Positions 1-64,000 of a DNA stretch of 64,000 nucleotides are shown here, piece after piece. The DNA is from Fimbriimonadaceae bacterium. Lineage in GTDB: Bacteria > Armatimonadota > Fimbriimonadia > Fimbriimonadales > Fimbriimonadaceae. Within the stretch, counting starts at the first letter, position 1, and each line of letters begins with the position of its first letter. The stretch covers positions 404,605-468,604 of the forward strand of contig JAHBTE010000001.1 of the NCBI GenBank assembly GCA_019638675.1, written 5' to 3'. The translations under genes were made by a program, and so were the position numbers. A model generated the notes under the pieces. It was not told the DNA's origin. It worked only from the letters and a program-made list of their open reading frames with translations, and did not search any database.

Positions 1-1
1 G

Positions 2-487
2 CGGTTTGCCCAAAGTCGCAACGATGTCGTTTCATTCCAAACAGAGCCTCTTCAAGCTGATTTCTCAGTTGCCGGAGAACTCAAAGCTGACATCTACGCG
101 AAGGTCAGCGGAACGGACTGCGACTTCATCGTCAAGCTCATTGACGTCAATCCCCCTGGAACTGGCCCGCTGGGCGATTTCCAAATGCTCGTGCGTGGAG
201 AGGTAATGCGCGCTAAGTTCCGGAATAGCTTCAGTAACCCTTCGCCACTTGACCCTAATAAAGTTGAGCATGTACCCTTTACGCTGCCGGATACGTGCCA
301 CACGTTCAAAAAAGGGCATAGAATCATGATTCAGGTGCAGTCTTCCTGGTTCCCGCTCGTGGATCGGAACCCGCACAAGTTCATGAACATATTTACGGCG
401 CATGATGCTGATTTTTCATCTGCATCGATTTCCTTACAATTGGGCGGCTCAACCGCCAGCCGATTGAACGTGCAGACAATCAACTAG
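2..487 (+). CDS. CocE/NonD-type hydrolase, C-terminal part (5' truncated by window)
   Basis: The reading frame is open from base 2 to a TAG at 485-487, giving about 161 residues with no start in view, so this is the 3' end of a longer gene. The residues match the C-terminal jelly-roll (PepX_C) domain of the X-Pro dipeptidyl-peptidase / cocaine-esterase-like family: DVVSFQTEPL near the left edge, then TDCDFIVKLIDV, MLVRGEVMRAKFRNS, and HTFKKGHRIMIQVQSSWFP followed by DRNP. This domain follows the α/β-hydrolase catalytic domain, which lies outside the window, so the catalytic triad cannot be checked. Family members hydrolyse acyl or peptide bonds, often as secreted peptidases or acylases; the exact substrate is unknown. 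The gene converges on the MarR gene 16 bases downstream. Confidence 0.85.
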   Translation, partial: RFAQSRNDVVSFQTEPLQADFSVAGELKADIYAKVSGTDCDFIVKLIDVNPPGTGPLGDFQMLVRGEVMRAKFRNSFSNPSPLDPNKVEHVPFTLPDTCHTFKKGHRIMIQVQSSWFPLVDRNPHKFMNIFTAHDADFSSASISLQLGGSTASRLNVQTIN

Positions 488-503
488 CTGGTGAGCCGGG
501 TCG

Positions 504-953
504 CTATTTTGCGGCCCGACTCGCTACTTTATCTAAAATCTGGGAGAGAACGGTTGATTCGTGATCGCTGAGCACGGATGACCAGATTTTTTCTAAGTGG
601 GAATCGTGTACAACTTTTGCTGATTTATGGGCCGCGATGCCTTCCTCGGTTATCACAGCAAACCACCCGCGCCGATCATCGGGGCTGGGTTCTCGCTTTA
701 CGACTCCAGACTTTTCGAGTCGGTCAATTTTTCTAGATAACCCGCTTCGGCTGAACACAATTTTGTCGGCCAGCTCGCTCATGCGCAAACGGTTATGAGG
801 TGATTCGGATAATGCACTCAGTATCTCGTAAGTGTCTAAAGGAATCTTTCCGGCGGCCTTTAACGACGAGTCTAAAGAAAATGTTGCCGTCGAATGAGAT
901 GAATTGAAAAGTCGCCAAGCCTGAAACTGTTTGCCCAAAAGATTGTTCTGCAT
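504..953 (-). CDS. MarR-family transcriptional regulator (paralogue 1)
   Basis: A 149-residue winged-helix DNA-binding protein. The recognition region spans about residues 56-80 (RMSELADKIVFSRSGLSRKI) and the wing carries DDRRGWFAV at 92-100, the hallmark D-x-R/D-x-R-R of MarR proteins. MarR proteins are dimeric cytoplasmic repressors or activators that usually respond to small aromatic ligands and regulate adjacent genes. The neighbouring MarR gene (1175-1609) has the same orientation and is clearly related, with FSRSGL, IDRLE and PDDRRGWFA in common, so this is a tandem duplication. No enzyme or efflux gene accompanies the pair; the only close neighbour is the convergent hydrolase. The ATG start at 953 has no obvious Shine-Dalgarno. 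Ligand and targets are unknown. Confidence 0.9.
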   Translation of the reverse strand: MQNNLLGKQFQAWRLFNSSHSTATFSLDSSLKAAGKIPLDTYEILSALSESPHNRLRMSELADKIVFSRSGLSRKIDRLEKSGVVKREPSPDDRRGWFAVITEEGIAAHKSAKVVHDSHLEKIWSSVLSDHESTVLSQILDKVASRAAK

Positions 954-1078
954 TGCATTAACCGAGTGGTTTAGAAAAATTCCTGACGAGTGTGTTCCAA
1001 CGAACCTGAACGAATCGGACCTTAGTCAAGTCAATTCTTAAAAATAGAAATCAAATTTTGCACTTAGCTAAAATAAGC

Positions 1079-1117
1079 GTCGCTGCATGAATAAAATTAT
1101 TTGATTCATGCAACGAC
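1079..1117. repeat. Imperfect inverted repeat between the two MarR genes
   Basis: The left arm 1079-1092 and right arm 1104-1117 are complementary at 13 of 14 positions (core TGCATGAAT / ATTCATGCA), separated by an 11-base AT-rich spacer. It lies 57 bases after the stop of the upstream MarR gene and 126 bases before the start of the downstream one. It could be a terminator of the first gene, though on that strand only a weak T-rich stretch follows, or a binding site for one of the MarR proteins. The sequence does not decide between these. Confidence 0.5.
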
Positions 1118-1174
1118 TTGAAGACGTTTTTGGCGAATTCTTTTACTTATTCGCGGAAAATAACCTGGTACCTG

Positions 1175-1609
1175 CTATGAATTCGATTCGACTTGCTCTA
1201 ATATCTTTGAAAGTGACTGAGAAAGTGTAGTTGCCTCTTGCTCGCTGAGTGCAGAAGTCCACACTTTTGCTAAGGCAGGCTCATACACTGATTGTGCGGT
1301 TTTCAACGCTGCTCGGCCCTGATCGGTGATTGCAGCAAACCATCCTCGGCGGTCATCTGGGCATGGAACTCGGCTTACCAAGCCCTCTTCTTCTAAGCGG
1401 TCAATCATTCGAGTTAGACCGCTCCGGCTGAACATAATCAAATTCGCCAAATCACTCATACGGATTTGCCCACCCGGAGCTTCGGCAAGTGCAATAAGCA
1501 CGTTAAGCACTTCCAGAGATACTTGGTTGTTGATACGAAGCTGCTGATCGAGAAATTGAGTCGTTACCGCGTGAGCGGTGACGAACGAACGCCATGCCTG
1601 AGATTGCAC
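1175..1609 (-). CDS. MarR-family transcriptional regulator (paralogue 2)
   Basis: A 144-residue winged-helix regulator. The helix-turn-helix is around residues 50-75 (RMSDLANLIMFSRSGLTRMI) and the wing has DDRRGW at 85-90. It aligns along nearly all its length with the MarR protein encoded just downstream (504-953), including the N-terminal QAWR and the C-terminal LS-x-SL/IL repeats, so the two arose by duplication and may share or partition operators. The 171-base gap upstream (1610-1780) holds AT-rich sequence with a TTAACTAACTGATAA stretch near 1664-1678 that could be part of a promoter or operator; no clear -35/-10 pair is visible. Ligand and regulon are unknown. Confidence 0.9.
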   Translation of the reverse strand: MQSQAWRSFVTAHAVTTQFLDQQLRINNQVSLEVLNVLIALAEAPGGQIRMSDLANLIMFSRSGLTRMIDRLEEEGLVSRVPCPDDRRGWFAAITDQGRAALKTAQSVYEPALAKVWTSALSEQEATTLSQSLSKILEQVESNS

Positions 1610-1780
1610 TGATTGAGTCCCCCTTTAATCAGCTCGTTAACATTCGTGAATCCAAAATATTAACTAACTGATAACGATATGGTTGCACACTTCAAAGGGT
1701 CGACAAACATGAAATTTGCGTGAAGTATCTTGTTTTGAACCTACGCGGGAAGTCGCTGCGATTATTTCAGCAAGAATCCA

Positions 1781-3121
1781 TTACCAAGGCTTCGGAGGAA
1801 ACTGGATTGAGTAGTCATCTTGGCCCGCGTCGTTGTCTCTCATGCCTCCATCATCAACCGAATTTGCCCCGAGAGAATAAATTTTAAACAGTCCTCCGGA
1901 ATTAAGGGAAGTGATCTTTTCACCCGATATCTGATCAACATAATCCACCCCGACCTCGGAAAGTGATTTGGGAAATCGCTTCTTAGAATTCCTAAACTCT
2001 AAGCTCTCCAGCATAGCAAGCACCATTTGCTTATTGGTCTTCACCCTCACTACAGCTTGAGAAGCTTGAGTGAATATGGGCATTAGAATTGCATTGAGTA
2101 ACTGACTAAGCTTAGGTACACCTTCGGCCATCGAATTTCCATAATGATCGATCTCAACCGCGGCAGAAATTGGATCGTTAGGATACTTTTTTAACTGGTC
2201 GTTGATAAATAGGTGCGCTTCCAAGTGCCGAACAAAATAAGCCTGCATGATCATTCCATCAGGAACACCATCGGTTTTTTTGTACTGAATATGGGTTTCA
2301 TCCCCAACTGTTAGATCATCCAGTTTTTTTACATCCGAAGGCTTAAGATTTCGGATCAAGGTAATGCCGATAAAGGCCTCGCCACGCATTGCGTGCTCCA
2401 AATCAAATTCGTCGTTAAATCCGGAAACAGCTTGCTTCAGCCGCTTGAGAGAGCTTGCATCACCTCGCACCTGGGCAACCCGTATCACACCATCCATGCA
2501 GATCGCGTTGCAGGCAATTCCAACGAGCATAGCGATTAATGTTGGCTCTTTGGAAATAAGTACGCTTAACCGATTCACCGCAGTTAAATCCGAGATTGCA
2601 CCGTTTAGGTCGCCGCTTTCTGCTTTGAATACGGCCCGACGGGTCAGGATCCTAGCTGTCCCTTTTAATTCGGCAAACTCAGGGAATAAGATGTCTGGCC
2701 CTTTGTTCCAATCTCGATCAAAGTTGATTTTTGTTTTCTTTGAAGCGGCGGCAACTTTTGTTAATGCTGGTTCAAGCTTTTTGAACTCCGCAGCTATGGT
2801 TGCCTTATCCCGAGCCTTCCAAGCGTCAATAATCTCTTTATCGCGACTTGCAAAAGATTCTCCTTTCGTCAAAGCTAGTGCCTCTTTGATATCTATCGCC
2901 GCATTTTCTGAATCGGGGACTTGAGGAATCACTTCACTCGCTACCCAGGGCAAGCCAGTCGCTTTATATTCTTCGACAGTTTTGTTTATTCTGGGTGCTA
3001 CCAGGGGGTAATCGGCAACTTGCAATACTCCCCAGGTGATGAGTCCTGCGATCACGATTCCTAATCCACCACAGCCTATGAGCCACGGGGAAATCCTCTT
3101 TATCTTTTGCTTCACTTCCAT
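1781..3121 (-). CDS. Membrane-anchored protein of unknown family (paralogue A)
   Basis: I do not recognise this 446-residue protein. It has one N-terminal membrane segment at about residues 13-33 (start SPWLIGCGGLGIVIAG) after a basic n-region, then a hydrophilic, helix-rich body that should be periplasmic. It is a paralogue of the gene immediately upstream: both carry EYKA-x-GLPWVA near residue 50, FDRDW near 135, an AISDL...L-I-x-EPT segment near 180, a C-terminal DDGG and a terminal FPPKP. Its ATG (3121-3119) shares one base with the TAA of the upstream paralogue, a TAATG overlap that implies translational coupling. The C-terminal part (MLESLEFRNSKKRFPKSLSE, then a short strand region) resembles the tails of pseudopilin-like or YceI-like exported proteins only loosely; no function is assigned. 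Confidence 0.75.
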   Translation of the reverse strand: MEVKQKIKRISPWLIGCGGLGIVIAGLITWGVLQVADYPLVAPRINKTVEEYKATGLPWVASEVIPQVPDSENAAIDIKEALALTKGESFASRDKEIIDAWKARDKATIAAEFKKLEPALTKVAAASKKTKINFDRDWNKGPDILFPEFAELKGTARILTRRAVFKAESGDLNGAISDLTAVNRLSVLISKEPTLIAMLVGIACNAICMDGVIRVAQVRGDASSLKRLKQAVSGFNDEFDLEHAMRGEAFIGITLIRNLKPSDVKKLDDLTVGDETHIQYKKTDGVPDGMIMQAYFVRHLEAHLFINDQLKKYPNDPISAAVEIDHYGNSMAEGVPKLSQLLNAILMPIFTQASQAVVRVKTNKQMVLAMLESLEFRNSKKRFPKSLSEVGVDYVDQISGEKITSLNSGGLFKIYSLGANSVDDGGMRDNDAGQDDYSIQFPPKPW

Positions 3122-4476
3122 TACTTTTTTACCTGCCGTGGCTTCGGTGGAAATCTAACCACCCAATCGTCTTTTTTAGATTCTTCGGAGGCTTCGCCGC
3201 CGTCATCGATACGATTCTTTCCGTAAGTGTAAATCTTAAAAATGCCTTGTTCCTCAACAACACTCACTGATTTGCTGGTGAGTGGATCTCTGATCTCCAT
3301 TTTGATTTCATCTAGGCTGGATGGGTAACGCTTGCTTGTGGCACGGAACTGCAGACATTGCAACATCGCGAGAGTCATTTGCCTGGTTGTCTCAAGACGC
3401 GCTAACGCCATCCCCGGAGATCGCATATCTAGAAAAACGAAAACATCGAAATTATCGCTCGCCGTATGATGTTCACGCTTTTGATCCATGTGCGTCTCAA
3501 TATTCTCAGTAGCCTTCAGAACATCATCTCGGTGAGCTCTTATCTCTTTCATCATGAAAATATGGGTTCTCAGGTTCCTTGCCATGTAGGCTCGAACTGT
3601 CGTATTGGTCGGTACACCATCTCGAGAATAGTCGTGCGGTATCGGTTTGCCACCATTGCTTAAGCTTTTATTGACAAGCTTCAAACTGCCGCTTTTCATG
3701 TTTCTTAAGAGCGCTACGTGAGTATATGCCTCCCCCATCATGGCTTGATCTAGGGGAAAGCTTGAATCCACTTTTTCGATAACTGCCTGGATTTGCACGA
3801 GTGCAGCCGGATTATCTTTAAAGGGTTCAGCCACTCGAATTGCAGCATTGTATGTAATTGAGTGAGCTGAAAGTGCCGACAAAACGGCTATAAAAGTAGG
3901 TTCCTGAATCAAAAGTTGTCCCAGTTTTCCAATAGTCGACAAATCGGAAATTGCGCTGTCCAGTTTTCCTCGACGTGCCATGAGTTCAGCCCGTTTCGCA
4001 AGAAGCTTTGCCGCCGCTTTCATTTCACTATGCTCAGAAAACAGGGAGTAATGAGGGGCTCCCCAGTCTCTATCAAAGAGAAGTTTGGGCTTTTGAGTAG
4101 CAGAAGTAATTTGATCTAAAACTGGATTGTAAAGCTGCAACCACTTTTCAAATTTATCTAAATCCTTATTGAATAGCTCACTGGCTTCTTCGTCCAGTTC
4201 GGGGATCGTTTTAGGATTTGCTAGTTGAATCGCGGCAAGAAGTTCGGCCGCGGCATTTTCTTGCTCGCTGACAACGGGAACATAATCCTCAGCGACCCAA
4301 GGCAGCCCTTCAGCCTTATACTCAACGATTGCCGACTCTAGCTGTGGCGAAACAAATACGTAGTCAAAGACTTTCAAAAAGCCATAACATGCGGCAACCA
4401 CCAAGACAAGTACATATATCCACGCACCGATTCTGGGGCTCCGCGACTTAACAGAGTATCCAGGTTTGCCTTTCAT
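3121..4476 (-). CDS. Membrane-anchored protein of unknown family (paralogue B)
   Basis: A 451-residue protein of no family I recognise. A basic N-terminus is followed by one membrane helix at about residues 17-37 (start IGAWIYVLVLVVAACYG), and the rest is soluble and mostly helical. It aligns with the downstream gene 1781-3121 through EYKAEGLPWVA, FDRDWGA, AISDLSTIGKLGQLLIQEPT, the DDGGEA segment and the terminal FPPKP. The two genes are translationally coupled. Its start lies directly after the hairpin behind sufB, so the pair is probably transcribed separately from sufB or by read-through. A role at the cell envelope is an inference from topology alone. Confidence 0.75.
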   Translation of the reverse strand: MKGKPGYSVKSRSPRIGAWIYVLVLVVAACYGFLKVFDYVFVSPQLESAIVEYKAEGLPWVAEDYVPVVSEQENAAAELLAAIQLANPKTIPELDEEASELFNKDLDKFEKWLQLYNPVLDQITSATQKPKLLFDRDWGAPHYSLFSEHSEMKAAAKLLAKRAELMARRGKLDSAISDLSTIGKLGQLLIQEPTFIAVLSALSAHSITYNAAIRVAEPFKDNPAALVQIQAVIEKVDSSFPLDQAMMGEAYTHVALLRNMKSGSLKLVNKSLSNGGKPIPHDYSRDGVPTNTTVRAYMARNLRTHIFMMKEIRAHRDDVLKATENIETHMDQKREHHTASDNFDVFVFLDMRSPGMALARLETTRQMTLAMLQCLQFRATSKRYPSSLDEIKMEIRDPLTSKSVSVVEEQGIFKIYTYGKNRIDDGGEASEESKKDDWVVRFPPKPRQVKK

Positions 4477-4481
4477 ACTAA

Positions 4482-4521
4482 AACGCCCGATTGAACTACG
4501 ATTGTAGTCTAACCGGGCGTT
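4482..4521 (-). terminator. Hairpin behind sufB
   Basis: Arms 4482-4489 and 4514-4521 pair over 8 bases (AACGCCCG / CGGGCGTT), and an inner ACTAC/GTAGT stem extends the fold. On the minus strand the hairpin follows the sufB stop by about 17 bases and runs into TTTTA, so it is a plausible but weak-tailed intrinsic terminator. It ends only five bases before the ATG of the next gene. Confidence 0.5.
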
Positions 4522-4537
4522 GCGGAATCAATTAGTT

Positions 4538-6025
4538 TTAGCCGACTGAGTGTTCCAAGCTCACTGCTAGGAGCTTTTGAGCTTCCACTGCAAACTCCAT
4601 CGGAAGCTCGCGGAAAACATCTTTGCAGAACCCGCTAACGATCATGTTCACCGCGTCTTCTTCGCTGATTCCGCGCTGAGCCAAATAGAACAGTTGATCT
4701 TCGCCGATTTTGCTGGTCGTCGCTTCGTGCTCCATCATTGCGGAGCTATTTTTGACTTCGATGTATGGGAAGGTGTGTGCCCCACATCGGTCACCCATCA
4801 GCATAGAGTCGCAAACTGAATAGTTCCGCGCGCCTTCGGCGCCTGGGTTGATCTTAACCAAGCCTCGGTAAGTGTTTTGACCGTTACCAGCAGAGATTCC
4901 CTTACTCACAATGGTGCTCCGCGTGTTTTTGCCGATGTGAACCATCTTGGTTCCGGTATCAGCTTGTTGTTTGCCAGCTGTGAGAGCAACGCTGTAAAAC
5001 TCGCCGACGCTGTTGTCTCCTTTGAGAATTACGCTCGGATATTTCCAGGTGATAGCCGAACCGGTTTCCACCTGAGTCCAGGTGATTTTGGAACCACTGC
5101 CTTCACAGCGACCGCGCTTGGTGACGAAGTTGAAGATTCCGCCTTTTCCATCCTTATCGCCCGGATACCAGTTCTGAACGGTGGAGTATTTGATCTCCGC
5201 GTCTTTATCCGCCCAGAGTTCGACGACCGCCGCATGGAGTTGATTTTCGTCGCGCTTGGGAGCGGTACAACCTTCGAGGTAGCTCACGCTCGCACCATCT
5301 TCGCAAACGATCAAAGTGCGTTCAAATTGTCCGGTGTTTTGCGCGTTGATTCGGAAGTAGGTGCTGAGTTCCATCGGGCACTTCACCCCTTTCGGAACAA
5401 ACACAAACGAACCATCGCTGAATACGGCTGAGTTCAATGTGGCGTAGTAGTTATCGGTGTACGGCACCACGCTTCCAAGATACTTCTTGACCAGTTCAGG
5501 GTGCTCAAGAACGGCTTCACTGATTGGGCAGAAAATAACTCCTGCTTCCCGCAGAGTTTCTTTGAACGTAGTTGCGACGCTCACGCTATCGAAAACCGCA
5601 TCGACCGCAACGCCAGCAAAAATCATTTGCTCATGCAGAGGGATTCCGAGTTTGTTAAACGTAGCAATCAGTTCGGGATCAGCTTCGTCCAAAGAATTCA
5701 ACTTCGGCATCTTTTTGGGCGAAGAGTAGTAGCTGATTTCCTGCAAATCTGGCTGCGGGTACTGAACGTTTGGCCATTTTGGATAAGGCAAAGTTTTGAG
5801 ATGCTCAAATGCCTTTAGCCTAAATTCCAGCATCCACTCGGGCTCGTTCTTTTTAGCCGAAATGAACTTGATAACGTCTTCATTCAGGCCAGGAGGAAGA
5901 GTATCGGAATCAACATCGCTCACAAATCCCCACTTGTATTCACGCTCGGCGTAATGCTCCAAGAGTTGATCGTCATTTTCAAACTCGGGCATTGAGGCGT
6001 TAGCTGATTCCATTTGGGTTTCCAT
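4538..6025 (-). CDS. sufB: Fe-S cluster assembly scaffold protein SufB
   Basis: A 495-residue protein of full SufB length. Characteristic stretches are [48 protein letters not shown], the NWYPGD segment, FVTKRGRC, and near the C-terminus [20 protein letters not shown] and [18 protein letters not shown]. SufB builds nascent iron-sulfur clusters in the cytoplasm as part of SufBC2D; the conserved C-terminal Cys and His residues that act with SufD are in the stretch listed. sufC, sufD and sufS are not beside it, which is unusual because suf genes normally form one operon. The many Fe-S subunits encoded nearby (NuoG, aconitase) would be clients. ATG at 6025 is used; the region before it has no strong Shine-Dalgarno. 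Confidence 0.96.
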
Positions 6026-6116
6026 AAATCTGATCCGAATACGGGCGATTGCCCGACAGCCTTTCTACGCGAAAGGGAAATCAAAGTTTACTACTAAGTA
6101 CAGATTGACCCAGGAT

Positions 6117-6153
6117 GGTATTGCCAGAACCTGGGAAAGGTTCTGGCAATACC
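6117..6153 (-). terminator. Perfect 15-bp hairpin after the β-propeller gene
   Basis: Arms 6117-6131 and 6139-6153 (GGTATTGCCAGAACC and its exact complement) flank a 7-base loop. The hairpin starts 10 bases after the stop of the 6164-9619 gene. Neither strand has a U-tract after the stem, so it may stabilise the mRNA 3' end or act with Rho rather than as a standard intrinsic terminator. Confidence 0.55.
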
Positions 6154-6163
6154 TGTTCAGCGA

Positions 6164-9100
6164 TTACTGGAACAACCGTAACCGAATCATATCAACGAAT
6201 GGCTTGAATGAAGTTCTGGAATTTCCTTGGTCATGGAAATTCACTCGGATCCGCACTTGATTTGAACCGTTAACGTAGTTGGTCATATTCGGTGTGAATG
6301 TAACCAACTGGTCCACGGTAGATGTCGTACCGATTTGCACTTCGTCGAACGCATTAGTTGAGTAATTGAAGAACGAGATTTGGTAATTGAGGTTCGGGAA
6401 CTGAGTACTAAACTCAAATTCGGCTCGAACATCTCCAAGCGAAGCACCCGAAACATCGAGTGTTGCTTCCATTCTCGTCTCCCAACGACGACTGATTGCC
6501 CCGATCGTCCAGGAGTATTTATTGTCGTCAGAGGCAACAAAGCTGGCCAAGTTACCAGTTGGGTTGACTCCGTTAAACAGTGTCACGGAGTTCGGGGAGA
6601 CGTTAGCCGCACCGCGAACCAAGATATTCTTCGTTACTGCTCCGCCCATTGTTGCCGTCACTGTAACGTTTGCGTTTGAGGTGATTTCAACCGTTGTGAA
6701 CGGAACATTTGCCGAGTTCGAACCTGCAGGAATCGTTACAGACGCAGGAACGATCAAGCTTGGATGGTTGCTGCTAAGCGGAACTGACACGCCACCTGCA
6801 GGAGCCGGGCGATCAATAGTGACTGTTAGCTGACCACCATCTCCGCTGTACACCGAATTCGGGCCAGTAATGCTTTGCACTACCGCCGGAACGATTTTCA
6901 TGCGCCATATTCCACGACCGAAAGTCGCGGCTGTCAAATAGCCAGTTGTTGGGTTGGCGATCAGTTCATTTACTTGGACATTTGGCAGTCCACGCGGCTG
7001 GGTAATGTCTTCCCAAGTTGCGCCTCCGTTGGTAGTTTGGAAAACACCAACGTCGGTAGCAACATACCAACGAGTTTCCGGTTGCCAAGGATCGCGAGCA
7101 ATTGAAGTTAGGGCCACGTTTGGAAGCCCCGTAGCACCAGAACCGCTGACACTCACGAAACTAGGAGTTGCTGCGCTCGTATCAGCGCACCGATACAAGT
7201 GGTTGCCTGAACCGCCAACACCGATCAGAATATCGTTGGAGTTTGAAGGGCTGACACTTAGCGCCAGGATAGATCTGTTTGTAAATCCACCGATGTCATC
7301 CAGCTTAGTCCAGCTCGAACCAAAGTTCACACTCTTGTAGAGGTCACCGTCACCAGCACCTGTATAAAGAATGTTACTGTTGCCGTTTGCAACATCAAAC
7401 GCATTGATTCGAGCAGAGGCAGAGAGCGCAATACCGCCTAACTGCATGGTCCAAGCATTTGTCACTTCGTCGTACCGGTTGAGGTAGTTCGTGTTCATGT
7501 ACACGTTGTACGGATTGTTCTTGTCGAGCCACAGCTTTCCTATGAACGGAACACTATGCCCCGTCAAACTGGGCTTAAAGCTTGAAGATGAGTTATAGCC
7601 ATTTGTTGTTTTGTATAACCCTTGATTTTGACTACTGTTGTACTGGGTGTTCGTATCAAGCCAGTTAATTCCACAGCCCGCGCCATCGCCCGCACCAGGG
7701 TTTTGCCACTGAATCAGGTTGCCAAACGAGTGTGGTGTTGAGTTATCTTGAGTTCCACCTTTGACGTAATCAGGATTCGTTGGGTGAACTGCCAAAGTGT
7801 AGAACTGAGTAATGGCTAGAGCCTTATTAAGCCTTGTCCAGCTCACCGTATCAGCAGTCGGGTTATAAACCATCAAGAATGCTCCACCATCGGTGGTCAC
7901 AACACAGCGATTTGGATTGCTCGGATCAACTGCAAAGTTATGATGATCAACGTGAGTGAGAGCAGTATTTGTATAGCCCGCCGTGTAATTACTGCCTCCG
8001 ATGCTTCGCCAAGTTGAACCGCCATTGATTGACATCACGATGTCAATCAAGCCGACATAAACTACGTCAACAAATCCACCTGCTCCATCCGGACGGGTTG
8101 AAGTGTTGATGTAATAGTCGTACCAACCTTGGCTCCAGTTATAGTTGCTGCTTCCGTTCGGAAATCCGGTTGTTACGTTCGTCCAGTTCGTTCCTCCGTC
8201 GATCGTTTTCCAAATTTGACGAGAGGTGGTTGATAAGAGATAAGCCGTATCTGGCTCAAATCGAGAAGGGGCAATATGAAGTGGGTTTTGACTTCCGCTA
8301 ACCGGAGAGGTCACGGTTGTCCAACTGGCGCCTTGGTTGTTTGATTTTCGAATCAAGCCTGGGTTTCCACCGGAAACAGCCCAAACCGTTCGAGTACCGT
8401 CTCCCCGTTGAGCACCAATTTTAACGTCGCTCCAAGTTGAAACTGTTCCTACAGAATCAAACCAGGTAACGCCACCGTCGGTAGAACGATATAGTCGCCC
8501 GCTTCCACTGCGACCAGTTGATGCGAACGCAATGCTTGGGTTATCTGGGTGGAACACAATTGCGCTCACCATTGATGAACCTATATTTGTTCCGACGAGA
8601 GTCCAAGTCGCACCAGCGTTTGTACTCCGCATGATGCCGATTCCTCCGACATCACTTCCGTAAAAGTCGCCCGTACCAGCAAGAATCACGTCCGAGTTGC
8701 CTGGCTGAATCGCCAGAGAGCTAACACCTAATAGCGGCCATCCATCAGAAGTGGTTGACCAAGAAACACCAGCATCGGTCGTTTTCCAAACACCGCCTTG
8801 AGCGCCACCAATATAAAAGGTGTTGGCATTGTTCGGGTCAATTGCCACTGCATTTGCGCGACCGTTGACTGGACTTGCACCGAAGTAAATTGTATAGGGA
8901 ACGCGAAGGTCACGCGGCCCCATGAATTCCCAGTTTCCGCTGATATCCTCTTGTGGGCCGCCGTTTTTGGGTTGTATGACATTTCTTAAATTCAAGAACT
9001 CAGCGATTTGTCGATCTGAAGTGTTTGCGCCAAATGCTTCTTTAGGTGATCCACCGAATTCTGACTGCTTCATCGCACGACGTTGAGCAATTTCGGCATA

Positions 9101-9619
9101 GCCGCTGTTATCTATTTGCTGGTTTGGATAGGATCGATCAAACTTCCACTGAAGATACGCTTCCAAGTAACCAAGCCCCGGAGCCTTAAGAGTTCCTGAT
9201 GGGTCAGTTTTTATAGGAGTGCTCGTTGCATTGGCCCAGATAAAATATGATTCTTTGTATTCGTCAATCAGTTGCTTTAGTTCGTTTGTTGGGCGACTCA
9301 AAATATCTTCGCCCGGCATTAATGGTGCGAGAGGAATAAGCCCGGCTACCGACTTCTGCTTTCTTAAAGTTACAAGCTTGTCGCTTAAGCCATTCGGATC
9401 AGCCAAGCGGATAACACATTCGTGCTCAGAGACCGACGTAACTTTGCCGATTCCCTTTGCAAGCGATTCCGCTGCAACCTTAGTATTAACATCCTTATGG
9501 ATGTTGATTTTTATGTCAATCGACACCAACCGTTGGTTGGAATTGTCTCCAAAAGCGAAACTGCTGGCGGCAAGACACAGAACCAGCAAAGCACCCAAAC
9601 GCACATTCAACTTCAACAT
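6164..9619 (-). CDS. Large secreted Asp-box β-propeller protein (sortilin/BNR-like)
   Basis: About 1151 residues. An N-terminal signal peptide (MLKLNVRLGALLVLCLAASS, cut near FAFG) is followed by a 200-residue region without recognised domains. A long propeller follows, built from repeats ending in the Asp-box pattern (VWKTTDAGVSW, IMRSTNAGATW, LYRSTDGGVTW, IWKTIDGGTNW, VFQTTNGGATW). Near residue 920 comes an Ig-like module (SVYSGDGGQLTVTIDR), then a C-terminal β-rich domain. Such repeats occur in sialidases, sortilin/Vps10 and Ycf48-like proteins; the catalytic Arg triad of sialidases is not evident, so binding or a xyloglucanase-like role is as likely. The ATG at 9619 is chosen over the upstream GTG (9631) because GGAG lies 11 bases before it. 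The gene stands alone and diverges from the nuo operon. Confidence 0.8.
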   Translation of the reverse strand: MLKLNVRLGALLVLCLAASSFAFGDNSNQRLVSIDIKINIHKDVNTKVAAESLAKGIGKVTSVSEHECVIRLADPNGLSDKLVTLRKQKSVAGLIPLAPLMPGEDILSRPTNELKQLIDEYKESYFIWANATSTPIKTDPSGTLKAPGLGYLEAYLQWKFDRSYPNQQIDNSGYAEIAQRRAMKQSEFGGSPKEAFGANTSDRQIAEFLNLRNVIQPKNGGPQEDISGNWEFMGPRDLRVPYTIYFGASPVNGRANAVAIDPNNANTFYIGGAQGGVWKTTDAGVSWSTTSDGWPLLGVSSLAIQPGNSDVILAGTGDFYGSDVGGIGIMRSTNAGATWTLVGTNIGSSMVSAIVFHPDNPSIAFASTGRSGSGRLYRSTDGGVTWFDSVGTVSTWSDVKIGAQRGDGTRTVWAVSGGNPGLIRKSNNQGASWTTVTSPVSGSQNPLHIAPSRFEPDTAYLLSTTSRQIWKTIDGGTNWTNVTTGFPNGSSNYNWSQGWYDYYINTSTRPDGAGGFVDVVYVGLIDIVMSINGGSTWRSIGGSNYTAGYTNTALTHVDHHNFAVDPSNPNRCVVTTDGGAFLMVYNPTADTVSWTRLNKALAITQFYTLAVHPTNPDYVKGGTQDNSTPHSFGNLIQWQNPGAGDGAGCGINWLDTNTQYNSSQNQGLYKTTNGYNSSSSFKPSLTGHSVPFIGKLWLDKNNPYNVYMNTNYLNRYDEVTNAWTMQLGGIALSASARINAFDVANGNSNILYTGAGDGDLYKSVNFGSSWTKLDDIGGFTNRSILALSVSPSNSNDILIGVGGSGNHLYRCADTSAATPSFVSVSGSGATGLPNVALTSIARDPWQPETRWYVATDVGVFQTTNGGATWEDITQPRGLPNVQVNELIANPTTGYLTAATFGRGIWRMKIVPAVVQSITGPNSVYSGDGGQLTVTIDRPAPAGGVSVPLSSNHPSLIVPASVTIPAGSNSANVPFTTVEITSNANVTVTATMGGAVTKNILVRGAANVSPNSVTLFNGVNPTGNLASFVASDDNKYSWTIGAISRRWETRMEATLDVSGASLGDVRAEFEFSTQFPNLNYQISFFNYSTNAFDEVQIGTTSTVDQLVTFTPNMTNYVNGSNQVRIRVNFHDQGNSRTSFKPFVDMIRLRLFQ

Positions 9620-9850
9620 TGCAACTTTCACTCCGACGTGAATAATCAGAGTGCATAGTATCAGCGACGAGCCATCTTATGGTAGCCCTTGTCGAAAATA
9701 TGTGGGAAACCTGGTAATTCCTACGCAATCCTTAATAATCGCAATAACCTTGCTCGCCTTCTGGGAAGTTAGGTGCAGACGCGGCTCACTTTAGGGTACA
9801 CATCCAAAGTTATTGGGCAGAGTTCCCGAAACACCGTAAGGCAAACAAAT

Positions 9851-12010
9851 ATGGCGTCGGTCGCACAAGAACAGATGGTCACAATCAGCATTAATGATGT
9901 TGAGATTCAGGTGCCCAAAGACGAGCTGATCGTCGAATCTGTAAAGCGGCTAGGACTCGAAGTTCCAATTTTTTGCTATCACCCCCGCATGAAACCAGTT
10001 GGCATGTGCCGTATGTGTCTGGTTGACGTTGGATTCAAACAACCAGATGGCACGGTACGCAAAATGCCAAAACCACAAGCCGCTTGCACCCTTCCTGCCA
10101 GCGACAACATGGTGATCTATACGGATACTGAACAAATCCACAAAGATCGCAAGGGTGTACTTGAATTCCTTTTAATCAATCACCCGCTCGACTGCCCGAT
10201 CTGCGACCGTGGCGGTGAATGTCCTCTTCAAAACAACACCATTGCTTACGGGCCATCCACTTCTCGATTTGTGGAGATGAAGCGGCACTTGCCTAAGGCT
10301 TACCCGCTTTCACAATATGTAACGCTCGACCTTGAACGATGTATTCAATGTGGACGATGCGTACGGTTCACCGAAGAAATCAGTGGCGACTCCCAGCTTG
10401 CGTTCCGCTTCCGTGGTTCGCAGATGCAGCCATCAACATACCAACTCACAGATTTTGAATCTAAGTTCAGTGGCAACGTTATTGAAATTTGTCCCGTCGG
10501 AGCCCTAACTTCCAGCCGCTACCGATTCCGTGCTCGGCCCTGGGATTTGGAAACCAAACCCGGTATTTGCACTGTCACTCCTTGCGGAACCAATATTTGG
10601 TTTGACCATCGGGCGGGCAAATTCATCCGAATTAACGGTCGCACCAACGAACAAGTCAACGAAGAATGGACAGCCGACCGATGTAAATTCGGACACGACT
10701 TCTACAACTCACCCGCAAGGCTGACCGCTCCGAATCGACGCAACGGTAACGACTTTGTCCGATCCTCATGGGGTGAAGTCACAAAGGAAGTCGTGGAGCA
10801 CTTGACCGAAGCCGCCGGCAACTCCGCTTTATTAATCAGCCCCAAAAGTTCGAACGAAGCGATTTTCCTTGGTCAAAAATTATTCCGCGAACACCTTGGT
10901 TCGCACAATATTGATCACAGAACGAAAGGTGATTTTCTCGGACATGAGAGCCGGGTTGAAAACGTACTTGGCGTCGCCCCATTACAATCGGCCATTGCCG
11001 ACCTTGAGTTTAAGGATTCTGTACTGATTTTTGGATCTTCGCTCGCAGATGAACAACCAATGTCGTTCTTGCGGGTTCGTAAGGGTTGGTTCCAGCGCGG
11101 GATGAAGGTTGTAGTAGCGAGTTCGCACCCAACCGAAGCCGATACCTTCGCTCACGTCATTCTGCGATACAACGCTGGAAGCGAGGCTCACGCCGCAGCG
11201 GCAATCGCCAGTGCGATGGGTGCCGCACCAAACGTAAAATTAGCTGACGCATTGAAGAAATCTGGCTTAGATGAAGCGGATGTCAAGTTAGCCGCCGAGG
11301 TTTTAAAAACCACAAACTCTGCCACGATCACAACTCATTCGATGACGGTTGATGAAAGTGGTATCGCCGCTTATCACATCCTTGCCGGATTAGCCGCGAC
11401 AAACGGGGGCACCTTTAACTACATGGGGCCGGAATGTAACACGCAAGGCGCAATCGCTCTCGGCGGATTGCCCGATGTTCTCCCTGGCGGTGCAAAAGCT
11501 AACGGTATGAACACTCGCCAGATTTTGCAAGCCGCGTCGGAAGGAAAAATCAAAACGCTTTTCCTTGTTGATTTCGATCCTATTGATGATTATCACGAAA
11601 CCGATCTGGCAACTAAAGCGCTGGAAAACGTGGATTTCCTCATCTACGCGGCTTCTGTGCCTGGCTCATCAGCCGCATACGCATCGGTTGTCCTTCCGCT
11701 AGCATTGCCTGCTGAACAAGATGGAACTTACACATCGAGCGAAGGCCGCGTGCAGCGAATGAATCAGATCATTCCTGCTCCCGGCGAATCCAAAGCGGCT
11801 TGGAAAGTTTTTACCGAACTCTTGCTGCGGATCAAGCCATCCAACCTGCCGTTCAATGCAGGCGAAGTGATGGGCGAAATCGCAAAAGCTGTTCCAGCAT
11901 ATGAACCGGCAACCGTCGGCAAACTCTCGTCAACTGGCTATGTTCTCCCACCAACACAAGCCAATTTCAATTCCGAGGCTTTCGCCGGGGTGCTCCAGAA
12001 GCTCCCCTAA
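9851..12010 (+). CDS. nuoG: NADH-quinone oxidoreductase subunit G
   Basis: The peripheral-arm electron-transfer subunit of respiratory complex I, 719 residues from the ATG at 9851, which has AAGG upstream; an in-frame ATG at 9773 would add 26 residues unlike the family. Visible cluster ligands are Cys42, 53, 56 and 79 for the 2Fe-2S cluster N1b, His111/Cys115/Cys118/Cys124 for the His-ligated N5, and Cys164/167/170 with Cys214 for N4. The extra N7 site is not canonical: CTVTPCGTN at 240-248 and DRC at 278 do not give C-x2-C-x3-C-x27-C. The C-terminal half is the molybdopterin-oxidoreductase-like domain that has lost its cofactor role. It opens the operon nuoG-H-J-K-L-M-x-N; nuoE and nuoF, its usual partners, are elsewhere. 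Confidence 0.95.
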   Translation: MASVAQEQMVTISINDVEIQVPKDELIVESVKRLGLEVPIFCYHPRMKPVGMCRMCLVDVGFKQPDGTVRKMPKPQAACTLPASDNMVIYTDTEQIHKDRKGVLEFLLINHPLDCPICDRGGECPLQNNTIAYGPSTSRFVEMKRHLPKAYPLSQYVTLDLERCIQCGRCVRFTEEISGDSQLAFRFRGSQMQPSTYQLTDFESKFSGNVIEICPVGALTSSRYRFRARPWDLETKPGICTVTPCGTNIWFDHRAGKFIRINGRTNEQVNEEWTADRCKFGHDFYNSPARLTAPNRRNGNDFVRSSWGEVTKEVVEHLTEAAGNSALLISPKSSNEAIFLGQKLFREHLGSHNIDHRTKGDFLGHESRVENVLGVAPLQSAIADLEFKDSVLIFGSSLADEQPMSFLRVRKGWFQRGMKVVVASSHPTEADTFAHVILRYNAGSEAHAAAAIASAMGAAPNVKLADALKKSGLDEADVKLAAEVLKTTNSATITTHSMTVDESGIAAYHILAGLAATNGGTFNYMGPECNTQGAIALGGLPDVLPGGAKANGMNTRQILQAASEGKIKTLFLVDFDPIDDYHETDLATKALENVDFLIYAASVPGSSAAYASVVLPLALPAEQDGTYTSSEGRVQRMNQIIPAPGESKAAWKVFTELLLRIKPSNLPFNAGEVMGEIAKAVPAYEPATVGKLSSTGYVLPPTQANFNSEAFAGVLQKLP

Positions 12011-12034
12011 GCTCCTGGGTAAAGTGAGGTCGAA

Positions 12035-13363
12035 TTGGTCGCAGAATTTTTCCTAAGGCTCAACGCGGAAAACCCGCTCTTACTCGGTTTAATCCGGGTT
12101 CTTTTTGTAGTCATCGCGATCCTCTCATTAGTTCCACCCCTGATTTGGTGGGAAAGACGCTTGCTTTCTTGGATGCAAGATCGAATCGGCCCAAACCGCT
12201 CTGGAACCATCACCTTCCCCGATAGCTTCCCGCTCAAAGGTTTGGCGGGGAAAAAAGTTCGCACATTCGGTTTGATTCAGCCTTTGCTCGATGGTTTGAA
12301 GCTCTTCCTCAAAGAGGACATCACTCCAAACTCAGTTGACCGGAAGATTTACTTTATTGCTCCTGCAATTGCACTTTTCCCTGCATTTGCTCTCGGAGCA
12401 ACATTGCCTTGGGGTCCAAGCACAGGTTTATACGGAATCTTGACTCCTGTCGCCGACGTGGAGATCGGCATCCTCTATGTGCTCGCGATTTCTTCACTCG
12501 GAGCCTACGGAATTGTTCTTGCGGGTTACGCCAGTAACAACAAGTACTCGATGATGGGTGCGTTGCGCGCTTCGGCTCAACTCATCAGCTATGAACTCGC
12601 CATGGCCATGTCTGTCGCGGCGATCATCATGGCGACAGGAAGCATGAAGCTCACCCAAGTGGTTTCAGCTCAAGAAGAGCCGCTCTGGGGAGTCGTTCCT
12701 TGGGCGCATAACTGGTTTATCCTTACTCCGTTTGGCTTGATCAGCGCGATCATATTTTTGATTGCAGTCATTGCGGAAACGAATCGGGCCCCGTTTGACC
12801 TTCCGGAAGCAGAGAACGAGCTCATTGCTGGCTACCACACAGAATATTCCTCGATGAAATTTGCTGTGTTCTTTATGGGTGAATACGCGGCAATGTTTAT
12901 ATTCAGCGGAGTGTTCGCCACCTTGTTCTTAGGCGGATATAACATCCTTCCGATTGATTGGAGCTACTTAGCCGCAACTACAGGCAATGGGTTCTTTAAA
13001 ATGCTCGCCGGAGCAAACTACTGGCTTGCACCGCTTGTCTTCCTCGGCAAGTGCTTCATGGGAATCACATTCTTTATTTGGCTCCGGGCCACCCTGCCAA
13101 GGCTCCGTTATGACCAGTTGATGGATCTTGGCTGGAAATCAATGTTGCCGATCGCTGTCGCCAACTTCATCGTTGTTGGCCTGTGGATCATCTGCACCAC
13201 ACTCTATGGCGCGGGTGGAGGATGGATCGCTGCAATCGCTGCGATGATCCTCTTTGTGATCTTGTACTTGAACATTTTGAATACGAGCCGGAAGGCAAAT
13301 CCGGCTACCGCAACCAGATCGATCACGATGGTGAAATCTCCTACCAAGACGGAGTCGCCATAA
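12035..13363 (+). CDS. nuoH: NADH-quinone oxidoreductase subunit H
   Basis: The 442-residue membrane subunit at the junction of the peripheral and membrane arms of complex I; it forms much of the quinone-binding chamber. It has about eight hydrophobic helices and the family signatures WWERRLLSWMQDRIGPNR near the N-terminus, NKYSMMGALRASAQLISYEL, and PFDLPEAENELIAGYHTEYS, where the acidic residues shape the quinone pocket. The start is TTG at 12035 preceded by GTGAGGT (12024-12030); no ATG or GTG fits. A hydrophilic C-terminal tail of about 25 residues extends beyond the usual end. It follows nuoG by 24 bases. nuoI, normally next, is missing. Confidence 0.95.
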   Translation: MVAEFFLRLNAENPLLLGLIRVLFVVIAILSLVPPLIWWERRLLSWMQDRIGPNRSGTITFPDSFPLKGLAGKKVRTFGLIQPLLDGLKLFLKEDITPNSVDRKIYFIAPAIALFPAFALGATLPWGPSTGLYGILTPVADVEIGILYVLAISSLGAYGIVLAGYASNNKYSMMGALRASAQLISYELAMAMSVAAIIMATGSMKLTQVVSAQEEPLWGVVPWAHNWFILTPFGLISAIIFLIAVIAETNRAPFDLPEAENELIAGYHTEYSSMKFAVFFMGEYAAMFIFSGVFATLFLGGYNILPIDWSYLAATTGNGFFKMLAGANYWLAPLVFLGKCFMGITFFIWLRATLPRLRYDQLMDLGWKSMLPIAVANFIVVGLWIICTTLYGAGGGWIAAIAAMILFVILYLNILNTSRKANPATATRSITMVKSPTKTESP

Positions 13364-13448
13364 AATCGGTCATCAAATGCCTGAAACTGGGAATCAGGCA
13401 AACAATGAGTAGAAACATGAAGGATAAGACCCTGGGAGGCTTAACGAT

Positions 13449-13952
13449 ATGACACTGAACCAAATCGCGTTCATTGTCCTTTCGTGCCTGGCATTGTTCG
13501 GAGCCGTCGGGGTTGTTTTCTTCAATACGCCCGTTCGCTCTGCGATGGCCTTGGTGGTTAACTTCTTCACCCTTGGCCTTGTGTACTTCATGCTTGGCAG
13601 TGAACTCATCGGAATCACCCAAATCATGGTTTATGCCGGTGCGATCATGGTTTTGTTCTTGTTCGTAATCATGATTCTAAAATCGACGAACGACACTGAT
13701 AAGCCGCAACTCGGAGAACGCAGATTTTTGTTCTCTCTGCTTGGTGCTGGAATCGTATTTGGCATGATTTACCGATACGTGATCATGCCGACTATGGGCC
13801 GAACAGATATCCAATTCACTCGAACTTACGGCACACCACAAGAAATTGGAAAGACTCTATTCACCCAATACGCTTGGCCATTTGAGATCGTCTCCATGCT
13901 CCTACTTGTTGGGATCGTCGGCTCAATCATGCTTGCAAAGAGGAAGTTTTAA
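13449..13952 (+). CDS. nuoJ: NADH-quinone oxidoreductase subunit J
   Basis: A 167-residue integral membrane subunit of complex I with five predicted helices. The π-bulge helix signature is visible in LIGITQIMVYAGAIMVLFLF around residues 54-73, matching the NuoJ/ND6 family. It works in proton pumping by transmitting conformational change from the quinone site to the antiporter subunits. An SD-like GGGAGG stands at 13434-13439, 9 bases before the ATG. Its TAA shares a base with the nuoK ATG (TAATG at 13950-13954), so the two are coupled. The 85-base gap before it is too small for nuoI and shows no coding trace. Confidence 0.94.
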   Translation: MTLNQIAFIVLSCLALFGAVGVVFFNTPVRSAMALVVNFFTLGLVYFMLGSELIGITQIMVYAGAIMVLFLFVIMILKSTNDTDKPQLGERRFLFSLLGAGIVFGMIYRYVIMPTMGRTDIQFTRTYGTPQEIGKTLFTQYAWPFEIVSMLLLVGIVGSIMLAKRKF

Positions 13953-14332
13953 TGATTCCGATTCTAAATCACTTGCCAATTGCTTCCGTTTTTGACGAAG
14001 TTCCTCTCGGTTGGTTTTTGACTCTTAGCCTGCTCATGTTTACTTTGGGGGCCGTAGGGGTAGTGGTTCGGCGTAATCCGGTAGTCGTATTCATGTGCAT
14101 TGAATTGATGCTCAACGCGGTCAATCTCACATTTCTTTCGTTTGCGGCCTACCCAACTCAAATGGTTGCATTGAGCAATCCGGGTGAAGCTGCGATTACT
14201 GGTCAAATGGTTGTGATTTTTGTAATGGCAATCGCCGCCGCCGAGGTAGCCGTTGGGCTAGGCATTATCATGGCAATCTTCCGACTCCGCAATGAAGCGG
14301 ACGTTGACGACATGAACACGATGAGGGGCTAA
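13952..14332 (+). CDS. nuoK: NADH-quinone oxidoreductase subunit K
   Basis: A 126-residue, three-helix membrane subunit homologous to ND4L and MrpC. Typical residues are seen in FTLGAVGVVVRRNPVVVFMC, then IELMLNAVNLTFLSFA, where the buried Glu of helix 2 is part of the proton path, and VIFVMAIAAAEVAVGLGI with the second conserved Glu in helix 3. The protein is slightly longer than the usual 100 residues because of an N-terminal extension of about 20 residues (MIPILNHLPIASVFDEVPLG), which could mean that translation begins further in; coupling to nuoJ favours the ATG at 13952. nuoL starts 7 bases after its stop. Confidence 0.94.
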   Translation: MIPILNHLPIASVFDEVPLGWFLTLSLLMFTLGAVGVVVRRNPVVVFMCIELMLNAVNLTFLSFAAYPTQMVALSNPGEAAITGQMVVIFVMAIAAAEVAVGLGIIMAIFRLRNEADVDDMNTMRG

Positions 14333-14339
14333 TCAGAGG

Positions 14340-16538
14340 ATGGAACAAGACATTTTTCGCAATATCTGGTGGGTTCTCGCCCTTCCCGTTTTCGGATTTC
14401 TCATCCAGGCGTTCACAGGCAAGATCATTATTGATAGCCTCGGCCCGAAAATCGGTCGCCGCATCATGGGGGCACTTGCCGTTGCTCCGATTGCGGTTGG
14501 GTTTGCGCTAGCCGCTCAAATCACTGCCGAACTCGCCAAGTTGCCAGAAGAAAGCCGGCTAAGAATCCTGACTCTCTTCGAGTGGATTACCGTAGGCAAT
14601 CTCTCTATTCCATTTGAAGTCCGTGTCGATGCGCTTAGCATGACGATGGTTCTCATTATCACGGGAATCGGATCGCTCATTCACCTTTACGCTACTGGCT
14701 ACATGGCGGAAGAAAAAGATTACGCTCGATTCTTCACGTATTTGAACCTGTTTGTCGGTGCAATGCTCATTTTGGTGCTTGGCAACAACCTGGCTCTCCT
14801 CTTCGTTGGTTGGGAAGGCGTCGGTGTCTGCTCCTATCTCCTCATAGGTTTTTGGTACAAAGAAAAGTACAACAGCTTCGCCGCGAACAAAGCGTTCATC
14901 GTCAACCGAATTGGTGACTGGGGTCTCACGCTGGGAATCTTCACCTTGGCTTACATGGCGAGCAAAACCCTTGGCGTAGCCGGAAATATTGAACCGCGAT
15001 GGCTTAGTTATGACGTGCTTCTGCCAAATGCGCAAGCAATTTTCGCCGCATTCGATCCTTGGATGATCATCACCGCTTGCTTACTGCTTTTCATCGGAGC
15101 GATGGGTAAATCCGCGCAGTTTCCGCTTTACCTCTGGCTTCCAGATGCGATGGCCGGCCCTACTCCGGTTTCCGCACTCATTCACGCAGCAACCATGGTC
15201 ACCTCTGGTGTGTTCCTGCTCAACCGAATGTCTCCATTCTTCGCCCAAGCTCCAACTGCTGGTGCCGTTGTCGCAATTATTGGTGCGATCACAGCTCTGC
15301 TGGGTGCTCTCATTGCATTCGGGCAAACCGACATCAAAAAGGTTTTGGCCTTCTCCACGGTTTCTCAGCTTGGCTATATGTTCATTGCATGCGGAGTGGG
15401 TGCTTATTGGGTTGGCTTATTCCACGTCGCCACTCACGCGTTCTTTAAAGCTCTGTTGTTCCTTGGCTCAGGTGCGGTCATTCACGCAATGGCGCACAAC
15501 CAAGATATGCGCAACTATGGAAAGTTGCTTAAGTACATCCCGATTACAGCGTCAACTATGCTCGTGGGCTGGCTTGCAATCGCTGGCTTCCCGTTTATGA
15601 GTGGTGCGTTTTCCAAAGAAGAAATCCTGATCACTTCATTCGGTTCTAACCTAGGCTGGTACGGGGCTCCGATCGGAATGATTGTGGGTGGAGTTGCCTT
15701 GGTAGTTGCATTCCTAACTGCCGCGTACATGTCACGAATGACATTCATGACATTCTTTAGCGGCGACGAGCGATGGAAACTGATCCCCGCCCATGCACAT
15801 GGTCACGACGATCATCACCACGATGACCACGGGCATGACGACCACCATGAGCATCACGAGGATTCGCACGGCTTCTTCTATACCGATGCTGAAATGGCGG
15901 CTATTGCTTTGCGAACTCCGCACGAACATCACCACGATCTTGATGAAAGCCACACACCGCACGAAGTTCCACCCAGCATGTGGTTCCCTCTGGTTGCCCT
16001 CGCTGGACTCAGCATTATTGGCGGCGGCTGGCTCTTCTTCGGCGTGAACCTAGCCGAGTGGCTCGGTTCAGCTGGCGTTGTAGTTCACCACCACGACCAT
16101 ATCGAATCAATTCCCGCGTTTCTGCAAAAAACTGTGAGTAGCTGGATATTCCTCGCTGCAACCGCGTGTTTCATCGGTGGCGTCGTTTGGGGATGGCTCC
16201 GGTACGGCAAATCGCTTCCAGCCAACGATGGGCGTGACCTCAGTAAATGGGGATGGTTCCAACGCTCTGGTTCACAGCAATTCGGCATTGATGGAGCACT
16301 CACCGACGGTTTTGTTGGCGGTGGCAACGTGATCGGAAAAGCGAGTTGGGCATTCGATAAGAGCTTAGTTGATGGACTGGTCAACGGTGTCGCCAAACTC
16401 ACTGGCTTAATCGGAAGAATGTTAGGAAGTGGTCAGTCGGGATTTGTTCGTGGATATGCCGCGCTGATGCAAGTTGGGGTGGCCGCTCTGATCCTCTACT
16501 TCATCTATCAAATGGTCACTCTGGGAGGTGGCAACTAA
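14340..16538 (+). CDS. nuoL: NADH-quinone oxidoreductase subunit L with His-rich insertion
   Basis: The distal antiporter-like proton-pumping subunit, 732 residues. Core motifs include LFVGWEGVGVCSYLLIGFW (with the key Glu of helix 5), MGKSAQFPLYLWLPDAMAGPTPVSALIHAATMV split over residues about 258-290, and KALLFLGSGAVIHA. It is about 100 residues longer than typical NuoL. The excess includes a strongly His/Asp-rich loop at about residues 484-541, with 19 histidines, lying between late transmembrane helices, and a smaller HHHDH cluster near residue 584. The loop may bind metal, but this is inference from composition. The long lateral helix and C-terminal anchor helix follow. TAA overlaps the nuoM ATG. 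Confidence 0.95.
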   Translation: MEQDIFRNIWWVLALPVFGFLIQAFTGKIIIDSLGPKIGRRIMGALAVAPIAVGFALAAQITAELAKLPEESRLRILTLFEWITVGNLSIPFEVRVDALSMTMVLIITGIGSLIHLYATGYMAEEKDYARFFTYLNLFVGAMLILVLGNNLALLFVGWEGVGVCSYLLIGFWYKEKYNSFAANKAFIVNRIGDWGLTLGIFTLAYMASKTLGVAGNIEPRWLSYDVLLPNAQAIFAAFDPWMIITACLLLFIGAMGKSAQFPLYLWLPDAMAGPTPVSALIHAATMVTSGVFLLNRMSPFFAQAPTAGAVVAIIGAITALLGALIAFGQTDIKKVLAFSTVSQLGYMFIACGVGAYWVGLFHVATHAFFKALLFLGSGAVIHAMAHNQDMRNYGKLLKYIPITASTMLVGWLAIAGFPFMSGAFSKEEILITSFGSNLGWYGAPIGMIVGGVALVVAFLTAAYMSRMTFMTFFSGDERWKLIPAHAHGHDDHHHDDHGHDDHHEHHEDSHGFFYTDAEMAAIALRTPHEHHHDLDESHTPHEVPPSMWFPLVALAGLSIIGGGWLFFGVNLAEWLGSAGVVVHHHDHIESIPAFLQKTVSSWIFLAATACFIGGVVWGWLRYGKSLPANDGRDLSKWGWFQRSGSQQFGIDGALTDGFVGGGNVIGKASWAFDKSLVDGLVNGVAKLTGLIGRMLGSGQSGFVRGYAALMQVGVAALILYFIYQMVTLGGGN

Positions 16539-18238
16539 TGGGCGTAATAACAACCACTATCCTAATCCCTATCATCGGGATGTTGCTCATCCTATTCGTG
16601 CCGGAAAGATTTGGCAAAGTCACTAAGTGGCTTACAGTTCTCTTTACTGGTGCCGCATTCCTCAGTTCGCTCAGCATTCTCAACCAATTTAGTAAGGAAA
16701 CTTTCCGGTTCCAGATGCTTGAAGTGGCTAACTGGATTCCAAATTGGGGGATTCAATACAAAGTTGGGATCGATGGCATCAGCATCTGGTTGGTATTGCT
16801 CACCACTTTGCTGACGCTATTAGCCGCGATTTTCAGCTTTTACATTGAGCATCGAACAAAAGTTTACTTTGCGATGATCTTGCTCTTGGAAGCCGCCATG
16901 CTTGGCGTGTTCGTTAGCCTTGATCTGATCTTGTTCTACACTTTCTTTGAAGCAACTTTGATCCCGATGGCGATCATGATCTACGTATGGGGTGGCAAGA
17001 ACCGTAACTACGCCGCGATCAAGTTCTTCATTTACACCTTCTCTGCTTCTATTTTCATGTTGCTTGGCATGATCACTCTGGCTAAGATGCACGAGAAGAT
17101 CGCTGGTCACATGAGCTTTGACATTACAGCGATCCAAGCTCTAGTGGCAAGTGGCGAGTTCTGGCAGAACACGGGCACGATGCAAACGTTGCTTTTCTGG
17201 GCGTTTACGATTGCATTGCTCGTCAAGTGTCCGATGTTCCCATTCCACACCTGGTTGCCCGACGCGCACACTGAAGCACCCACCGCTGGTTCGGTGATTC
17301 TTGCCGGTGTCTTGCTGAAAATGGGAACGTACGGTCTTCTTCGGTTCGTCTTGCCAATCTTTCCAGAAGCAACCATGGCCAACGTGCCGATTATCATGTG
17401 GCTCGCAATCATCGGCATCATTTACGGGGCCGCTGTTGCCGCTGTTCAGCCGGACGTGAAAAAGCTAGTCGCCTATTCATCCGTCGCTCACATGGGGTTT
17501 GTTGTCTTCGGCATTTTCAGCTTGAACCAAGCGGGAATGATGGGCGGGGTTTATCAGCAACTCAACCACGGGATCAGCACTGGCGCATTATTCCTTCTGA
17601 TTGGTCTTATCTACGAACGAACTCATACCCGGCTCTTTGCAGATTACGGTGGATTGAAATCACAAATGCCGATCTTTAGTGCGCTGTTCCTCATCGTAAT
17701 GCTTTCCAGCGTCGGCCTTCCTGGTATGAACGGCTTTATCGGCGAATTCCTTGCGCTCTACGGTGGGTTCATGTCGGCGGCCGACGGCTTGTATGGCATG
17801 AAGATCATCATGCCTTTACTTGCTGGTACAGGTGTCATCCTTGCGGCGGCTTATCTGTTGCACATGTTCCGCCAAATGTTCTACGGGCCGCTTAATCCGA
17901 AGCTGGCACGATTGAAGGATCTCAAACCTTGGGAAGTTGGGTTGGTAGGAGTCTTTGTGGTCTTCATCTTCTGGGGAGGGATTTATCCTAATACGTTCCT
18001 CAAGCCGATGGAGAAATCGGTTAACGCAACTCGAATGATGGTCACCAACGGGCCAGGAGCCAGACCAGTGTGGAGCGACGATTCTCACGATATTGATAAT
18101 AGTGGCAACCTCATTGAGGTAAATGCTCGAAACGCCGACGGCGAACCAGACACCAGTCAAGGAATCAAGATCGTCAAGTCGGCTGATTATTACACCGATA
18201 CAAACGTACCGCCTCGCAATGCTCAGGAGGCACGATGA
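16538..18238 (+). CDS. nuoM: NADH-quinone oxidoreductase subunit M
   Basis: The second antiporter-like proton-pumping subunit, 566 residues with about 14 helices. Family signatures are KVGIDGISIWLVLLTTLLT, FFEATLIPMAIMIYVWGG, the channel segment KCPMFPFHTWLPDAHTEAPT, AGVLLKMGTYGLLRF and VAYSSVAHMGFVVFG. The conserved Glu of helix 5 and the Lys residues of the half-channels are present in these stretches. A hydrophilic C-terminal tail of roughly 65 residues, from about NATRMMVTNGPG, is longer than usual and is predicted to stay outside the membrane. The gene overlaps nuoL by one base and the next gene by four (ATGA). Confidence 0.95.
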   Translation: MGVITTTILIPIIGMLLILFVPERFGKVTKWLTVLFTGAAFLSSLSILNQFSKETFRFQMLEVANWIPNWGIQYKVGIDGISIWLVLLTTLLTLLAAIFSFYIEHRTKVYFAMILLLEAAMLGVFVSLDLILFYTFFEATLIPMAIMIYVWGGKNRNYAAIKFFIYTFSASIFMLLGMITLAKMHEKIAGHMSFDITAIQALVASGEFWQNTGTMQTLLFWAFTIALLVKCPMFPFHTWLPDAHTEAPTAGSVILAGVLLKMGTYGLLRFVLPIFPEATMANVPIIMWLAIIGIIYGAAVAAVQPDVKKLVAYSSVAHMGFVVFGIFSLNQAGMMGGVYQQLNHGISTGALFLLIGLIYERTHTRLFADYGGLKSQMPIFSALFLIVMLSSVGLPGMNGFIGEFLALYGGFMSAADGLYGMKIIMPLLAGTGVILAAAYLLHMFRQMFYGPLNPKLARLKDLKPWEVGLVGVFVVFIFWGGIYPNTFLKPMEKSVNATRMMVTNGPGARPVWSDDSHDIDNSGNLIEVNARNADGEPDTSQGIKIVKSADYYTDTNVPPRNAQEAR

Positions 18239-18867
18239 CTGGTCGGGAACGATTACTTGCTCTTGCCGCAGACAAACCAGCTGATCGGCGAGCTTCTATT
18301 GCTACTGACTGCCAGATTGTTCCGGTAGACCGAGTGAGCCAGGCATTGAAAGAAAAGCCTGACTTGCTCACCCTCGCTTTGGTGCATAGCCCGCTTAGCC
18401 GAGCCTTACAGAGCAACATTCCCATCTACGACCTCATCCAAGCAGACCCGATCAAGGGGAACGAGAAGCTGGATGAACTTTGCCTCGCAACCCAGGCCAG
18501 AGCCGTGGATGCTTTGGGTCAAGGTGCTGATGGCATCTGCTATCTCATTGAAGGGGCTTCACCGACTCATTCGACCCCAATGCAATATGGCGGTCATTTT
18601 CTTGAGCGCGATCGTGAGATTCTTGAATCGCTGGGTGGCGCAAAATTCAACTTACTTGTCATTGCTGGTTCAGAGGAGCCGTACATTGATTTCGTCAGCG
18701 ATTTGCAAGCGGATGCATTCGCCTGGGATTCGGACAGCAACTGGACTCCGGCGCAGGTGAGAGAACTCCGGTCCGGTGCTCTTGCCGCTGACCATGCAGA
18801 AGCAGATATCGATTTTCCTGTGGGCAACCTCCAAGCCCTCGCTCAAATCCAGGAGGCAAAAGCCTAA
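18235..18867 (+). CDS. Uroporphyrinogen-decarboxylase-like protein embedded in the nuo operon
   Basis: A 210-residue soluble protein. Two stretches look like the URO-D (HemE/methyltransferase) superfamily: TGRERLLALAADKPADRRA at the start, like the family's N-terminal RERFL-x-AL-x-G-x-x-x-DR, and AVDALGQGADGICYLIEGA with the following FLERDREILESL, like the segment after the barrel's middle. It is far shorter than HemE (about 340) and lacks a clear N-terminal R-x-x-GR substrate site, so decarboxylase activity is doubtful. It overlaps nuoM by four bases and abuts nuoN with TAAATG, so it must be co-translated with complex I subunits. A complex I assembly or accessory role is possible but purely inferred from position. 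Confidence 0.7.
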   Translation: MTGRERLLALAADKPADRRASIATDCQIVPVDRVSQALKEKPDLLTLALVHSPLSRALQSNIPIYDLIQADPIKGNEKLDELCLATQARAVDALGQGADGICYLIEGASPTHSTPMQYGGHFLERDREILESLGGAKFNLLVIAGSEEPYIDFVSDLQADAFAWDSDSNWTPAQVRELRSGALAADHAEADIDFPVGNLQALAQIQEAKA

Positions 18868-20391
18868 ATGAATACATACATTCCTGCAATTGATTGGGCT
18901 CTAGCCATGCCTCTGATCGTGATGCTTGTCACAGGTTTGGCAGGATTGCTGATTGAGATGTTCCGGCCAAAGCAGAACAACAACCTGATTGTTGGAGTTT
19001 CGTTGGCAGGGCTTGCTTACAGCTTCATTCTACTGGTCAATCAACTGGGTAAACCAGTTGCAACAACGTTCTCTGGAATGATTCTAAGCGACCAATTTGG
19101 AACGCTTGCCCAACTCATCATCATCGGGGCGACATTCCTCACGTTTCTATTTAGCGAATCGTATCTGCGCCAAAAACGCATCGCCTTTGGAGAGTTTTAT
19201 CCCATGGCTCTCTGGTCCGCAGCTGGGGGCATGATGATGGTTGCCACTGAAAACTTGCTCATGATGTTCATCGGGCTAGAAGTTCTCAGTATCGCGCTTT
19301 ACTGCCTCGCTGGGATGTCACGGGGTGAACGGCGATCTGAAGAATCTGCGCTCAAGTACTTCTTGCTGGGTGCGTTTGCTTCGGCGTTCTTTCTGTACGG
19401 AATCGCCTTTGTTTATGGCTCATCTGGACGAATTGACTTAGAAGGTATTCACCAAGGCTATGGCAACGCTCAGGATTACTTTGTCATCTTTGCGTTTGCA
19501 CTCATCTTAGTCGGTCTTGGATTCAAGGCGGCACTCGCTCCCTTCCACCAATGGACTCCAGACGTCTACCAAGGCGCACCTACTAATGTAACTGGCTTTA
19601 TGTCGGTGGTTAGCAAAATGGCGGCGTTCGGTGCGCTCATTCGAATTCTCGGCTACAGCTACGATATCCAAGAAATTTGGTTCCCAGCCCTTTCCGGTCT
19701 TGCCATTCTCACAATGACAGTCGGCAATATCGCGGCGCTTGTTCAAAGAGATGCTAAACGCGCCTTGGGCTACTCCAGTGTTGCCCACGCGGGTTACCTG
19801 CTAGTTGGCGTTCTTGCTCACCTGCAACTGCCCGGAAAAATCGGCCTTTCGACGGTTGTTTATTACTTCGTTGCTTATGCTGCGATGACGATTGGTGCCT
19901 TTGCAATGATCAGTGTCACGGCAAAGGGTGGCAAAGAAGGAACTCGGACTCAAGACCTGAATGGCATGTGGCGCAAAGCTCCGTTTGCGGCTGGAATTCT
20001 GTTCCTCTGCCTTGTCTCGCTGGTCGGCGTACCGCCAACCGCAGGTTTCTTTGGTAAGTGGGCAATCTTTAACGATGCACTCGCAGCTGGGCTGCCGGTT
20101 CTTGCCGTCGCATTGGCAATTAACTCCTGTATCAGCGCGTTTTACTACTGGCAGATCGCCAAGGCTGCCTTTGTCGACGACGACCCAGCTCTGCAGACCG
20201 ATTTTGCCCCAGTTGGCGGCGGATTAAAACTCACTGGAGTGCTCTGTTCGCTACTGATCTTCGGATTAGTCTTTGCTCTGACTCCAATGATGGAAGTAGG
20301 CAAAGAATCATCTGCAAACCCACGGCTGATGAAGCGTGACAATCCCAATCCGCTGCGATCACCCATCGCTGCTGATGCACCCGGAAGATAA
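18868..20391 (+). CDS. nuoN: NADH-quinone oxidoreductase subunit N
   Basis: The third antiporter-like subunit of complex I, 507 residues with about 14 transmembrane helices. Diagnostic segments are MFIGLEVLSIALYCLAGM (with the conserved Glu), ESALKYFLLGAFASAFFLYG, GLGFKAALAPFHQWTPDVYQ then GAPTNVTGFMSVVSK, RDAKRALGYSSVAHAGYLLV and VGVPPTAGFFGKW. Length and motif order are normal. A short hydrophilic C-terminal tail ends in PIAADAPGR. The ATG follows directly on the TAA of the preceding URO-D-like gene, and an isomerase gene begins 4 bases after its stop, so transcription evidently continues. Confidence 0.95.
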   Translation: MNTYIPAIDWALAMPLIVMLVTGLAGLLIEMFRPKQNNNLIVGVSLAGLAYSFILLVNQLGKPVATTFSGMILSDQFGTLAQLIIIGATFLTFLFSESYLRQKRIAFGEFYPMALWSAAGGMMMVATENLLMMFIGLEVLSIALYCLAGMSRGERRSEESALKYFLLGAFASAFFLYGIAFVYGSSGRIDLEGIHQGYGNAQDYFVIFAFALILVGLGFKAALAPFHQWTPDVYQGAPTNVTGFMSVVSKMAAFGALIRILGYSYDIQEIWFPALSGLAILTMTVGNIAALVQRDAKRALGYSSVAHAGYLLVGVLAHLQLPGKIGLSTVVYYFVAYAAMTIGAFAMISVTAKGGKEGTRTQDLNGMWRKAPFAAGILFLCLVSLVGVPPTAGFFGKWAIFNDALAAGLPVLAVALAINSCISAFYYWQIAKAAFVDDDPALQTDFAPVGGGLKLTGVLCSLLIFGLVFALTPMMEVGKESSANPRLMKRDNPNPLRSPIAADAPGR

Positions 20392-20394
20392 GTC

Positions 20395-21243
20395 ATGAAA
20401 CTCGGAGTTTCAATGTACAGCTATGTCGCGGCAGTCAAAGCCGGACAGATGGATATTCGTTCGTTTATCCACGAAGCGGCAAGAATCGGAGCCGAAGGGG
20501 TTGAACTCCTTGATTTCTTTTACACTGATTGGGATTCCGAGCGAAAGATTGCTAGGGCGGCACTCCAGGAAGTTGGTCTTCCCTGTGCCGTATTTAGCGT
20601 TGCCAACAACTTCGCTAAAGAAACGGCGGAAGCGCGCGAGCACGCACTCAACATCATCAAACGAGGGGTTGACGAAGCCGAGTTTTACGAAACGAATACG
20701 GTACGCGTCTTTGCGGGAGATGTGTACAGCGACAGCACCTTCACCCAAGAGCAAGCGTTTGAATGGATTATCGAAGGGTTGGCGCAAGCATCCGACTACG
20801 CTCATACAAAAGGCATTCGACTTGCCTTAGAGAACCACGGGAAACTAGCCGGGTTAGGCTCGCAAATCAACGATATCATTGGCAAAGTCCGGGCAAAAAC
20901 CGGTCATGACGCGCTTGGCGCAAATCCCGACACGGGCAACTTCCTACTTGTGGATCAACCAGGACACGAAGGAGTTGCCGAAGTCGCCGCGAATGCTTAT
21001 ATGGTTCATTTCAAAGACTTCGCGCCCGATCCGGAGGGTCACTACGAAGGCAAAGGCGGCAAACGATTTGCTGGCACTGTCATCGGCGAAGGAACCGTAG
21101 ATTTGGCCTCAGCTTTGGCGAGTCTAAAAGCCGCTGGATTCGAGGGTTGGGTGAACTTGGAATACGAAGGCGAAGCCGATCCGATGGTAGGCGTTCCAAA
21201 CTCTTTAGACAACAGTTTCCGATTCCTCAACGCGGTTCGCTGA
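20395..21243 (+). CDS. Sugar phosphate isomerase/epimerase (xylose-isomerase-like TIM barrel)
   Basis: A 282-residue protein of the AP-endonuclease-2 / xylose-isomerase-like barrel superfamily. Seen are MKLGVSMYSYV at strand 1, GVELLDFFYTDW, RLALENHGKLAG with the metal-ligand Glu and His, GANPDTGNFLL, MVHFKDFAPDP with a His ligand, and WVNLEYEGEADP near the end with the last Glu. Members isomerise or epimerise sugars or inositol derivatives with a divalent metal; the substrate cannot be read from sequence. It begins three bases after the nuoN stop and is probably the last gene of the nuo operon, a link with no obvious metabolic logic. Its 3' end overlaps the convergent peptidase gene by 39 bases. 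Confidence 0.88.
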   Translation: MKLGVSMYSYVAAVKAGQMDIRSFIHEAARIGAEGVELLDFFYTDWDSERKIARAALQEVGLPCAVFSVANNFAKETAEAREHALNIIKRGVDEAEFYETNTVRVFAGDVYSDSTFTQEQAFEWIIEGLAQASDYAHTKGIRLALENHGKLAGLGSQINDIIGKVRAKTGHDALGANPDTGNFLLVDQPGHEGVAEVAANAYMVHFKDFAPDPEGHYEGKGGKRFAGTVIGEGTVDLASALASLKAAGFEGWVNLEYEGEADPMVGVPNSLDNSFRFLNAVR

Positions 21244-21765
21244 GTTGGCCCCGATTTGGCTTAGTAATCTCCTGAACCACTCTAATTGAGTTTCGAGCGG
21301 AACAACCTCTTGTCGTGGCACATGAAGGAACCCAATCCTCTTATCTGGAAACTTTTGTAAACCGCGGGTGAGCAAATAGTTGCACAAATATCCGCCTGCG
21401 TCAGTTGTGATTTCCATGTTTTCATCCGGGACAGCATCGGCCCAAAAATCTGTATGAATCTGCGGTGGAAGCGACGGGTCAATCTTGCCTGGGCCAGCAA
21501 CTACGCCTAACACATCTTCACCCGGGCCGACAAAGTTTTTGCCAACGCACTCCATGTGAAATTTGGTTGCTCCGCCATGCACGCCAATCATCAGCCAGCG
21601 ATCAAATGTATCTGGATTAAGCTGATCCAAATAAGCATCCACCCCAGCGAAACTCACTTCTAAAAGTTCGTAAGGGAGCCCGCTTCTTTCCGCTAGCCAT
21701 GACGAAGGGTTCGCGGCTACATCGCGAAAGGGGCCAAACCCAGTAACAATCCAGCGATCAGGCAT
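21205..21765 (-). CDS. Pyroglutamyl-peptidase-I-like protein (peptidase C15)
   Basis: A 186-residue protein. VTGFGPFRDVAANPSSWLAE at the N-terminus is the C15 family opening motif, TDAGGYLCNYLLTRGL near residue 140 contains the nucleophilic Cys, and IGFLHVPRQEV near 165 contains the catalytic His. The general-base Glu region is less clear (HMECVGKNF near 76 is the candidate). It is 15-30 residues shorter than most pyrrolidone carboxyl peptidases, which remove N-terminal pyroglutamate in the cytoplasm. The shorter length and altered middle leave substrate preference uncertain. The gene is monocistronic and its last 39 bases overlap the 3' end of the isomerase gene in the opposite direction. 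Confidence 0.85.
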   Translation of the reverse strand: MPDRWIVTGFGPFRDVAANPSSWLAERSGLPYELLEVSFAGVDAYLDQLNPDTFDRWLMIGVHGGATKFHMECVGKNFVGPGEDVLGVVAGPGKIDPSLPPQIHTDFWADAVPDENMEITTDAGGYLCNYLLTRGLQKFPDKRIGFLHVPRQEVVPLETQLEWFRRLLSQIGANSANRVEESETVV

Positions 21766-21792
21766 TTAATTCACCCACATTGTGCCGACAAT

Positions 21793-22548
21793 TTGAATAT
21801 GGATGCGATATCCATTCTAGTAACTGGATCAATTATTATCATTTTCTCGTTCATCTTTGTCGCATTGATTCGCTACGGCAAAGAATACAACGAAAAGCTG
21901 GCACGAGAAAAGCAATCCCTTTTAGACTTCGTGCGGCAGTCTGGTTGGCGAATAGAGCATCCTGAAAACGGCGACATTGAATGGGTGATTTCTGGCGAGA
22001 ATTGGCAGATCAAATTCGATACTGATCGCTCCAGCGATTCTTCTACACCTAAACTAATTTTTGAATCGGCAATTCCCGCGAAGCCATGGCATAGGTTCGC
22101 AGTGCTTTCTGAACACGGTTACAAAATGATGATGCACCCGATGTTCAAGCGGCTTTCATCGGGCATTGAGAAGTTTGCCCGCTTTGCCGGAATGAAAAAT
22201 GCCCAACTGCAACTGAACGAAATTATCGAAATTTTAAGCCGTAATCACACCGCTGAATTCGGCTCCACTCAAACGCAGAAGATGGTGCTCATCGCTGAAT
22301 CTGCCGACGCGATATACCAACTCAAAAACAGCGACTTTATGCGGCAGTTCCAATCTGCATTCGGTTTGGAAAAAGTGCGGATGCACGAAAACAACACGCG
22401 TGTCGCATGGCTCAGCAGTGGCTTAGAACTTCAGATGTATGTGAGCAAACCAACTCAGCAAGATGTCAAGTGTATAGCGGACTTGGGACAGTACTTAATG
22501 GCTTCCGGATTTGGAAATCCCGAAGCAAAGCGAACTCTTGGCGCATAA
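21793..22548 (+). CDS. Single-pass membrane protein of unknown function
   Basis: A 251-residue protein that I do not recognise. One N-terminal transmembrane helix (residues about 5-24, SILVTGSIIIIFSFIFVALI) has no charged n-region; the rest is soluble and of mixed structure, with a lysine-rich stretch right after the membrane suggesting a cytoplasmic body. The segment GWRIEHPENGDIEWVISGEN WQI (read without the gap) gives a strand pattern of the kind found in small membrane-linked sensor-like domains, but no motif is diagnostic. The gene lies 20 bases before the LD-carboxypeptidase and may share its transcript. Function unknown. Confidence 0.7.
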   Translation: MNMDAISILVTGSIIIIFSFIFVALIRYGKEYNEKLAREKQSLLDFVRQSGWRIEHPENGDIEWVISGENWQIKFDTDRSSDSSTPKLIFESAIPAKPWHRFAVLSEHGYKMMMHPMFKRLSSGIEKFARFAGMKNAQLQLNEIIEILSRNHTAEFGSTQTQKMVLIAESADAIYQLKNSDFMRQFQSAFGLEKVRMHENNTRVAWLSSGLELQMYVSKPTQQDVKCIADLGQYLMASGFGNPEAKRTLGA

Positions 22549-22568
22549 AATAGCTCCATAATCTTAAT

Positions 22569-23597
22569 ATGACTCGGCGACAGTTCCTCATGACTGCGGC
22601 AGCCTCTTCCATCCCTTTTTCTGCCGTCGCACAATTGAGCCCTCAGGAATCAAGTGTAACGAGTCCACCAGCGATCCATCCTCCCAAACTAAAACCCGGT
22701 GATAGTGTTGCAGTCATTGCCCCCGCTTCTCCCATTGGTAAACCAGAAGACCTCACTGGATTCCTGGATCGAGTCAAAGCTCTTGGGTTAAGCCCGATTC
22801 AAGGGCCGAATTTGGCCAAGGAGTTTGGATTCTTCGGCGGCACAGACCAAGAACGTGCTGACGATATCATGTGGGCATTCAATAATCCCGACATCAAAGC
22901 GATTATGCCGATTCGGGGTGGATATGGGTGCACGCGGTTACTCCACCTGCTTGACTTCAAGGAAATCAAGCAAAATCCCAAGATTCTTGTGGGCTATAGC
23001 GACATTACTGCGCTTTTAGTTTTAATTCAGCAGCAAACCGGAATGATCACCTACCACGGGCCTGTGCTAGCAAGTTCAAAATCGGAATTTGCGGACTCGT
23101 ATTTAAAGACTCTCCTTTTTGAACCCCATCAGGTGACTTTTCTAAAAAACCCCGTTACTGAAGATGAAAATTATCATCTAAGGACGATCACTTCGGGCAT
23201 TGCTCGCGGAACACTCACCGGGGGAAATTTAACGATTTTGGCAAGTATGTGCGGCACGCCGTATCAACTTCAAACCAAAGGCAAAATCTTGTTTCTTGAG
23301 GACGTAAGCGAGGCACCTTACCGGATTGACCGCATGCTCACTCAACTCATCCATAGTGGTGCGATGGATGGTGTGAAAGGCATCGTCACAGGTCAGTTTG
23401 CAAAATGCGACCCTGAATCACCGAGACCTGATGAGTGGCTGGTTGCCGATGTCATCCAAGACCGGCTCGTGCCTCTCAAAGTGCCAATCTTATCGAACGC
23501 GGCATTTGGCCATGTCAAAGACAAATGGACTTTGCCGCTAGGCATGACGGCTGAGCTTGACGCCGATCAAAAAACCTTGCAATTATTTGGAAAATAA
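22569..23597 (+). CDS. LD-carboxypeptidase (peptidase S66), Tat-exported
   Basis: A 342-residue protein. The N-terminus TRRQFLMTAAASSIPFSAVA fits a twin-arginine signal peptide, so the folded enzyme is exported. The mature part has GDSVAVIAPASPIG, then IRGGYGCTRLLHLLDF, VGYSDITALL (with the nucleophilic Ser), KILFLEDVSEAPYRIDRML (with the catalytic Glu) and NAAFGHVKDKWTLPLG (with the catalytic His). S66 enzymes cleave the bond between meso-diaminopimelate (or Lys) and the terminal D-Ala of murein tetrapeptides during recycling, or detoxify microcin C (MccF). Most LdcA enzymes are cytoplasmic, so the Tat signal is notable and suggests action on the wall in the periplasm. Confidence 0.92.
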   Translation: MTRRQFLMTAAASSIPFSAVAQLSPQESSVTSPPAIHPPKLKPGDSVAVIAPASPIGKPEDLTGFLDRVKALGLSPIQGPNLAKEFGFFGGTDQERADDIMWAFNNPDIKAIMPIRGGYGCTRLLHLLDFKEIKQNPKILVGYSDITALLVLIQQQTGMITYHGPVLASSKSEFADSYLKTLLFEPHQVTFLKNPVTEDENYHLRTITSGIARGTLTGGNLTILASMCGTPYQLQTKGKILFLEDVSEAPYRIDRMLTQLIHSGAMDGVKGIVTGQFAKCDPESPRPDEWLVADVIQDRLVPLKVPILSNAAFGHVKDKWTLPLGMTAELDADQKTLQLFGK

Positions 23598-23604
23598 ATA
23601 GAAA

Positions 23605-23633
23605 CGCGCGGCTCCACTTGAGGAAGCCGCGCG
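23605..23633 (-). terminator. GC-rich hairpin between convergent S66 and PspA genes
   Basis: Arms 23605-23613 (CGCGCGGCT) and 23625-23633 pair over 9 bases. On the minus strand the stem is followed by GTTTCTATTTATTTT, so it should terminate the pspA-like transcript; on the plus strand it has no T-tract, but it may still help end the S66 message. Confidence 0.7.
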
Positions 23634-23656
23634 CCCATGCGGATAAAGTAAATCTG

Positions 23657-24421
23657 TTAGCTGCCTTCGCCGCTGTTTCCGAGCCGCTTTTCGAGTTGCT
23701 CGAGTTGAGAATCCAAATCTTCGGTGCTGGTGGTTGCCACGTTTTGGATATCGGGCGAGGTCAAGCCAAGTTTTTCTTCCAGCTTCTTGAGTTCATCTTC
23801 AGCCGCAAGATCCATGGTTTGGTCTTCCATCATCATCATCTTGCCTTGCACAGAGTTCGACATCATTTCGGTTCGGGCACTGGCTTGGGCTTGCTTGTCA
23901 CGAATCTTATCGCGCGCCGAAGCGAAGGAGCCTTCGTACTCGTTTTCAAAGGTCAAACCTTCGAGCGCCTTACCAATAGAATCCTGAATTTGCGCTTGTT
24001 TCCACTGAGCTTTGAGAGCCAGGGCCTCGGCGGTTTTCTTCTTGACTTCTTCTTCTTGCCGCTTAATCGCAACCTTGACTTGGTCAACGGTTTCTGCCGC
24101 TTGCGCCAGAGTGGTTCGCAAAGTTTCTAGGGTCGCGTCGTTGCTTGATTTTTCTCGCAGGAATTGTTTTGCAAGTTCGCGGTTTCCTTGGCGAAGCGCC
24201 GTGGTTGCTTGTGCTTCTAGCTGAGCAGATTTGCGAGTTGCTTCATCCAGCATTTGTTGCAAGCGATTGCGCTGAGTGATGGCCTGAACCGCTTTTTCGC
24301 GGTTGGATGTCAGGGTCGCCTGCATATCAGACCGTGCCTGATTGAGCATCATCTCTGGATCTTCTAGAGAATCCATCGTCTTGCCGAACAGTGCGCGGAG
24401 CCAAGCAAAAAATCGCTTCAT
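23657..24421 (-). CDS. pspA: PspA/IM30 family membrane-stress protein
   Basis: A 254-residue coiled-coil protein beginning MKRFFAWLRALFGKTMDSLE, the amphipathic membrane-binding helix of the family, followed by DPEMMLNQARSDMQATL and a long helical body rich in Gln, Glu and Lys. These ESCRT-III-related proteins polymerise on the inner face of the cytoplasmic membrane to protect or remodel it under stress. The ATG at 24421 is chosen because it gives the family's normal N-terminus and has AGG seven bases upstream; the frame is open further to 24475 but that extension is Cys-rich and unlike the family. The C-terminal 60 residues (AEDELKKLEEKLGL and on) are acidic and variable. It diverges from the DUF1003 gene. 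Confidence 0.92.
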   Translation of the reverse strand: MKRFFAWLRALFGKTMDSLEDPEMMLNQARSDMQATLTSNREKAVQAITQRNRLQQMLDEATRKSAQLEAQATTALRQGNRELAKQFLREKSSNDATLETLRTTLAQAAETVDQVKVAIKRQEEEVKKKTAEALALKAQWKQAQIQDSIGKALEGLTFENEYEGSFASARDKIRDKQAQASARTEMMSNSVQGKMMMMEDQTMDLAAEDELKKLEEKLGLTSPDIQNVATTSTEDLDSQLEQLEKRLGNSGEGS

Positions 24422-24598
24422 GAATGAACCTAAGCCTCCCAATTTACATGGGATGAACGCAATTATACACGTCACAATTCATGCCAGGTTGCACAGGCCC
24501 GGGTGAGCAGACCCACTAACATCCATACAGCACTTTTTTGAGCCTTGTGAGACGAAACCTTCTCTGATTTGGTTATTGCTATTGAGGGTCGTCAAATA

Positions 24599-25300
24599 AT
24601 GAAGGCATCAGAACCAACTGAAAAGTGCGCCATGTGCGAAAAGACCGTCGCTTTGTCGGAAAGCGTGCCCGTCTCATCGCTCAGAAAATCAATCCACGGC
24701 ATTGTCAAACACAAGTTTCCTCACACACGAGAGAACGATCACATCTGCTTTGCCTGCTACGAAACTCTGCGCTCGCAGATCATGCTCAAAGAACTCAAAA
24801 AGAATGAGCGAGATTTGAGTCGTATGGAAAAGGAAGTTCTTGCGAAACTTGAGTCTCGCGAATTTATCTCGACCAATACCGAAGATGTGATTGAAAAGAA
24901 CCCTAGCTTTGGCGATCAGTTGGCGGATAAGATCGCGGCTTTCGGCGGAAGCTGGACATTCATCCTAACCTTCATGGGGATTCTTGTAGTTTGGATCACG
25001 ATTAATTCAGTGGCTTTGATCAGTAAACACTTCGATCCTTACCCCTTCATCTTGCTGAACTTGGTGCTCTCGTGTGTTGCGGCGATGCAGGCTCCAGTGA
25101 TCATGATGAGCCAGAACCGGCAAGAAGCAAAAGACCGCATCCGGAGCGAACACGATTACATGGTGAATCTGAAAGCCGAAATTGAAATCCGTGCTTTGCA
25201 CGAAAAAATGGATCACTTGCTCCGTTCGCAAATGCACACGCTGATGGATTATCAAGATGCCCAACTTGAACTGCTCCAGAAAATCAGCAATAAATCGTAA
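24599..25300 (+). CDS. DUF1003 membrane protein
   Basis: A 233-residue protein from the ATG at 24599, which has GAGGG ten bases upstream; a TTG at 24569 is possible but less likely. The N-terminal 50 residues carry CAMCEK and HICFACYETL, a possible zinc-binding pair. The DUF1003 core follows: DQLADKIAAFGGSWTFILTF, two adjacent transmembrane helices with a short loop (ISKHFDPYPFILLNLVLSC), the diagnostic QAPVIMMSQNRQEAKDR, and a C-terminal coiled coil ending near NKS. Family function is unknown; the protein is expected in the cytoplasmic membrane with the zinc motif and coiled coil on the cytoplasmic side. Confidence 0.9.
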   Translation: MKASEPTEKCAMCEKTVALSESVPVSSLRKSIHGIVKHKFPHTRENDHICFACYETLRSQIMLKELKKNERDLSRMEKEVLAKLESREFISTNTEDVIEKNPSFGDQLADKIAAFGGSWTFILTFMGILVVWITINSVALISKHFDPYPFILLNLVLSCVAAMQAPVIMMSQNRQEAKDRIRSEHDYMVNLKAEIEIRALHEKMDHLLRSQMHTLMDYQDAQLELLQKISNKS

Positions 25301-26171
25301 TCCAGCTAGAGGTCGATCGTCATTTTTGCAGAGGGCCTTATTCGTGATATTTGCCGCACTGCTTGCCGCTTCCAACCTTTCTCCGGCTGTGTTCAACCAA
25401 GCACAACTTGATGCCAATGAACCGACTTGGCAACTCGCCCGGCAAAGAGTGGATGCTCGGCTAGATGACCCTTGGATGGAGCGTTTGGTGGCGGGGAAAG
25501 TCGAAATCCAGTTCCTAAAACATGGCCCGCCAGACCACAAAAGATTAGCTCTGACATTTGATGATGGCCCTCACGGCAAGGTCACCTACGATCTACTCAA
25601 ATTACTTAAAGAGTACGATGTGCGAGCCACATTTTTTGTCGTTGGGAAAATGGTCATCAATCGCAAAAATATGCTCCGACAAATGGAAGCGGAAGGTCAC
25701 GAAATTGCCAACCATTCGTTTAGCCACCCAGACCTCGCCAATCTTGACCTGCTGGATACGCTTACCGAATACAAAGCAACCCAGATAGCGGTTTACGATA
25801 TTCTCGGTCACCAGCCCCGATTCTGCCGCCCACCGGGTGGACGGATGGATGAAAAAACTTTGCGGGCCGCTTCTGCGCTTGGATTGACCACCGTTTATTG
25901 GAATTCCAATCCGGGTGACTACAAATTCGATGATCCTGAGAAAATATTAGAACGTCTCCGCTTGAACCGACAAAACGGTTCGATTATTCTGTTGCACAGT
26001 GGCCTCCCGCAAACGGTGGAAGCACTCAAAACGTTCATCCCCGAATGCCTTAAGCAGGGGTATGAATTTGTCCTGCTGGATGGCTGGCGAGGCAAAGAGC
26101 AGGCAGCGAATCCGGTTCAACGACCAGCGATTCATTTCAAACAGCGCAACCAGCTCAAATCTTCGATTTAG
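25257..26171 (+). CDS. Polysaccharide deacetylase (NodB family, CE4)
   Basis: Up to 304 residues. The NodB domain has all catalytic motifs in order: TFDDGPHG (metal Asp and catalytic base), HSFSHPDL (the two His ligands), RPPGGRM and IILLHSG (catalytic His). CE4 enzymes remove acetyl groups from N-acetylglucosamine in peptidoglycan or other glycans. A hydrophobic stretch FVIFAALLAASNLSPAV near residues 28-45 is a signal peptide or anchor. The start is uncertain: the ATG at 25257 overlaps the DUF1003 gene by 44 bases; a TTG at 25326 would give a compact signal peptide with an Arg, and a GTG at 25344 has GAGGG seven bases before it but no charge in the n-region. Confidence 0.88.
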   Translation: MPNLNCSRKSAINRNPARGRSSFLQRALFVIFAALLAASNLSPAVFNQAQLDANEPTWQLARQRVDARLDDPWMERLVAGKVEIQFLKHGPPDHKRLALTFDDGPHGKVTYDLLKLLKEYDVRATFFVVGKMVINRKNMLRQMEAEGHEIANHSFSHPDLANLDLLDTLTEYKATQIAVYDILGHQPRFCRPPGGRMDEKTLRAASALGLTTVYWNSNPGDYKFDDPEKILERLRLNRQNGSIILLHSGLPQTVEALKTFIPECLKQGYEFVLLDGWRGKEQAANPVQRPAIHFKQRNQLKSSI

Positions 26172-26235
26172 GAACTTCGCCAAAACGCCCAAAACCGAAC
26201 CCGACCGACCCACCCAGGTCCGAAAACTCCCTAGG

Positions 26236-26241
26236 TATAAT
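26236..26241 (+). promoter_or_regulatory. Consensus -10 hexamer upstream of atpD
   Basis: TATAAT lies 50 bases before the atpD ATG. No good TTGACA-like -35 is seen 16-18 bases upstream. A 7-bp hairpin (CCACTAA-T-TTAGTGG, 26255-26269) and GGAGG (26273-26277) follow in the leader. The unusual distance from GGAGG to the ATG is 13 bases. Confidence 0.4.
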
Positions 26242-26266
26242 CCGCCCCGACTCACCACTAATTTAG

Positions 26267-27724
<1,458 letters not shown>

Positions 27725-27745
27725 GTTCTACTTCAGCGAAGTCAA

Positions 27746-27776
27746 AATCCTCTGGAAATTCCAGAGGATTTTTTTA
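27746..27776 (+). terminator. Intrinsic terminator after atpD
   Basis: Arms 27746-27755 (AATCCTCTGG) and 27761-27770 pair over 10 bases with a 5-base loop, followed directly by a run of seven T (27769-27775). It is a textbook Rho-independent terminator, 22 bases after the atpD stop. Confidence 0.92.
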
Positions 27777-27817
27777 TTGAATCTGCCGTTGTACTGCGTA
27801 TTATTGAGAAAACGGGC

Positions 27818-28756
27818 ATGATATCTCTCCTTCTTGCTTTTGCGCTACCTTCGACACCAGATTACAGTTTTCATTTTGTCGGTGAAGGTGGCAAGCTTTA
27901 CTTCGCCTCCGTGTCTACATCCGGTGATTTTCACTCTAAGCCGATCCCAGGTTTCTATGGCGAAGATCGTGGGCTTGTGCTCTGCGATTTCACAAGTGCG
28001 GTTTATCAAACAGAAAAAGAATTCAAGCTGGCCGTGAACGGAGAGATCGTTAAATCAATTCCTGCGGTAGAAGGATCGACATGCATCGGGGTCGCCGGCA
28101 ATTCGATCTTTACAAAGGTGGAAGGAGATATCTATAAAGATACTCTTGTATTTCGCAAGAACTCTCCAGACACTGTTAAACTTGGCTTGTCCCCTGGTAC
28201 GGACTTATACGAATTCACTCTCAAAAGAAATACCCTCTCCTACAATTGGGGACGCATTAGCGGCTCTACAAGTCCAGGCGGGTATGAGGATATCTGGTCA
28301 ACTCCTGAAATGTTGGCTGTTGTTAACATGAGCTATTGGGGTAAATCAATTCGAATTTTTTGTCCTGATGGACCTGTTGGAGGAAGAATCGGAGTTCCAC
28401 ACTCGCATCCTCATTCCAATGAACCATTATTATCTGGAACTCAACCTGGCCCAGAGCTAGGTTTTTATAGCATGATGTTAGCCCCATCACCTAAAAGTTT
28501 TTTATTATTTTCAACAACAGCAAATGGCAAAACTTGCCTTGATTTCATAGATAAATTTCTTGAATTCTCTGACTCAACTGAATTTGAAGGAGAGTACGAA
28601 ATCGCTTGGGCGGAAAATAAAACCCATTTCATCGGAATCCACAAAACCAGAGATCACTTCGGTAACGATCTGGTCGACTATAACAACGGCAAAATCACGA
28701 AACTGCAAGGGAACGTCTATCGCATTATTGGCACCCAGTACGTTGATGTGAAGTGA
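27818..28756 (+). CDS. Exported protein of unknown function between atpD and atpC
   Basis: A 312-residue protein. MISLLLAFALPSTPDYS is a short hydrophobic N-terminus that may be a signal peptide, although it lacks a basic residue. The body is β-strand rich with repeated short aromatic strands and no motif I can name. It contains HSHPHS near residue 195. Base composition around it is a little more AT-rich than in atpD and atpC, with many AAA and ATT codons. It sits downstream of a strong terminator and upstream of atpC, so it is probably the first gene of a small transcript that also includes atpC. Function unknown; a link with ATP synthase is not supported. Confidence 0.7.
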   Translation: MISLLLAFALPSTPDYSFHFVGEGGKLYFASVSTSGDFHSKPIPGFYGEDRGLVLCDFTSAVYQTEKEFKLAVNGEIVKSIPAVEGSTCIGVAGNSIFTKVEGDIYKDTLVFRKNSPDTVKLGLSPGTDLYEFTLKRNTLSYNWGRISGSTSPGGYEDIWSTPEMLAVVNMSYWGKSIRIFCPDGPVGGRIGVPHSHPHSNEPLLSGTQPGPELGFYSMMLAPSPKSFLLFSTTANGKTCLDFIDKFLEFSDSTEFEGEYEIAWAENKTHFIGIHKTRDHFGNDLVDYNNGKITKLQGNVYRIIGTQYVDVK

Positions 28757-28808
28757 TGAAGAGTCCCTCTAATTTTAGGTTCAGCAAGGTACCCTAGAAC
28801 CAACCGCC

Positions 28809-29213
28809 ATGGCTGTATTCAACCTTTCCGTAGTTGCTCCCGACCGCACAGTTTTCGAAGACCAAGTCAACAGCGTCGTTCTTCCGGCGGTCAACGGATA
28901 CATGGGTATTCAATCCAACCACGAAGCGATGCTCGTAGCCCTTAAGCCAGGGATCATCAACTACACCGATACAAACAGTCAAACCCATTTTGTTTCAATC
29001 TCCGGCGGATTTTTGGAAGTCAGCGGCACCAACGTCATCGTGCTTGCCCAAGATGCAGTGCGATCCAGTGAAGTTGACCTCGCCGCCGCCGAATCTCTGC
29101 TCGAAGAAGCCCGCAAAGCACTCCGAGGAGAAGCGTCCAGCATGACCACCGAAGAAGCGATGCACGAGCTCGAAAAAGCTTATGCCCGCATCAAGGTCGC
29201 CAAGCTGAATTAA
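28809..29213 (+). CDS. atpC: F1Fo ATP synthase subunit epsilon
   Basis: A 134-residue protein with the β-sandwich opening MAVFNLSVVAPDRTVFEDQV, GYMGIQSNHEAMLVALKPG and ISGGFLEVSGTNVIVLAQDA, followed by the C-terminal helical hairpin (ESLLEEARKALRGEA and HELEKAYARIKVAK). Epsilon couples the F1 rotor to the c-ring and its C-terminal helices can inhibit ATP hydrolysis. It is 1 kb from atpD and in the same direction. The ATG has no clear Shine-Dalgarno; AAGG is 16 bases away. The gene is followed by a short GTCGGG/CCCGAC hairpin (29219-29235) without T-tract, 50 bases before the next gene. Confidence 0.95.
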   Translation: MAVFNLSVVAPDRTVFEDQVNSVVLPAVNGYMGIQSNHEAMLVALKPGIINYTDTNSQTHFVSISGGFLEVSGTNVIVLAQDAVRSSEVDLAAAESLLEEARKALRGEASSMTTEEAMHELEKAYARIKVAKLN

Positions 29214-29262
29214 AGCTCGTCGGGAACAACCCGACCATTAAAATCGTTAGAAAGGCAACCAA

Positions 29263-30807
29263 GTGACCTCAACCATCCTGTTCGCCCTCTGTTTAGGAAC
29301 GCTTCCTACGGAAACGCCCGCCGGAATCTTCAGCCCCGCTGAAGCTGATCGGGTTGTAGCGTTTTGGAATGCTCCCGGGCGGCAAACGACCAGCGATTTA
29401 CAGCCCTCGGCTCCATTCAAGGTCATGTTTTCTCCGCAAGCCAGCGCATGGTTGCACGAGATGTACACCAAGCGCGATCCAGGTCAGCGGCTGATCCCAA
29501 CTAAACTCCCCACCCCGCGCACTCAACGCGATAAAGACTGGGATAGCTGGATTGATCAGCAACACGGTCACGATTACGCTTGGGCAACCGCTCTCGCCGC
29601 CTGGATGAACCAAGGCCTCGCGCAATCTACTAGCGATGCTCCGGTCAGCCGAACCGAACTGCCAACGCCCGCCGATCTCCAAGCCACCGCTGGAACCCCA
29701 CCGCCATTTTTCATCGTCCACCGCGCTCAAAAAGTCGTCGTTAGCTTTGATGACTACGTTGCGAGCTACGACGAAGGCGTGGACGTGCCGCGTAAGTATC
29801 CGTTTTTGCGGTCGGCGATCGGAACCGTGAGTAGCAGTTCTGCCCCAGGAACCGGCACCCTGAATATGCTTTTTCAGCAAGCCAAGCTGCCTGCAGTTCT
29901 GCAAAAGCCAGTGACCGCGGTTGCTTCGCTTGAAGGTGGATTTGAATCAATCAACACTTACGATACTGGCGGCGTGAGCTTGGGGATTATCCAATTCGCT
30001 TCCCTTTCCACTGGTCGCGGAAGCCTGGCGCGGCTTCTCCAAGAATTTAAAAACCGTGCGCCGGAAGAATTCTTCACGCATTTCCGGCAATTCGGCGTAG
30101 ATGTCGGCGCAGACGGACGGCTTTCGGTTGTTGATCCGCGCACAGGATTCGAGCAGTCCGGCCGGGATGCGGTGCGGTCGATCATCGAAGATAAGCGCCT
30201 TACGGCTGTATTCCAACGAGCGGCGAACAAGAGCCGTACGTTCCAAAGCGAGCAACTTCGACTTCTCGCCCAATCGTATAACCCGCTGAACCTCTCGGTT
30301 CCTGTTACCCTTGGTGGTCGGGCAACGGTTGTCAGCCTCAAACAGATTATTCGCAGCGAGGCGGGAATTGCTACGCTCATGGATCGCTTGGTGAACCGAG
30401 GCAACCTAGACCCGATCTCCTCAGTGATCTCGGCGGTCGCTTCGGAATACGGCATCACCACCACCGCCGGATTGATAGATGTCGAAAAGGAAATCGTTGC
30501 GCGAATGAGCTACCGCCATGATTTTCTCGCCATGCTTTCACTCAGCCAGCCAGCAGAGCCGAAGACGGCATTGCTCGCCCAGCAATCCTCTCATCCATCG
30601 ATCACCGGTTCGCTGGGTTCTGCTCGACCAAATTCAACACTTTCCGATGATGGTCAGGTTGCTCCGGCTGACCCATCAAAGTTCGGAACCTTCAATCCGC
30701 AGGGTAGCGCGCCAAAGCCAGAAAAACCCGCCGGAACCGAACCAGCGGTGCATAAAGATCCGACACCAAAAACAAACGCCGGGCCAATCACCATCCCGGG
30801 CGGATAG
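29263..30807 (+). CDS. Secreted protein with lysozyme-like motif (paralogue 1)
   Basis: A 514-residue exported protein starting at GTG 29263 with AAAGG seven bases upstream. A short signal sequence (TSTILFALCLGTL) is followed by a region rich in Pro and Arg. The best-conserved segment, at about residues 222-243, is SLEGGFESINTYDTGGVSLG then IIQFA. The Glu, the DTG and the G-x-I-Q-F order recall the active-site region of lysozyme-fold enzymes, so a muralytic or chitosanase-like fold is a reasonable guess but is unproven. It shares this segment, FRQFGVDV, and a later FRTEAG/IRSEAGIATLMDR block with the next gene. The C-terminal 70 residues are Pro/Lys-rich and low in complexity. Confidence 0.7.
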   Translation: MTSTILFALCLGTLPTETPAGIFSPAEADRVVAFWNAPGRQTTSDLQPSAPFKVMFSPQASAWLHEMYTKRDPGQRLIPTKLPTPRTQRDKDWDSWIDQQHGHDYAWATALAAWMNQGLAQSTSDAPVSRTELPTPADLQATAGTPPPFFIVHRAQKVVVSFDDYVASYDEGVDVPRKYPFLRSAIGTVSSSSAPGTGTLNMLFQQAKLPAVLQKPVTAVASLEGGFESINTYDTGGVSLGIIQFASLSTGRGSLARLLQEFKNRAPEEFFTHFRQFGVDVGADGRLSVVDPRTGFEQSGRDAVRSIIEDKRLTAVFQRAANKSRTFQSEQLRLLAQSYNPLNLSVPVTLGGRATVVSLKQIIRSEAGIATLMDRLVNRGNLDPISSVISAVASEYGITTTAGLIDVEKEIVARMSYRHDFLAMLSLSQPAEPKTALLAQQSSHPSITGSLGSARPNSTLSDDGQVAPADPSKFGTFNPQGSAPKPEKPAGTEPAVHKDPTPKTNAGPITIPGG

Positions 30808-30872
30808 TTTTTCATTCAAATAAGTAACCATCTAGCCGGAAAACCCTCTAAAATATCAGGGGAAACCCAATC

Positions 30873-32285
30873 ATGTCTGGTGTGAGTCTCGTGAAATACA
30901 CAGTTGTTCTAGCCTGCGCAGCATTTGTTGCCCCTCAAGTCATTCAAGCACAAGCTAAGCCCAGTTTTACAAATAACGAAAAACTAGAGATTTCCGCCTT
31001 TTGGGGGCAAACCGGAAGACACATCGTCCAATTGCCTGAATCCGCCGAAAACAAAGGCCCTTACGAACCCCGCCAGACGGCTGAAGGTTCGATATGGATG
31101 CGGAACTATTACACGGCTCGGGGAGATGCGGGCAAGATGGTTCCTACGGCGAACCCGGATGGGCAAAATGAGATTCATGCCAAATGGGATGCTTGGATTG
31201 AAGCCAAATACACTTGGGATGAGTGGCAATCGACGATTTCTTGCTGGGATCAAAACCAAAAGTATTTGAACCGCACCCTGCCCGCTCCGCAGGCACCGAA
31301 TGGAAAAACTCCCGATCAGCCAGGTCCGATTCCAGCCGATCTGAAAACGCTTGCTGGTGATCCACCCGCTTTGGTTGCTCCGGCGATGCCCAAGCAGTAC
31401 ACCACCAAGTTTGACGACTTTTTATTCACCGCGCCAGACAACACCAAAGTCCGCCGCAAGTTCCTGTACTACCGGTTCAGCAACGGCATCATGGATGTGG
31501 GCCAGCCCATGCGCGGCAAAACCATCGATGACCTCCGCCCATTGTTCACCAAGGCAGGAATCTCAGACAGCGAACTCAAAGTGATGGCGGCGGTTTCGTT
31601 GCTAGAAGGCGGTTTTGATTCGATCAACACATACGACACTGGATTTGTCAGCGTCGGATTCATCCAGTTTGCGAGCCTTAAAGGTGGAGCTGGTTCGCTG
31701 GGTCAGGTTCTGCTGGATATGAAACAGCAAACCCCAGATGCATTCCAAAACGATTTCAGACGCTTCGGACTTGATGTCACCGACCAAGGCGAATTGGTTG
31801 CGCTTGACGTGCTCAATCTACGGGAAACCGTTGGCCCAGAAGCCAATTTCACAATCATCAACGATAAACGACTTGCTTCGGTTTTTGTCCGTGCTGGGCG
31901 ATTGAGCGAACCGTTCAAGATCGCACAAATCCGCACTGCGAAGTCTCAGTACTATCCGGCCGAAGATACACTCACGATCAAGGTGGGCGAAAAAACCCAA
32001 TCGGCTAAGGTCAAGGATATTTTCCGAACCGAAGCGGGCCTCGCCACGCTCATGGATCGCAAGGTCAACACAGGCAAATACGGCGACCTGGTTTCGATCA
32101 TGGAAGGGTACATGGCGGACTACGGGTTCAGCGATATCAAAGAACTCGCCAAGCTGGAGTACCAACTCACCAGGGCGATTAAATGGCGCAAGGATTACAC
32201 ATCAGCCGAGTACGCGCTTTCTAAACCCCGCGATCTGGGCATTGCGATGAGTCGCGGTGGCGGCAAGGGTCGCGGGGGCGGATAA
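30873..32285 (+). CDS. Secreted protein with lysozyme-like motif (paralogue 2)
   Basis: A 470-residue exported protein. The signal peptide (KYTVVLACAAFVAPQVIQAQA) is slightly over 20 residues and is cut after AQA. It aligns with the preceding gene: VSLLEGGFDSINTYDTG with FVSVGFIQFASL at about 240-268, FRRFGLDV, INDKRLASVFVRAG, and TEAGLATLMDRKVNTG. The same Glu / DTG / IQF pattern is kept, which supports a common catalytic or ligand site. The start is ATG 30873 with AGGGGA ten bases upstream. The C-terminus is a Gly/Arg-rich tail. The two paralogues were probably created by duplication and follow atpC in one direction. Confidence 0.7.
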   Translation: MSGVSLVKYTVVLACAAFVAPQVIQAQAKPSFTNNEKLEISAFWGQTGRHIVQLPESAENKGPYEPRQTAEGSIWMRNYYTARGDAGKMVPTANPDGQNEIHAKWDAWIEAKYTWDEWQSTISCWDQNQKYLNRTLPAPQAPNGKTPDQPGPIPADLKTLAGDPPALVAPAMPKQYTTKFDDFLFTAPDNTKVRRKFLYYRFSNGIMDVGQPMRGKTIDDLRPLFTKAGISDSELKVMAAVSLLEGGFDSINTYDTGFVSVGFIQFASLKGGAGSLGQVLLDMKQQTPDAFQNDFRRFGLDVTDQGELVALDVLNLRETVGPEANFTIINDKRLASVFVRAGRLSEPFKIAQIRTAKSQYYPAEDTLTIKVGEKTQSAKVKDIFRTEAGLATLMDRKVNTGKYGDLVSIMEGYMADYGFSDIKELAKLEYQLTRAIKWRKDYTSAEYALSKPRDLGIAMSRGGGKGRGGG

Positions 32286-32318
32286 AAGGCTTCCTCTCCG
32301 TTTAAGGAAAGGGTGAGA

Positions 32319-33515
32319 TTAACGACCCGGATCGTCTAGTCCATTCCCCTGAGTTGGAGTCTGCCAGCTCTTCCAGTAATCAGGGTCTTCGATCGCAACG
32401 GCATCCTGAGTGAGCTTAAGCGGCGCGTGCGTATCCAGCATCACGGCCAGTTCCTTGGTTTCCGTGTGCGGCATGCTGGCTTCGACTGCGCCAGGTTGCG
32501 GGCCGTGCGGAATTCCCAGCGGGTGTAAAGTGATCGAGCCTTCTTGAATGCCCTTGCGGCTACCGAACTTGTCGTTGCAGTAGTACAGCACTTCATCGCT
32601 ATCCACATTTGAGTGGTTGTACGGAATCTTGATCGCTTGTGGGTGGAAATCCAAAATTCGCGGGCAGAACGAACAGATCACGAATCCGCCAGCTTGGAAA
32701 GTCTGGTGGATCGGCGGAGGCATGTGCAGTTGCCCCGTGATCGGCTGAAAATCGTTGATGTTGAATGCCATTGGATAGACGAAGCCATCCCAGCCAACGA
32801 TATCGAACGGGTGGAACGGATAGGTGTAAAGCGTGTGGCGGTTGCGGCTTCGCACGATGACCTCGTGATCTGCGCGAACGTTGTGGGTGATGAGTTCGTG
32901 TGGTGGGCGGAAGTCGCGCTCGGTATAAGGCGCATGCTCCATAAGCTGACCGTATTCGTTGCGGTAGCGGCGCGGCGTGGTGACCGGGCTAAAGCTCTCC
33001 ACTGCGATCATCCGCACTGGGTAGCTGTCGAAGTTGAGGCGATAGATAGTTCCACGCGGAATGTAGAGGTAATCCTGCTTGCGAATTTCCACGTTGCCGT
33101 ACATGGTCTCCAGGGTTCCAGACCCATCGTGAATGAACAAAACTTCATCGGCTTCTGCGTTCTTGAAAAACTGGTTTTCCGGCATCGGCTCCTTAACCCA
33201 CACCTGCGCCCAAGTGCAGTCGTTGTTGCCCATCAGCACTCGGCGGCCAGTGACAAAGTTGCCGCTTGGTTCCATACGATTCGTTACCAGGTGGCGGTGC
33301 CGTAGCGGCTCATCATCCAGATAGATGGGCTTGACCGATCCCATATCCGACCAGGCTTTGACTTCAGTCGGCAGATTGATGTGATACATCGTGCTCATTG
33401 GCCCGCTGAATCCGTGCGTGCTGAACAATTGTTCGGCGTACAAATTGCCGGATTCATCTCTAAATTGAATGTGTTTTTTTGCGGGGAGCTTGCCGAGTGC
33501 GTGGTACCGAATCAT
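32319..33515 (-). CDS. hmgA: Homogentisate 1,2-dioxygenase
   Basis: A 398-residue cupin enzyme of the homogentisate dioxygenase family, which opens the ring of homogentisate to maleylacetoacetate in tyrosine and phenylalanine breakdown. Recognised regions are HGFSGPMSTMYHINLPTEV, the DEVLFIHDGSGTLET cupin strand, YLYIPRGTIYRLNF, PFHPFDIVGWDGFVYPMAFN, and the iron-ligand region with HSNVDSDEVLYY and, 30 residues on, HPLGIPHGPQP. The ligands correspond to the His, Glu and His of the human enzyme. The usual partner genes (fumarylacetoacetase, maleylacetoacetate isomerase, HPD) are not in the window, so it stands alone. It diverges from the flgM leader. Length is a little shorter than the human enzyme, as in many bacteria. 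Confidence 0.92.
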   Translation of the reverse strand: MIRYHALGKLPAKKHIQFRDESGNLYAEQLFSTHGFSGPMSTMYHINLPTEVKAWSDMGSVKPIYLDDEPLRHRHLVTNRMEPSGNFVTGRRVLMGNNDCTWAQVWVKEPMPENQFFKNAEADEVLFIHDGSGTLETMYGNVEIRKQDYLYIPRGTIYRLNFDSYPVRMIAVESFSPVTTPRRYRNEYGQLMEHAPYTERDFRPPHELITHNVRADHEVIVRSRNRHTLYTYPFHPFDIVGWDGFVYPMAFNINDFQPITGQLHMPPPIHQTFQAGGFVICSFCPRILDFHPQAIKIPYNHSNVDSDEVLYYCNDKFGSRKGIQEGSITLHPLGIPHGPQPGAVEASMPHTETKELAVMLDTHAPLKLTQDAVAIEDPDYWKSWQTPTQGNGLDDPGR

Positions 33516-33652
33516 CTCTGAATTTCTCTACGCCTATTCTACACTGGCTCCCGCTAGGACTTTTGGCCCTTTCCAACCTTATGGCCCCTAGAGAATTACC
33601 AGGAACCTACCGTGATACTTACTAGGACGCACAGACTTCGACCGAAACGGCA

Positions 33653-33717
33653 CGATAGAGGCAACTCTACTCACGCAAAGCCACGGGTCTCACTGAGATC
33701 GCCGGGTTACCAAATCG
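33653..33717 (+). promoter_or_regulatory. Candidate c-di-GMP-I (GEMM) riboswitch in the flgM leader
   Basis: From 33653 the sequence reads CGATAGAGGCAA, then 33673-33690 ACGCAAAGCCACGGGTCT, a loop, and 33694-33710 GAGATCGCCGGGTTACC, closing with ATCG at 33714-33717. The ACGCAAAGCC joint, the GGGTCT...AGATCGCC stem and the final GGGTTACC are hallmarks of class I c-di-GMP aptamers; AGGCAA matches the 5' half of the core and CGAT/ATCG closes P1. The P2 hairpin, normally 12-18 bases between AGGCAAA and ACGCAAAGCC, appears shortened. GTG of flgM begins 27 bases downstream with AGAGG (33731-33735) as SD, so translational control is likely. Identification is from memory of the consensus. Confidence 0.62.
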
Positions 33718-33743
33718 GAGAGCACTAAAGAGAGGTCAAAAGC

Positions 33744-34004
33744 GTGAAAATATCAACTCAACAAATCGAACAAATTCAGAAAGGCGAACCGATTGCAAAA
33801 CATAAAGTTGAATCTGCGGTTATCAAGCTCACCGATGCTGATCTCGTCGCCGATGTCACCGCGAAAGTGAACGCGATGCCAGACCGAGAGGACATGATCG
33901 CTGATTTGAAAGCGAGAATCGAAGCCGGCAACTACAATCCAACCGGTGAAGAAATCACCGAAACCATGATCCGGCGCGCGATTGCTGACCGAATCAAAGA
34001 ATAA
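33744..34004 (+). CDS. flgM: Anti-σ28 factor FlgM-like protein
   Basis: An 86-residue protein starting with GTG, with AGAGG eight bases before. The C-terminal half has the FlgM pattern: DREDMIADLKARIEAGNYNP, TGEEITETMIRRAIADRI, that is, a short helix, R-I-x-x-G-x-Y, then E-x-I and a last helix. FlgM binds and blocks the flagellar σ28 factor (FliA/SigD) until the hook is complete and FlgM is secreted. The N-terminal half is variable as expected for a mostly disordered protein. It stands alone rather than with flgA or flgK, has a candidate c-di-GMP riboswitch in its leader and a strong terminator after it, and lies 1.7 kb from motAB. Confidence 0.85.
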   Translation: MKISTQQIEQIQKGEPIAKHKVESAVIKLTDADLVADVTAKVNAMPDREDMIADLKARIEAGNYNPTGEEITETMIRRAIADRIKE

Positions 34005-34052
34005 GCTTCATATCTGGGACACCCCAATCCTCCCAACCGATTACCCCGATTA

Positions 34053-34085
34053 CCCCGATTCCGATCGGGGTTTTCTCTTTTTAAT
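34053..34085 (+). terminator. Intrinsic terminator after flgM
   Basis: CCCCGAT (34053-34059) pairs with ATCGGGG (34064-34070) around a 4-base loop, followed by TTTTCTCTTTTTAATTT. The left arm is preceded by a repeat of ATTACCCCG, so two overlapping left arms are possible. It makes flgM a single-gene transcript. Confidence 0.9.
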
Positions 34086-34144
34086 TTGTTAGTTTTTGGC
34101 ACCGATCAGCGCGCTCCCGCGTTAAACTTTACAGGGCAATATTC

Positions 34145-35344
34145 ATGGGTATCACTTATAGTAAATCTGGCGATAAATGGCAGCCAGAAGCCACTGTTAA
34201 AGTTGTGAATCCCTTACTATTAGGGGCGGCATCTGTCATGCCTTTAGTGATCATTACGGGCATATTAATTGCGCCTTCGCTCCCTAAAGCCGCTACTCAA
34301 GTACCAAAGGTTCAACTTCCCAGCATTCAAATGCCGGAAATTGACCTCTCAGCTTTTGCCCCGGTTCCGGTTGAGCACACTCAACGCAGTGCCTGGCTCG
34401 GAAAAGTCAAAGTGGGGGCTTTTTCAGGCGAAGCGGCTCATCTGGCGGGAATCACTCATGTCTCGACCTACGGGCTGGCTGACGCCAAGCAATACGCGAA
34501 GTACCGCGATTCTGTGCGCTCCACCTACGGTGCCGACCTTGAGGACATGAACTACTTCAGCCTCAAACAAGAAAACTTTAAGGATCGGGTTGAGAAGCTT
34601 GAGCGGTGGATTCTCATGGCAGGAGAATATGGCGATGTCACGATTGCGCTAGAACCTCTCGGCGAAGAAAAATACGACATCTTCCACGATTCCATTGCGA
34701 TGGAGTTCCTTTCCCGGGCGTTTCAGAGGGCAGAAAAGCGCAACATTACGATCTGGATTCGGTTTGCCTCGGAATCTAACCTTCGCGGCAGCGAATATTC
34801 CGCGACTCAACCATCAGTAGCTGACGATTATTACGAAGCCGCCGCTGATTTCAAGTCTCAAATGCCGGGGAACGTTAAGTTAGTGTTTTCTCCTTTGATC
34901 AACACCTTTTATGTTGGTAAGAAGTATCAGAAGTCACTTGCTCGGCGGATGTTCTACGGGCCAAATGAAAGCAACGTGCTCTGGGATCGGATCGGGGGCA
35001 CTATTTACCGCACGACTCAACCTTTGTTGCCAATGTACGAGGATTACTATTCGTTCATGCACGAACTCGATCCAGAAGCTCCTTTCCAAATCTGTGAGCT
35101 TGGATGTGCTTATCCTCAGCGCGAGGAAGTTCTCGCTTTTCTCAAACTTTGCGGTGATGGAAATTGGGAGAAGTTGGAAAAAGTCAATTTGTTCGCGCGC
35201 GACATCAACTCTCGCGCAGATCCATTTTCTCAATTTGGATACCTTGAGCCTGTTGAACGAGCAGAGAAATCGAAGCTAGCAAAGGAAACGGGTGAGGCTC
35301 AGCCAATGGATAGCTACATCAAACCGTTGATTACAGTTCAGTAA
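34145..35344 (+). CDS. Membrane-anchored TIM-barrel glycoside-hydrolase-like protein
   Basis: A 399-residue protein with one N-terminal helix (about residues 27-48, start PLLLGAASVMPLVIITGILI) and a Pro-rich linker. The following domain resembles GH26-type barrels: VTIALEPLG, RNITIWIRFASESNLRG (a plausible acid/base Glu after strand 4), VKLVFSPLIN, and FQICELGCAYP near residue 320 (a plausible nucleophile Glu at strand 7). The EP and E-L-G placement fits GH26/GH-A enzymes such as β-mannanases, but the match is loose and other barrel hydrolases are possible. No polysaccharide-utilisation neighbours are present. It follows the flgM terminator, so it has its own promoter. Confidence 0.55.
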   Translation: MGITYSKSGDKWQPEATVKVVNPLLLGAASVMPLVIITGILIAPSLPKAATQVPKVQLPSIQMPEIDLSAFAPVPVEHTQRSAWLGKVKVGAFSGEAAHLAGITHVSTYGLADAKQYAKYRDSVRSTYGADLEDMNYFSLKQENFKDRVEKLERWILMAGEYGDVTIALEPLGEEKYDIFHDSIAMEFLSRAFQRAEKRNITIWIRFASESNLRGSEYSATQPSVADDYYEAAADFKSQMPGNVKLVFSPLINTFYVGKKYQKSLARRMFYGPNESNVLWDRIGGTIYRTTQPLLPMYEDYYSFMHELDPEAPFQICELGCAYPQREEVLAFLKLCGDGNWEKLEKVNLFARDINSRADPFSQFGYLEPVERAEKSKLAKETGEAQPMDSYIKPLITVQ

Positions 35345-35346
35345 AG

Positions 35347-35631
35347 TTACGCTTCGGTTCGGTTCATGAGCATCACTCGGTCTACTACGCCGATATACCA
35401 ATGCTCCGACTCTTTTGCTGGCGACTGGTGCCAATCGTACAAGTAACCATCTACTAGCGGAATCTCGGCGATTTTATCTTTGAGCATGTAGCGCGGCACC
35501 CAGATTTCCGCCAGGATAGGATAACACTCGCTCGGCATGGCTGGTTTCATCAGCCGGTAGTCATCGGTCACATCCACTACAACAACCCTCGCGAGGTTGT
35601 ATTCCCAAAGATTGCCATCAATGACCGCCAT
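35347..35631 (-). CDS. Small protein of unknown function
   Basis: A 94-residue soluble protein that I do not recognise. It is rich in hydrophobic strands (ARVVVVDVTDDYRLM, YPILAEIWVPRYMLK) with a conserved-looking YDWHQSPAKE near residue 68. It ends three bases from the convergent GH-like gene and precedes nothing on its own strand. Supported as coding by its uninterrupted frame filling the gap and by strand composition; otherwise hypothetical. Confidence 0.5.
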   Translation of the reverse strand: MAVIDGNLWEYNLARVVVVDVTDDYRLMKPAMPSECYPILAEIWVPRYMLKDKIAEIPLVDGYLYDWHQSPAKESEHWYIGVVDRVMLMNRTEA

Positions 35632-35723
35632 GATTCAGGAATTCAAGACGAGTCATTCTATAAATACGGCGCAAGTACTTTTGCACCAAACTGACTTAAT
35701 TTCCCACAAGCAGACCGATTGAT

Positions 35724-36623
35724 CTAATGTTTTTGAATTTTGGGTTCGCCGATGTTGTCCGCAGGATTCATGGGCGGGCGGGCAAACACGCCTTCAATCT
35801 TTTCATCAACGATGTCTGTTGGCATCTTCAATGTCGCTGATTTCGCATACTTGTACGGCAGGAGAACAGTCACTCGTCGATTGCTGAAGTGCGTCGGATC
35901 TTCTGGTTTGCGAGGATCGTTGTCCGCTTTGCCTTCTGCACCCAGTATTTGTTTTTTATTGACTCCATGAGCCATCAGTAGTCGCCGAACTTGGTTAGCT
36001 CGTTCACTGCTCAAATCAAAATTGTCGTATCCCGTTCCTGGGTAGGGGCGGCTATCTGTATGCCCTTCAATCTTCATCAACCGCTTGGTTTTCGCAAGAA
36101 TGGGAGCGAGTTTTTCAAAAACTGCTCTGGCTTGATCGCGAATTGATGAGCTACCTAACTCAAAAAAGACTTCGCCGCTGGCTTCGTTCTCGATGAGTTC
36201 CAGAACTAATCCTTCTTCAGTTTGCTTAACTTCTAAATCGCCACTGCCTGCGAGTTTGCGGAGTGACGCATCGTCTTCAATCGCTTGTTCTATCTGGCCT
36301 TGCGCGCTATCAAGTTGCGCTTTATCTTCTAGCAATCCATCGTTTTGAGAATATGCTGGGTCACCATTAGCAACTGCATCCTTAGACGGGCCGATTTCTG
36401 GGTCAAAAAATGTTGGAGTCTTTCGACTGTAACCCACAGGATCGTTAAAGTATGCGGCGATGGCTTCCTTCTGTGTGTCCGACATCCCCAAAATCCACAT
36501 GACCATAAAGAATGCCATCATCGCAGTAACAAAGTCGGCGTAGGCAACCTTCCAAGCCCCGCCATGGTGACCATGGCCGTGCTTTTTGACCTTTTTGATG
36601 ATAATCGGGGTGCCTTCTTGCAT
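35724..36623 (-). CDS. motB: Flagellar motor stator protein MotB
   Basis: A 299-residue protein. The N-terminal HGGAWKVAYADFVTAMMAFF (about residues 19-38) contains the single transmembrane helix and its proton-binding Asp; MVMWILG follows. A linker of about 80 residues precedes the OmpA-like peptidoglycan-binding domain (FFELGSSSIRDQARAVFEKL, MKIEGHTDSRPY, NFDLSSERANQVRRLL and FSNRRVTVLL). MotB anchors the stator to the wall and, with MotA, uses the proton motive force. The helix sequence is of the proton type. It is 13 bases downstream of motA. The C-terminal extension after the OmpA domain is short and basic. Confidence 0.96.
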   Translation of the reverse strand: MQEGTPIIIKKVKKHGHGHHGGAWKVAYADFVTAMMAFFMVMWILGMSDTQKEAIAAYFNDPVGYSRKTPTFFDPEIGPSKDAVANGDPAYSQNDGLLEDKAQLDSAQGQIEQAIEDDASLRKLAGSGDLEVKQTEEGLVLELIENEASGEVFFELGSSSIRDQARAVFEKLAPILAKTKRLMKIEGHTDSRPYPGTGYDNFDLSSERANQVRRLLMAHGVNKKQILGAEGKADNDPRKPEDPTHFSNRRVTVLLPYKYAKSATLKMPTDIVDEKIEGVFARPPMNPADNIGEPKIQKH

Positions 36624-36636
36624 CTCCCTAAACCTC

Positions 36637-37485
36637 TTAAGCCGCCTTCACCGCTTCTTCAAGCTCGACGAATCCTGGTCGCATGCTCGGCTCTATTTGG
36701 CGACGAGCAAACTCAATGCAGGTAATCGGCGATTCGCCCCGCGAAAAGCTGAATAGCGCATGCCGAATGCAGTTCAGATACATCCCTTCAGCTTTCACTT
36801 TGGCGGTAATTGATTTAGCCAACGGGGCGCAGATGACGTACCCGATAAAGATTCCCATAAACGTACCGACAAGTGCGGCCGCAACCGAACCACCGATGAC
36901 TTCCGGACCATCGTTGATCTTACCCATGGTGATGATAACCCCCAAAACCGCAGCAACGATTCCAACCGCGGGCATCGCGTCGCCAACCGTGGTGAGAGCT
37001 TCGGCGGGGAGCAAATCTTCTTCGTGAGCGACATCTAAATCCATCTCCATCATTTCACTCAAATCGTGCGGGCCGACCGCCCCAGTGAGAATGACTCGGA
37101 GAGTGTCGCAAAAAAAGTGAACCGCGTGGTGATTGCCCAAAAATGATGGATATTTGCTCATGATTTCGCTTTCATTGGGGTTTTCCACGTGTTTTTCCAA
37201 CCCTAGCAGACCTTCTTTCCGAGCAACATTAAATAATTCGTACATCATCTTGAGTAACTGGACGTATGCTTCTTTAGCTGCCGACGGTTTGAGCAAACCC
37301 ATGACCGCCTTTATGGTGGCTTGGAACGTCTTCATCCCATAGGAGCCAAGAAAAATTCCGATTGCTGCCCCAAAAATAATGATGATTTCTGTTGGCTGAA
37401 TGAGAATTGCCACATTGCCGTGGTGAAGCACATACCCCAGCAACGTACAAACAACCCCAACTATGATTCCAATGAACGCGAACAT
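36637..37485 (-). CDS. motA: Flagellar motor stator protein MotA
   Basis: A 282-residue, four-helix stator subunit. Recognised are FAFIGIIVGVVCTLLGYVLH (helix 1), IIFGAAIGIFLGSYG (helix 2), the cytoplasmic region with LPAEALTTVGDAMPAVGIVA where helix 3 starts and the Pro typical of MotA is seen, and GTFMGIFIGYVICAPLAKSI (helix 4). Five MotA surround a MotB dimer. It lies upstream of motB and has a σ28-like promoter 59-86 bases before its start on the same strand. The divergent mutL gene begins 93 bases away, so the two share the intergenic region. Confidence 0.96.
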   Translation of the reverse strand: MFAFIGIIVGVVCTLLGYVLHHGNVAILIQPTEIIIIFGAAIGIFLGSYGMKTFQATIKAVMGLLKPSAAKEAYVQLLKMMYELFNVARKEGLLGLEKHVENPNESEIMSKYPSFLGNHHAVHFFCDTLRVILTGAVGPHDLSEMMEMDLDVAHEEDLLPAEALTTVGDAMPAVGIVAAVLGVIITMGKINDGPEVIGGSVAAALVGTFMGIFIGYVICAPLAKSITAKVKAEGMYLNCIRHALFSFSRGESPITCIEFARRQIEPSMRPGFVELEEAVKAA

Positions 37486-37543
37486 CTTGATTTGGTCCAG
37501 ATCAAACCGGGTAGGCAGACACAGTCCGATCCCGACAGTTCAA

Positions 37544-37571
37544 TCATCGGCTTCACTCGTAAAAATACTTA
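37544..37571 (-). promoter_or_regulatory. Candidate σ28 promoter of motAB
   Basis: On the minus strand TAAG (37571-37568) is followed 16 bases later by GCCGATGA (37551-37544), close to TAAA-N15-GCCGATAA, the FliA/SigD consensus (7 of 8 in the -10). It sits 58 bases before the motA ATG. The presence of an anti-σ28 gene in the window makes σ28 control coherent. Confidence 0.6.
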
Positions 37572-37578
37572 GCCCAAT

Positions 37579-39396
37579 TTGTCAACTTTTAGGCTTCATA
37601 ACTTACCACGGAGGGTCAGGCTCATAAGCTCTCTTCCAATTTCGCCATCAAAAGTAGAAATCCAACTGCTTGATAACCACACGATCAACCAAATTGCCGC
37701 GGGGGAAGTGGTCGAACGACCCGCATCCGCAGTTAAAGAGCTTGTCGAGAACTCTCTTGACGCGGGGGCTACCCAGGTCACAGTACGGTTAGAAAATGCC
37801 GGTCGAACACTAATTGAAGTGAGTGACAATGGTCACGGTATGGACGCCGAATCCGCCGCCAAGTCGCTTCTACGTCATGCCACGAGCAAAATCACGACCT
37901 CCGACGACCTCCTAAAGATTTTGAGTTACGGATTCCGCGGAGAGGCTCTTCCTTCGATCGCATCCGTTTCTCGAATGATTCTGAGCACTGGAGTTGCCGA
38001 TGGAGCTAGAACTGTGATCACAGTTGAGGAAGGTGAAATTCTAGCCCCGACTTCCGAACCAGGGCCACGCGGCACAACTATTCGGGTTGAAAACCTCTTT
38101 GGAAACGTTCCGGCCCGGCTTAAGTTCCTCAAAACCGATGCGACTGAACTAAGCGCTTGCGTGGACGCAGTCAACCGATTCGCAGTTTTGCGGCCAGATG
38201 TGGCGTTCAAAGTGGAGCATCACGATTCCGTTGTTCTCCGCACGAGCGGGATCGGTGATCCGCTTACCGCTCTCGCAGAAGTCTGGAGTACCGAGACCGC
38301 CCGGGCTTTGGTGCCGATCTCCACCAGCAACGGATACGCTTCAGTTACTGGTTTTGTCAGCCCTCCTCACCTCACAAAGCCCACTCGGGCTATGCAGTGG
38401 CTTTACGTCAATGGACGAGCAATTAAAAGCCGCACTCTAACCGCCGCCATTGATCAAGCCTATCGGAGCTTGACCCCTGATCGCCGATACCCGGTAGTGG
38501 TTTTGATGGTTGACCTTTCCCCCGCTGAGCTGGATATCAACGTTTCTCCAACAAAATCCGAGGTCAAATTCCACCGCGAGGGAGGAGTGTTCGACGCGGT
38601 GCGGCGAGGCATCAAAGATGCGCTTCTCTCGCACGGAATGATTCCAAGCATGGAGCAGATAGCCGCAGTCAACGAAGCACTTGGTTTGCTCAGCCAACCG
38701 ACGATGGATTTTCCGGCGGCAACAAGTTATGCGGTCACTCCTCAGCCACATCATCCTTACACGCCTAGCGAACCAGCCCAGCCTACATCAGACGGGCAAA
38801 ATGCGGCGCAAGCAGAACTGTTGGATGGCCTCCGGATTCTCGGGCAAGTGGATCAAACTTTTATCATCGCGGAAAACCGCACCTCAATGCTCGTGATAGA
38901 TCAGCATGTTGCTCACGAGCGGATTCTGTACGAGATGCTAGTCAACACTCGCGGTTCTACGCCAGTTGAACGCCAGCAACTCATCAGCCCAGAATCGATT
39001 TCGGTTCCTCGCCATGTCGCCCAAATGGTCGCCGAAAAGTTAGATGAATTCGCCGCCGTGGGTTACGATATTGAACCGTTTGGTCAAGATACGCTTCTTG
39101 TGCGTTCCGTCCCTGCCCTAGGGCGGGGCAAAGGGGCCTTGCAGGTTCTTCACGATCTGCTGGATGAAATTGCGGAGGGTGCTTCTCAAGGCGGCTGGAC
39201 TCCGAGCCGCGATGACGTTTATATCATGTGCTCTTGCAAAATGGCGATCAAAGCAGGCGATCCGCTCGGTCACGCGGAAATGCAGAAACTGATCGAAGAC
39301 CTTGCGCAAACCGAAAACCCTTACCTCTGTCCCCACGGGCGACCGATCACCATCGTCTGGCCAAAATCCGATATCCGCCGCAGGTTCAAGCGGTGA
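37579..39396 (+). CDS. mutL: DNA mismatch repair protein MutL
   Basis: A 605-residue protein with an N-terminal GHKL ATPase (INQIAAGEVVERPASAVKEL, VENSLDAGAT, DNGHGMDAESAAKS, LRHATSKI, SYGFRGEALPSIAS) and a C-terminal dimerisation/endonuclease domain with DQHVAHERILYE, SCKMAIKAG and CPHGRPI. These motifs mark an endonuclease-type MutL, as in organisms lacking MutH. The only ATG/GTG/TTG before the conserved N-terminus is TTG 37579, with no SD before it; GGAGG at 37609-37613 lies inside the frame and points to a non-standard start (for example ATA at 37624). The exact start is therefore open. The last bases overlap ruvC (GTGA). Confidence 0.95.
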   Translation: MSTFRLHNLPRRVRLISSLPISPSKVEIQLLDNHTINQIAAGEVVERPASAVKELVENSLDAGATQVTVRLENAGRTLIEVSDNGHGMDAESAAKSLLRHATSKITTSDDLLKILSYGFRGEALPSIASVSRMILSTGVADGARTVITVEEGEILAPTSEPGPRGTTIRVENLFGNVPARLKFLKTDATELSACVDAVNRFAVLRPDVAFKVEHHDSVVLRTSGIGDPLTALAEVWSTETARALVPISTSNGYASVTGFVSPPHLTKPTRAMQWLYVNGRAIKSRTLTAAIDQAYRSLTPDRRYPVVVLMVDLSPAELDINVSPTKSEVKFHREGGVFDAVRRGIKDALLSHGMIPSMEQIAAVNEALGLLSQPTMDFPAATSYAVTPQPHHPYTPSEPAQPTSDGQNAAQAELLDGLRILGQVDQTFIIAENRTSMLVIDQHVAHERILYEMLVNTRGSTPVERQQLISPESISVPRHVAQMVAEKLDEFAAVGYDIEPFGQDTLLVRSVPALGRGKGALQVLHDLLDEIAEGASQGGWTPSRDDVYIMCSCKMAIKAGDPLGHAEMQKLIEDLAQTENPYLCPHGRPITIVWPKSDIRRRFKR

Positions 39397-39875
39397 TTAT
39401 TTTAGGGATCGATCCGGGAATTGGCCGTGTCGGCTATGGGCTTATCGAAAAAAATGGATCACAACTGAAGCCGATTGCGTACGGCTTGATTGAAACACCT
39501 TCGATTGTAGTGCCAGAAAGACTGAAACTCATTTACAGCCAAGTGGGAGAGATCATCCAAACTCATAAACCCGATTGCTTGGCCACAGAACGGCTACTTT
39601 TCACGAAAAACCAAACCACCGCAATGGATGTTGCCAAGGCATTGGGATGCGTGTTGCTTGCGGCGGCTCAAAATGGGATTCCCCACGCCGAATACTCTCC
39701 GCCCGAAGTTAAACAGTCGGTCACGGGAACCGGGAACGCGGAAAAGAAGCAGGTGCAGTTTATGGTTACAAAACTGCTTGGCTTGCAAGCAACGCCCAAG
39801 CCAGATGACATTGCCGACGCCCTCGCCATCGCGATTACTCATGCATTGCGAGTTGCCCCCACCGTAAGCCGTTAA
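39393..39875 (+). CDS. ruvC: Holliday junction resolvase RuvC
   Basis: A 160-residue endonuclease starting at GTG 39393, which overlaps the mutL stop as GTGA and gives the typical MIILGIDPGIGRVGYGLIE start. Catalytic acids are the Asp of LGIDPG, the Glu of CLATERLLF (about residue 67) and the Asp pair of DDIADALAIAITHA near residue 140. RuvC dimers cut Holliday junctions with RuvAB, whose genes are not here. Upstream in-frame starts from 39228 would lie inside mutL and are unlikely. Its 3' end overlaps dprA by four bases in the convergent direction. Confidence 0.96.
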   Translation: MIILGIDPGIGRVGYGLIEKNGSQLKPIAYGLIETPSIVVPERLKLIYSQVGEIIQTHKPDCLATERLLFTKNQTTAMDVAKALGCVLLAAAQNGIPHAEYSPPEVKQSVTGTGNAEKKQVQFMVTKLLGLQATPKPDDIADALAIAITHALRVAPTVSR

Positions 39876-40783
39876 ACCCCATACGCCAATCGGCGCTCGC
39901 GGACAACCTCAGCTCCAAAAAGATCGGGTTGGGCTAAAGGCAGTGGTTGCCGTAATAAAAAGGCAAGTTGCTCGGGCCAGCTGGAGGTTATGGGTAAACC
40001 AACCCCACCCAAGGCAACTAAAGCCGCCGAAGCCGCACAACCCCATTGAGGCACGATCACCCGACCATTGCGTTTACGAAGGGCCTCGGTGACGCCGCCC
40101 CAAGTGCCTCCCACTTTAAAACGGCTGTGGACAACCACGGATAAACCAGACCAAGCGTAAATCAGGCGGTTGCGGATCATGGCTTGTTGCCCGGTAAATG
40201 TGCACTCCGGCTCAAACGGACTCAAATATACGGCGTAGCCATACTCTGAGTTAGCCGGGTTCATGCCGCACGGCAGAATATGCACTGCCGAATCACCAAA
40301 GGATTGAGCCACCATGGAATCAGCCCCGCGGGCCGCGCCGCTCACCATGCCGTAGCCCAATTTGCGCAGCACATGGCCAAGCCCAACCGCAAATTGTTGT
40401 TGCCCAGGTGTGAGCTCGCGAGAGCCAACTACTCCCACAGATAAACCGGTGGGAACCTCACCCAAGCGCCACAATGCAGGCGGAGCAGTGTCACCCAATA
40501 AATTGAGCCACCCGGCTGGATAAGCCGCATCACAAACCGTCAGCACTTGCTCCCGCTCGCAATACTGCTCAGCCAGAGCAAGGCGACCAGGCTCGGCAAG
40601 AACCGACGCCTCGTGCCACAAACCAGCTGCTCGCAACCTTTGCTCGGCCGCGCCAATGGAATCCTCGCGCAAGGCAGCGAGCACCTTGGGCCAATATCGT
40701 GTTGGGGGTTTTTGCCACCCAGTTACCGGCAAATAAAGGCACGCAAAAACGCACCTCCCAGCATGCCAATCTCCCCTTAGCAT
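39872..40783 (-). CDS. dprA: DNA-processing protein DprA
   Basis: A 303-residue protein. The Rossmann-like core is clear: VGVVGSRELTPGQQQFAVGL, GYGMVSGAARGADSMVAQSF, HILPCGMNP, QQAMIRNRLIYAWSGLSVVV and GGTWGGVTEALRKRNGRVIV, with the GS/T-R and SGxARGxD motifs and the R-N-R-(I/L)-I motif of the DprA/Smf family. DprA binds incoming single-stranded DNA and loads RecA in natural transformation. The N-terminal extension is Trp- and Pro-rich and differs from the usual SAM-like domain; the first ~70 residues have little similarity. Some residues that are Gly in most DprA are changed, but the fold motifs are intact. It converges on ruvC. Confidence 0.9.
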   Translation of the reverse strand: MLRGDWHAGRCVFACLYLPVTGWQKPPTRYWPKVLAALREDSIGAAEQRLRAAGLWHEASVLAEPGRLALAEQYCEREQVLTVCDAAYPAGWLNLLGDTAPPALWRLGEVPTGLSVGVVGSRELTPGQQQFAVGLGHVLRKLGYGMVSGAARGADSMVAQSFGDSAVHILPCGMNPANSEYGYAVYLSPFEPECTFTGQQAMIRNRLIYAWSGLSVVVHSRFKVGGTWGGVTEALRKRNGRVIVPQWGCAASAALVALGGVGLPITSSWPEQLAFLLRQPLPLAQPDLFGAEVVRERRLAYGV

Positions 40784-40831
40784 CCGTCAATTTTACCCGC
40801 ACCCCATGTATACTCAACGCCCGGCACGATC

Positions 40832-43800
40832 ATGGAAAAACACGCATCAGTCACTCGTCGCAGAATTCAACAATTCATCGACTTTCGCCTGCGTGAACTC
40901 CTGATTATCAACCCACTTCCCCTCGCGACCGAAATCAGCGTTGCGAGCTATCCCGACGCTCAATCCGCCCGAAAAGCCAAGGATTGGCAGTCAATCGAAC
41001 CGGGATTTACTTGGGGGCCACCCTATCAAGAAGGTTGGTACAAGGTCAGCGGCAAGTTGCCAGAAGTTCCAGAAGGATTTGTCCCAGTGCTGGTCTACGG
41101 AGCTGATCCCCAAGTCAAATGGGAAACTGGCAACATTGTAGAAGGCACTATTTGGATCAAAAACGTCCAGCGTGGCGGACTCGACCACGGGCACGAATAC
41201 TTCCGTCTCGACCCGAACGAATCAAAAATTGACCTTTTGGTTCAAACCTACGCCCACAACCGGGAAACCACCGTACACAGACCGGAAAAGCCAAGAACCC
41301 AGCTTTCCGAAACCTTCCACGGATTCAAAGTCGCTTTGCTCGACCAAGAACGGATGGATTTGTTCTACGATGCGGAATTTGCGCTAAACCTAGCCGATTC
41401 GATCCCGCCCGAAGACCCGGCCCACGCGACTCTCATCCGCGCATTGAACGAAGTTTGTAATGAATTTCAAGAAGAAAATCGCCGCTCATTCGCCCGTTGC
41501 CGCCGCTTGATTAAAAACGCGCTTGGCTCGCTGAGTAGTGAATCCAAACACACGGTTTATGCAGTTGGTCATGCCCATCTTGATACGGCCTGGTTGTGGC
41601 CCTTAGATGTCACTAAGCTCAAGATGGCGCACACAACTTCGGTGCAACTTGGGCTTGCAGAGCGGTATCCTGGTCACCTTTACGCCCACAGTCAAGCATC
41701 ACAATACGAATGGCTGGAAAAGCGGCATCCCGACCTGTTTGAACGAGTCAAGTCAGGCATCAAAGCCGGAAATTGGGAAGTCGTCGGTTCTATGTGGGTG
41801 GAAGCCGATTGCAACCTCACGGGAGCCGAATCGCTGGTTCGGCAATTCCTCTACGGCAAGCAGTATTTTCGCGAAAAATTAGGCGTCGAAACCGTTGATA
41901 TGTGGCTACCCGATGTGTTTGGCTACTGCGCCGCGCTTCCGCAAATTCTGCAGAAATTCAATATCCAAGCGTTCCTCACCCAAAAAATGAGTTGGAACCA
42001 GACCAACAAAATTCCGCATAACACGTTTTGGTGGCAAGGGATTGATGGCTCACGTATTTTTTCGCACTTTCCGCCGGCAGATACTTACGTTGCGGATTGT
42101 TCGCCCACCCAGATTTCGCAAAGTGTGAAAAATCACCGCGATCACGCACGATCTGACCAATCGCTTTACTTGTTTGGCTTCGGGGACGGAGGCGGTGGCC
42201 CAACCGAATGGCATATTGAACGGCTCAAGCGCGCTCGACTCGCTCCTTGCCTGCCCATGATTGAAAGCAAGGTCAAAGCCAAAGACTTCTTTTTGCAAAC
42301 AATTGAGCAATCCGAAGACTTGATGACTTGGGTCGGTGAGTTGTACTTAGAATTCCACCGAGGCACCTACACCAGCCAAGCCCTGTGTAAACAGAAAAAC
42401 AGAACCTGCGAATTCCTACTCCGTGACGCAGAACTGCTGAGTTGTTTCCATCCCCAGTTCCCCGCGAGCTACCAATCACAACGGCTTGAAGATGCTTGGA
42501 AGATCGTGCTCCTTAACCAATTCCACGACATCATTCCTGGTTCTTCAGTCAAAGAAGTCTACGATGAGGCGGCAAGAGATTATGCGGTCGCTGAGAACGA
42601 AGCGAGAGGCGTGATTACCGAAACCCTCGCCGAAATTGGAAAACAATTCGACACTTCAGGATGTCAGAACCCAGTCGCACTGTTCCACCTTGCCGATGCT
42701 CCCTCGCAAGGTTCTGCCCCTCTGGTGAGCGGACACATTCCAAGTTCACTCCAATGCGGAGACCAAACGTTGCCAGTTCAAAAAGTTAGCGATCAGCTCG
42801 GCGAACGGTTGATCTTCCCAGTTCCAGCGGCGGCGAGGGGAGCGGTTGCACTTGGCGATTTTAGAGCCTCGGAGCCAGAATCCGAAAAACGGCTCAAAGC
42901 AAGCAATCGCAAGCTCGAAAACGATGAATGGGTCGTGCGCTTCGATCAGCATGGCAACATTACTTCCATCACCAGCCTCGACGACGTGCCAGTCGAATTC
43001 ATTCGACCGGGCCAACTCGGCAATCTGTTCCAGCTCCTCGATGACCGCCCACTTTTCTGGGATGCGTGGGATACAGAGCTTTACGCCCACGAAACCACCC
43101 TTGACCTCACGCGAAGTGTTTCGTTTGAGGTCGTTGAACGCGGCCCGGTGCGGGTGGCGGTTGAACTCGTCAAACAGTTCGGTAAATCAACAATCCGCCA
43201 GCGAATCAGCCTCGGCCCAACTCCGGGAATCCGGTTCGATACTTGGGTGGATTGGCACGAAGACCACAAATTCCTCAAGGTGATGTTCCCCCTCAATGTG
43301 AACACCACCAAATCCACTTGCGAAATCCAGTTCGGGCACGTTGAACGTCCAACTCACCGCAACACAACTTGGGATATGGCGAAATTCGAAGTCTGCGCGC
43401 AAAAGTGGGTTGACCTGAGCGAAGGCGGTCACGGCGTCGCTCTCATCAACACTGGCAAGTACGGACACGATATTCACGGCTCAGATCTTCGCCTTTCGTT
43501 ACTGCGATCTCCGAAAGCCCCCGATCCAACCTGCGATATGGGTGAGCATTACTTCAGCTACGTTCTGCTCCCTCACTTCGATAGTCCACAACAAAGTGAT
43601 GTCGTCGCCGCGGCTTATGCAGTGAACGCGGAGTGCCATGTTGTCCCGCTCAAAAAGCAAAAGGGCGAGGCAGGACAACTTCCAGCTTTTGTGCAAACGG
43701 ATTCTCGATCACTTGTCGTAGAAGCAGTTAAGAAGTCCGAAAAATCTCGCCACCGCATTGTGAGGCTTTACGAATGCCACAACAGCCGAGGTACGGCCCA

Positions 43801-43942
43801 ACTGAGTTTTGCCTTACCCGTGAAACAAGCGTGGCTCTGCGATTTGGAAGAGAAACCGCTCAACGAGTTAGAAATTCATGATGGTCAGGTTGTATTGCCA
43901 TACAAGCCGTTTGAAATTCTGACAGTAGCGGTGGATTTATAA
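40832..43942 (+). CDS. Alpha-mannosidase, glycoside hydrolase family 38
   Basis: A 1036-residue protein matching long bacterial/eukaryotic GH38 enzymes. The zinc site motif GHAHLDTAWLWPLDVT is near residue 248, the nucleophile Asp lies in VEADCNLTGAESLVRQFL near 330, and DVFGYCAALPQILQ and LYLFGFGDGGGGPTEW follow. A C-terminal half with the GH38 β-sandwich domains (RQRISLGPTPGIRFDTWVDW, EIQFGHVERPTHRNTTWD) closes the protein. No signal peptide is present, so it is likely cytoplasmic and acts on imported mannosides. The start is ATG 40832. It diverges from dprA and is followed by an inverted CGCC-TAAA-GGCG element at 43960-43971. Confidence 0.95.
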   Translation: MEKHASVTRRRIQQFIDFRLRELLIINPLPLATEISVASYPDAQSARKAKDWQSIEPGFTWGPPYQEGWYKVSGKLPEVPEGFVPVLVYGADPQVKWETGNIVEGTIWIKNVQRGGLDHGHEYFRLDPNESKIDLLVQTYAHNRETTVHRPEKPRTQLSETFHGFKVALLDQERMDLFYDAEFALNLADSIPPEDPAHATLIRALNEVCNEFQEENRRSFARCRRLIKNALGSLSSESKHTVYAVGHAHLDTAWLWPLDVTKLKMAHTTSVQLGLAERYPGHLYAHSQASQYEWLEKRHPDLFERVKSGIKAGNWEVVGSMWVEADCNLTGAESLVRQFLYGKQYFREKLGVETVDMWLPDVFGYCAALPQILQKFNIQAFLTQKMSWNQTNKIPHNTFWWQGIDGSRIFSHFPPADTYVADCSPTQISQSVKNHRDHARSDQSLYLFGFGDGGGGPTEWHIERLKRARLAPCLPMIESKVKAKDFFLQTIEQSEDLMTWVGELYLEFHRGTYTSQALCKQKNRTCEFLLRDAELLSCFHPQFPASYQSQRLEDAWKIVLLNQFHDIIPGSSVKEVYDEAARDYAVAENEARGVITETLAEIGKQFDTSGCQNPVALFHLADAPSQGSAPLVSGHIPSSLQCGDQTLPVQKVSDQLGERLIFPVPAAARGAVALGDFRASEPESEKRLKASNRKLENDEWVVRFDQHGNITSITSLDDVPVEFIRPGQLGNLFQLLDDRPLFWDAWDTELYAHETTLDLTRSVSFEVVERGPVRVAVELVKQFGKSTIRQRISLGPTPGIRFDTWVDWHEDHKFLKVMFPLNVNTTKSTCEIQFGHVERPTHRNTTWDMAKFEVCAQKWVDLSEGGHGVALINTGKYGHDIHGSDLRLSLLRSPKAPDPTCDMGEHYFSYVLLPHFDSPQQSDVVAAAYAVNAECHVVPLKKQKGEAGQLPAFVQTDSRSLVVEAVKKSEKSRHRIVRLYECHNSRGTAQLSFALPVKQAWLCDLEEKPLNELEIHDGQVVLPYKPFEILTVAVDL

Positions 43943-44016
43943 GGAAAGAACCGCTAATGCGCCTAAAGGCGTAGATTCAAACAAAGGTTCGGCATAAACT
44001 AGAACGTGAGGAACAG

Positions 44017-44325
44017 ATGAGCGAAAACATGGAAAAATTCCGCCACCTCGATGGCAATATGGCGGTGGTCGAATCGGAATATATGCGGATTGTGTTTCAA
44101 CATGGCGATCCGGCCGATGTTGGAATCAACGGTTGCCGTATTGAAGACGTTCTCGACGTGATCGTTGAAAAGCTCCTCGACTTCCAAGGCCGCGACCTTT
44201 CTTGCGAAGAAAACGCCACTGCGCTCTACCATCTTGACCTCGCCCGGGAAGCACTGCTTCTGCGCCGACGCCGACGCGAGATGCAAGGTCTGATCGGTAA
44301 GCGGGATAAACATAAGTCAGAGTAA
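44017..44325 (+). CDS. Small protein resembling the Acb2/Tad1 hairpin domain
   Basis: A 102-residue protein with GAGG eight bases before its ATG. Residues about 29-95 have the pattern HGDPADVGINGCRIEDVL, LLDFQGRDLSCEENATALYH, LDLAREALLLRRRRRE. This G-P-x4-VG-x-NG, FQ-x5-C-x-ENA-x-AL, R-x3-R arrangement is that of a domain I know from many phage and actinobacterial proteins named after Acb2/Tad1, phage sponges that sequester cyclic nucleotides and cADPR-type signals. The assignment rests on memory of that pattern, not a search. There are no phage genes around; the neighbours are GH38 and an OmpR-type regulator. The N-terminal 28 residues are not similar to anything I know. Function in a cell is open. 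Confidence 0.55.
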   Translation: MSENMEKFRHLDGNMAVVESEYMRIVFQHGDPADVGINGCRIEDVLDVIVEKLLDFQGRDLSCEENATALYHLDLAREALLLRRRRREMQGLIGKRDKHKSE

Positions 44326-44346
44326 TAGAGAGTTAATTTCAAAAAT

Positions 44347-44375
44347 TCCCTACCTAAGCTACGCTAAGGTAGGGA
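44347..44375 (-). terminator. Hairpin between convergent genes 44017-44325 and 44387-45055
   Basis: TCCCTACCT (44347-44355) pairs with AGGTAGGGA (44367-44375), with one mismatch and three more pairs inside, loop TAC. On the minus strand the stem is followed by ATTTTTGAAATT, so it should terminate the response-regulator transcript; it may also stop transcription from the other side. Confidence 0.7.
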
Positions 44376-44386
44376 CACGATAAGTA

Positions 44387-45055
44387 TCAACCAACGAACT
44401 TGTAACCCACGCCACGCACCGTCATGATGCGCTGGGGATTGCTGGGTTCGGCCTCTACGTTTTCGCGGAGCCAGCGAACGTGAACATCCACCGTTCGAGC
44501 GCTCACGTAAGCATCCTGGCCCCAAACGCGATCAAGCAAAATCTCGCGGCTGAAAACCTGCCCTTTGTTGCGAACCAAGAAGTAGATCAGAGCAAATTCT
44601 TTGGGCGAAAGCGTGAGCGGAGAATCGTTTAGCCAAGCTTCGTGAGTGCGGGGGTCAATCCGTAGGTTGCCGGATTCAATCGCTTCCACCGGAGTATCGC
44701 CTGTGGAACGGCGAAGAACCGATTTCACCCGAGCAGCGAGTTCTGCCAATGAAAACGGCTTGACAATATAGTCATCGGCTATTTCCAGACCCTTGACACG
44801 GTCTTCTTCCGCTGCTTTGGCAGTGAGGAAGATCACGGGCACGGTGGAATCTTTGCGGATGGCACGGGCAAGGTCTACGCCCGAACGCTGAGGCAACATG
44901 ATGTCCAGCAACAAGATGTCTGGTTTGATGAGCCGGTAAAGGCGCATCCCCTCCTCGGCGGTACCGGCGGTAAACACCGTGTACCCCTCCTTCCGGAGTT
45001 TATTTTCTACTGTTTCAAGGATTGTTTCTTCGTCGTCTACGAGTAGGATTTTCAT
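44387..45055 (-). CDS. OmpR/PhoB-type response regulator
   Basis: A 222-residue two-domain regulator. The receiver has the acidic pair VDDEE, the phospho-acceptor Asp in LLLDIMLPQRSG (about residue 52), FLTAKAAEED with Thr and VKPFSLAEL with the conserved Lys. The region just before the last motif reads GLEIADDYIVKPF, one residue shorter than the usual GLELGADDYIVKPF. The C-terminal winged helix (LTLSPKEFALIYFLVRNKGQ, SREILLDRVWG, RTVDVHVRWLRENVE, TVRGVGYKF) binds DNA. No histidine kinase is adjacent. The start overlaps the stop of the upstream gene by four bases (ATGA), so the two are translationally coupled. Confidence 0.95.
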   Translation of the reverse strand: MKILLVDDEETILETVENKLRKEGYTVFTAGTAEEGMRLYRLIKPDILLLDIMLPQRSGVDLARAIRKDSTVPVIFLTAKAAEEDRVKGLEIADDYIVKPFSLAELAARVKSVLRRSTGDTPVEAIESGNLRIDPRTHEAWLNDSPLTLSPKEFALIYFLVRNKGQVFSREILLDRVWGQDAYVSARTVDVHVRWLRENVEAEPSNPQRIMTVRGVGYKFVG

Positions 45056-46179
45056 GATGTGGCGATGATCTCAACGTTGGCGCGGGGTACACAGACCACC
45101 TCGCCGCTGTCGAGTTTCGCTTCCAAAACTCGGACTTCCGCCCCTGATTCAACTGTTTGAAGTTGTGCAGGCAGGCCTGTCACTTCACCCAATTGACCAA
45201 AGTAAGGCTCTCGAATCACACGGATTGGAGTGCCGATACCCAGAACGTTGCCGCTGCCCTCGGGGACAACATCACCGGCTGCATGCTCGATTGGAGCAAT
45301 CAGCTCAGGACGAATAACCCCAGCGCGTATCTGTGTCGCCCCATTCAAACTGGCGCTTCGCCCGGATAGGCTCTTCAACAGTTCGAATGTTCTCTTTGCC
45401 ATGCTTAACTTTCCGAAACCTTCTGTTACTACCAGAGTGGTCGTCACCTCTTCTTGCCCTGTGATGGCGACCCCGATTTCGTATCCCAAAAGCTCCGTCA
45501 GATCTACGTCTTTAACGGCACCCACAACAACCCCGACTACGCCGAGTTCGTTGACTTTCTTTAAAGCTTCTGCGGTGATGCCAGCACCACCCACCAAAAT
45601 ATTTCCTGCATCGGTTTCCAAAATATGCTGAACATCTAACACTTCATCCGCTGAATCAACCGCGATGCGAACCTGGCCATTGCGCTCGCCCCCGATTCCG
45701 AAGATGCCCTGAACCATCGCCCCGCGAGTTTGGATCGTCGCACCTTCACCGGCCATTACATCAATGACAGTACCATCCATGTAGGCGGTCATTTCAACCG
45801 GAATCGCGGCTTCGCGAACCAACACGTTTCCAGTGACGGTGGAGATACTTTCGATTTCTCCTGTGTAGTCACTGGTGATTTTGTTCTTGAAGTATTTACC
45901 GAACAAGCCTTTGGTTTCCGCAACCACTTGACCTGCTTCGACTTGGTCACCGACGTTGAAGTGGCAGAGGTCTTGAGCTTCTTTAGGTTCCACGCCTAAT
46001 CGCTCGGTTAACCGAATGTTTTGGAGCGGGCCGGGAAGCAATGCACGGGCGATAACTGTATCGTGATTGACCTTATCGCCAACGGAAACGAGCACTTCAC
46101 CTTTAATCGGCAATCGGCGTAATCGTTCAACAACGGTGTCCGCACTGACGGTCAACCCAGGTGTATATGCACTTCCCAT
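45052..46179 (-). CDS. Unknown barrel-type protein coupled to a response regulator
   Basis: A 375-residue protein from ATG 46179, with AAGG ten bases before; the frame is open to 46263 but that adds a poor N-terminus. I do not recognise the family with certainty. Repeated short β segments (EVLVSVGDKVNHDTVIARAL, FNVGDQVEAGQVVAETKG, TAYMDGTVIDVMAGEGA) look like barrel-sandwich/lipoyl-like or RnfC-type hybrid motifs, followed by an α/β region (GNILVGGAGITAEALKK, GVVGVVVGAVKDVD) and a C-terminal small β-barrel (EVTGLPAQLQTVESGAEV, then RVLEAKLDSGEVVCVPRANV) similar to KOW/SH3-like folds. Soluble; no signal peptide. It precedes and overlaps the regulator gene, so it may be the partner or sensor; this is inferred from coupling only. 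Confidence 0.65.
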   Translation of the reverse strand: MGSAYTPGLTVSADTVVERLRRLPIKGEVLVSVGDKVNHDTVIARALLPGPLQNIRLTERLGVEPKEAQDLCHFNVGDQVEAGQVVAETKGLFGKYFKNKITSDYTGEIESISTVTGNVLVREAAIPVEMTAYMDGTVIDVMAGEGATIQTRGAMVQGIFGIGGERNGQVRIAVDSADEVLDVQHILETDAGNILVGGAGITAEALKKVNELGVVGVVVGAVKDVDLTELLGYEIGVAITGQEEVTTTLVVTEGFGKLSMAKRTFELLKSLSGRSASLNGATQIRAGVIRPELIAPIEHAAGDVVPEGSGNVLGIGTPIRVIREPYFGQLGEVTGLPAQLQTVESGAEVRVLEAKLDSGEVVCVPRANVEIIATS

Positions 46180-46338
46180 ATTTTCTCTACCTTCGATGTG
46201 CAAATAAACGCACCCGAAAAGTTTAGCATGGCTTGAGAACAAGTTTTCAATTTGCTTCCCCAAACTGGGGTCTTAACAATTTAACTACCGAAGGATTAAC
46301 CTAGTGTTAAAGTGTGCGGAAGGGTACATTTTCTCCCT

Positions 46339-47367
46339 GTGAAAGCGATCGCAAAGACGCGACCAGACGTAGGGCTTGAGATTATTGAAGTCCCTGAACC
46401 CACCGTTCGACCAGGAACGGTGAAAATTAGAGTCGAACGCGCCTCTTTGTGCGGCACAGACCTCCACATTTACGAGTGGGATGAGTGGTCCAGCAATCGC
46501 ATCAAACCCACCCGAATCGTTGGTCACGAATTCTGCGGAACCGTTATCGAAGTTGGTGAGGGAGTTACCGACCGAAAAATTGGGGATTTTGTCGCCTCAG
46601 AATCCCATGTCGTTGATCCAAATTCGCCCGATTACCTCGCAGGCTTGGGCCACATCGACCGAACCACTCAGCTTTTAGGCGTGGATATTGATGGCGGATT
46701 TGCGCCATACGCGGTGATTCCCGCAATGAACGCGCGGCCAGTGCCAACCAGCGTGCCCAAAGATGTCGCCAGCATGCTGGATGCGCTTGGCAACGCGGTT
46801 CATACCGTGATGGATGGGCCAGTGGAAGGCAAAAATATTCTCATCACTGGGCTTGGCCCGATTGGGCTTTTTAGCGTTGCCATCTGCAAGTGCTTGGGCG
46901 CGCGTAATGTGTTCGCTACCGAAATTTCCCCTTACCGCACCCAACTCGGCATTGATTGTGGGGCCGATTTGATTTTCAATCCGCTCAAAGATGATGTTGC
47001 GGCGGCGTTTAAGGAGCACGTCCCCGATGGGTTCGACGCGGTTCTGGAAATGTCAGGGCATCCTTCTAGTCTTGAACTCGCGGTTGAGTACGCCCGCCCC
47101 GGCGGACGGATCAGTCTGCTCGGGCTCTACGCGCAAAACAAACAAACTATCGAACTCAACAAGGCGATTTTCAAAGGTCTATCCATCCACGGCATCATAG
47201 GCCGCCGCCTCTGGGAAACCTGGGATCAAATGATCTGGCTCTTGGATGAAAAAGGGCTGGATGTTTCGGCGGTGGTCACGCACCAAATGCCGTTCACCGA
47301 GTTCGAATCCGCGATTCAGGCGATGAAGAAAGGCGAAGCGGGCAAGGTCGTTTTGACGTTTGACTAA
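46339..47367 (+). CDS. tdh: Threonine-dehydrogenase-like zinc alcohol dehydrogenase
   Basis: A 342-residue medium-chain dehydrogenase from GTG 46339, which gives the normal MKAIAKTRPDVGLEIIEV start; the GTG at 46312 would add nine odd residues. The catalytic zinc site is visible (ASLCGTDLHIYEWD, GHEFCGTVIEVG), as is the NAD-binding GLGPIGLFSVAICKCLGARN and a C-terminal MPFTEFESAIQAMKKGEAGK typical of L-threonine 3-dehydrogenases, which convert threonine to 2-amino-3-ketobutyrate. The structural-zinc loop is replaced: SHVVDPNSPDYLAGLGHIDR lacks the four cysteines. kbl, the usual partner, is absent. The TAA overlaps the next gene's ATG. Confidence 0.85.
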   Translation: MKAIAKTRPDVGLEIIEVPEPTVRPGTVKIRVERASLCGTDLHIYEWDEWSSNRIKPTRIVGHEFCGTVIEVGEGVTDRKIGDFVASESHVVDPNSPDYLAGLGHIDRTTQLLGVDIDGGFAPYAVIPAMNARPVPTSVPKDVASMLDALGNAVHTVMDGPVEGKNILITGLGPIGLFSVAICKCLGARNVFATEISPYRTQLGIDCGADLIFNPLKDDVAAAFKEHVPDGFDAVLEMSGHPSSLELAVEYARPGGRISLLGLYAQNKQTIELNKAIFKGLSIHGIIGRRLWETWDQMIWLLDEKGLDVSAVVTHQMPFTEFESAIQAMKKGEAGKVVLTFD

Positions 47368-47840
47368 TGGTGGATTTGACCAAACACGCCATCAAGTTCC
47401 TGCTGAACGAAGTCCTCTACGGAACTGCCGAAGGAGCGGAAGGCACGTGCTTTGTTCAAGGTAATGAAGCTCTCCTCGCCACCCTCCAAGACCTCACCGC
47501 CGAAGAAGCTTCTCTTATCCCCGCGCAGGGCATGAGTTCCATTGCCGCACACGTGATTCATACAAACTACTATCTTTTTTTGAATCTGCAAGGCATGGAG
47601 GGTAACGAACTCGAAGGCGACTGGCCCGGCAGTTGGGCAAAACAAACTGTCACCGCCGAAGAATGGCTTGAACAGCAGTCGTTGCTCAAATCTCAGGTTG
47701 AGAGATTCTGTGAACTGCTCGATTCAATGGACTTTGAGGAGAAGTGGAACGTGATTGAAGGCATCGCCAACGTCGGTCATGCGGCGTACCACCTTGGCGC
47801 AATCCGACAGCTTTACCTTTTGATGAAAAGTAAGGCTTAG
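47367..47840 (+). CDS. DinB-family protein
   Basis: A 157-residue helical protein of the DinB/YfiT four-helix bundle type. Three regions hold candidate metal-binding histidines: SSIAAHVIHTNYYLFLNLQG near residues 53-72 and NVGHAAYHLGAIRQLYLL near 135-152, the latter with the H-x3-H typical of this family. DinB-like proteins are often thiol-dependent or metal-dependent transferases or hydrolases of unknown substrate. The ATG overlaps the tdh stop (TAATG), so it is co-translated. Its 3' end overlaps the small membrane-protein gene by four bases in the opposite direction. Confidence 0.75.
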   Translation: MVDLTKHAIKFLLNEVLYGTAEGAEGTCFVQGNEALLATLQDLTAEEASLIPAQGMSSIAAHVIHTNYYLFLNLQGMEGNELEGDWPGSWAKQTVTAEEWLEQQSLLKSQVERFCELLDSMDFEEKWNVIEGIANVGHAAYHLGAIRQLYLLMKSKA

Positions 47841-48097
47841 CGAGGCTTTTTAGAAGCCGGAGCTTCGGGTGATTTACTCGCCATCATACCGAGTACTACG
47901 GCAGGAACCAAGAACACTCCCGTCACCAAGAATCCGCGGGGCAAAATCACTTCTTTCACCATTGTCTGTGCCATTTCGGGCAACATCAGTGAACTCAGTT
48001 CAGCATTCGTAACGAGATAGGCAAAAGTTAAAAACGAGACACCAGTTAATAACAGAAAAATCAGCGAAGCAACTTGAAGCATCATCTGGCGACTCAT
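47837..48097 (-). CDS. Small two-helix membrane protein of unknown function
   Basis: An 86-residue protein from ATG 48097. Two transmembrane helices are evident (LQVASLIFLLLTGVSFLTFA and FLVTGVFLVPAVVLGMMA) with a short loop between them. The tail is Lys/Pro-rich and probably cytoplasmic. The frame is open to 48211, but the longer form would overlap the divergent TPR gene and add a Cys/Arg-rich start, so the shorter one is preferred. No family recognised. Confidence 0.6.
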   Translation of the reverse strand: MSRQMMLQVASLIFLLLTGVSFLTFAYLVTNAELSSLMLPEMAQTMVKEVILPRGFLVTGVFLVPAVVLGMMASKSPEAPASKKPR

Positions 48098-48185
48098 GCT
48101 GATTAAGACGTGAAAGCGCAAGCAGAAGAACCAACTGCAACCTAGGGTGCCTACCCCTCTCGACCCCAGCGGTACACTCGCCCTC

Positions 48186-50042
48186 ATGCAAATCGCCGTT
48201 CTGCCGTTCAACGCGGGGCCAGATACTCGCCACGAACTCGCCCGTCAGTTCGCTAGCTTCATCGTAGAAATTACTCAAGGCAATACAGATGCGGAAATCA
48301 ATGCCGCTAACTATATGGCGCAGGTTCAAGAAGGAGGCATCCCGAAAGTTGCCCAAATCAACCCAGCCGAAGTTTTGAACGAAGCAGAAATGATCCAGCA
48401 GTTCAAGGGTCAAGCCGAAATGGATTACCTGGTGGACGGGTTGTTCACGGAAAAAAGCGGCGGCGGAACACTAATCGTTCGGGTCTGGGGCAAAGACCCG
48501 GAAAAGCCAGAACAGCAAGAAGAATTCAGCTACCTCCCGGGAGGGCTCTATTCTGCTTTGCGAAGCGCGATTGAAATGCTAGTCAAGCTCGCTGGCGGCT
48601 CGCTCGCCCCAGAACTTGCAGAAGACGAAGCCCTGTTCGGCACAAAAGATACAGAAGCGTTTTTGAAGTTCGTGGAAGGCTACGACGCCCTGCGGTACAT
48701 CGAGCAATCTCAAGGAAACATGATCAGCACCTGGGATGTGACTCCTTACATGGAAAAGCTTGCCGAAGCGGTAGAAGCCGATACAGATTGGGAAGCTCCG
48801 TTCATGGTTCTGGTTCAGCTTTGCCGCATGTGCACCCAAATGCGGATCGGCAATGCAGAAAACATTGAAAAGCACCTCAAGAGGCTGACCGAAGTCGAAG
48901 CAGAAGATTCTCGTGGATGGTTCGCACTCGGCGAATTCTATGAAGCAGTCGGCAACTTGCAAGGCAGTTCCGAAGCATTTGAAAAGGCGGCAAATCTCGC
49001 TCCGGAAGAACCAGCGATCATTCATCGTTTGGCTCGTATCCAACTCGGACTTGGGATGCCTGTCAACGCCGAGCGCAACTTACGCAAAGCAATGGATATG
49101 GAAGACGACGAGAAACCGTCGCTCGACCTGCTCAGCGAAGTATTGGCTCAAACTGGTCGCGTTCATGAAGTGCCCGAGCTTTGGAAAGACTTGATTCGCC
49201 AAAACCCACAAAACGCCAAGGCTCACGCTCGGTATGCGATGTCGCTGATGGCGAACAATCGCAACGAAGATGCGATGCGCGCATTTGACGAAGGTTTAGA
49301 AGTTTTGGAAGATAACACCTACGTCAAGCGGTACTACGCGCCGATCCTGGCTCAAAACCCAGATGAAATTGACCGGGCGATGGACTTTTACGAAGACTGC
49401 ATTGATGTTGCGCCAACCGATCACGCGCTTCTTTGGGAGTACGCCCAAACTCTGGCCCGCGCAGATCGAGAGTTTGAAGTGCCGGATACGCTCCGCACGA
49501 TACTTTCATCGAGCCCCGACCAAAACCTTGCCGCAAACGCAAATGCTTGGCTTATCGAAATCGAGCAACCCAAACGAGCCGATGCCGTTCGCGATGCTTC
49601 GATCAAAGCTGAAAACGCAGATTACGAGGGGGCGATTAAAGATTTGAAGCCCCTGCGACAATGGCTCGGCGATTATTGGAAGCTGTGGATGGTTCTTGCC
49701 AGTTGCTACAACCAAATCAGCGAATTCGCCGATGCAGAAGAAGCTTCGCGCAAGGTTCTCGAACAGTTCCCCGCCTGCGAACCAGCATACGTTGAACTCA
49801 ATAACGCACTGGCCGGGCAAGGAAAACACGAAGAAGCATTCGGAATTATGCAAATCGCCTTCGCGAATATGTCAGGAAGCCTTCCGATTGCCGTGGCTTA
49901 CGCGAGCGCGGCAAAGAATATGGGCAACGGCGAAGAAGCTCGCCGGATCACCGGTCAAATCAGACAAGCGATCAAACAGCAAAATGCGGAACCTGATCAA
50001 GTGAAAGAATTGATTTCTGCGCTTGATCACATCGATGCGTAA
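48186..50042 (+). CDS. TPR-repeat protein
   Basis: A 618-residue soluble protein from ATG 48186 (a GTG at 48147 is in frame but less likely). The first 150 residues start QIAVLPFNAGPDTRHELARQ and look like a small α/β domain of the kind found before TPRs in adenylate-cyclase-like and transcription proteins. From about residue 220 on it is made of tetratricopeptide-like helix pairs (GWFALGEFYEAVGNLQGSSE, IHRLARIQLGLGMPVNAERN, YAMSLMANNRNEDAMRAFDE, WMVLASCYNQISEFADAEEA). TPRs bind protein partners; the partner is unknown. No signal peptide. A terminator-like hairpin follows. Confidence 0.85.
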   Translation: MQIAVLPFNAGPDTRHELARQFASFIVEITQGNTDAEINAANYMAQVQEGGIPKVAQINPAEVLNEAEMIQQFKGQAEMDYLVDGLFTEKSGGGTLIVRVWGKDPEKPEQQEEFSYLPGGLYSALRSAIEMLVKLAGGSLAPELAEDEALFGTKDTEAFLKFVEGYDALRYIEQSQGNMISTWDVTPYMEKLAEAVEADTDWEAPFMVLVQLCRMCTQMRIGNAENIEKHLKRLTEVEAEDSRGWFALGEFYEAVGNLQGSSEAFEKAANLAPEEPAIIHRLARIQLGLGMPVNAERNLRKAMDMEDDEKPSLDLLSEVLAQTGRVHEVPELWKDLIRQNPQNAKAHARYAMSLMANNRNEDAMRAFDEGLEVLEDNTYVKRYYAPILAQNPDEIDRAMDFYEDCIDVAPTDHALLWEYAQTLARADREFEVPDTLRTILSSSPDQNLAANANAWLIEIEQPKRADAVRDASIKAENADYEGAIKDLKPLRQWLGDYWKLWMVLASCYNQISEFADAEEASRKVLEQFPACEPAYVELNNALAGQGKHEEAFGIMQIAFANMSGSLPIAVAYASAAKNMGNGEEARRITGQIRQAIKQQNAEPDQVKELISALDHIDA

Positions 50043-50069
50043 TTGCATTTAGTTGCAACCTAAAGTTAA

Positions 50070-50099
50070 AATCCTTCTGTAACTACAGAAGGATTTTTT
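50070..50099 (+). promoter_or_regulatory. Terminator-like hairpin holding the Shine-Dalgarno of the next gene
   Basis: AATCCTTCTGTA (50070-50081) pairs with 50084-50095 over about 11-12 bases, followed by TTTTT. It is a good intrinsic terminator for the TPR gene. The right arm also contains AGAAGGA (50087-50093), correctly spaced (six bases) from the ATG at 50100, so any RNA that reads through carries a hidden SD. Confidence 0.85.
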
Positions 50100-50675
50100 A
50101 TGATCATCCCTTGCCCAAAATGCGGTCAGCAAATCCCCGCAACGCTTCAAAATTGCCAGTTCTGTGGTGCAATCGTTTCGCCCGCTATCCGCAGTGCAGC
50201 CAGAACAAAAGGGGGCGACGATGAACTAGAAGCAGGCTCAGGAATTGCTCCAGCGAAAGTGTGGGCCATCTACGGAGCACTTTGCTGGTTTCTTATTCTT
50301 ACTCACGGCATCAATATCATGTACATTCTTGTCTTCGGCCCTATTGCGAGCCGGAAGGCATTTGAACCAGATGTCATTAACACGGTGGGGATTATCATCG
50401 ATATCGTATTCATTATTATCGGGATTTGCTTACTTACAAAAGTTGAAAAGGTACGAGATTTCGTTACCACAGCATGCGTGATCGGTATTTTCTTCAACCT
50501 TCGCGCGCTTCTGTTCAACACGGTTGATATTTTAGTATGGGGAATGTTTGGAGTCTTGCTAACCGCTCTCACGGTATTCAGCATCATTATCAACGGTGGA
50601 CTAATTTGGTCAATTTACGAAACTCAACGGATCATGGCGTTTGAGCGCTACGATCAGACTCGGGTTCGGAGATAG
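50100..50675 (+). CDS. Zinc-ribbon membrane protein of unknown function
   Basis: A 191-residue protein. The N-terminus has a zinc ribbon (IPCPKCGQQIPATLQNCQFC, C-x2-C-x10-C-x2-C), followed by a linker and four predicted helices (IYGALCWFLILTHGINIMYI, IIDIVFIIIGICLLT, VTTACVIGIFFNLRALLF, FGVLLTALTVFSIIINGGLI). Many bacteria have such small zinc-ribbon/multi-helix proteins, whose role is unknown. The ATG starts right after the terminator-like hairpin of the previous gene. The following gene, ubiD, is 47 bases downstream. Confidence 0.75.
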   Translation: MIIPCPKCGQQIPATLQNCQFCGAIVSPAIRSAARTKGGDDELEAGSGIAPAKVWAIYGALCWFLILTHGINIMYILVFGPIASRKAFEPDVINTVGIIIDIVFIIIGICLLTKVEKVRDFVTTACVIGIFFNLRALLFNTVDILVWGMFGVLLTALTVFSIIINGGLIWSIYETQRIMAFERYDQTRVRR

Positions 50676-50722
50676 TCTCGCTGACCAAACGCTTGTTCCG
50701 CGTAGAATGCCATTAACGCCCC

Positions 50723-52264
50723 ATGGCATATCGCGACTTTCAACACTTCCTCGACGTTCTGAAATCAAAAAATGAACTCAAAACGATTTCAGAACCGCTC
50801 AGTCCATATTTAGAAATCACTGAAGTCGCGGATCGCGTGATGAAGGCGGGTGGGCCAGCTTTGCTATTCACTAACCCCAGCGGGGCACCCCATAGGTTAG
50901 GAACACCGAACCCGAAATCAGCTGTTCTCAATAACCCATCCATTGACCCCGCCGCACGTCCGCAGGGGAATGTGCAGTACAGCTTTCCGGTTGCCATCAA
51001 CACGATGGGCACGCGCAAACGGATGTCCCTTGCTTTGAGTTGCGACGACTTTGAAGAACACGCAGAACGCATTGCTGGCTTGCTCAAGCCTGAGCTTCCC
51101 AAAGGCCCGAAGGAAGCCATCGCAGCTCTGAGCAAGGTTCTTGAACTCAAAGATGCTCCGCCTAAGTCGGTCAAAAACGCCATCTGCCAAGAAATCGTGA
51201 TGATGGGCGCCGAGGTTGACTTGACCAAGCTCCCCATCCTCACTTGCTGGCCGGAAGATGGCGGCCCATTTATCACCTTGCCACTCGTATTCACTCACGA
51301 CCCGAACACAGGCAAGCGGAACGTCGGCATGTATCGCGTGCAATTGCATTCCAAAAACACCTGCGGCATGCATTGGCAGATGCACAAAACCGGCATGCGC
51401 CACATGGAAGAAGCCGGTGCCCAACGCAAACGAATCGAAGTAGCAGTTTGTTTAGGCGGCGATCCGAGCTACGCATTTGGGGCAATTTCTCCCCTCCCGC
51501 CCGGAATTGACGAGATGATGTTCTGCGGATTCCTCCGCCGAGAGCGGGTGAACATGGTCAAAGCTAAGACGGTCGATGTTTCAGTTCCGGCTGACTGCGA
51601 GATGGTCATCGAAGGATACATCGACCCATCCGAGCGGCAACTCGAAGGCCCGTTCGGTGATCACACAGGTTACTATTCGTTGGCTGGCGACTTCCCGGTT
51701 CTGCATGTGACCGCCGTAACCATGCGCGAAAAGGCGGTCTACCCGGCAACCATAGTCGGACAACCGCCGATGGAAGACGGTTGGATGGGCAAAGCGGTTG
51801 AACGGATCTTCCTGCCGATGATCCAACTCACAGTGCCGGAGATTGTTGATATGAACTTGCCGGTAGAGGCAACTTTCCACAATATGGCGTTTGTGAGCAT
51901 CAAAAAGAAGTATCCCGGGCACGCTTACAAAGTCATGAACGCCATTTGGGGCTTGGGTGGCCTTTCGTTCACCAAGTTCGTTTTCATTTTTGATGAAGAC
52001 ACCAACGTTCAAGACCTGGGCGAAGTGCTGTTTAGGATAGGCGCGAACTGCGACCCGGGGCGTGATACTTTGCATTCCCGAGGGCCAGTGGATCAACTAG
52101 ACCACGCATCGGTCGCCGAGGGGTTTGGCGGCAAGATCGGGTTTGACTGCACTCACAAGTGGCCAGGCGAAAACGGTTTCTCCCGCGATTATCCTAAGCT
52201 CATTACAATGGCGGATGATGTGAAGGCAAAGATTGATTCGCTCTGGCCCAAGCTTGGTCTTTAG
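50723..52264 (+). CDS. ubiD: UbiD-family decarboxylase
   Basis: A 513-residue prenylated-FMN-dependent decarboxylase. Signatures are MAYRDFQHFLDVLKSKNEL, GGPALLFTNPSG, the FMN/metal region RNVGMYRVQLHSKNTCGMHW, EVAVCLGGDPSYAFGAISPL, and the active-site EGPFGDHTGYYSLAGDFPVL and YPGHAYKVMNAIWGLG. UbiD acts in ubiquinone or menaquinone biosynthesis or on aromatic acids, decarboxylating at C-C double bonds or phenols; it needs UbiX, which is not in the window. With complex I reducing quinone it could serve quinone supply, an inference. Length and motifs are normal. Confidence 0.94.
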   Translation: MAYRDFQHFLDVLKSKNELKTISEPLSPYLEITEVADRVMKAGGPALLFTNPSGAPHRLGTPNPKSAVLNNPSIDPAARPQGNVQYSFPVAINTMGTRKRMSLALSCDDFEEHAERIAGLLKPELPKGPKEAIAALSKVLELKDAPPKSVKNAICQEIVMMGAEVDLTKLPILTCWPEDGGPFITLPLVFTHDPNTGKRNVGMYRVQLHSKNTCGMHWQMHKTGMRHMEEAGAQRKRIEVAVCLGGDPSYAFGAISPLPPGIDEMMFCGFLRRERVNMVKAKTVDVSVPADCEMVIEGYIDPSERQLEGPFGDHTGYYSLAGDFPVLHVTAVTMREKAVYPATIVGQPPMEDGWMGKAVERIFLPMIQLTVPEIVDMNLPVEATFHNMAFVSIKKKYPGHAYKVMNAIWGLGGLSFTKFVFIFDEDTNVQDLGEVLFRIGANCDPGRDTLHSRGPVDQLDHASVAEGFGGKIGFDCTHKWPGENGFSRDYPKLITMADDVKAKIDSLWPKLGL

Positions 52265-52293
52265 GAATTGCACTCACTTACGGAGTGCAATTC
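52265..52293. terminator. Bidirectional hairpin between ubiD and the convergent DUF5916 gene
   Basis: GAATTGCACTC (52265-52275) pairs with its complement at 52283-52293 around a 7-base loop (11-bp stem), one base after the ubiD stop. Only a modest T-rich stretch (TTAACTTT) follows on the plus strand. Confidence 0.7.
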
Positions 52294-52299
52294 TTAACT

Positions 52300-54267
52300 T
52301 TACTGAGCCCAAACAACTTTGAGTGCCACCCTATCGCGACTGGTTCGCGAATTGGGATCACCCACAATCAGGAAGTACTCCAGCCCTTTACCGCCCGCTT
52401 TACGGTAAGCCAGGTACCAGTTGGAGTCTCCGTCTGTTTCTACCCACCGCGCGCTGAGAGCTTGTTCGGCATCCATTTCCCACCCAAGCGTGAGAATGGT
52501 CTGATCAGAGAATCCTTGGAAGTTCAGAACTGAATGGCGGAATCCGAAGTCCACTCCCTTTGCAAGCCGGTAGGTGCCAGTCGCGGCCAAAAAGCTGGTG
52601 AAGTCGCCTGCTCGTTCTCCGTACGAATAACTCACAGAAATATTTTTACGTGGGTTGTTTGCCCCGTAAGTCAATCCTGCACTTAACTCGTGCGATTCTT
52701 CCATTTCGTACCGATCCGTGTAGCCACCAATCCTCAAGCGCCATCCGCTGGGTGTACTTGCATAAGTGCCAATCGAGATTCCTCGCTGCGCGTTGTCACC
52801 TTCAAACCGGTGAAAATCCTCGGCGTAGATGTCGAATCCGTAAGAATTCAGCGCACCTTTACGCAATTGGCGATTGTGCTCGGCATAAAAATAGCCACCC
52901 CGCTTATCTACTTCCGGTACAAAGCCGAGCCTTGCGCGGAAGTCAGGAGAAATTGTCGTATGCCGGACTTCAGAATAGAAGTTGGGCAACTGGTATCCAA
53001 CAACCGCCGAACCAGCGTAACCGGAGAGCCCCTGGTCATCTGAGTGAGCCAAATCATAACTAGCAAGCATATTTCCGCTTGAAAAGTTGCCAGATGATCC
53101 TACGATAGAATTTTTGCGGCCTGGTTGATCTCGATAAGTTGAGAAAAACGAAATATTGTCCCTCGGCCCCATTTGGTGCGCGTATCGAAAAACGCCATCC
53201 AACCGATTTTTATCTTCGATGGTGGCGAGTACGCCTATGGCGTTCTTGGCATCTAGGTTCCCGAAATACTTGACTCCTTGGTCAAAATCATCAATTCTCC
53301 GAGAGTAAAACATCTGGCCAATCGTATAGTCTCCAGTCAAATTAAAGAAGCGATTACCCTCAACGAAAAATGGGCGTGTATCAGAAAGGAATCGTTCTGT
53401 TCTTGTAAATCCGATGCCTTCGATCTGACCTTCAATGTTCTTGAAGTCAGGGTTAATACTGAGAACCGATGTGGTTGTTTCGGTTGGACGGTAGCGCAGG
53501 TCGAAACCAGCGCGGAAACTTGCCGTTGGCGAGGTATCACCATCATATTCCGGCGAAACATAACCAAGCAGATCGATCTGCTCGCTGAGATCGCGATTAG
53601 GAAACTGAACACCAGTGACCGTGCCGTGATTATCTGCCCGAAATGGATTCCCGGGATTCGACCAATAGCTAGCAGTTTGGGTTCGATTATTCACCCGGCC
53701 TATATTAAAGAGGATGTTCGATTTCTTCCCCGCCGGATAGCTGAGCAGCTTCCACGGGATCATCATTTCGATCACATATCCGTCAGCAACCCGGTTCGCT
53801 TTTGCGTACCAGTCACCCTTCCACTCGCGCTTTGCAATTCGCCCACCAGAGATATTTGACCATTGGGTTCCGATTGGATTAACGAAAAATTGAGAATTCC
53901 CTTCCACCGTGCGGCGATTCATCGGATCAATGATTACGCCTGCGTAGTCTTCGCCTTGAAACTGACCGTCTCGCTGAACTGTACGGGCAGCGATTTTGTC
54001 CGGCTGGGAATCGTGTGCGTGAATCGCTACATAAATTCCCTCTTCGGTCACCCCAACCCAAGCATCGGTTTGATCTGGTACAAGCCCCCCCGCGGCCTGA
54101 TCGTAAAAGTTCACGAGGTGCTGCGCTTCATCCCACTCGCCTTCGCTGAGCACCCCGTCTAAGGTGGGCAGTTTGGTTAAAGTCTTTGCTTCACACTTTT
54201 CCCCAACGGCATAAGCAAAATGACAAGCAACTAGCATCACCACACAAATCACAGATTTCAATTTCAT
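52300..54267 (-). CDS. Secreted CBM9-like / DUF5916 outer-membrane-type protein
   Basis: A 655-residue exported protein. It starts at ATG 54267 with a signal peptide (KLKSVICVVMLVACHFAYAV). The N-terminal 200 residues resemble the carbohydrate-binding family 9 domain (LTKLPTLDGVLSEGEWDEAQ, then TDAWVGVTEEGIYVAIHAHD). The remainder is the long DUF5916 domain, with repeated aromatic, amphipathic strands ending in ...ALKVVWAQ, compatible with an outer-membrane β-barrel. Its signature FKNIEGQIEGIGFTRTERFL, then DTRPFFVEGNRFF is clear. Function is unknown; a role in binding plant or algal polysaccharides is plausible. A five-residue longer start at 54282 is possible. Confidence 0.82.
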   Translation of the reverse strand: MKLKSVICVVMLVACHFAYAVGEKCEAKTLTKLPTLDGVLSEGEWDEAQHLVNFYDQAAGGLVPDQTDAWVGVTEEGIYVAIHAHDSQPDKIAARTVQRDGQFQGEDYAGVIIDPMNRRTVEGNSQFFVNPIGTQWSNISGGRIAKREWKGDWYAKANRVADGYVIEMMIPWKLLSYPAGKKSNILFNIGRVNNRTQTASYWSNPGNPFRADNHGTVTGVQFPNRDLSEQIDLLGYVSPEYDGDTSPTASFRAGFDLRYRPTETTTSVLSINPDFKNIEGQIEGIGFTRTERFLSDTRPFFVEGNRFFNLTGDYTIGQMFYSRRIDDFDQGVKYFGNLDAKNAIGVLATIEDKNRLDGVFRYAHQMGPRDNISFFSTYRDQPGRKNSIVGSSGNFSSGNMLASYDLAHSDDQGLSGYAGSAVVGYQLPNFYSEVRHTTISPDFRARLGFVPEVDKRGGYFYAEHNRQLRKGALNSYGFDIYAEDFHRFEGDNAQRGISIGTYASTPSGWRLRIGGYTDRYEMEESHELSAGLTYGANNPRKNISVSYSYGERAGDFTSFLAATGTYRLAKGVDFGFRHSVLNFQGFSDQTILTLGWEMDAEQALSARWVETDGDSNWYLAYRKAGGKGLEYFLIVGDPNSRTSRDRVALKVVWAQ

Positions 54268-54483
54268 TTCCCCCGCCCACATCCTAGCTGGGCTTGACTA
54301 CACAATACCGGTGAACTTGTGAAAAATGTTCCCGGCAAATTTTGCTCTACGATTTCTTATGGACGCAACGGAGCTGCACCCAAAACGGGTATCATTGCTT
54401 GTGGGCAAAACCCATGTTTGATCGAATCCTTTTAGCTGTGGTTGCATGGCTGGATTCGTGATTTAACCAGGACTTATCAAAAA

Positions 54484-54816
54484 ATGGTTTACCGGCCACT
54501 TCGCTATGAACAAATGATGAAAGCCGCCGAAGGCATGGACGTGAGGGCACGCCGCATGTTCGAAGGAATGGCGATTTACTCGGGCGAAAAAATGTTCGCC
54601 TTTCTGGTAGGAGAGGATATCGGCCTCAAACTCTCCCCTAACGACCTTGAAGAAGCCATGCTCATTGATGGAGCGGAGCCGTTTCGTGCTGATCCGGCGG
54701 CAGAGCCAATGCGCGAATATGTGCGAATGCCGCAAGCTGTGCTCGATAATTACGACTCATTTGTTGGCTGGGTTCGCAAAAGCGCAGACTACGCAAACGG
54801 ACAAGTCGTTCATTAA
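54484..54816 (+). CDS. TfoX N-terminal-domain protein
   Basis: A 110-residue protein from ATG 54484 with AGGA 11 bases before (TTG at 54442 would add 14). RARRMFEGMAIYSGEKMFAF at about 23-42 is the TfoX_N signature (M-F-G-G-x-G-Y-x-x-x-x-M-F-A), followed by GLKLSPNDLEEAM, EPFRADP and YVRMPQAVLDNYDSFVGWVR. In Haemophilus and Vibrio, TfoX/Sxy activates competence genes; in other bacteria single-domain TfoX_N proteins have unknown roles. Here the C-terminal TfoX domain is missing. Two small hairpins (ACCC-AAAAC-GGGT and TGGG-CAAAA-CCCA near 54378-54415) lie upstream. Confidence 0.75.
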   Translation: MVYRPLRYEQMMKAAEGMDVRARRMFEGMAIYSGEKMFAFLVGEDIGLKLSPNDLEEAMLIDGAEPFRADPAAEPMREYVRMPQAVLDNYDSFVGWVRKSADYANGQVVH

Positions 54817-54918
54817 TCGCTTCTATCGGTCAAAATAACTCTATCATCCGGGAAAACCCTGCAACGACGCAGACACTTCCGTCCGGGCGATCTTTAACGC
54901 CGTAGGTCAGGTCTCTTC

Positions 54919-55881
54919 GTGAAGAAAATTGCCGTCATTACCAGCGGGGGTGATTCCCCAGGCATGAACGCCGCCGTGCGCGGCGTAGTTCGCACAGCAC
55001 TAGCTCGCGGAGCCGAAGTATTTGGATTCCACCACGGATACCGCGGAATCATTTCTGAAGAAATCTTTAGAATGGACACGAATTCCGTCGGCGGCATCAT
55101 TAGCCAGGGCGGCACAATGCTCCGCACCGCCCGATGCCCAGAATTCAGAGAAAAAGCTGGTCGCGACCAAGCGATTGAAGTCTTGCGTGAAAACGATATT
55201 GATGGTCTGGTCGTAATTGGTGGGGATGGATCGCTCACTGGTGCCCGCGCTCTTCACGAAGAATATTCGTTCCCCATCATCGGAGTTCCGGGGAGTATTG
55301 ACAACGATATCGCCGGAACCGACTTCTCTATCGGATTCGATACTGCGGTCAATACCGCCCTTGGCGCGATTGATAAAATCCGCGACACGGCTTATTCGCA
55401 CGAACGGGTCTTCGTAGTCGAAGTCATGGGCAGAGCCAACGGATTTATTGCTCTTGAAGTCGCTTTGAGCGGAGGGGCCGAAGCCGTTTTGATCCCAGAA
55501 GTGCCGTTTTCATTGCTTGAAATTTGCGAAAACTTGCGCCAAGCCAGAGTGCGAGGCAAACGATCTTCGGTCATTGTAGTTGCAGAAGGCGCAGCAAGAG
55601 CGGGTGATATCAAAGACTTCGTGCAAAAAAACACGGGATTTGAAGCGAGAGAATCTGTGCTCGGACATATCCAGCGGGGCGGATCACCGACTTCATTTGA
55701 TCGGGTTTTGGCTCTGCGACTAGGGGGCCACGCGGCTAACCGCTTGCTCAGCGGGTTTACCGGTGAAATGGTCGGCGTAGATGGCTCTCGCCTTTGCCAC
55801 CACCCACTGAGCTACGTTCTTTCCACCGAACGTACCGTTGATCCAGACAAGTTGCTCCTGCTCGAAATGATGGCCCAATGA
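54919..55881 (+). CDS. pfkA: ATP-dependent 6-phosphofructokinase
   Basis: A 320-residue enzyme from GTG 54919. The sequence follows bacterial PfkA closely: VITSGGDSPGMNAAVRGVVR, the ATP-loop IGGDGSLTGARAL, the catalytic SIDNDIAGTDFSIGFDTAVN with its Asp, VFVVEVMGRANGFIALEVAL, EARESVLGHIQRGGSPTSFD near the end. Gly at the positions equivalent to E. coli Gly104 (GGDG) and Gly124 (PG before SIDND) argues for ATP rather than pyrophosphate as phosphoryl donor. It catalyses the committed step of glycolysis. It overlaps the next kinase gene by four bases (ATGA), so translation is coupled. Confidence 0.94.
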   Translation: MKKIAVITSGGDSPGMNAAVRGVVRTALARGAEVFGFHHGYRGIISEEIFRMDTNSVGGIISQGGTMLRTARCPEFREKAGRDQAIEVLRENDIDGLVVIGGDGSLTGARALHEEYSFPIIGVPGSIDNDIAGTDFSIGFDTAVNTALGAIDKIRDTAYSHERVFVVEVMGRANGFIALEVALSGGAEAVLIPEVPFSLLEICENLRQARVRGKRSSVIVVAEGAARAGDIKDFVQKNTGFEARESVLGHIQRGGSPTSFDRVLALRLGGHAANRLLSGFTGEMVGVDGSRLCHHPLSYVLSTERTVDPDKLLLLEMMAQ

Positions 55882-56828
55882 TTCTCAGCGTCACCCTGAA
55901 TCCCGCTCTTGACCACACTATCATCGTTGGGCGACTGACCCTGCATGACACTAATCGAATCTCAGAAATTCAGACAGATGCGGGTGGTAAGGGAATCAAT
56001 CTTAGCCGAATCGTCGCGGAGCTGGGCGGGAATACAGCCGCGACCGGCTTTTTAGGCGGTGATACCGGACAGTTCATTCATCACACTCTGGCCAAACAGG
56101 GAGTGCGGGATGAATTCATCGAAATTGCGGCGACTACGCGCACAAACTTCAATATCGAATCTGGCAACGGCCCGCCTACAACCCTCAACTCAAAAGGTGC
56201 CGAGGTTCTGGGATTAGAACTTGAACAATTCTTTACGAAATACGATTCACTCTGCCAAGAAGCAGAGTGGGTAACCCTTTCCGGATCGATTCCGCCCGGA
56301 TTACCTCCGGAATCTTGGAAGATGCTGGCGGAAATCGCCAAAAAGCGTAATTGCAAAGTTCTGATCGATGCCGACGGCGTTCCTATGGAGCACGGAATGC
56401 TTGCCGCCCCGGATCTCATCAAACCTAATGTCAAAGAAGCAGAGCGATTACTCGATGCAGAACTGGAACATAAGCGCTCAGCAATCATTGTCGCGGCGCA
56501 AAAACTAAGGGATCAGCTTAAGAAAGGCGGGAGCCACTCACCAGTCGCAATTATTTCGCGGGGAGCCGCCGGCGCGATTATGGCAACCAGTCAAGGAATT
56601 TACGAAGCGGAACCAATCAGGATCACGCCGAAATCAACCATTGGCTCAGGGGACTCACTTCTTGGCGGATTTTTGTATGCTCTGCAAGTTGGTGAAACTC
56701 ACGAAGAAGCTCTGCGCTATGGCAACGCAGCTGGAGCGGCAACCGCCACCACAAACGGAAGCGAAATTGGTCGCAAAGAAGTGATTATCGAGCTATTAAA
56801 AGAATCGAAAGTGAAAAGACTCCAATAA
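55878..56828 (+). CDS. 1-phosphofructokinase / tagatose-6-phosphate kinase-type PfkB sugar kinase
   Basis: A 316-residue ribokinase-fold kinase. Seen are ILSVTLNPALDHTIIVGRLT, DAGGKGINLSRIVAELGGN, WVTLSGSIPPGLPPESWKML, ADGVPMEHGM, LIKPNVKEAERLL and the catalytic GSGDSLLGGFLYALQVGET with its Asp, followed by EEALRYGNAAGAATATTNGS. This is the pattern of the FruK/LacC/Pfk-2 subgroup, which phosphorylates sugar phosphates such as fructose 1-phosphate, fructose 6-phosphate or tagatose 6-phosphate. No PTS genes are near. The direct coupling to pfkA suggests related flux. Confidence 0.88.
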   Translation: MILSVTLNPALDHTIIVGRLTLHDTNRISEIQTDAGGKGINLSRIVAELGGNTAATGFLGGDTGQFIHHTLAKQGVRDEFIEIAATTRTNFNIESGNGPPTTLNSKGAEVLGLELEQFFTKYDSLCQEAEWVTLSGSIPPGLPPESWKMLAEIAKKRNCKVLIDADGVPMEHGMLAAPDLIKPNVKEAERLLDAELEHKRSAIIVAAQKLRDQLKKGGSHSPVAIISRGAAGAIMATSQGIYEAEPIRITPKSTIGSGDSLLGGFLYALQVGETHEEALRYGNAAGAATATTNGSEIGRKEVIIELLKESKVKRLQ

Positions 56829-56834
56829 ATATTT

Positions 56835-56920
56835 TGGTGCCGGGGGAGGGACTCGAACCCTCACAAGTTTAACCTTAGCGGTTTTTGAGACCGCCGCGTC
56901 TACCATTCCGCCACCCCGGC
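56835..56920 (-). tRNA. tRNA-Leu (anticodon CAA)
   Basis: Read on the minus strand, GCCGGGG at 56920-56914 pairs with CCCCGGC at 56845-56839, the A discriminator is at 56838 and CCA (56837-56835) is encoded. The anticodon loop CTCAAAA gives anticodon CAA, between GCGGT and ACCGC arms. The TΨC arm reads GAGGGTTCGAGTCCCTC. The variable region is a long arm of about 15 bases (TAAGGTTAAACTTGTG), the mark of a class II tRNA (Leu). It lies seven bases after the sugar-kinase stop, in opposite direction. Confidence 0.97.
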
Positions 56921-57045
56921 CGATGGACTTAGGATAATACCTTGCGCCCAAACCCATTTCAGGTCCAGAAAAATGTTCGATTGCGAACTATTTTCAAGAA
57001 ATCTGATTACCATAAATGCGTCTAACAAAGTAGGAAGATTCCATT

Positions 57046-57702
57046 ATGAAAGCCGGACACATCATCTCACTCGTCCTTTTGAGTGGCTTGGCTGGTGCAC
57101 AAGTCGCCACTTTTGGCGGGCAGGCCAGCCCTTACAAGGCGATTCGCTACCAGGCGGTTGCACAAGGCGTTAATTCTCGTATTCAAACTGCGCAATTCGA
57201 TGTCATCACCAACTCTAAGGATTGGCAAACGATTTACTCCAAAATGGCAGGTGATCGGACTATTGGATTTACTCCGGCTCCGGCGATGTGCGATTTTAAT
57301 TCGTACGACTTGCTGGTCATCCACACTGGTCGAAAAAACACCTCTGGACACAGTGTTTACGTAAGCATGATTCGGCAAGAAAAGCCGATGGAAGTATCAG
57401 TTGACTACGTAGTCAACCAGCCCACGATGAACAGCATGGTCAGCCAAGTGATCACCAGCCCGTACGTGGTCGTCGTGGTTGAAAAGCAAACCGTGCCTTA
57501 TCGGTTCCGGGGAACTACCGCATACACCACAACTTACATTGGCAACGGCATTAACAACAATCAATGTAGTTGCAACTGTGGATGCGCCCATTGTGGCGGA
57601 GGAGTCGTCAGAGTTGGAGTCGGTGGCAACCCGATTGGCGGTGGCGGAAATGGTGGAGAAATCTGCCCTCCAGTGCGCAACGGCGGCGGACATACAGACT
57701 AA
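57046..57702 (+). CDS. Secreted PrcB-domain protein with Cys/Gly-rich tail
   Basis: A 218-residue exported protein. A signal peptide (KAGHIISLVLLSGLAGAQVA) precedes a domain resembling the C-terminal domain of PrcB, a protease-complex accessory subunit: DVITNSKDWQTIYSKMAG, DFNSYDLLVIHTGRKNTSGH, SVYVSMIR, QVITSPYVVVVVEKQ. The tail from about residue 165 is Asn/Gly-rich and contains CSCNCGCAHC, five cysteines in ten residues, a possible metal or disulfide cluster. The ATG at 57046 has AGGAAG 8 bases upstream. It ends 12 bases before cinA and may share its transcript. A protease-related role is inferred from the domain only. Confidence 0.7.
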   Translation: MKAGHIISLVLLSGLAGAQVATFGGQASPYKAIRYQAVAQGVNSRIQTAQFDVITNSKDWQTIYSKMAGDRTIGFTPAPAMCDFNSYDLLVIHTGRKNTSGHSVYVSMIRQEKPMEVSVDYVVNQPTMNSMVSQVITSPYVVVVVEKQTVPYRFRGTTAYTTTYIGNGINNNQCSCNCGCAHCGGGVVRVGVGGNPIGGGGNGGEICPPVRNGGGHTD

Positions 57703-57714
57703 ACTACGCTCAAG

Positions 57715-58959
57715 ATGCGAGCAGAAGTTATTTCCGTTGGAACCGAACTTCTGCTCGGACAAACCGTAGACACAAATTCGGCATACATCGGCACTTTTTT
57801 AGCCGAACTCGGAGTTGACCACACCCACCGTCAAACGGTGGGTGATAATTTTGATCGGCTCGTTTCTGCCTTACAACTTGCGCTTTCCCGCGCCGATATT
57901 GTCATCACAATTGGCGGACTCGGCCCAACTCAAGATGACCTAACCAGGCAAGCCATTGCTTCCGCGCTTGGTGAAGAATTGGTTCGTGATGAATCGCTTG
58001 TTGAGCATTTAAAAAATGAGTACGGTCGCCGTGGGTTGAAACTGGTTGAATCGCAGTTTCGGCAGGCGGATCGTCCAGCTAGCGGAAAGCCGATCTCTAA
58101 TTCAAATGGCACGGCACCGGGATTAATTTGTACCAAAGAGTCAAAATATATTATTGCCTTGCCTGGGCCACCTCGCGAATTGATTCCAATGCTCGAAGGC
58201 CCAGTTCGCGAGTTCCTTGTGAGTCTGAATCCCGGCCCACAGCTTTACTCGCGCACCTTGCGTGTTGCGGGAATTGGCGAAGGAACTCTCTGCGAAATCC
58301 TCGCCGATCTAATGGAAGGCACTGAAACCACTCTCTCTCCCTATGCAAAAACTGGGGAAGTGCACCTGAGAGCATCAACTAAAGCGGCTTCGCAAAAAGA
58401 AGCTGATACCCGATTAGATTTCGTAGAACAAGAAGTCCGCTCGCTAATCGGGGACAAACTGTATGCAATAGGCGAAGAATCGCTTGAAGAATGGATTGTG
58501 AAAAAGCTGACCAACCGAAGCGAAACTGTCGCCACGGCAGAGAGTTGCACCGGAGGATTGCTTGCCGCCGCGATCACCTCCGCCGCAGGCGCATCGGAAG
58601 TACTTGGATCGAGCTTCATAACTTACTCTGCGGAAGCTAAACACGAGTTGGTTGGCGTGAAGCCGGAATCCATCGCCCAATTCGGCACTGTGAGTTCTGA
58701 GGTTGCCGAGGAATTAGCTATCGGAGCAAGATTAAGGGCAGGAGTGACTTACGGCATCGGGATTACGGGCGTTGCTGGTTCGGAACCGCTCGACGAACCG
58801 CCGGAACCTAAACCTTCTGGTTTGGTTTATATCGGAATTTCCACGCCGACCCAATCACAGGTTCACACGCTCCACTATCGTGGCTCGCGTGAACTGATTC
58901 GAGAGCGGGCTGTCGTCGCCGCGCTCATCGAACTCAGAAATGTGCTTTTAGCCAACTAA
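57715..58959 (+). CDS. cinA: CinA: nicotinamide-nucleotide amidase/pyrophosphatase
   Basis: A 414-residue two-domain protein. The N-terminal MoCF-like (COG1058) domain has AEVISVGTELLLGQTVDTNS, TIGGLGPTQDDLTRQAIASA and IALPGPPRELIPMLEGPV; the C-terminal PncC domain has TAESCTGGLLAAAITSAAGA, SEVLGSSFITYSAEAKHELV and GITGVAGS. CinA deamidates NMN in pyridine-nucleotide salvage and, in several species, is linked with competence and recombination. It follows the PrcB-domain gene by 12 bases and its 3' end overlaps the convergent S9 peptidase by four bases. Confidence 0.96.
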   Translation: MRAEVISVGTELLLGQTVDTNSAYIGTFLAELGVDHTHRQTVGDNFDRLVSALQLALSRADIVITIGGLGPTQDDLTRQAIASALGEELVRDESLVEHLKNEYGRRGLKLVESQFRQADRPASGKPISNSNGTAPGLICTKESKYIIALPGPPRELIPMLEGPVREFLVSLNPGPQLYSRTLRVAGIGEGTLCEILADLMEGTETTLSPYAKTGEVHLRASTKAASQKEADTRLDFVEQEVRSLIGDKLYAIGEESLEEWIVKKLTNRSETVATAESCTGGLLAAAITSAAGASEVLGSSFITYSAEAKHELVGVKPESIAQFGTVSSEVAEELAIGARLRAGVTYGIGITGVAGSEPLDEPPEPKPSGLVYIGISTPTQSQVHTLHYRGSRELIRERAVVAALIELRNVLLAN

Positions 58960-60998
58960 CCCCTTGGTGGGTTCATGACTAATCGTTCTATAAAGAACTC
59001 CAGCATCCTGCTTTGGTTCAAGCCAGAGTGTCCGGCATCAACCCCCACCTGGACTTCGTAATACTTGCCCGCTTTTGTTAAAGCATCGGAGAGCTGCAAA
59101 CTGTTCGCAGGGTGGGTGTTGTTGTCGGCGGTACCGTAGTAAATCATCAACCAGCCTTTAAGGTCTTTGGCGTAGGTCATCGCCGAGCCGAAATCGTAGC
59201 CTGCTTTGTTTTCTTCCAGCAGGCCCATATATCGTTCTGTGTATGTTGTGTCGTAGTTGCGCCAGTCGCTGACCATGCTGCTTGCACTTGCCGCTTGGAA
59301 TAGTTCTGGGTAGCGCAAGATACACATTACCGAAGAATAGCCACCGTAGCTTGTTCCGTAAATGCCAACCCGTTTTGTATCGGCCCAGGGCTGATCTTTA
59401 AGCGCGGCGGCGGCGGCGGCAATATCATCAATTTCCACACGCCCCAGGTTTTTATAGATTGCTTGGCGGAAAGCACGACCTCTTCCGTTGCCACCCCGCA
59501 TCCTAACATCGACAATTGCAAATCCAGCGCCGGTCATCGTATCTGGCATTGAGTAGCCAATGCTCGGCGCACGACCAGGAATAGGGCCGCCATAAACGCC
59601 GAAGAGAACCGGGAGTTTAGTTCCTGGTTTGTAATCAACTGGGAAACTGACCTCCATCCACAAATCTGTAGTGCCATCGAACGACTTGTACTTAATCCAT
59701 TGGATCGGCTTAACCTTAGCTGCAGTTTGGCTCAAACTACTGTCAGAAATAGTTTTTACTGGCTTACCAGTGGTATCCAGCATACGTAAAACTGGAGGCG
59801 CGGATTCGTTTTCAAAAACATCAGCAATGTGCTTCCCATCTGGGCTAACGGAGACTGAGTGATGGTATTGCGGATCAGTCAGTCTTTTAGGCATTGAGCC
59901 GTCTGTATTTGCTCGGTAGAGTTGATGGTAGTAAGGATTGTTGCCGTCAGCAACTGTGTACCAAAGCCCGGTCTCATCCATACGAATCATGCTTACCAAA
60001 TCAGCTTTGTGCATGGTGACCGCAGTCCGCTTTCCAGCTTTTAGATCAATCCAAGAGAGATTATCAAAACCGTTGTCGTCGGTCATCACCAGCATTTTGC
60101 CGTCGTTTTTGTTGCCACGGATATCCCGAAGCGGCCCAAATTCAACCCATCCGGCTTTGTTTTCAACGTGGTCAACCACCCGTACATCGCCAGTTTGAGG
60201 GTTAGCGATGCAAAGATCACGCACTTGCTGGCGGCGATCCATACGATGGAACATCAACTCATTGCCCATCCACGAAATGGCATAGACATAATGCCCAACA
60301 CCGTTATCGAATGAACCAGGGCGAACCTTAACCGTTTGGGTTTTTCCAGTTTCCAAATCGTAAACCATCAGGTCAACGATTGGGTTCTCCGTACCAGGTT
60401 TTGGATAAGCCTCGGTATCCAATGCTACTTGCTGGTTACGTTGCCCAACAGTCAAATAGTAAAACTTGACCGGTCGGTCATCAAATTTATAGAACCATAA
60501 ATAGCGTCCGTCGGCAGAAAATCCCATTGCATCACGCTGATTGAGTTCTTCTCCATAAACCCAGCTCGCGATTCCGTACCGAACTCTTTCTTCAACACTT
60601 CCTCCGTTAGTAATCGCGGTTTCATTGCCCGCCCGATCCAAATAAACGTTTCCATCGCGATAGATCGCCGTCATCGAACCATCGGCAGACTTCACACGAT
60701 CAAATTGGCGACCTCGCGCCGGATTCTGCTGGAATAATGGGTCTGGTTGCGGGCCAACAGTTGCCCGAACCTCAGTGATTTCTCCCGTTGCAACGTTATA
60801 GGCAAATGAGCCGTTGATATCCGAATATTTATATTCTTGATTGTTTGTCCATTGCCCTCTCAATCGGTTGACCGTGAGGTCGCGGCGCATTGCTTGCGCC
60901 GCTCGATAACCTTCGTATCCAGGCATTGTAGGAAATCGGTCTTGGGCGACACCAAAGCCGCTCAGTGCGACCATGGCGAAAACGGCTATTTTTCGCAT
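58956..60998 (-). CDS. S9-family (prolyl oligopeptidase/DPP IV-type) peptidase
   Basis: A 680-residue exported protein. The signal peptide (MRKIAVFAMVALSGFGVAQ) is followed by a β-propeller with repeated short strands (DGRYLWFYKFDDRPVKFYY, DGKHIADVFENESAPPVLRM), and then the α/β-hydrolase domain. Catalytic residues are Ser in GIYGTSYGGYSSVM, Asp in IYYGTADNNTHPANSLQLSD, and His in VGVDAGHSGLNQSR. S9B/C enzymes cleave dipeptides, often after Pro, in the periplasm. It begins ten bases after the stop of the upstream DUF554 gene, so the two are likely one operon, and converges on cinA. Confidence 0.94.
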   Translation of the reverse strand: MRKIAVFAMVALSGFGVAQDRFPTMPGYEGYRAAQAMRRDLTVNRLRGQWTNNQEYKYSDINGSFAYNVATGEITEVRATVGPQPDPLFQQNPARGRQFDRVKSADGSMTAIYRDGNVYLDRAGNETAITNGGSVEERVRYGIASWVYGEELNQRDAMGFSADGRYLWFYKFDDRPVKFYYLTVGQRNQQVALDTEAYPKPGTENPIVDLMVYDLETGKTQTVKVRPGSFDNGVGHYVYAISWMGNELMFHRMDRRQQVRDLCIANPQTGDVRVVDHVENKAGWVEFGPLRDIRGNKNDGKMLVMTDDNGFDNLSWIDLKAGKRTAVTMHKADLVSMIRMDETGLWYTVADGNNPYYHQLYRANTDGSMPKRLTDPQYHHSVSVSPDGKHIADVFENESAPPVLRMLDTTGKPVKTISDSSLSQTAAKVKPIQWIKYKSFDGTTDLWMEVSFPVDYKPGTKLPVLFGVYGGPIPGRAPSIGYSMPDTMTGAGFAIVDVRMRGGNGRGRAFRQAIYKNLGRVEIDDIAAAAAALKDQPWADTKRVGIYGTSYGGYSSVMCILRYPELFQAASASSMVSDWRNYDTTYTERYMGLLEENKAGYDFGSAMTYAKDLKGWLMIYYGTADNNTHPANSLQLSDALTKAGKYYEVQVGVDAGHSGLNQSRMLEFFIERLVMNPPRG

Positions 60999-61008
60999 GC
61001 TTACAATA

Positions 61009-61755
61009 TTACGACGATTCAGGAGTTGATAGCTCCACTTTCTTGCGATTTTGCCACCACTCCGCAGTTCTCACGATGACTGGGGCGATAAATAACGCGG
61101 GCAAGAACAGCACGGTCGAAAAGTCGCGAATCTGGGCGATGGCCAGGCCTGTACACATCATCAGAACTCCTCCAGTGGCGGTGGCTTCAGTCATCAATGC
61201 TTCATCGCTTGCATATTTTTGAAGGAGCTTTGCGAGAAACGTGAGGATTCCCTGGAAGATCAACACAAAAAATGCCGAAAGCAGAACACCGAACCCAAAA
61301 GCTCCAGCAAGGAAAATTGAGCTCACGCCGTCCAACATCGATTTGATATTGAGTAGATCGGTTTTCCTCTCAAGGGCATCCTGTAAGCACCCTATCAATG
61401 TAATAGGCCCAATACAAAATAAAACGCTAGCGGTGACAAAGCCCTGGTTAAAGTCGCCATCGCCGCCAACAACGGTTCGGGCCCATTCGGAAAGCGCTTC
61501 AATTCCGCTATCCAATCCGATAACCGCGCCAATTGCTCCGCCAATACAGATAGCCGCGATAACAATGAGGGCATTCTTTGTTTTGAGAAACATTTGGATG
61601 CCGATGCCAATGACGATCAGTCCGATTCCATAAACGGCAACATCACGAACTGGCTCGGGTAGAGATGATCCAGCGGCAAGGCCAATAAGCGAGCCAGTAA
61701 TAACCGTCAGCGTGTTGAGTACGGTTCCAAAACCTACAAATCTTGCTTGTTGCAT
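61009..61755 (-). CDS. DUF554 family membrane protein
   Basis: A 248-residue multi-pass protein from ATG 61755 (a GTG at 61779 would add 8 residues). It opens GFGTVLNTLTVITGSLIGLA, and contains IYGIGL-like helices (VYGIGLIVIGIGIQMFL), AICIGGAIGAVIGL, SVLFCIGPITLIGCLQDALE and SIFLAGAFGFGVLLSAFFVL. DUF554 (YdfK-type) proteins have six to seven helices and no known activity; a transport role is assumed. It is placed 10 bases before the S9 peptidase in the same direction. Confidence 0.92.
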   Translation of the reverse strand: MQQARFVGFGTVLNTLTVITGSLIGLAAGSSLPEPVRDVAVYGIGLIVIGIGIQMFLKTKNALIVIAAICIGGAIGAVIGLDSGIEALSEWARTVVGGDGDFNQGFVTASVLFCIGPITLIGCLQDALERKTDLLNIKSMLDGVSSIFLAGAFGFGVLLSAFFVLIFQGILTFLAKLLQKYASDEALMTEATATGGVLMMCTGLAIAQIRDFSTVLFLPALFIAPVIVRTAEWWQNRKKVELSTPESS

Positions 61756-61935
61756 CACGCCTATTCTATATCCGTCCAAATAATATTAGTTCAGCCACAA
61801 AAAATATGACAATTTATTGCCTATTTTTTGTAATTCAGGAACAAACGAAGTTGTGCGTCGAATATATTATCCTGAGCTTTATTGTACGGCACAAATCGTG
61901 CAATACGCTTTTATTCAAATTCATCTGAGAGACAA

Positions 61936-62910
61936 ATGAAACTCACCCACAATTCACGCCGAGCGTTCACCTTGATTGAACTTCTCGTTGTAATTGCAAT
62001 TATTGCAATTCTCGCCGCGATTCTGTTCCCAGTATTCGCCCAGGCAAAAACAGCGGCTAAGAAAACCCAAGCTCTGAGCAATATCAAGCAAATGGGAACC
62101 GCAGCAAACATCTACATGGCTGACTATGACGATGTGATTTCTCACGCCTGGTCTCGCCGCGCAGACGGTACTCACCGCAATACCACTGCTCACCCAGCAC
62201 CACAAAACGTCATTGTTGGCGGCGGTTGGGACGTAGCGGGTGTTGCCGATACGGTTGCACAGGCATGGCACATTTCAATTCAGCCATACCTTAAGAATGT
62301 TCAAATGATGCAGTCACCTTCGCAACAACGCGGAACGATCGCGGGTGAAACTTTCACACCAGGCGTTACCCCTTGGGAAGTTGGGTTGACTATGAACGGT
62401 GAGCTTCACACTTACAGTGGAACCGCCGTTGGCGCAGTCTCATCTGTTCCTCTCTTCTGGACAGGTACAGGAAACGTCAAGCGCTATGGTCGTGCTTCGA
62501 GTAACCCTACTCTGAACTGTGGTACAGGTTGGGCGGGCGAATGCCGATTCAACCCAGCAGGTGCCCCCGGTGATCCAACTGTAACTGGTTTGATGACTAA
62601 CACTTACTCATTCCGCGGTCTGGGCGTTGCCTTCCGAGTTTGGACATTTGGTGACAAAACAGCTGGTGGTCAAATGTTTGTTCGAGTTGATAGCTCTGCA
62701 AAGTACCAACGCGTTGGAATCGGGATTGATCCTATCACCAACACTGCGGCACACCAAGACCCATATGCGAGAATCACAGACGGTGGCGAAGGCATGGGCA
62801 GCGGATTCACATTCTACGCAACCAACGACAACCTCTGCGATCAAATCTCAGGAACCAACACAACCGGAAACCGCTACCACTGCTTCTTCCGACCTGACCG
62901 AGAAAACTAA
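61936..62910 (+). CDS. Type IV/II secretion prepilin-like protein (DUF1559-like)
   Basis: A 324-residue protein from ATG 61936 with GAGAG about seven bases upstream. The prepilin peptidase motif is [20 protein letters not shown] with Phe after the cleavage Ala, and the long hydrophobic helix ends [12 protein letters not shown]. After it come [20 protein letters not shown] and MADYDDVIS, the body of DUF1559-type major-pseudopilin proteins that are abundant in Planctomycetota and Armatimonadota. The usual C-terminal H-x9-DG box is not evident; the end reads [14 protein letters not shown]. It is not accompanied by pilus assembly genes. The AT-rich 180-base leader (61756-61935) contains two TATT-rich stretches but no certain promoter. 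Confidence 0.92.
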
Positions 62911-62915
62911 GCGAC

Positions 62916-63104
62916 ATGAAGAAATTTCTAATCCTTTTTGTTGTTTTCTCAGGGTTCCTTGTCGCCTGTAGTCAAAATGAGCCACCAGCAGATACTGCTG
63001 GACTGATGCACAAAGATGAAGCTCCATCTGATTCTGGCGATTCCAGTGGTACTCCCAAGGCTCCACCAACGGATACGAAGGAAAGTAGTTCCGAAGGCGG
63101 TTAG
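62916..63104 (+). CDS. Small lipoprotein
   Basis: A 62-residue protein starting MKKFLILFVVFSGFLVACSQ. The lipobox LVAC places the lipidated Cys at residue 18; the remaining 44 residues are Asp, Ser and Pro rich and probably unstructured. It starts five bases after the prepilin stop and so is co-transcribed, and a strong terminator follows. Function is unknown; being next to a prepilin suggests an envelope-assembly helper only by position. Confidence 0.75.
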   Translation: MKKFLILFVVFSGFLVACSQNEPPADTAGLMHKDEAPSDSGDSSGTPKAPPTDTKESSSEGG

Positions 63105-63116
63105 TCGCGTTTCGAT

Positions 63117-63157
63117 AAAAAAAGTCCTCGTGCTTATAAGCACGAGGACTTTTTTTA
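63117..63157. terminator. Bidirectional terminator between the lipoprotein and acnA
   Basis: An exact palindrome: AGTCCTCGTGCTT (about 63123-63135) pairs with AAGCACGAGGACT (63138-63150) around TA, flanked by A-tract on the left and T-tract on the right, so it can end transcription in both directions, as expected between convergent genes. Confidence 0.93.
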
Positions 63158-63166
63158 TTTTGTTAG

Positions 63167-64000
63167 CTAATTCAGCAGTCCACGAAGGACGTATTGGAGA
63201 ACTCCACCGTGGCGGTAATACTCCATTTCTGTCGGTGTATCTAACCGGCAAACTACATTGAACGACTTTGTGTTCCCATTATCATCCGTAGCCCGTACCA
63301 TCAAGGTTTTTCCGGAAGCAAACTTCTCAGCAACGCCAGCGGACAAGCCGAGAACACTAAACTCTTCTGTTCCTTTTAGTCCAAGAGAGTCCGCATTTTG
63401 TCCGGCTTCATACTGAAGCGGCAGAACACCCATACCGATCAAATTAGATCTGTGAATTCGCTCAAAACTCTCGGCAATAACTGCTTTGACGCCTAGGAGT
63501 CGAGTTCCCTTTGCCGCCCAGTCGCGACTTGAGCCAGTTCCGTACTCTTTACCAGCTAGAACAACAAGATTGATTCCTTGGTTTTGGTAATCCATCGCCG
63601 CTTCATAGATAGAAGTCACTTCGCCAGTGAGGAAGTTGGTTGTAAAGCCGCCTTCAGTTCCAGGGGCCAGTTGGTTGCGGAGGCGAATGTTTGCGAATGT
63701 TCCGCGAACCATCACTTCATCATTTCCTCGCCGTGCACCGTAACTGTTGAATAGGTGTGGCGACACTCCCTTTTCAATCAGATAGCTACCGGCTGGGGAA
63801 GTTGCCTTGATTGATCCAGCAGGTGAAATGTGGTCAGTAGTAACCGAATCGCCCAGTTTTGCCAAGCATTTCAGTCCGGTCAGTTCGTGCACAAACTCTT
63901 GGGCATCGCGGAGCATTCCCTCAAAGAAGGGAGCTTGCTTCACGTAAGTGGAATCGCCATGCCATTGGTAGCGCTTGCCTTCACCCACCGCGATTGCCTT
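63167..64000 (-). CDS. acnA: Aconitate hydratase, C-terminal part (5' end outside window)
   Basis: The frame runs from the stop at 63167 to the window edge at 64000 without interruption (about 277 residues, the C-terminal third of an AcnA/IRP-type aconitase of about 900). Characteristic stretches are [68 protein letters not shown] with the Arg and Ser of the active site, and [20 protein letters not shown]. Aconitase isomerises citrate to isocitrate in the TCA cycle and carries a 4Fe-4S cluster, one of the probable clients of the Suf system. The cluster cysteines lie outside the window. Confidence 0.97.

Follow-up and report, generated by a model that had tools for sequence, protein, structure and literature searches.

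A probable c-di-GMP ON riboswitch of ancient origin on the anti-sigma28 gene flgM of Armatimonadota

When c-di-GMP controls motility, it usually does so by way of protein effectors or flagellar brakes, or by riboswitches that govern early flagellar operons. The leader of flgM in a 64,000-nt stretch of DNA from a Fimbriimonadaceae bacterium (the whole of it referred to here as the window) raises the question of whether the second messenger also acts on the synthesis of the anti-sigma28 factor, and with which sign. The nearest named relative is ACE_ARM8 (Fimbriimonadaceae bacterium; Armatimonadota, order Fimbriimonadales), with 98% FlgM identity. The flgM product scores 33.5 bits against PF04316 (Pfam cut-off 25), and fliA is present in the genome. 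The gene and its end are located as follows.

33744–34004 (+): flgM, anti-sigma28 factor, 86 amino acids, GUG start (PF04316)
34052–34071 (+): intrinsic terminator after flgM, from a scan for terminator-like matches; single-gene transcript

On the opposite strand, 1.7 kb from flgM, lie motB and motA (35724–36623 and 36637–37485, minus). On the other side, 29263–30807 and 30873–32285 encode adjacent proteins that look like secreted paralogs and have no Pfam or NCBIfam match.

The Rfam model RF01051 (c-di-GMP-I or GEMM-I) is matched end to end at 33639–33714 on the plus strand with 45.3 bits (cut-off 35; E-value 1.2e-5 over 64 kb and 1.3e-7 over a 701-bp region), and this is the only match above the cut-off in the 2.85-Mb genome. 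The GUG of flgM is 30 nt downstream of it. An earlier note on this DNA had proposed a c-di-GMP-I riboswitch in front of flgM, and this significant covariance-model match, 30 nt upstream of a PF04316 open reading frame, bears it out. Our own covariance model, R2, gives the window aptamer 79.6 bits. RF01051 is the best model of its clan for this sequence, which does not classify as the c-di-GMP-I-GGC variant RF03167. By score and contact bases, the sequence identifies the aptamer as a member of the c-di-GMP-I family, and its target as flgM; binding of c-di-GMP would be expected from that membership. The parts of the aptamer are these.

33639–33714 (+): c-di-GMP-I aptamer, RF01051 (Rfam; R2 79.6 bits)
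33636–33641 (+): P1 5′ strand CUUCGA, pairing with 33715–33720; in relatives, 5 of the 6 pairs show changes on both sides
33715–33720 (+): P1 3′ strand UCGGAG, from the fold and comparison with relatives
33649–33652 (+): GGCA (cGGCAcg), its first G presumably G20 of Vc2; the G21–C46 pair reaches 33676
33656–33669 (+): P2 hairpin UAGAG-GCAA-CUCUA with a GNRA loop; 5 of 5 pairs covary
33673–33679 (+): ACGCAAA core, with 33677 as A47
33679–33708 (+): a short P3 that lacks the canonical CUAA tetraloop receptor (Rfam alignment, covariation, fold)
33704–33711 (+): GGGUUACC, with 33710 as C92, predicted to pair with one G of c-di-GMP

The element had been drawn at 33653–33717. Its actual extent is 33639–33714, with P1 probably formed by 33636–33641 and 33715–33720, and the CGAT/ATCG that had been taken as the closing stem do not form it. 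The AGGCAA at 33659–33664, read as the GGCAA element, is the GCAA tetraloop and flank of P2; the true GGCA is at 33649–33652. P2 is therefore not missing, and the hairpin described as shortened is intact (TAGAG-GCAA-CTCTA, 33656–33669). ACGCAAAGCC, the short P3 hairpin and GGGTTACC had been placed correctly.

The register, with the first G of GGCA presumably G20, follows the Vc2 and Geobacter aptamers, and we take G20, A47 and C92 to be the ligand-contact positions. All three bases are present in the window aptamer. Among aligned relatives, G20 is kept in 41/43, C46 and A47 in 43/43, and C92 in 42/43, with G21 and C22 invariant. Covariation supports P2 and P3, with 93.7% of cells paired and 64 double changes vs 17.2 in shuffles, and P1 covariation is seen in the window clade. 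In c-di-GMP-I aptamers, P2 commonly, though not universally, ends in a GNRA tetraloop that docks in a receptor within P3. The loop is retained here (GCAA in the window) and the canonical CUAA receptor is absent; a CUAA-type sequence is present in L191, L200 and L202, three loci outside the order. Judged from its sequence, the aptamer departs from the c-di-GMP-I family in having no canonical receptor, and the earlier note, which suspected a missing tetraloop–receptor contact, was right for the window lineage as far as the canonical receptor goes. The missing receptor belongs to a contact of the kind that matters in Cd1, where mutation of the tetraloop abolished binding (PMC9262584).

The pairing of aptamer and gene is conserved. 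In Fimbriimonadaceae, RF01051 is matched in 71 of 85 genomes, and 72 of the 75 matches, a sizeable minority of which score under the Rfam cut-off, stand directly before a FlgM open reading frame (phmmer 1e-14 to 1e-52). flgM was found in 78 of the 85 genomes. Seven of these have no Rfam match: two (L107 and L113) carry an aptamer with an enlarged P3, recognised by eye, the three of genus g16 have a leader with no room for an aptamer, and the two of genus g25 have flgM without it. The aptamer thus precedes flgM in 73 of 78 flgM genomes, against 0 of the 7 genomes without flgM; the elements are kept in relatives, a check that the earlier note had proposed, and nearly always before flgM. In g16 (L108–L110), the aptamer and the sigma28 promoter are both lost from flgM. 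L108 and L109 have a TATAAT-like box a few bases before the flgM start codon, and the third is similar; the mRNA of L108 and L109 is likely leaderless, to go by the position of the box.

A FlgM scan of named genomes yielded two relatives, and the distribution given here covers Armatimonadota, 291 genomes of which were scanned with R2. Each of the 22 order-level loci retrieved is followed by a FlgM-like open reading frame (family profile, E 1e-29 to 1e-5); 13 of the order-level genomes pass Pfam FlgM, and those of genus g41, G162 excepted, are too divergent for Pfam. Seven aptamer–flgM loci lie outside the order. L191/L220, L200/L221 and L202/L222 have a canonical GEMM-I aptamer (74–90 bits, CUAA-type receptor) before Pfam-confirmed FlgM, and in G222, G223, G224 and G233 the R2 and FlgM matches adjoin on one strand. 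In many genomes outside the order, flgM occurs with no R2 match. As the pairing also occurs outside the order, the link between aptamer and flgM is probably older than Fimbriimonadales. The units at L220, L221 and L222 stand beside genes that read as parA- or parB-like.

Upstream of the aptamer is a promoter-like element.

33589–33617 (+): sigma28-type promoter TAGAGAA-N13-aCCGTGATA; in relatives, TAAAGAA-N13-GCCGATAA

The form in relatives, TAAAGAA-N13-GCCGATAA, agrees with the enterobacterial sigma28 consensus. Sigma28-like elements are found upstream of the aptamer in 76 of 94 flgM leaders, compared with 4% of shuffled upstream regions. Transcription would start at about 33622–33626, and a sigma28-type promoter would put flgM in a sigma28 autoregulatory loop. 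The scan for terminator-like matches found no terminator in the flgM leader, and terminator-based control was rejected for that reason.

The segments between promoter and start codon that pair outside the aptamer are the following.

33627–33630 (+): ACGC, outer sequestering helix, pairing with GCGU at 33742–33745 over the GUG start
33634–33639 (+): anti-Shine-Dalgarno strand GACUUC, pairing with GAGGUC at 33732–33737 and overlapping the P1 5′ strand
33732–33737 (+): flgM Shine-Dalgarno region GAGGUC, predicted to be hidden when P1 is open

Three lineage-specific platforms are predicted. In each, a helix overlapping P1 hides the region of the Shine-Dalgarno sequence and start codon; A and B were examined for covariation, which is present in both. 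In type A, that of the window clade, a strand lying just 5′ to the aptamer pairs with the Shine-Dalgarno region, and often with the start codon as well. ACGC/GCGU is in the free minimum-energy fold and covaries in L010 (GACU/GGUC). Over 17 sequences, the anti-Shine-Dalgarno helix is 93% paired (covariation 0.48 vs 0.36 shuffled) and P1 is 78% paired (14 double changes vs 6.6 shuffled), counts that lean towards pairing because the arms were hand-picked. Both helices covary in the window clade despite their common strand. An OFF switch in clade A, with a helix P0 enclosing the aptamer, was rejected, as P1 shares the P0 strand. Type B is that of most of the family and its largest clade. Here P1 consists of GACAG/CUGUC. 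The UGUC at the end of the P1 3′ strand, together with UGAAAUC (UGUCUGAAAUC being the strand after P1), pairs with flgM codons 2–6, GAUUUCAGACA, looping out the Shine-Dalgarno sequence and the AUG. This helix is kept, at varying length, in 47/47 leaders; over 40 distinct leaders, 86% of cells are paired, with 13 double changes vs 4.9. Seven of the 13 fall at the wobble base of Ser4, where the pair is changed on both sides in seven sequences and fails in one. In type f3, read by eye from the sequences, the Shine-Dalgarno sequence GGAGGCAG is paired across a small hairpin with CUGUCUCC, the 3′ strand of P1. A conserved-looking hairpin, TTGCTGA...TCAGCAA, lies between P1 and the Shine-Dalgarno sequence in L151–L165 of family f3. 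Cognate partners pair better than shuffled ones (p = 2.5e-4 for A and 5e-5 for B), although these values are too small since the relatives are not independent. Flank-to-flank duplex energies were dropped as a measure of pairing because they are too permissive.

The direction of the switch was approached through the coupling of P1 to the opening of the ribosome site (−13 to +15). With P1 and start codons picked by best match, 80 of 84 leaders have a coupling below −0.3 kcal/mol, and no leader exceeds +0.3. Mean coupling is −3.56, −3.59 and −2.89, vs −0.34, −0.96 and −0.43 after the 3′ part is shuffled. Negative coupling means that P1, which the ligand stabilises, opens the ribosome site, making c-di-GMP the ON signal in these predictions. 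The predicted thermodynamics and the covariation together point to a platform that is coupled to P1. An accessibility model that forbade P1 pairs was abandoned, because the constraint removed other pairs too (energies 10–20 kcal/mol worse) and because only unpaired bases were counted although the clade B site sits in a hairpin loop; the coupling measure was used in its place.

We therefore favour a mechanism, inferred from the folds, in which flgM mRNA would be produced from the sigma28-type promoter. At low c-di-GMP, 33634–33639, aided by 33627–33630, would pair with the Shine-Dalgarno region and the GUG start. The ribosome site would be hidden, little FlgM made and sigma28 left active. With c-di-GMP bound, P1 (33636–33641/33715–33720) would form and reclaim the overlapping CUUC, freeing the ribosome site. 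FlgM would rise and hold sigma28, and late flagellar genes would go down, flgM included. More c-di-GMP would thus probably mean more FlgM and fewer flagella. On this reading, which we consider likely, a c-di-GMP-I riboswitch in the flgM leader would work as a translational ON switch and so lower sigma28 activity. The earlier suggestion that c-di-GMP could set FlgM, and hence sigma28, gains support, with a predicted ON sign and P1 competing with the site-hiding helices.

The sign could be the opposite if the ligand stabilised a short P1, CCGA/UCGG, stacked on the anti-Shine-Dalgarno/Shine-Dalgarno helix, in which case FlgM would be turned off and sigma28 promoted. In the free minimum-energy fold of the window species and its closest relative, the CCGA/UCGG stem (33642–33645/33715–33718) does coexist with the anti-Shine-Dalgarno helix, which makes the sign less sure for the window sequence. 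However, this stem is not conserved (it is absent from L021, L030, L050 and L010), whereas conservation and covariation are both seen for the P1 that overlaps the anti-Shine-Dalgarno strand. In clade B and family f3, moreover, it is the 3′ strand of P1 that forms the sequestering helix, and the coupling has the ON sign in 80/84 leaders. We regard the OFF sign as unlikely. Much the same chance is given to recognition of another cyclic dinucleotide, such as cGAMP, or to the loss of tight binding in Fimbriimonadaceae, where the receptor is gone and the P2 junction altered. The base equated with G20 is A (TAGCA) in L007, L008 and L039, as in c-AMP-GMP aptamers, for which such a change of a key nucleotide has been described (PMC9481103); a change of ligand within these three flgM leaders is possible. 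The order-level locus L155 also scores best with the variant RF03167, just over the cut-off. Against this, G20 is kept in the window and in 41/43 aligned relatives, along with A47 and C92, the deeper flgM loci of the phylum (L220–L222) have canonical aptamers with a CUAA-type receptor, and the genome encodes nine GGDEF domains.

It is very improbable that the leader is simply a conserved structure, constitutive or working through a protein or Rho, with its likeness to GEMM a relic. The family matches under the Rfam cut-off would fit such a reading, but the ligand-contact residues are among the most conserved and mutually exclusive helices covary in separate lineages. The c-di-GMP ON switch remains the preferred reading. 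In its widest form, as an ancient riboswitch on the anti-sigma28 gene within a sigma28–FlgM feedback loop, kept through three platforms of which one folds on codons 2–6, we hold it with somewhat less assurance, as probable.

Vc2, also GEMM-I (RF01051), is a translational OFF switch with control through P1 (PMC9262584). The flgM leaders resemble it in the aptamer core, the three-stem junction, the ligand-contact bases and the predicted control through P1. They differ in the target and the predicted ON sign, in the clade B anti-P1 strand that pairs with codons 2–6, and in the Fimbriimonadaceae loops (GCGA, GCAA or GUGA), which lack a CUAA receptor. Cd1 of Clostridioides difficile likewise ties c-di-GMP to flagella through a GEMM-I element, before the early flagellar operon of flgB, as a transcriptional OFF switch (PMC5386303); it is a terminator switch on an operon that includes sigD, whereas here the target is an anti-sigma factor and the control is predicted to be translational. 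The pilM element of Geobacter metallireducens, a c-GAMP GEMM-I ON switch (PMC9262584), shares the ON logic predicted here and the mutual exclusion of aptamer and alternative fold, but differs in ligand, in acting by transcription termination and in serving pilus genes. In Actinobacteria, c-di-GMP arms an anti-sigma factor against a FliA-like sigma in the RsiG-(c-di-GMP)2-sigmaWhiG complex (PMC8325347). The sign is the one predicted for flgM, with c-di-GMP increasing the anti-sigma activity that a FliA-type factor meets; RsiG itself binds c-di-GMP, whereas for flgM an RNA would set the synthesis of the anti-sigma factor. To our knowledge, FlgM is unrelated to RsiG.

GEMM-I as a sensor, and GEMM-I on flagellar genes, were already known; the regulatory point and the platforms we rate as new. 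In the open-access literature searched on flgM, Armatimonadota and GEMM or anti-sigma riboswitches, no flgM riboswitch had been described in what was read. If the reading is true, c-di-GMP acts via the amount of FlgM on the checkpoint that separates completion of the hook from the late genes, and the flagellar hierarchy is set by a second messenger that doses an anti-sigma factor. This would be an RNA-level counterpart of the RsiG–WhiG switch. It would also link the second messenger to sigma28 directly and in a testable way, in a phylum of which few members have been cultured. With platforms that change while aptamer and gene stay constant, the leaders would form a natural series on how riboswitch logic is kept while the mechanics shift.

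Two further observations were made. The other three family matches (L003–L005), which were read in part, overlap or precede subtilase-like frames, one of them confirmed as Peptidase_S8. Other GEMM-I copies of the family, canonical and scoring 67–80 bits, head subtilase-like genes whose products have a WG-rich C-terminus (L217:474–2348, L218:419–2233 and L219:853–2562). In the window genome, 10 kb from fliA, a 426-aa open reading frame (L215:136–1416, minus; C1 ~600335–601615) joins sigma-70 regions 2, 3 and 4 to a GGDEF domain downstream of them, a sigma factor–diguanylate cyclase fusion. Second FliA-like matches in frames of 424–540 aa suggest that this fusion is conserved across the family.
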